DNA of 7,860 bases, taken from contig JAUWDC010000039.1 in assembly GCA_030608985.1 (NCBI GenBank), forward strand, positions 1 through 7,860, written 5' to 3'. Source of the stretch: Desulfobia sp. (GTDB taxonomy: Bacteria; Desulfobacterota; Desulfobulbia; Desulfobulbales; SURF-16). Position numbers and translations under genes: made by a program. Within the stretch, counting starts at the first letter, position 1; each line of letters opens with the position of its first letter. This document shows positions 1 through 7,860 of this stretch, in pieces. The notes beneath the pieces were generated by a model. It made no database searches and was not told where the DNA came from. It saw only the letters and a list, made by a program, of their open reading frames with translations.

Positions 1-51
1 GATTGCGCAGAAAGATTGTATCCTGAGTTTTATAAAAAAGATGATGATTGA
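1..51 (+). CDS. C-terminal end of a protein with a Cys-cluster tail (partial, 5' end outside the window)
   Basis: Frame 1 reads DCAERLYPEFYKKDDD and stops at TGA 49-51. The residues resemble the end of the tail module (ICSFCK...RDDKGYW...HSEAQFSHSVCPKCMKEHYSEF) of the convergent sensor at 347-1216: the visible Cys matches the last Cys of that pattern, followed by a hydrophobic/Tyr-rich helix and an acidic end. This module often ends histidine kinases, PAS proteins and response regulators in deltaproteobacteria (recalled family knowledge). Only 16 residues are visible, so the rest of the protein is unknown. The stop codon overlaps a dispersed repeat (48-66). Confidence 0.6.
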   Translation, partial: DCAERLYPEFYKKDDD

Positions 52-66
52 CGTATTCGTAAAAAG
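48..66 (+). repeat. Dispersed TGAC-type repeat, copy 1
   Basis: TTGACGTATTCGTAAAAAG overlaps the stop codon of the partial left gene. The same core, TTGACGTATTCRYAAAA, occurs after the oxidoreductase gene (2567-2548, minus strand) and after the diguanylate cyclase gene (7414-7433, plus strand). In each case it reads in the direction of the gene that has just ended. Confidence 0.7.
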
Positions 67-130
67 CACTCATACGCCGCGGGAATCTTTTGTAACTACT
101 TAATATTACTGGTGGCGATAATTCAAATCA

Positions 131-176
131 TGACTTTTCGCGAGTAAATCACGATTAATGGCGTCGTAAAAACTGA
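131..176. repeat. Degenerate copies of the TGAC-type repeat
   Basis: Bases 131-151 (TGACTTTTCGCGAGTAAATC plus A) resemble the reverse complement of the dispersed repeat, which in copy 2 reads TGACTTTTGCGAATACGTCA. Bases 161-176 (GCGTCGTAAAAACTGA) look like a shortened forward copy. Arms 131-143 and 164-176 agree as an inverted repeat at 9 of 13 positions. Together with copy 1 this suggests a remnant cluster of the element between two convergent genes. Nothing in bases 52-185 looks coding. Confidence 0.4.
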
Positions 177-185
177 AGATAATTA

Positions 186-294
186 GTAACTGTTCAGCTG
201 CACCCCATATTCACGCGATCAGGCCGCCTCACATAGGTAAACTATAGCTTCTGCGGCCCGCTTGCACGAATCTGGAGCACATCTGAACAGTTAC
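186..294. repeat. MITE-like inverted-repeat element
   Basis: GTAACTGTTCAG (186-197) and CTGAACAGTTAC (283-294) are perfect 12-bp inverted repeats around 85 bases of GC-richer, non-coding sequence. A degenerate arm, CTGGATAGTTAC (330-341, 10 of 12 identical), lies just outside near the end of the sensor gene. I recall similar CTGAACAGTTAC ends as dispersed repeats in deltaproteobacterial genomes, but could not check. No transposase is present, so a miniature non-autonomous element or a repeat relic is the most that can be said. Confidence 0.5.
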
Positions 295-346
295 AGTCCG
301 GTGGTTTTAGCAATTTTTCCGGGATGTCGCTGGATAGTTACGATAA

Positions 347-1216
347 TTATTCATCTTCAGAGAATTCCGAATAATGTTCCTTCATACATTTGGGGCACAC
401 AGAATGACTAAACTGTGCCTCAGAATGCTCACCAATATAATGGTCCACCTGCTGCCAGTAGCCTTTGTCGTCCCGAATCTGCTTGCAAAAAGAACAAATC
501 GGGATGATCCCCTGGAGTGCCTTAATCTCTTTAAGGGCTCCCTGAAGCTCTTTTATAAGTTTTTCTCTTTCCTCATCAGCCTCTTTTCGCTCGGCTATGC
601 TTTTGCTTGCCCTGTCAAATATAACAAAAAGGGCCAGTAATAATGTCCCGGAAATGAGAGACAGGACAAAATAGACCTGCCCGAGCAGTGTATCAAGCCG
701 GTCTTTTGCCTTTGAGATATCGTAATAAATCTCAAAAGCCCCGATAAATTCTTTGTCCCGAATTATCGGTACATATATTTCCAGGACATCAACTTTTACA
801 ACCCTGCCTTCAGCGGTTTTATGGTCTTTTTCAACGAGCTTTGTAAAATTCTGCCCTTTGGCGACAACATCCTTGAAATAACTTTTCTGGTTAATTACCC
901 CTATATCCTTTTGGTTCGAGGAGAAAATAATCTCTCCACTGGCAAGAAAGAGTTTAATTTTTTCAATCTGAAACTCTTCTCTCAAATTCTTATCATGCTT
1001 TGTCATCATTGCCTGGACATCGCGACCTATTTCTTCTTTCTCATCCAGCCGAAACATGGAAACCAGATGAGTTGAAATCCGTACAGCTTCTTTTTCAGTA
1101 TTCTCAATGATCAGACCTCTGAATTGAGGGCCGACAGACAAATAGAGGTATGTCGGTAGAACAAGAACCGCCGCAAACGATAGGCCGACAAAATATTTCA
1201 GGTAATTACTATGCAT
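347..1216 (-). CDS. Membrane sensor protein: periplasmic Cache-like domain, coiled coil and C-terminal Cys cluster
   Basis: The chosen start is ATG 1216 (289 aa). A TTG at 1228 would add four residues, and neither has a clear Shine-Dalgarno site. Residues ~7-28 form a membrane segment. Residues ~30-175 are probably periplasmic and look like a single Cache/double-sensor ligand domain (KSYFKDVV...EIYVPI...IGAFEIYYDISKAK). A second membrane helix spans ~179-200. A charged coiled coil (~203-235) leads into a tail with two Cys pairs (C241/C244 and C274/C277), which may bind metal. There is no kinase, HAMP, GGDEF or methyl-accepting domain, so the output is unknown; it may act through a partner or form part of a split system. 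It lies 100 bases downstream of nadA on the same strand and is convergent with the partial gene at 1-51, which has the same kind of tail. The architecture is confident; the ligand and output are not. Confidence 0.8.
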   Translation of the reverse strand: MHSNYLKYFVGLSFAAVLVLPTYLYLSVGPQFRGLIIENTEKEAVRISTHLVSMFRLDEKEEIGRDVQAMMTKHDKNLREEFQIEKIKLFLASGEIIFSSNQKDIGVINQKSYFKDVVAKGQNFTKLVEKDHKTAEGRVVKVDVLEIYVPIIRDKEFIGAFEIYYDISKAKDRLDTLLGQVYFVLSLISGTLLLALFVIFDRASKSIAERKEADEEREKLIKELQGALKEIKALQGIIPICSFCKQIRDDKGYWQQVDHYIGEHSEAQFSHSVCPKCMKEHYSEFSEDE

Positions 1217-1316
1217 AACGACGTTCAATGATTTGTTTTATCGACAATTTTGCGGTTATCTTTTCACTCTCTTTATTCATTGTTTCCAGCCTCTTACATG
1301 AGGGAATACGTTACAA

Positions 1317-2432
1317 TCAGGCATTTCCTTTCCCTTTCATGGAAACATCTCTTTTTTTGGCGAAATCCATCATCCTCTGTAATGGAATCAACGCCTTGCG
1401 GCGCACGGCCTCTTCGACAAGGATCTCATTGCCGCCAGACTCCAGGACTTCTTTAAGGTTCCGCAAACCATTCATGGCCATCCAGGGACATCGCATACAG
1501 CTCTCACAGGTAGCACTTACCCCTCCTGTTGGTGCTTCCAGGAATATTTTACTAGGAGATGCCTGTTGCATTTTGTAAAAAATACCCGGCTCGGTTGCGA
1601 CAATGATTTTTTGTGCATCCATCACCTTGCTTGCATTGATAAGGGCTGTTGTGGAGCCAACAACATCTGCTATCTCAATGACTTCGGCAGGCGATTCAGG
1701 ATGAACCAGCACCATGGCACCAGGGTATTTCAACTTCAGATTTCTGATACCCTCTGCCTTAAATCGTTCGTGAACAATGCAGCTCCCTGGCCAGATCAAC
1801 ATTTCCACTCCCGAACTCCTCTGCACATAGGAACCAAGATGTCTATCCGGCGCCCAGAGAATTTTCTTTTTGTTTTCAGCAAGATACTGAACAATTGGCA
1901 ACGCTATCCCTGAAGTCACCACCCAGTCGGACCGTGCTTTAACCTCCACACTGGTATTTGCATACACGACAACGGTGTGATCAGGATGCTCATCACAAAA
2001 CTTCGAGAAAGAATCCACCGGACATTCAATATCAAGAGAACAGGTCGCCCTTGGATCTGGCATTACAACCCGTTTTTCCGGATTTAATATTTTGGCTGTC
2101 TCTCCCATAAAACGAACACCGGCAACAATCAATGTTTGAGCTGGGTGTTCATTACCAAAGCGGGCCATTTCCAGGGAATCAGCAACAAAACCACCGGTTT
2201 CTTCAGCAAGTTTCTGGAGATCCGGAGATGTATAATAATGGGCAACCAGAACAGCATCCTGCTTTTGCAGCAGAGATTTAATATGGTCGATCAACTCTTC
2301 CCGTTCACCCGGAGCATACTCGGCTGTCTGCACACGCGCTGCCGCCTGGGCCTGTTCAACGAGTTCTTCTGCAAGGGCAGGAACATTCACATCATTTGCC
2401 GGTTCTATCTTTCCTGTTGTCGTCATATCCAT
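1317..2432 (-). CDS. nadA: Quinolinate synthase NadA
   Basis: This enzyme condenses iminoaspartate with dihydroxyacetone phosphate to give quinolinate in de novo NAD synthesis, using an oxygen-sensitive [4Fe-4S] cluster in the cytoplasm. The 371-residue protein shows the family motifs: [24 protein letters not shown] (64-87), [13 protein letters not shown] (106-118), CSLD (131-134), GSCIVHERF (216-224) and [15 protein letters not shown] (309-323). Cluster ligands are predicted as C131, C218 and C315; their spacing (87 and 97 residues) equals that of E. coli C113, C200 and C297. About 40 residues precede the core. The start is ATG 2432; ATG 2426 is also possible. It is 138 bases from the upstream oxidoreductase gene and has its own weak promoter candidate, so it is probably a separate housekeeping unit. 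nadB and nadC are not in the window. Confidence 0.96.
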
Positions 2433-2483
2433 TCCATCTTGATGTTTCTTGGCGATTTGTACTACATTGTGACTATTGCTTTA

Positions 2484-2512
2484 AAAATAAGACGAGATCA
2501 CATTCTAAGCAA
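2484..2512 (-). promoter_or_regulatory. Candidate sigma-70 promoter for nadA
   Basis: On the minus strand TTGCTT (2512-2507) and TATTTT (2489-2484) are separated by 17 bases, about 50 bases before the nadA start. The -35 matches consensus at only three positions, so this is a weak call supported mainly by spacing and location. Confidence 0.3.
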
Positions 2513-2547
2513 GAAAGAAATACTCTTCTACCAAAAGAGAGGGGAAT

Positions 2548-2567
2548 GACTTTTGCGAATACGTCAA
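2548..2567 (-). repeat. Dispersed TGAC-type repeat, copy 2
   Basis: The minus strand reads TTGACGTATTCGCAAAAGTC, starting 3 bases after the TAA of the oxidoreductase gene. Its ends are complementary (TTGAC/GTCA when one more base is counted), so the whole is a short imperfect palindrome. It shares 17 core positions with copies at 48-66 and 7414-7433. Confidence 0.7.
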
Positions 2568-2570
2568 TAC

Positions 2571-3530
2571 TTACGGGCGCACATCCACCCAGTTATCCAT
2601 ATCGGCTGACTCAATACACGCGCAACAGGCCCGTAAAGCCGCAAGGCCATCCTCTCCCGGAACAGGATTCCCCCCCTTCCCCACTAGATAATCGATCCAG
2701 TCCCGCAGAAGTGGAACAATCGTACCGCCAAGCCCATCATGAGCTAATGATTCTATGTCGGCATGGTGAATAAATTCCAGTCGCCCGTGTATCTGGTCGG
2801 CATGGAGTTCACCGTCAATACCAACAAATTCATAACGGCCTGTTCTCGCCTTTCCTACCTTGCTTGAATCCACAGTGCCGATAACACTATTTTCCAACTC
2901 TAGCTGGGCTGTAAAAAGATCTTCCAGGTGGGGATTATGTATCTGAAATCTGCTTGCCCGAACTCTGACAATATCGAGTCCGGTAATGTAGCGGAGGGCA
3001 TCAAACATGTGGATTGCCGTATGGAGGATGACGCCGGCCCCGGCCAGTCGGGGATCTTCAAGCCACTGCAGGGTCGAGGGCTCCAGCCTGTGACTGGCGG
3101 AAAAGCTGTACAGCTTTCCTGTTTTGAGGATATTTTTTTTCAGACCCTGGATGACGCTGTTATAGCGAAGGCTCTGGGCAACAGTGAGAGGAAGAGAGGC
3201 ATTGTGAAACATTGTCACAATTTCAGTACCGGCAGCGACATCTGCCGCAAGGGGTTTTTCAAGAAGAAGTGCTTTCTCCGCAGCAACGCAGGCCGTAGCA
3301 ATATCATGATTCAACATTGGCGGCACAACCGAAATAACCGCATCCACATCTTGGGCTGAAATCAGGTCTCTCCAGTCCCTATAATACCTGCAGTTCCACT
3401 CCTTTGCCTGATCTTTGCCAACTGCGGACCTCCTCGATATGGCAACCAGATCCAGATCAGGAAAATCATTTACAATATGGCGGGCATAGCGTGAGCCGTG
3501 TTTGCCTGTACCGATGATGCCTATTTTCAT
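2571..3530 (-). CDS. Gfo/Idh/MocA-family NAD(P)-dependent oxidoreductase, candidate peptide-tailoring enzyme
   Basis: The 319-residue protein is close to the usual family length. The N-terminal Rossmann fold has GIIGTGKHGSRYA (GxGxxG at residues 7-12). The family EKP motif is at 91-93, with K92 the usual catalytic lysine. The C-terminal substrate domain carries GAGVILHTAIHMFDALRYITG (164-184), whose His/Asp pattern (H170, H174, D177) matches the family active site. Members oxidise or reduce sugars, inositols and other small substrates, so sequence alone does not give the substrate. It starts 42 bases after the radical SAM gene stop, on the same strand, and the leader sequence has no obvious promoter or strong ribosome binding site. 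Co-transcription with the peptide and maturase genes is therefore likely. I infer, without proof, that it may carry out a redox step on the modified peptide. Confidence 0.88.
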   Translation of the reverse strand: MKIGIIGTGKHGSRYARHIVNDFPDLDLVAISRRSAVGKDQAKEWNCRYYRDWRDLISAQDVDAVISVVPPMLNHDIATACVAAEKALLLEKPLAADVAAGTEIVTMFHNASLPLTVAQSLRYNSVIQGLKKNILKTGKLYSFSASHRLEPSTLQWLEDPRLAGAGVILHTAIHMFDALRYITGLDIVRVRASRFQIHNPHLEDLFTAQLELENSVIGTVDSSKVGKARTGRYEFVGIDGELHADQIHGRLEFIHHADIESLAHDGLGGTIVPLLRDWIDYLVGKGGNPVPGEDGLAALRACCACIESADMDNWVDVRP

Positions 3531-3572
3531 GGTCTAAAAAAATGCTTCATAGTCATCTATAAAAGTCTAGAA

Positions 3573-5174
3573 CTATGTCTCCAAGAAACAATATGGATCC
3601 CGGTCTACGAACACATCGAGACCAAAACCATAGACAACAGCCGGGCAGCCCCCACAGACAGGCCGAATAGCGCAGGATGAGCAGGATGATGCTCCCTGTC
3701 GATATTTCCGGGCCTTTTCGCCATCATATATCTCTGCAATTGACTGCTCAAAAATATTGCCGATCAGGGAAGGAAGTTTTCGGCAGGCATGAACCTCACC
3801 GTCAGGCAGAGCCGCAATAAAATTAAATGCTGCGCCACATCCATGTCCGGCGCAGCCTCCAAACAAAGCCTGCCCCTGTTCAGATCGGGCAAGATTCAGG
3901 AGATTGTCTTTCAAGCTGATCACCGGGTTTTCAGTCGCGGCCTGCAGATATTCTTTCAAGAATTGCCGGTATTCATCCTGACGGACGGATAGCAGCTGCG
4001 CACCCTCTCCCACCATTGCCAGCCTGTTATAGGTAAACAGGTCAACTTTATCACGTAAACAATCTGCCAATGGCAGTACCTGGTCCATGTTGGCACGGGT
4101 CATGGTCAGCATCACCATGGAGTATATTTTCATCTCTTTAAGAAGCTCAAGAAAAGAAATAATACGATCAAAATGGCCCTCTCCCCGAATGTAATCATTG
4201 TGCTCAGCCAGTCCTTCCAGGCTCACCTGGTAGAAAACAGGCTCTTGTATGGCACATATCTCCTCCAGTTTCCGGCGCGAACAGGGATTACCCAATATCG
4301 CCGTCATCAGGTTGCGATCAACGGCCGCCTGGTAGAGCTCCAGAAAATTCGGATGGAGAAGAGGATTGCCGCCGGTAAAAGAAATCTGCCCCCTGACATT
4401 TCTTTCCAGGCAAAATGCCCGGAAATCATCAAGGATGGTAATCCCCTTGTCAAGGGGAAGAGTCGCCCGGCTGCTCCGGTCATAACAGTGGCGGCAATGA
4501 AGATCACAGACCTGGGTAATATGCCACTGCAGGGTGAAAACAGGTGATGAAAAAAAGCGATTGTCAATATTTTCGCCTTTGGGGAAATCGGAATCTCTCT
4601 CTATCCTTGATGGCGGTCGAAGCAGCAGTCCCAACCTGACAGCCCTGTCAATTGCACGATCAATAACACCTACCGCCACTCCACCTTCAGCTGCGACCTC
4701 TTCAACGGATAATTCGTCCGTAACAATTTTCAAGGCAAGCAGATCTGCCTCTACAGCCACCTTTTTCTTGACACGATCTCCATCAGGATCGCGCCATACC
4801 AGAACAGCTTCCGGTTCCGGCTTGACAGAATCTTCGGGATTAGCCTTGTCACTGTTCAGAAGAGACAACAGGTGTGACCAGGAAAGCTGCAGTAATTGCA
4901 GGGTGGGATTAACACAGAGTACTTCCACCTTATCGGGGATCTTCTTTTGGCCGCTCTGAGATACCTGAAAAAGGCTGAACTCAACCCGTGCCAGGTCCGG
5001 GATACATTCAGAAAGATCGAATTGTTGCCAATGCGATTCAAGAAATTTCGGAAATTGCTCTGGCGAGGGTCTATACGCAGAGTTTGCAAAAAAATTGGCC
5101 CAGGAGTCGGGATCGATATAGATTTTACAGGTTGGAAAAATATCTTCCGGTTGGCAGGGCCAGGATAATGTCAT
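3573..5174 (-). CDS. sbtM: Radical SAM/SPASM peptide maturase, SbtM type (acts on the Sec peptide)
   Basis: The 533-residue protein has the radical SAM cluster motif C223-x3-C227-x2-C230 (CDLHCRHC), followed by FTGGNPLLHP (266-275), the usual GGxP-like SAM-binding region. The C-terminal SPASM-type domain has C441, C446, C464, C498, C501, C507, C510 and C529, enough for two auxiliary Fe-S clusters, as in RiPP maturases. The ~200-residue N-terminal part is unfamiliar; residues ~145-187 (LKIVTDELSVEEVAAEGG...) resemble a small winged-helix or PqqD-like peptide-binding domain. It lies 51 bases downstream of the Sec peptide gene. This pairing matches the 'thio(seleno)oxazole modification' SbtA/SbtM pair defined in TIGRFAM/NCBIfam (name recalled, not searched). 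The start is ATG 5174; an in-frame TAA lies two codons upstream. The Shine-Dalgarno site is poor. The radical SAM/SPASM call is very firm; the SbtM name rests on context. Confidence 0.9.
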   Translation of the reverse strand: MTLSWPCQPEDIFPTCKIYIDPDSWANFFANSAYRPSPEQFPKFLESHWQQFDLSECIPDLARVEFSLFQVSQSGQKKIPDKVEVLCVNPTLQLLQLSWSHLLSLLNSDKANPEDSVKPEPEAVLVWRDPDGDRVKKKVAVEADLLALKIVTDELSVEEVAAEGGVAVGVIDRAIDRAVRLGLLLRPPSRIERDSDFPKGENIDNRFFSSPVFTLQWHITQVCDLHCRHCYDRSSRATLPLDKGITILDDFRAFCLERNVRGQISFTGGNPLLHPNFLELYQAAVDRNLMTAILGNPCSRRKLEEICAIQEPVFYQVSLEGLAEHNDYIRGEGHFDRIISFLELLKEMKIYSMVMLTMTRANMDQVLPLADCLRDKVDLFTYNRLAMVGEGAQLLSVRQDEYRQFLKEYLQAATENPVISLKDNLLNLARSEQGQALFGGCAGHGCGAAFNFIAALPDGEVHACRKLPSLIGNIFEQSIAEIYDGEKARKYRQGASSCSSCAIRPVCGGCPAVVYGFGLDVFVDRDPYCFLET

Positions 5175-5208
5175 TTCAGTTATAAAACCCGGGATGAATA
5201 AAGAAATT

Positions 5209-5225
5209 CAGTGCAAACTGCACTG
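5209..5225 (-). promoter_or_regulatory. SECIS-like hairpin 3 (for UGA at Sec93), lying after the stop codon
   Basis: On the minus strand CAGTGC (5225-5220), loop AGTTT (5219-5215) and GCACTG (5214-5209) form a perfect 6-bp stem with GU in the loop. It begins 15 nt after TGA 5243-5241 and directly after the TAA at 5228-5226, so it lies in the sbtA-sbtM spacer. Free of coding constraint, its loop differs from those of hairpins 1 and 2, yet its distance from the UGA is the same. No U-run follows, which argues against a terminator. Confidence 0.75.
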
Positions 5226-5519
5226 TTATTTGCTTCCGCTTCAGCCGCTGTCGCCAGCCTTCTTGGCTTTTTCTTCTTTGGCTTTTTCTTCAGCGTGTTC
5301 TTTTTCTTCTTCGGTGCTCACGGCACCTTTTTTGTCGGCGCTTCAGCCACTACCGCCAGTATCTTTCTCTACTTTTTCAGCGCTCACGGCGCTGTCATCT
5401 TTTGCGCTTCAGCCACTTCCACTGCCGCCTATGGCAGTCCCGCTGGTGAGCGGTAACCCTGTCAGCAAACTGGCAATACCAACACCTGCCAACAGTTTTT
5501 TTAGATCTTTTGTATCCAT
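5226..5519 (-). CDS. sbtA: Sec-containing RiPP precursor peptide, SbtA type (three in-frame UGA codons read as selenocysteine)
   Basis: From ATG 5519 the frame runs 97 codons to TAA 5228-5226 if TGA is read as Sec at codons 37, 59 and 93 (TGA at 5411-5409, 5345-5343 and 5243-5241). Residues 1-30 (MDTKDLKKLLAGVGIASLLT...) form a hydrophobic, leader-like region. The core then has GGSGSGUSAK, GGSGUSAD and GDSGUSGSK joined by Lys/Glu-rich linkers; the codons GGC TGA AGC are identical at all three sites. Each TGA has a GU-loop hairpin 14-15 nt downstream. AAAGGAGG lies 6 bases before the ATG, the best ribosome binding site in the window. The layout, a short leader plus repeated GSGU motifs beside a radical SAM maturase, matches the SbtA family of thio(seleno)oxazole-type RiPP precursors (recalled name). 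Standard gene calling would stop at residue 36 or miss the gene. A broken gene is the alternative, but the threefold repeat of the context argues strongly against it. Confidence 0.92.
5313..5327 (-). promoter_or_regulatory. SECIS-like hairpin 2 (for UGA at Sec59)
   Basis: GGTGC (5327-5323), loop CGTGA (5322-5318) and GCACC (5317-5313) form a perfect 5-bp stem starting 15 nt after TGA 5345-5343. The loop is identical to that of hairpin 1. The stem differs at two pairs, A-U to G-C and C-G to U-A, both compensatory. Confidence 0.82.
5378..5394 (-). promoter_or_regulatory. SECIS-like hairpin 1 (for UGA at Sec37)
   Basis: CAGCGC (5394-5389), loop CGTGA (5388-5384) and GCGCTG (5383-5378) form a perfect 6-bp stem starting 14 nt after TGA 5411-5409. 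A short hairpin with GU in the apical loop at this distance is what bacterial SelB recognises, as in E. coli fdhF (established knowledge). The loop codons are GCC GTG AGC (Ala-Val-Ser). Confidence 0.82.
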
Positions 5520-5525
5520 CTGTTT

Positions 5526-5533
5526 CCTCCTTT
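5526..5533 (-). promoter_or_regulatory. Strong ribosome binding site of sbtA
   Basis: The minus strand reads AAAGGAGG, 6 bases before ATG 5519. It fixes the start of the Sec peptide and shows that the frame is meant to be translated. Confidence 0.88.
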
Positions 5534-5549
5534 GTCATTTACACTCCTG

Positions 5550-5574
5550 AAAAAGACGCTCCCGGGCGGACGCC
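5550..5574 (-). promoter_or_regulatory. Terminator-like hairpin in the sbtA leader (possible attenuator)
   Basis: On the minus strand GGCGUCC (5574-5568), a GCCCG loop and GG-A-GCGUC (5562-5555) can form seven pairs, including two G-U pairs, with one bulged A. Five Us follow directly (5554-5550). It lies between the candidate promoter and the sbtA ribosome binding site. As the upstream gene is divergent, it would have to act on the sbtA transcript itself. No known riboswitch class was recognised. Confidence 0.4.
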
Positions 5575-5603
5575 TTTCCAAGCTTAAAAAAAGACATTGG
5601 TTA

Positions 5604-5632
5604 TTAATAGAGCGTTCCTATCAATAAGTCAA
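5604..5632 (-). promoter_or_regulatory. Candidate sigma-70 promoter of the sbtA-sbtM-oxidoreductase operon
   Basis: TTGACT (5632-5627, 5 of 6 to consensus) and TATTAA (5609-5604, 4 of 6) are 17 bases apart on the minus strand. Transcription would begin near 5597, giving a leader of about 78 nt. A weaker divergent pair, TTGGTT (5597-5602) and TATCAA (5619-5624) with 16 bases between, overlaps it on the plus strand and could serve the diguanylate cyclase gene. Confidence 0.55.
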
Positions 5633-5705
5633 AAGATATAGAGACTTCCTTTCACTTATTTTGAGATTTCCAAAACAATACCACTACCCTAATAACCATG
5701 GTACT

Positions 5706-7400
5706 ATGGGCGGCATGCCATCCATAACTCTGACACTCCCGAATATTCTAATTATTATCCTGGTTGCCGCCTTGTCCTGGCTCCTTTGCAGATCGTATAC
5801 AAAAAAAAGAGGTAGCGCTCTTTCTTCACCTTCTGAAAAACGGACATCAACACAAAAATCAATGCAGGCACCAATATCAGGCTCTATCCTTTCCAATATA
5901 GACACGTACTCATCAAACAAAAACTCCTTCCAGGAAGACATTGAGACGTCATGTACCCTCTTTCTGAATATCCTTCACCGTGCCTTAGACTTGAACTCCG
6001 TTGCCCTGTTGAAAGGGGATCCTAAAAGCAGAAAAGTTTTCCTGAACAAAATTATCACGGAAGAAATGGATATTCTTGACGATACTGCTTCCCGTGAAAG
6101 CGGTATTTTCAATGTATTGTTCCAAGGGAATGTTGAAGTAAATGTATGCCCTGTTTCTCAACAGGTGGCCAATATCCCCTATTACCCTTCAAACAAGGGT
6201 GTCGGCAGTCTCTTGGCAATACATGTCCCTGATCATAATGACTTACAAGACACTCAAAATCCTTTCTGGATTCTTTCTATTGACCGTTTATCTGACCAGG
6301 AATGGACAGAGGAGGAACAAAAACTGCTCCGGCTTGCAGCCCGGAAAATAAGCAGGGAAATCTATCTTGGAGATCAACTCCTCGAGGCGGCCCGGCACAC
6401 CAATGTTGTCAGCCGGCTGTATAATGCCATCAAGGGGTTAAACAGTGTATTGGAACTGGAAGAGACCTTTGATATTGCTATTGCCAGTGTGAATAAACTT
6501 GTGGATGCAGATTTTGTTTCTGTAAGCTTACTTCATGATAACGAACATACAATTGTCAGGGCAGATGGATACCAGGCTGAAGGCCTGAAAGGATGTAAAT
6601 TTGCAAAAAACGATGGCTTGGTTGGCCAGGCAATCCAGACTAATCATTGGATGCCGCCAACATCATCCTATCCGGACCCTGCACCTGTTTTCTCCAAAAA
6701 CAATCCCATTCCAGGCCTTAAATCTCTACTCATTGTTCCCTTGAGTCAGCCGGAGAACAACGCAATAGGTGCATTAACCATTGCCTCCAGACAAGAGGGA
6801 ATGTTTGGCAGGGAGCAGCGCCATATCATGGAGCTTATCGGTGGCCAGATTGCGACAAAAATCGAACTGGCCCAGGCCCATGAAAAAATATATCAGATGG
6901 CCCTTACCGACGGCTTAACAGGTTTAAATAATCACCGTACGTTTCAGCTGGGCCTTGAGAATATGCTGGTCCGCGCCCGACGCCAGTCATCCTCAATTTG
7001 CTTGATTCTGTGCGACATAGATCACTTCAAAAAAATAAACGATATGCACGGCCATCCCTTTGGAGATCAGGTGTTGAAAAAGGTGGCAAAAACATTGAAG
7101 CAATCTGTTCGCCAGGTTGACCTGGCCGCACGATACGGTGGAGAGGAGTTTGCCCTGATTCTTGAGTCCTCTGACGAGGAAGGCGGTATTATCCAGGCTG
7201 AAAGGGTCCGCCAATCCATAGAAGAGCTGAGCTTCAGTTCCAAAGGAGAAAAAATTAGCATAACCATGTCTTTTGGTCTTGCATCCTATCACATTGATGG
7301 CGATAATAAAACAGAACTTATCGATCGGACAGACCAGGCCCTCTATTATGCGAAGGAATCAGGCCGCAATCGGACTGTTACCTGGTCGAACCTGCATTAA
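5706..7400 (+). CDS. Membrane-anchored GAF/GGDEF diguanylate cyclase
   Basis: It makes cyclic di-GMP from two GTP at the inner membrane. From ATG 5706 (564 aa), residues ~12-28 form one N-terminal membrane helix. Residues ~75-220 may be a divergent GAF-like region. Residues ~248-390 look like a GAF domain (LEETFDIAIASVNKLVDADFVSV...GLVGQAI...SLLIVPL...GALTIAS). The GGDEF domain spans ~397-560: ALTDGLTGLNNHRTF, metal-binding D437 in CDIDHFKKIND, and the intact signature GGEEF at 478-482. RQVD (469-472), five residues before it, is a complete inhibitory I-site, so product feedback is expected. The start is uncertain: ATG 5715 and TTG 5661 are in frame and none has a good ribosome binding site. 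It is divergent from the Sec peptide operon. The GAF ligand is unknown, and nothing ties it to the peptide except the shared intergenic region. Confidence 0.93.
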   Translation: MGGMPSITLTLPNILIIILVAALSWLLCRSYTKKRGSALSSPSEKRTSTQKSMQAPISGSILSNIDTYSSNKNSFQEDIETSCTLFLNILHRALDLNSVALLKGDPKSRKVFLNKIITEEMDILDDTASRESGIFNVLFQGNVEVNVCPVSQQVANIPYYPSNKGVGSLLAIHVPDHNDLQDTQNPFWILSIDRLSDQEWTEEEQKLLRLAARKISREIYLGDQLLEAARHTNVVSRLYNAIKGLNSVLELEETFDIAIASVNKLVDADFVSVSLLHDNEHTIVRADGYQAEGLKGCKFAKNDGLVGQAIQTNHWMPPTSSYPDPAPVFSKNNPIPGLKSLLIVPLSQPENNAIGALTIASRQEGMFGREQRHIMELIGGQIATKIELAQAHEKIYQMALTDGLTGLNNHRTFQLGLENMLVRARRQSSSICLILCDIDHFKKINDMHGHPFGDQVLKKVAKTLKQSVRQVDLAARYGGEEFALILESSDEEGGIIQAERVRQSIEELSFSSKGEKISITMSFGLASYHIDGDNKTELIDRTDQALYYAKESGRNRTVTWSNLH

Positions 7401-7413
7401 TGAATAAGCATTT

Positions 7414-7433
7414 TTGACGTATTCACAAAAACT
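7414..7433 (+). repeat. Dispersed TGAC-type repeat, copy 3
   Basis: TTGACGTATTCACAAAAACT begins 13 bases after the stop of the diguanylate cyclase gene, on the same strand as that gene. It shares the TTGACGTATTC core and A-run with copies 1 and 2. Confidence 0.65.
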
Positions 7434-7441
7434 ATAAATTA

Positions 7442-7520
7442 ACCACAGAGGGCACAGAGACCACAGAGAAATCTTTTTATTACAAGTAGTTACCTCTGTG
7501 AACTCTGTGTGTTCTGTGGT
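7442..7520. repeat. CACAGAG-type long inverted repeat
   Basis: Arms 7442-7468 and 7494-7520 (27 bases each) are inverted repeats with mismatches only at three positions in one block (GGG against ACA, of which the middle and outer bases differ or wobble) and two in another; each arm carries three CACAGA units. The spacer is 25 bases. Intergenic ACCACAGAG...CACAGAG repeats are common in deltaproteobacteria (recalled). The transcript would form a long hairpin that might terminate or protect the upstream mRNA, but no U-run follows directly. Confidence 0.65.
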
Positions 7521-7560
7521 GAGAAAAAGACTTTTTCCGGGTGCATCATTTTAAACTTTT

Positions 7561-7602
7561 AACCTGAAACCTGAAACCTGAAACCTGAAACCTGAAACCT
7601 GA
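7561..7602 (+). repeat. Six perfect tandem copies of AACCTGA
   Basis: The heptamer AACCTGA is repeated six times without error, ending 12 bases before the ettA start codon. The rest of the 214-base spacer after the cyclase gene holds only the two other repeats described and an AT-rich stretch (7521-7560); no gene was seen. Such heptamer arrays can change length by slippage. Confidence 0.92.
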
Positions 7603-7614
7603 GATCTAACACCC

Positions 7615-7860
7615 ATGAGCGACGAAGCGAATAAAATTATCTACTCCATGATTGGAGTAAGCAAATATTATAATAAAAAATCTGTTCTCAACAATATCAA
7701 CCTGTCATACTTTTACGGGGCAAAAATCGGTGTCCTTGGATTAAACGGTTCCGGAAAAAGTTCACTTCTCCGTATTCTGGCCGGCAAAGATACCGATTTT
7801 GAAGGAAAAACATCCATTTCCCCAGGGTTGACTGTTGGCCTCCTTGAACAGGAACCAGAT
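7615..7860 (+). CDS. ettA: Energy-dependent translational throttle protein EttA, N-terminal part (3' end outside the window)
   Basis: The 82 visible residues begin at ATG 7615 and read through the right edge. IIYSMIGVSKYYNKKSVLNNINLSYFYGAKIGVLG matches the start of EttA, and LGLNGSGKSS is the Walker A motif of the first ABC domain. It is followed by LLRILAGKDTDFEG and VGLLEQEPD, the usual EttA region up to the Q-loop. EttA is a soluble ABC-F ATPase that binds the ribosomal E site and regulates entry into elongation according to the ATP/ADP ratio (established for E. coli). The ribosome binding site is weak (GAG, about 12 bases upstream). The tandem AACCTGA array sits directly before it. Confidence 0.9.
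   Translation, partial: MSDEANKIIYSMIGVSKYYNKKSVLNNINLSYFYGAKIGVLGLNGSGKSSLLRILAGKDTDFEGKTSISPGLTVGLLEQEPD

Follow-up and report, generated by a model that had tools for sequence, protein, structure and literature searches.

The window analysed here spans all 7860 bases of contig C11 in a fragmented assembly, G000, which has 327 contigs, a total of 1.69 Mb, and a completeness of 70.5%. The window carries a precursor gene, sbtA, next to the gene of a radical SAM maturase, sbtM, and we found homology between the first ~190 residues of SbtM and the DUF2063-RRE proteins that partner MNIO enzymes. We consider it probable that the locus as a whole encodes a precursor with three selenocysteines (Sec) in which SbtM would form rings while its N-terminal module holds the leader, and that the product would be exported by the Sec secretion route and bind soft metals. 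The SbtA/SbtM family and the ring obtained in vitro are already known, and the homology of SbtM to the MNIO partners is what is new here. This link gives the family a first concrete, testable function and explains its leader.

A precursor gene with three in-frame TGA codons

The preliminary description of this DNA had proposed a frame of 97 residues with three TGA codons and a TAA end, and its coordinates were right; the strand, which it left unstated, is the minus strand [Table 1], and the plus-strand frame at 5226..5519 is unrelated to sbtA. With TGA read as U, the product is MDTKDLKKLLAGVGIASLLTGLPLTSGTAIGGSGSGUSAKDDSAVSAEKVEKDTGGSGUSADKKGAVSTEEEKEHAEEKAKEEKAKKAGDSGUSGSK*. The frame is protein-like, as had been supposed: the leader scores 43.0 bits on NCBIfam TIGR04081 (cut-off 30.5), and past the first TGA (codons 38-97) substitutions favour synonymous sites in comparison with both L031 (pS 0.36, pN 0.15) and L041 (pS 0.65, pN 0.26). 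The strong ribosome binding site reported earlier is indeed present (AAAGGAGG at 5533..5526), with similar sites ahead of many sbtA relatives, and TTGACA-17-GATAAT, a pair like that of the window, was seen by eye in the alignment of several of 8 related upstream regions. sbtM starts at 5174, 51 bases past the sbtA stop and on the same strand, and its product scores 744.5 bits on TIGR04082 (cut-off 350; model positions 1-516), which bears out the assignment of the neighbour to the SbtM class of maturases.

Table 1. Features of the sbtA-sbtM locus, in coordinates of the window
Feature	Position	Strand	Basis or remark
Promoter-like TTGACT-17-TATTAA	5604..5632	-	alignment of 9 upstream regions
Ribosome binding site AAAGGAGG	5526..5533	-	upstream of sbtA ATG
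sbtA, precursor peptide	5226..5519	-	97 codons, in-frame TGA at 37/59/93; TIGR04081
SbtA leader, residues 1-31	5427..5519	-	TIGR04081 covers 1-25
TGA, Sec37 (predicted)	5409..5411	-	frame reading
SECIS-like hairpin 1, CAGCGC-CGUGA-GCGCUG	5378..5394	-	encodes SAVSA
TGA, Sec59 (predicted)	5343..5345	-	frame reading
SECIS-like hairpin 2, GGUGC-CGUGA-GCACC	5313..5327	-	encodes GAVST
TGA, Sec93 (predicted)	5241..5243	-	frame reading
sbtA stop TAA	5228-5226	-	end of the 97-codon frame
SECIS-like hairpin 3, CAGUGCA-GUU-UGCACUG	5209..5225	-	begins at first base after TAA stop
sbtM, radical SAM/SPASM maturase, 533 aa	3573..5174	-	TIGR04082
SbtM DUF2063-like helical part + RRE winged helix, residues ~10-196	4587..5147	-	MNIO-partner homology
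SbtM radical SAM domain (PF04055)	4062..4520	-	CxxxCxxC
SbtM SPASM domain (PF13186), auxiliary Fe-S clusters	3672..3839	-	domain match

Like the known SbtA/SbtM RiPPs, the window has both genes above the curated cut-offs, an S-G-Sec core, same-strand adjacency and genomic Sec machinery; it differs in having three Sec and a last hairpin past the stop, both of which recur in relatives, and nothing excludes membership. Judged by these matches, the locus is a sound addition to the known family.

Relatives of SbtA were collected from 68 loci, of which 30 came from genomes (the window's included) and 38 were contigs. A pattern search yielded 47 distinct sbtA-like genes in 44 loci, while 8 more loci were copies and 16 gave none. 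A leader HMM added two precursors outside the 47 counted, one in L037 and a Cys-type one in L042 (~2-250; motifs SSCSG, TSCSG, and TSCGG), and with this HMM included no SbtA leader was found in 14 of the 68 SbtM loci; some of the negative loci offer no more than a 1.5 kb flank or a contig end, but L043, L047, and L050 have 5 kb. Three Sec in 97 residues had been called exceptionally dense, which the comparison contradicts: among 46 precursors (some gene ends trimmed by hand), one has no Sec, two have one, 26 have two, 15 have three, and two have four.

A protein search with the window peptide returned six proteins (P0002-P0007). The gene is hidden from ordinary gene calling, as predicted, although ORFs of this kind are present in databases, including four (P0002-P0005; 82-94% identical) with Trp called at the UGAs. 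P0006, annotated by NCBI as 'SbtA family thio(seleno)oxazole RiPP natural product precursor', is full-length with Cys at all three sites and has its SAVS hairpin codons changed to SSMK and SAAT; together with L044 (all-Cys) and L077 and L073 (part Cys), it supplies the Cys-for-U homologues that had been named beforehand as support. P0007 is mixed at the Sec/Cys sites. The search of SbtA models and related genomes that the preliminary description had suggested gave, besides the TIGR04081 match, full-length matches to P0006 in 11 of the 22 genomes of the family (its own included), with 1-4 TGA and no TAA or TAG inside. In all 11, sbtA adjoins sbtM, and all 11 are among the 15 family genomes with SbtM above cut-off; the P0006 query found no SbtA match in four SbtM-positive genomes of one genus, nor in the seven family genomes outside the 15. 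That sbtA is a chance or decayed ORF with three stop codons, as its breakage by standard gene calling might suggest, can practically be dismissed in view of the 11 of 11 detected family members interrupted by TGA only, the synonymous bias past the TGAs, and the covarying hairpins described below.

Selenocysteine as the predicted reading of UGA

The four Sec genes proposed earlier as a check were all found in G000 above cut-off, namely selC (tRNA-Sec; 74.9 bits, cut-off 47), SelA (625.6 bits, cut-off 267.9), SelB (355 bits, cut-off 242.25), and SelD (366.3 bits, cut-off 125). A match to release factor 2 (L092, G000:C128:5346-6383) reached 527.6 bits against a cut-off of 370 with one TAA inside, and UGA is therefore expected to be an ordinary stop elsewhere in the genome. 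Either a programmed frameshift or an assembly fault is possible for the TAA inside this match. SelD (L079, G000:C112), with one in-frame TGA, is a selenoprotein candidate in its own right and shares its contig with tRNA-Sec. Little can be read from the joint occurrence of SbtM and tRNA-Sec, because tRNA-Sec is above cut-off in 130 of the 146 relatives anyway; by our reading of two tables, six or seven SbtM-positive genomes have none, most of them <90% complete.

A change of code by which TGA is read as Trp is the way gene callers treated the UGAs of P0002-P0005. It is highly improbable, and we rejected it on the comparison of these proteins, the release factor 2 match (which contains one TAA), the full Sec machinery with hairpins following the UGA sites, and the residues themselves: Cys replaces UGA in relatives, and Trp follows an S/G-type motif in none of the 47 genes.

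Hairpins downstream of the UGA codons

Each UGA of the window is followed 14-15 bases downstream by a hairpin with a GU loop (3 of 3 sites). Hairpins 1, 2, and 3 satisfy the rules for bacterial SECIS elements as printed in the Fig. 2 legend of PMC13188914 (energies -12.5, -7.7, and -11.5); in the form given in that legend, these rules accept 98 of the 106 sites with Sec, yet also 24 of the 46 with Cys and 316 of 1162 background codons. The published criteria are thus too loose alone, and we therefore applied a stricter hairpin geometry to 46 genes, with shuffled codons and Cys sites as controls; L052 was left out for its unclear read-through end, and hand-set ends were used for L019, L053, L025, L039, L045, and L059. 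Under this geometry, a hairpin is present at 92 of 107 Sec sites vs 4 of 46 Cys sites, and at 56 of 67 vs 3 of 33 when internal sites are taken. When synonymous codons were shuffled, the internal Sec sites fell from a mean score of 12.99 to one of 1.95, and 41 of the 67 sites reached p <= 0.05. The window's two internal hairpins gave p values of 0.047 and 0.053, the third lying outside the shuffled part, and the case for the hairpins therefore rests on the family.

Stem covariation was estimated in a fixed 6-5-6 frame at 112 distinct UGA sites chosen irrespective of hairpin. In this frame 444 of 672 cells pair, against a mean of 299.7 and a maximum of 347 over 2000 permutations (which ignore kinship) and 195-269 of 672 cells when the frame is slid by 1-3 bases. 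A GU loop is found in 86 of the 95 hairpins with a score of at least 13. The structure of the hairpins, their covariation, and their scarcity after Cys codons lead us to predict that they help Sec reading at the three UGAs. Hairpins 1 and 2 are spelled by the repeated SAVS/GAVS codons, and this accounts for that part of the repeat; the recurring S-G-U-S codons pointed out earlier are present, and the repeats owe much to the RNA hairpins and not to peptide chemistry alone.

The 15 Sec sites of the 107 that fail comprise seven in three Nitrospirota loci, five that have a further UGA or Cys no more than eight codons on, one in L039 where the DNA ends and which was counted as failing, and two (L022 and L071) with weaker hairpins. 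In the Nitrospirota loci L049, L056, and L067, several UGAs are without a hairpin of the common type and a later UGA has one; a single hairpin may act for several UGAs there. The precursors of L011-L013 end in Ser-UGA directly before UAA, and that of L014 nearly so; in this lineage a conserved AGGACGCA-GGT-TGCGTCCT hairpin follows the stop. An Rfam search of 5100-5600 gave three matches up to E 5, all under gathering scores and none to a SECIS family. A terminator was considered for hairpin 3 and rejected, since relatives retain the GU loop and, by eye, have no consistent T run.

The N-terminal module of SbtM

The MNIO-partner match was obtained in all 34 SbtMs compared, with 3DEE as the best fold match. 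MNIO partners align along the length of the helical part ahead of the RRE, whereas RRE-only chains do not. The Pfam model PF09836 does not call DUF2063 in SbtM, and classical DUF2063 proteins match it weakly (E 0.005-0.04 in a single-HMM search); the strong matches of the module are to one divergent PF09836 clade, and the A2 profile returned chance matches only among PDB sequences. The link to DUF2063 thus rests on closer relatives, profile comparison, and folds. In the published text accessible to us, we found no statement of DUF2063/PME homology in SbtM; Lewis et al. 2021 may say more.

In the catalytic half, C223, C227, and C230 of the CxxxCxxC motif are invariant in 34 aligned SbtMs, and the cysteines expected of a SPASM domain are present too. 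CteB, SkfB, and SuiB, ranthi- and sactipeptide maturases and relatives with the same radical SAM + SPASM half, belong to the top PDB matches of SbtM, both in whole-chain Foldseek comparison and by sequence. These three enzymes carry an N-terminal RRE. The product reported for SbtM has its ring at a single residue and is not a thioether bridge. That SbtM stands in for the MNIO as a radical SAM enzyme, with the same recognition module fused to it, is well supported.

Ring chemistry and likeness to captophorins

The family had been described as known mainly from genome mining, but its chemistry is known from more than that: SbtM WP_083768621 has been assayed in vitro, and in the account given in PMC11002830 (citing Lewis et al. 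2021) its Cys and SeCys substrates lose four H and NMR identifies the Cys product as a thiooxazole. The passages available of PMC13097082 and PMC12538549 cite the modified SbtMa peptide for a band at ~305 nm common to 5-thiooxazoles, and report that the 5-thiooxazoles of captophorins (bufferins, fontiphorin, oxazolin) bind copper. In the same available part of PMC12538549, the authors of bulbicupramide hesitate over a copper-protective role, which is a weak point of the analogy with captophorins.

Captophorins (bufferins, fontiphorin, oxazolin, gonophorin, and bulbicupramide) combine an MNIO, a PME1 partner (DUF2063-RRE), and a Cys-rich precursor. With SbtA/SbtM they share a homologous DUF2063-RRE module, several modified chalcogen residues per peptide (predicted ones in SbtA), and the ring class reported for another SbtM; to judge by simple rules, they may also share a leader resembling a signal peptide. 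They differ in the catalyst, a separate O2-using MNIO in captophorins but in SbtM a radical SAM/SPASM enzyme of one chain with the module, and in the core residue, Sec in SbtA as against Cys; the PME1-type partner is represented in the window by the fused, divergent module of SbtM. An MNIO (PF05114) was not found in G000 (70.5% complete) or among the window genes scanned, and it occurs in one of 146 relatives, G059, which is without SbtM above cut-off. A filtered search of the 14 kb surrounding L097, the nearest pair of MNIO and partner, gave no SbtA-like precursor. Since no MNIO was found, SbtA/SbtM falls outside the captophorins as a class; its mode of action would resemble theirs.

Leader and proposed export

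The SbtA leader of the window has a K-rich start, a hydrophobic stretch, and A-I-G ahead of the GSGSGU core, and it reads like a signal peptide. By simple rules, the hydrophobic stretch is present in 47 of 47 SbtA leaders vs 15% in shuffles, and the net charge is at least +1 in 39 of 47, the other 8 being without it. A lipobox rule flagged 15 leaders, of which those of L011-L013 are the S-G-C core site, so that 12 remain (11 with G-C and one with N-C); the Cys is never Sec, and shuffles give 5.8%. Most other leaders have A-x-A or A-x-G ahead of the core under a loose rule applied without a shuffle control, which in L056 and L067 matched outside the leader (second copies). L054, L056, and L067 each have two sbtA paralogues, only one of which has a lipobox-like leader.

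PME1 partners accompany MNIOs whose precursors carry Sec signal peptides, according to the available portion of PMC12452194, and such precursors are reported, in the sources as accessible, as a rare trait among RiPPs. These simple rules suggest that SbtA leaders may share this feature with the MNIO/PME1 precursors. No statement of a signal peptide in SbtA was found in the accessible literature, about which Lewis et al. 2021 may say more.

Proposed function and its alternatives

We propose that SbtM likely turns each S-G-Sec site into a 5-selenooxazole ring, after the hairpins have helped the three UGAs to be read as Sec. In this model, the N-terminal module would keep hold of the SbtA leader, and the radical SAM half would act on the core. 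This leader would double as a Sec signal peptide, and in some relatives as a lipoprotein signal, and the modified SbtA would leave by the general Sec route, which fits a neighbourhood where only sbtA and sbtM are widely shared. Once exported, the peptide would bind soft metal ions through its rings, primarily copper, like captophorin 5-thiooxazoles, and the pathway would be the counterpart, based on selenium and independent of oxygen, of the one that uses an MNIO. For the SbtA of the window, we infer the ring, the export, and the metal binding by analogy. The published text accessible to us gave no statement of what the SbtA/SbtM family does. A broader reading, which we hold tentatively and place slightly short of an even chance, is that SbtA/SbtM are selenium captophorins made by radical SAM enzymes, in which anaerobes swapped the O2-using MNIO for such an enzyme, kept the module and the signal-peptide precursor, and export multi-selenooxazole peptides, some of them lipoproteins, for the sequestration of copper or further soft metals. 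If true, two unrelated catalysts, one O2-needing and one not, make the same heterocycle with a shared recognition part, and selenocysteine serves as a building block of a metal-binding ring and not as a catalytic residue.

SbtA could instead be a selenium RiPP with a cleaved leader and an antimicrobial or signalling product, not a metal binder. The two-gene RiPP layout and the database name 'selenobiotic family peptide radical SAM maturase' (among the matches listed; 3133 SbtM-like database proteins were found at E <= 1e-60) agree with it, and module homology tells of the recognition of SbtA, not of its role. Among the 391 ORFs around 38 loci and the window, the largest cluster besides sbtA/sbtM is found in 13 of 39 loci, which leaves no conserved immunity, transporter, or peptidase gene; the leaders look like signal peptides by simple rules, and the same ring in captophorins binds copper in the papers as far as available. 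We regard such a product as unlikely, though it is the most serious competitor of metal binding. Against metal binding, on the other hand, no metal-related gene was recognised near sbtA/sbtM among the clusters annotated.

Less likely still is a periplasmic peptide for selenium or metal storage or for redox functions, with Sec as selenols or diselenides and the ring minor or partial. Up to four Sec per SbtA and the mixed Sec/Cys sites would suit it, whereas the fusion of SbtM to a recognition module, the adjacency of the two genes in 11 of 11 SbtA-positive family genomes, and the in-vitro ring formation reported for an SbtM in the account cited above argue against it.

Distribution and neighbourhood

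SbtM is above cut-off in 85 of the 146 related genomes. In the window, a gene for a Gfo/Idh/MocA oxidoreductase (2571-3530, minus strand) lies immediately 3' of sbtM. This is probably lineage synteny, because the Gfo/Idh cluster is found in only four loci (the window, L041, L046, and L073). Among the precursors, the Desulfobulbaceae SbtAs of L058, L060, L069, and L076 have long, helical-looking Ala/Lys/Asp/Glu spacers ahead of the last Sec. Several repeats were noticed elsewhere in the window. An imperfect 42-base inverted repeat at 186-294 (arms 186-227/253-294, 76%), outside the called genes, ends in GTAACTGTTCAG/CTGAACAGTTAC; a CACAGAG-rich stretch at 7440-7520 contains an inverted repeat by eye; and tandem AACCTGA repeats at 7553-7608 lie ahead of an ABC-transporter-type ATPase gene.
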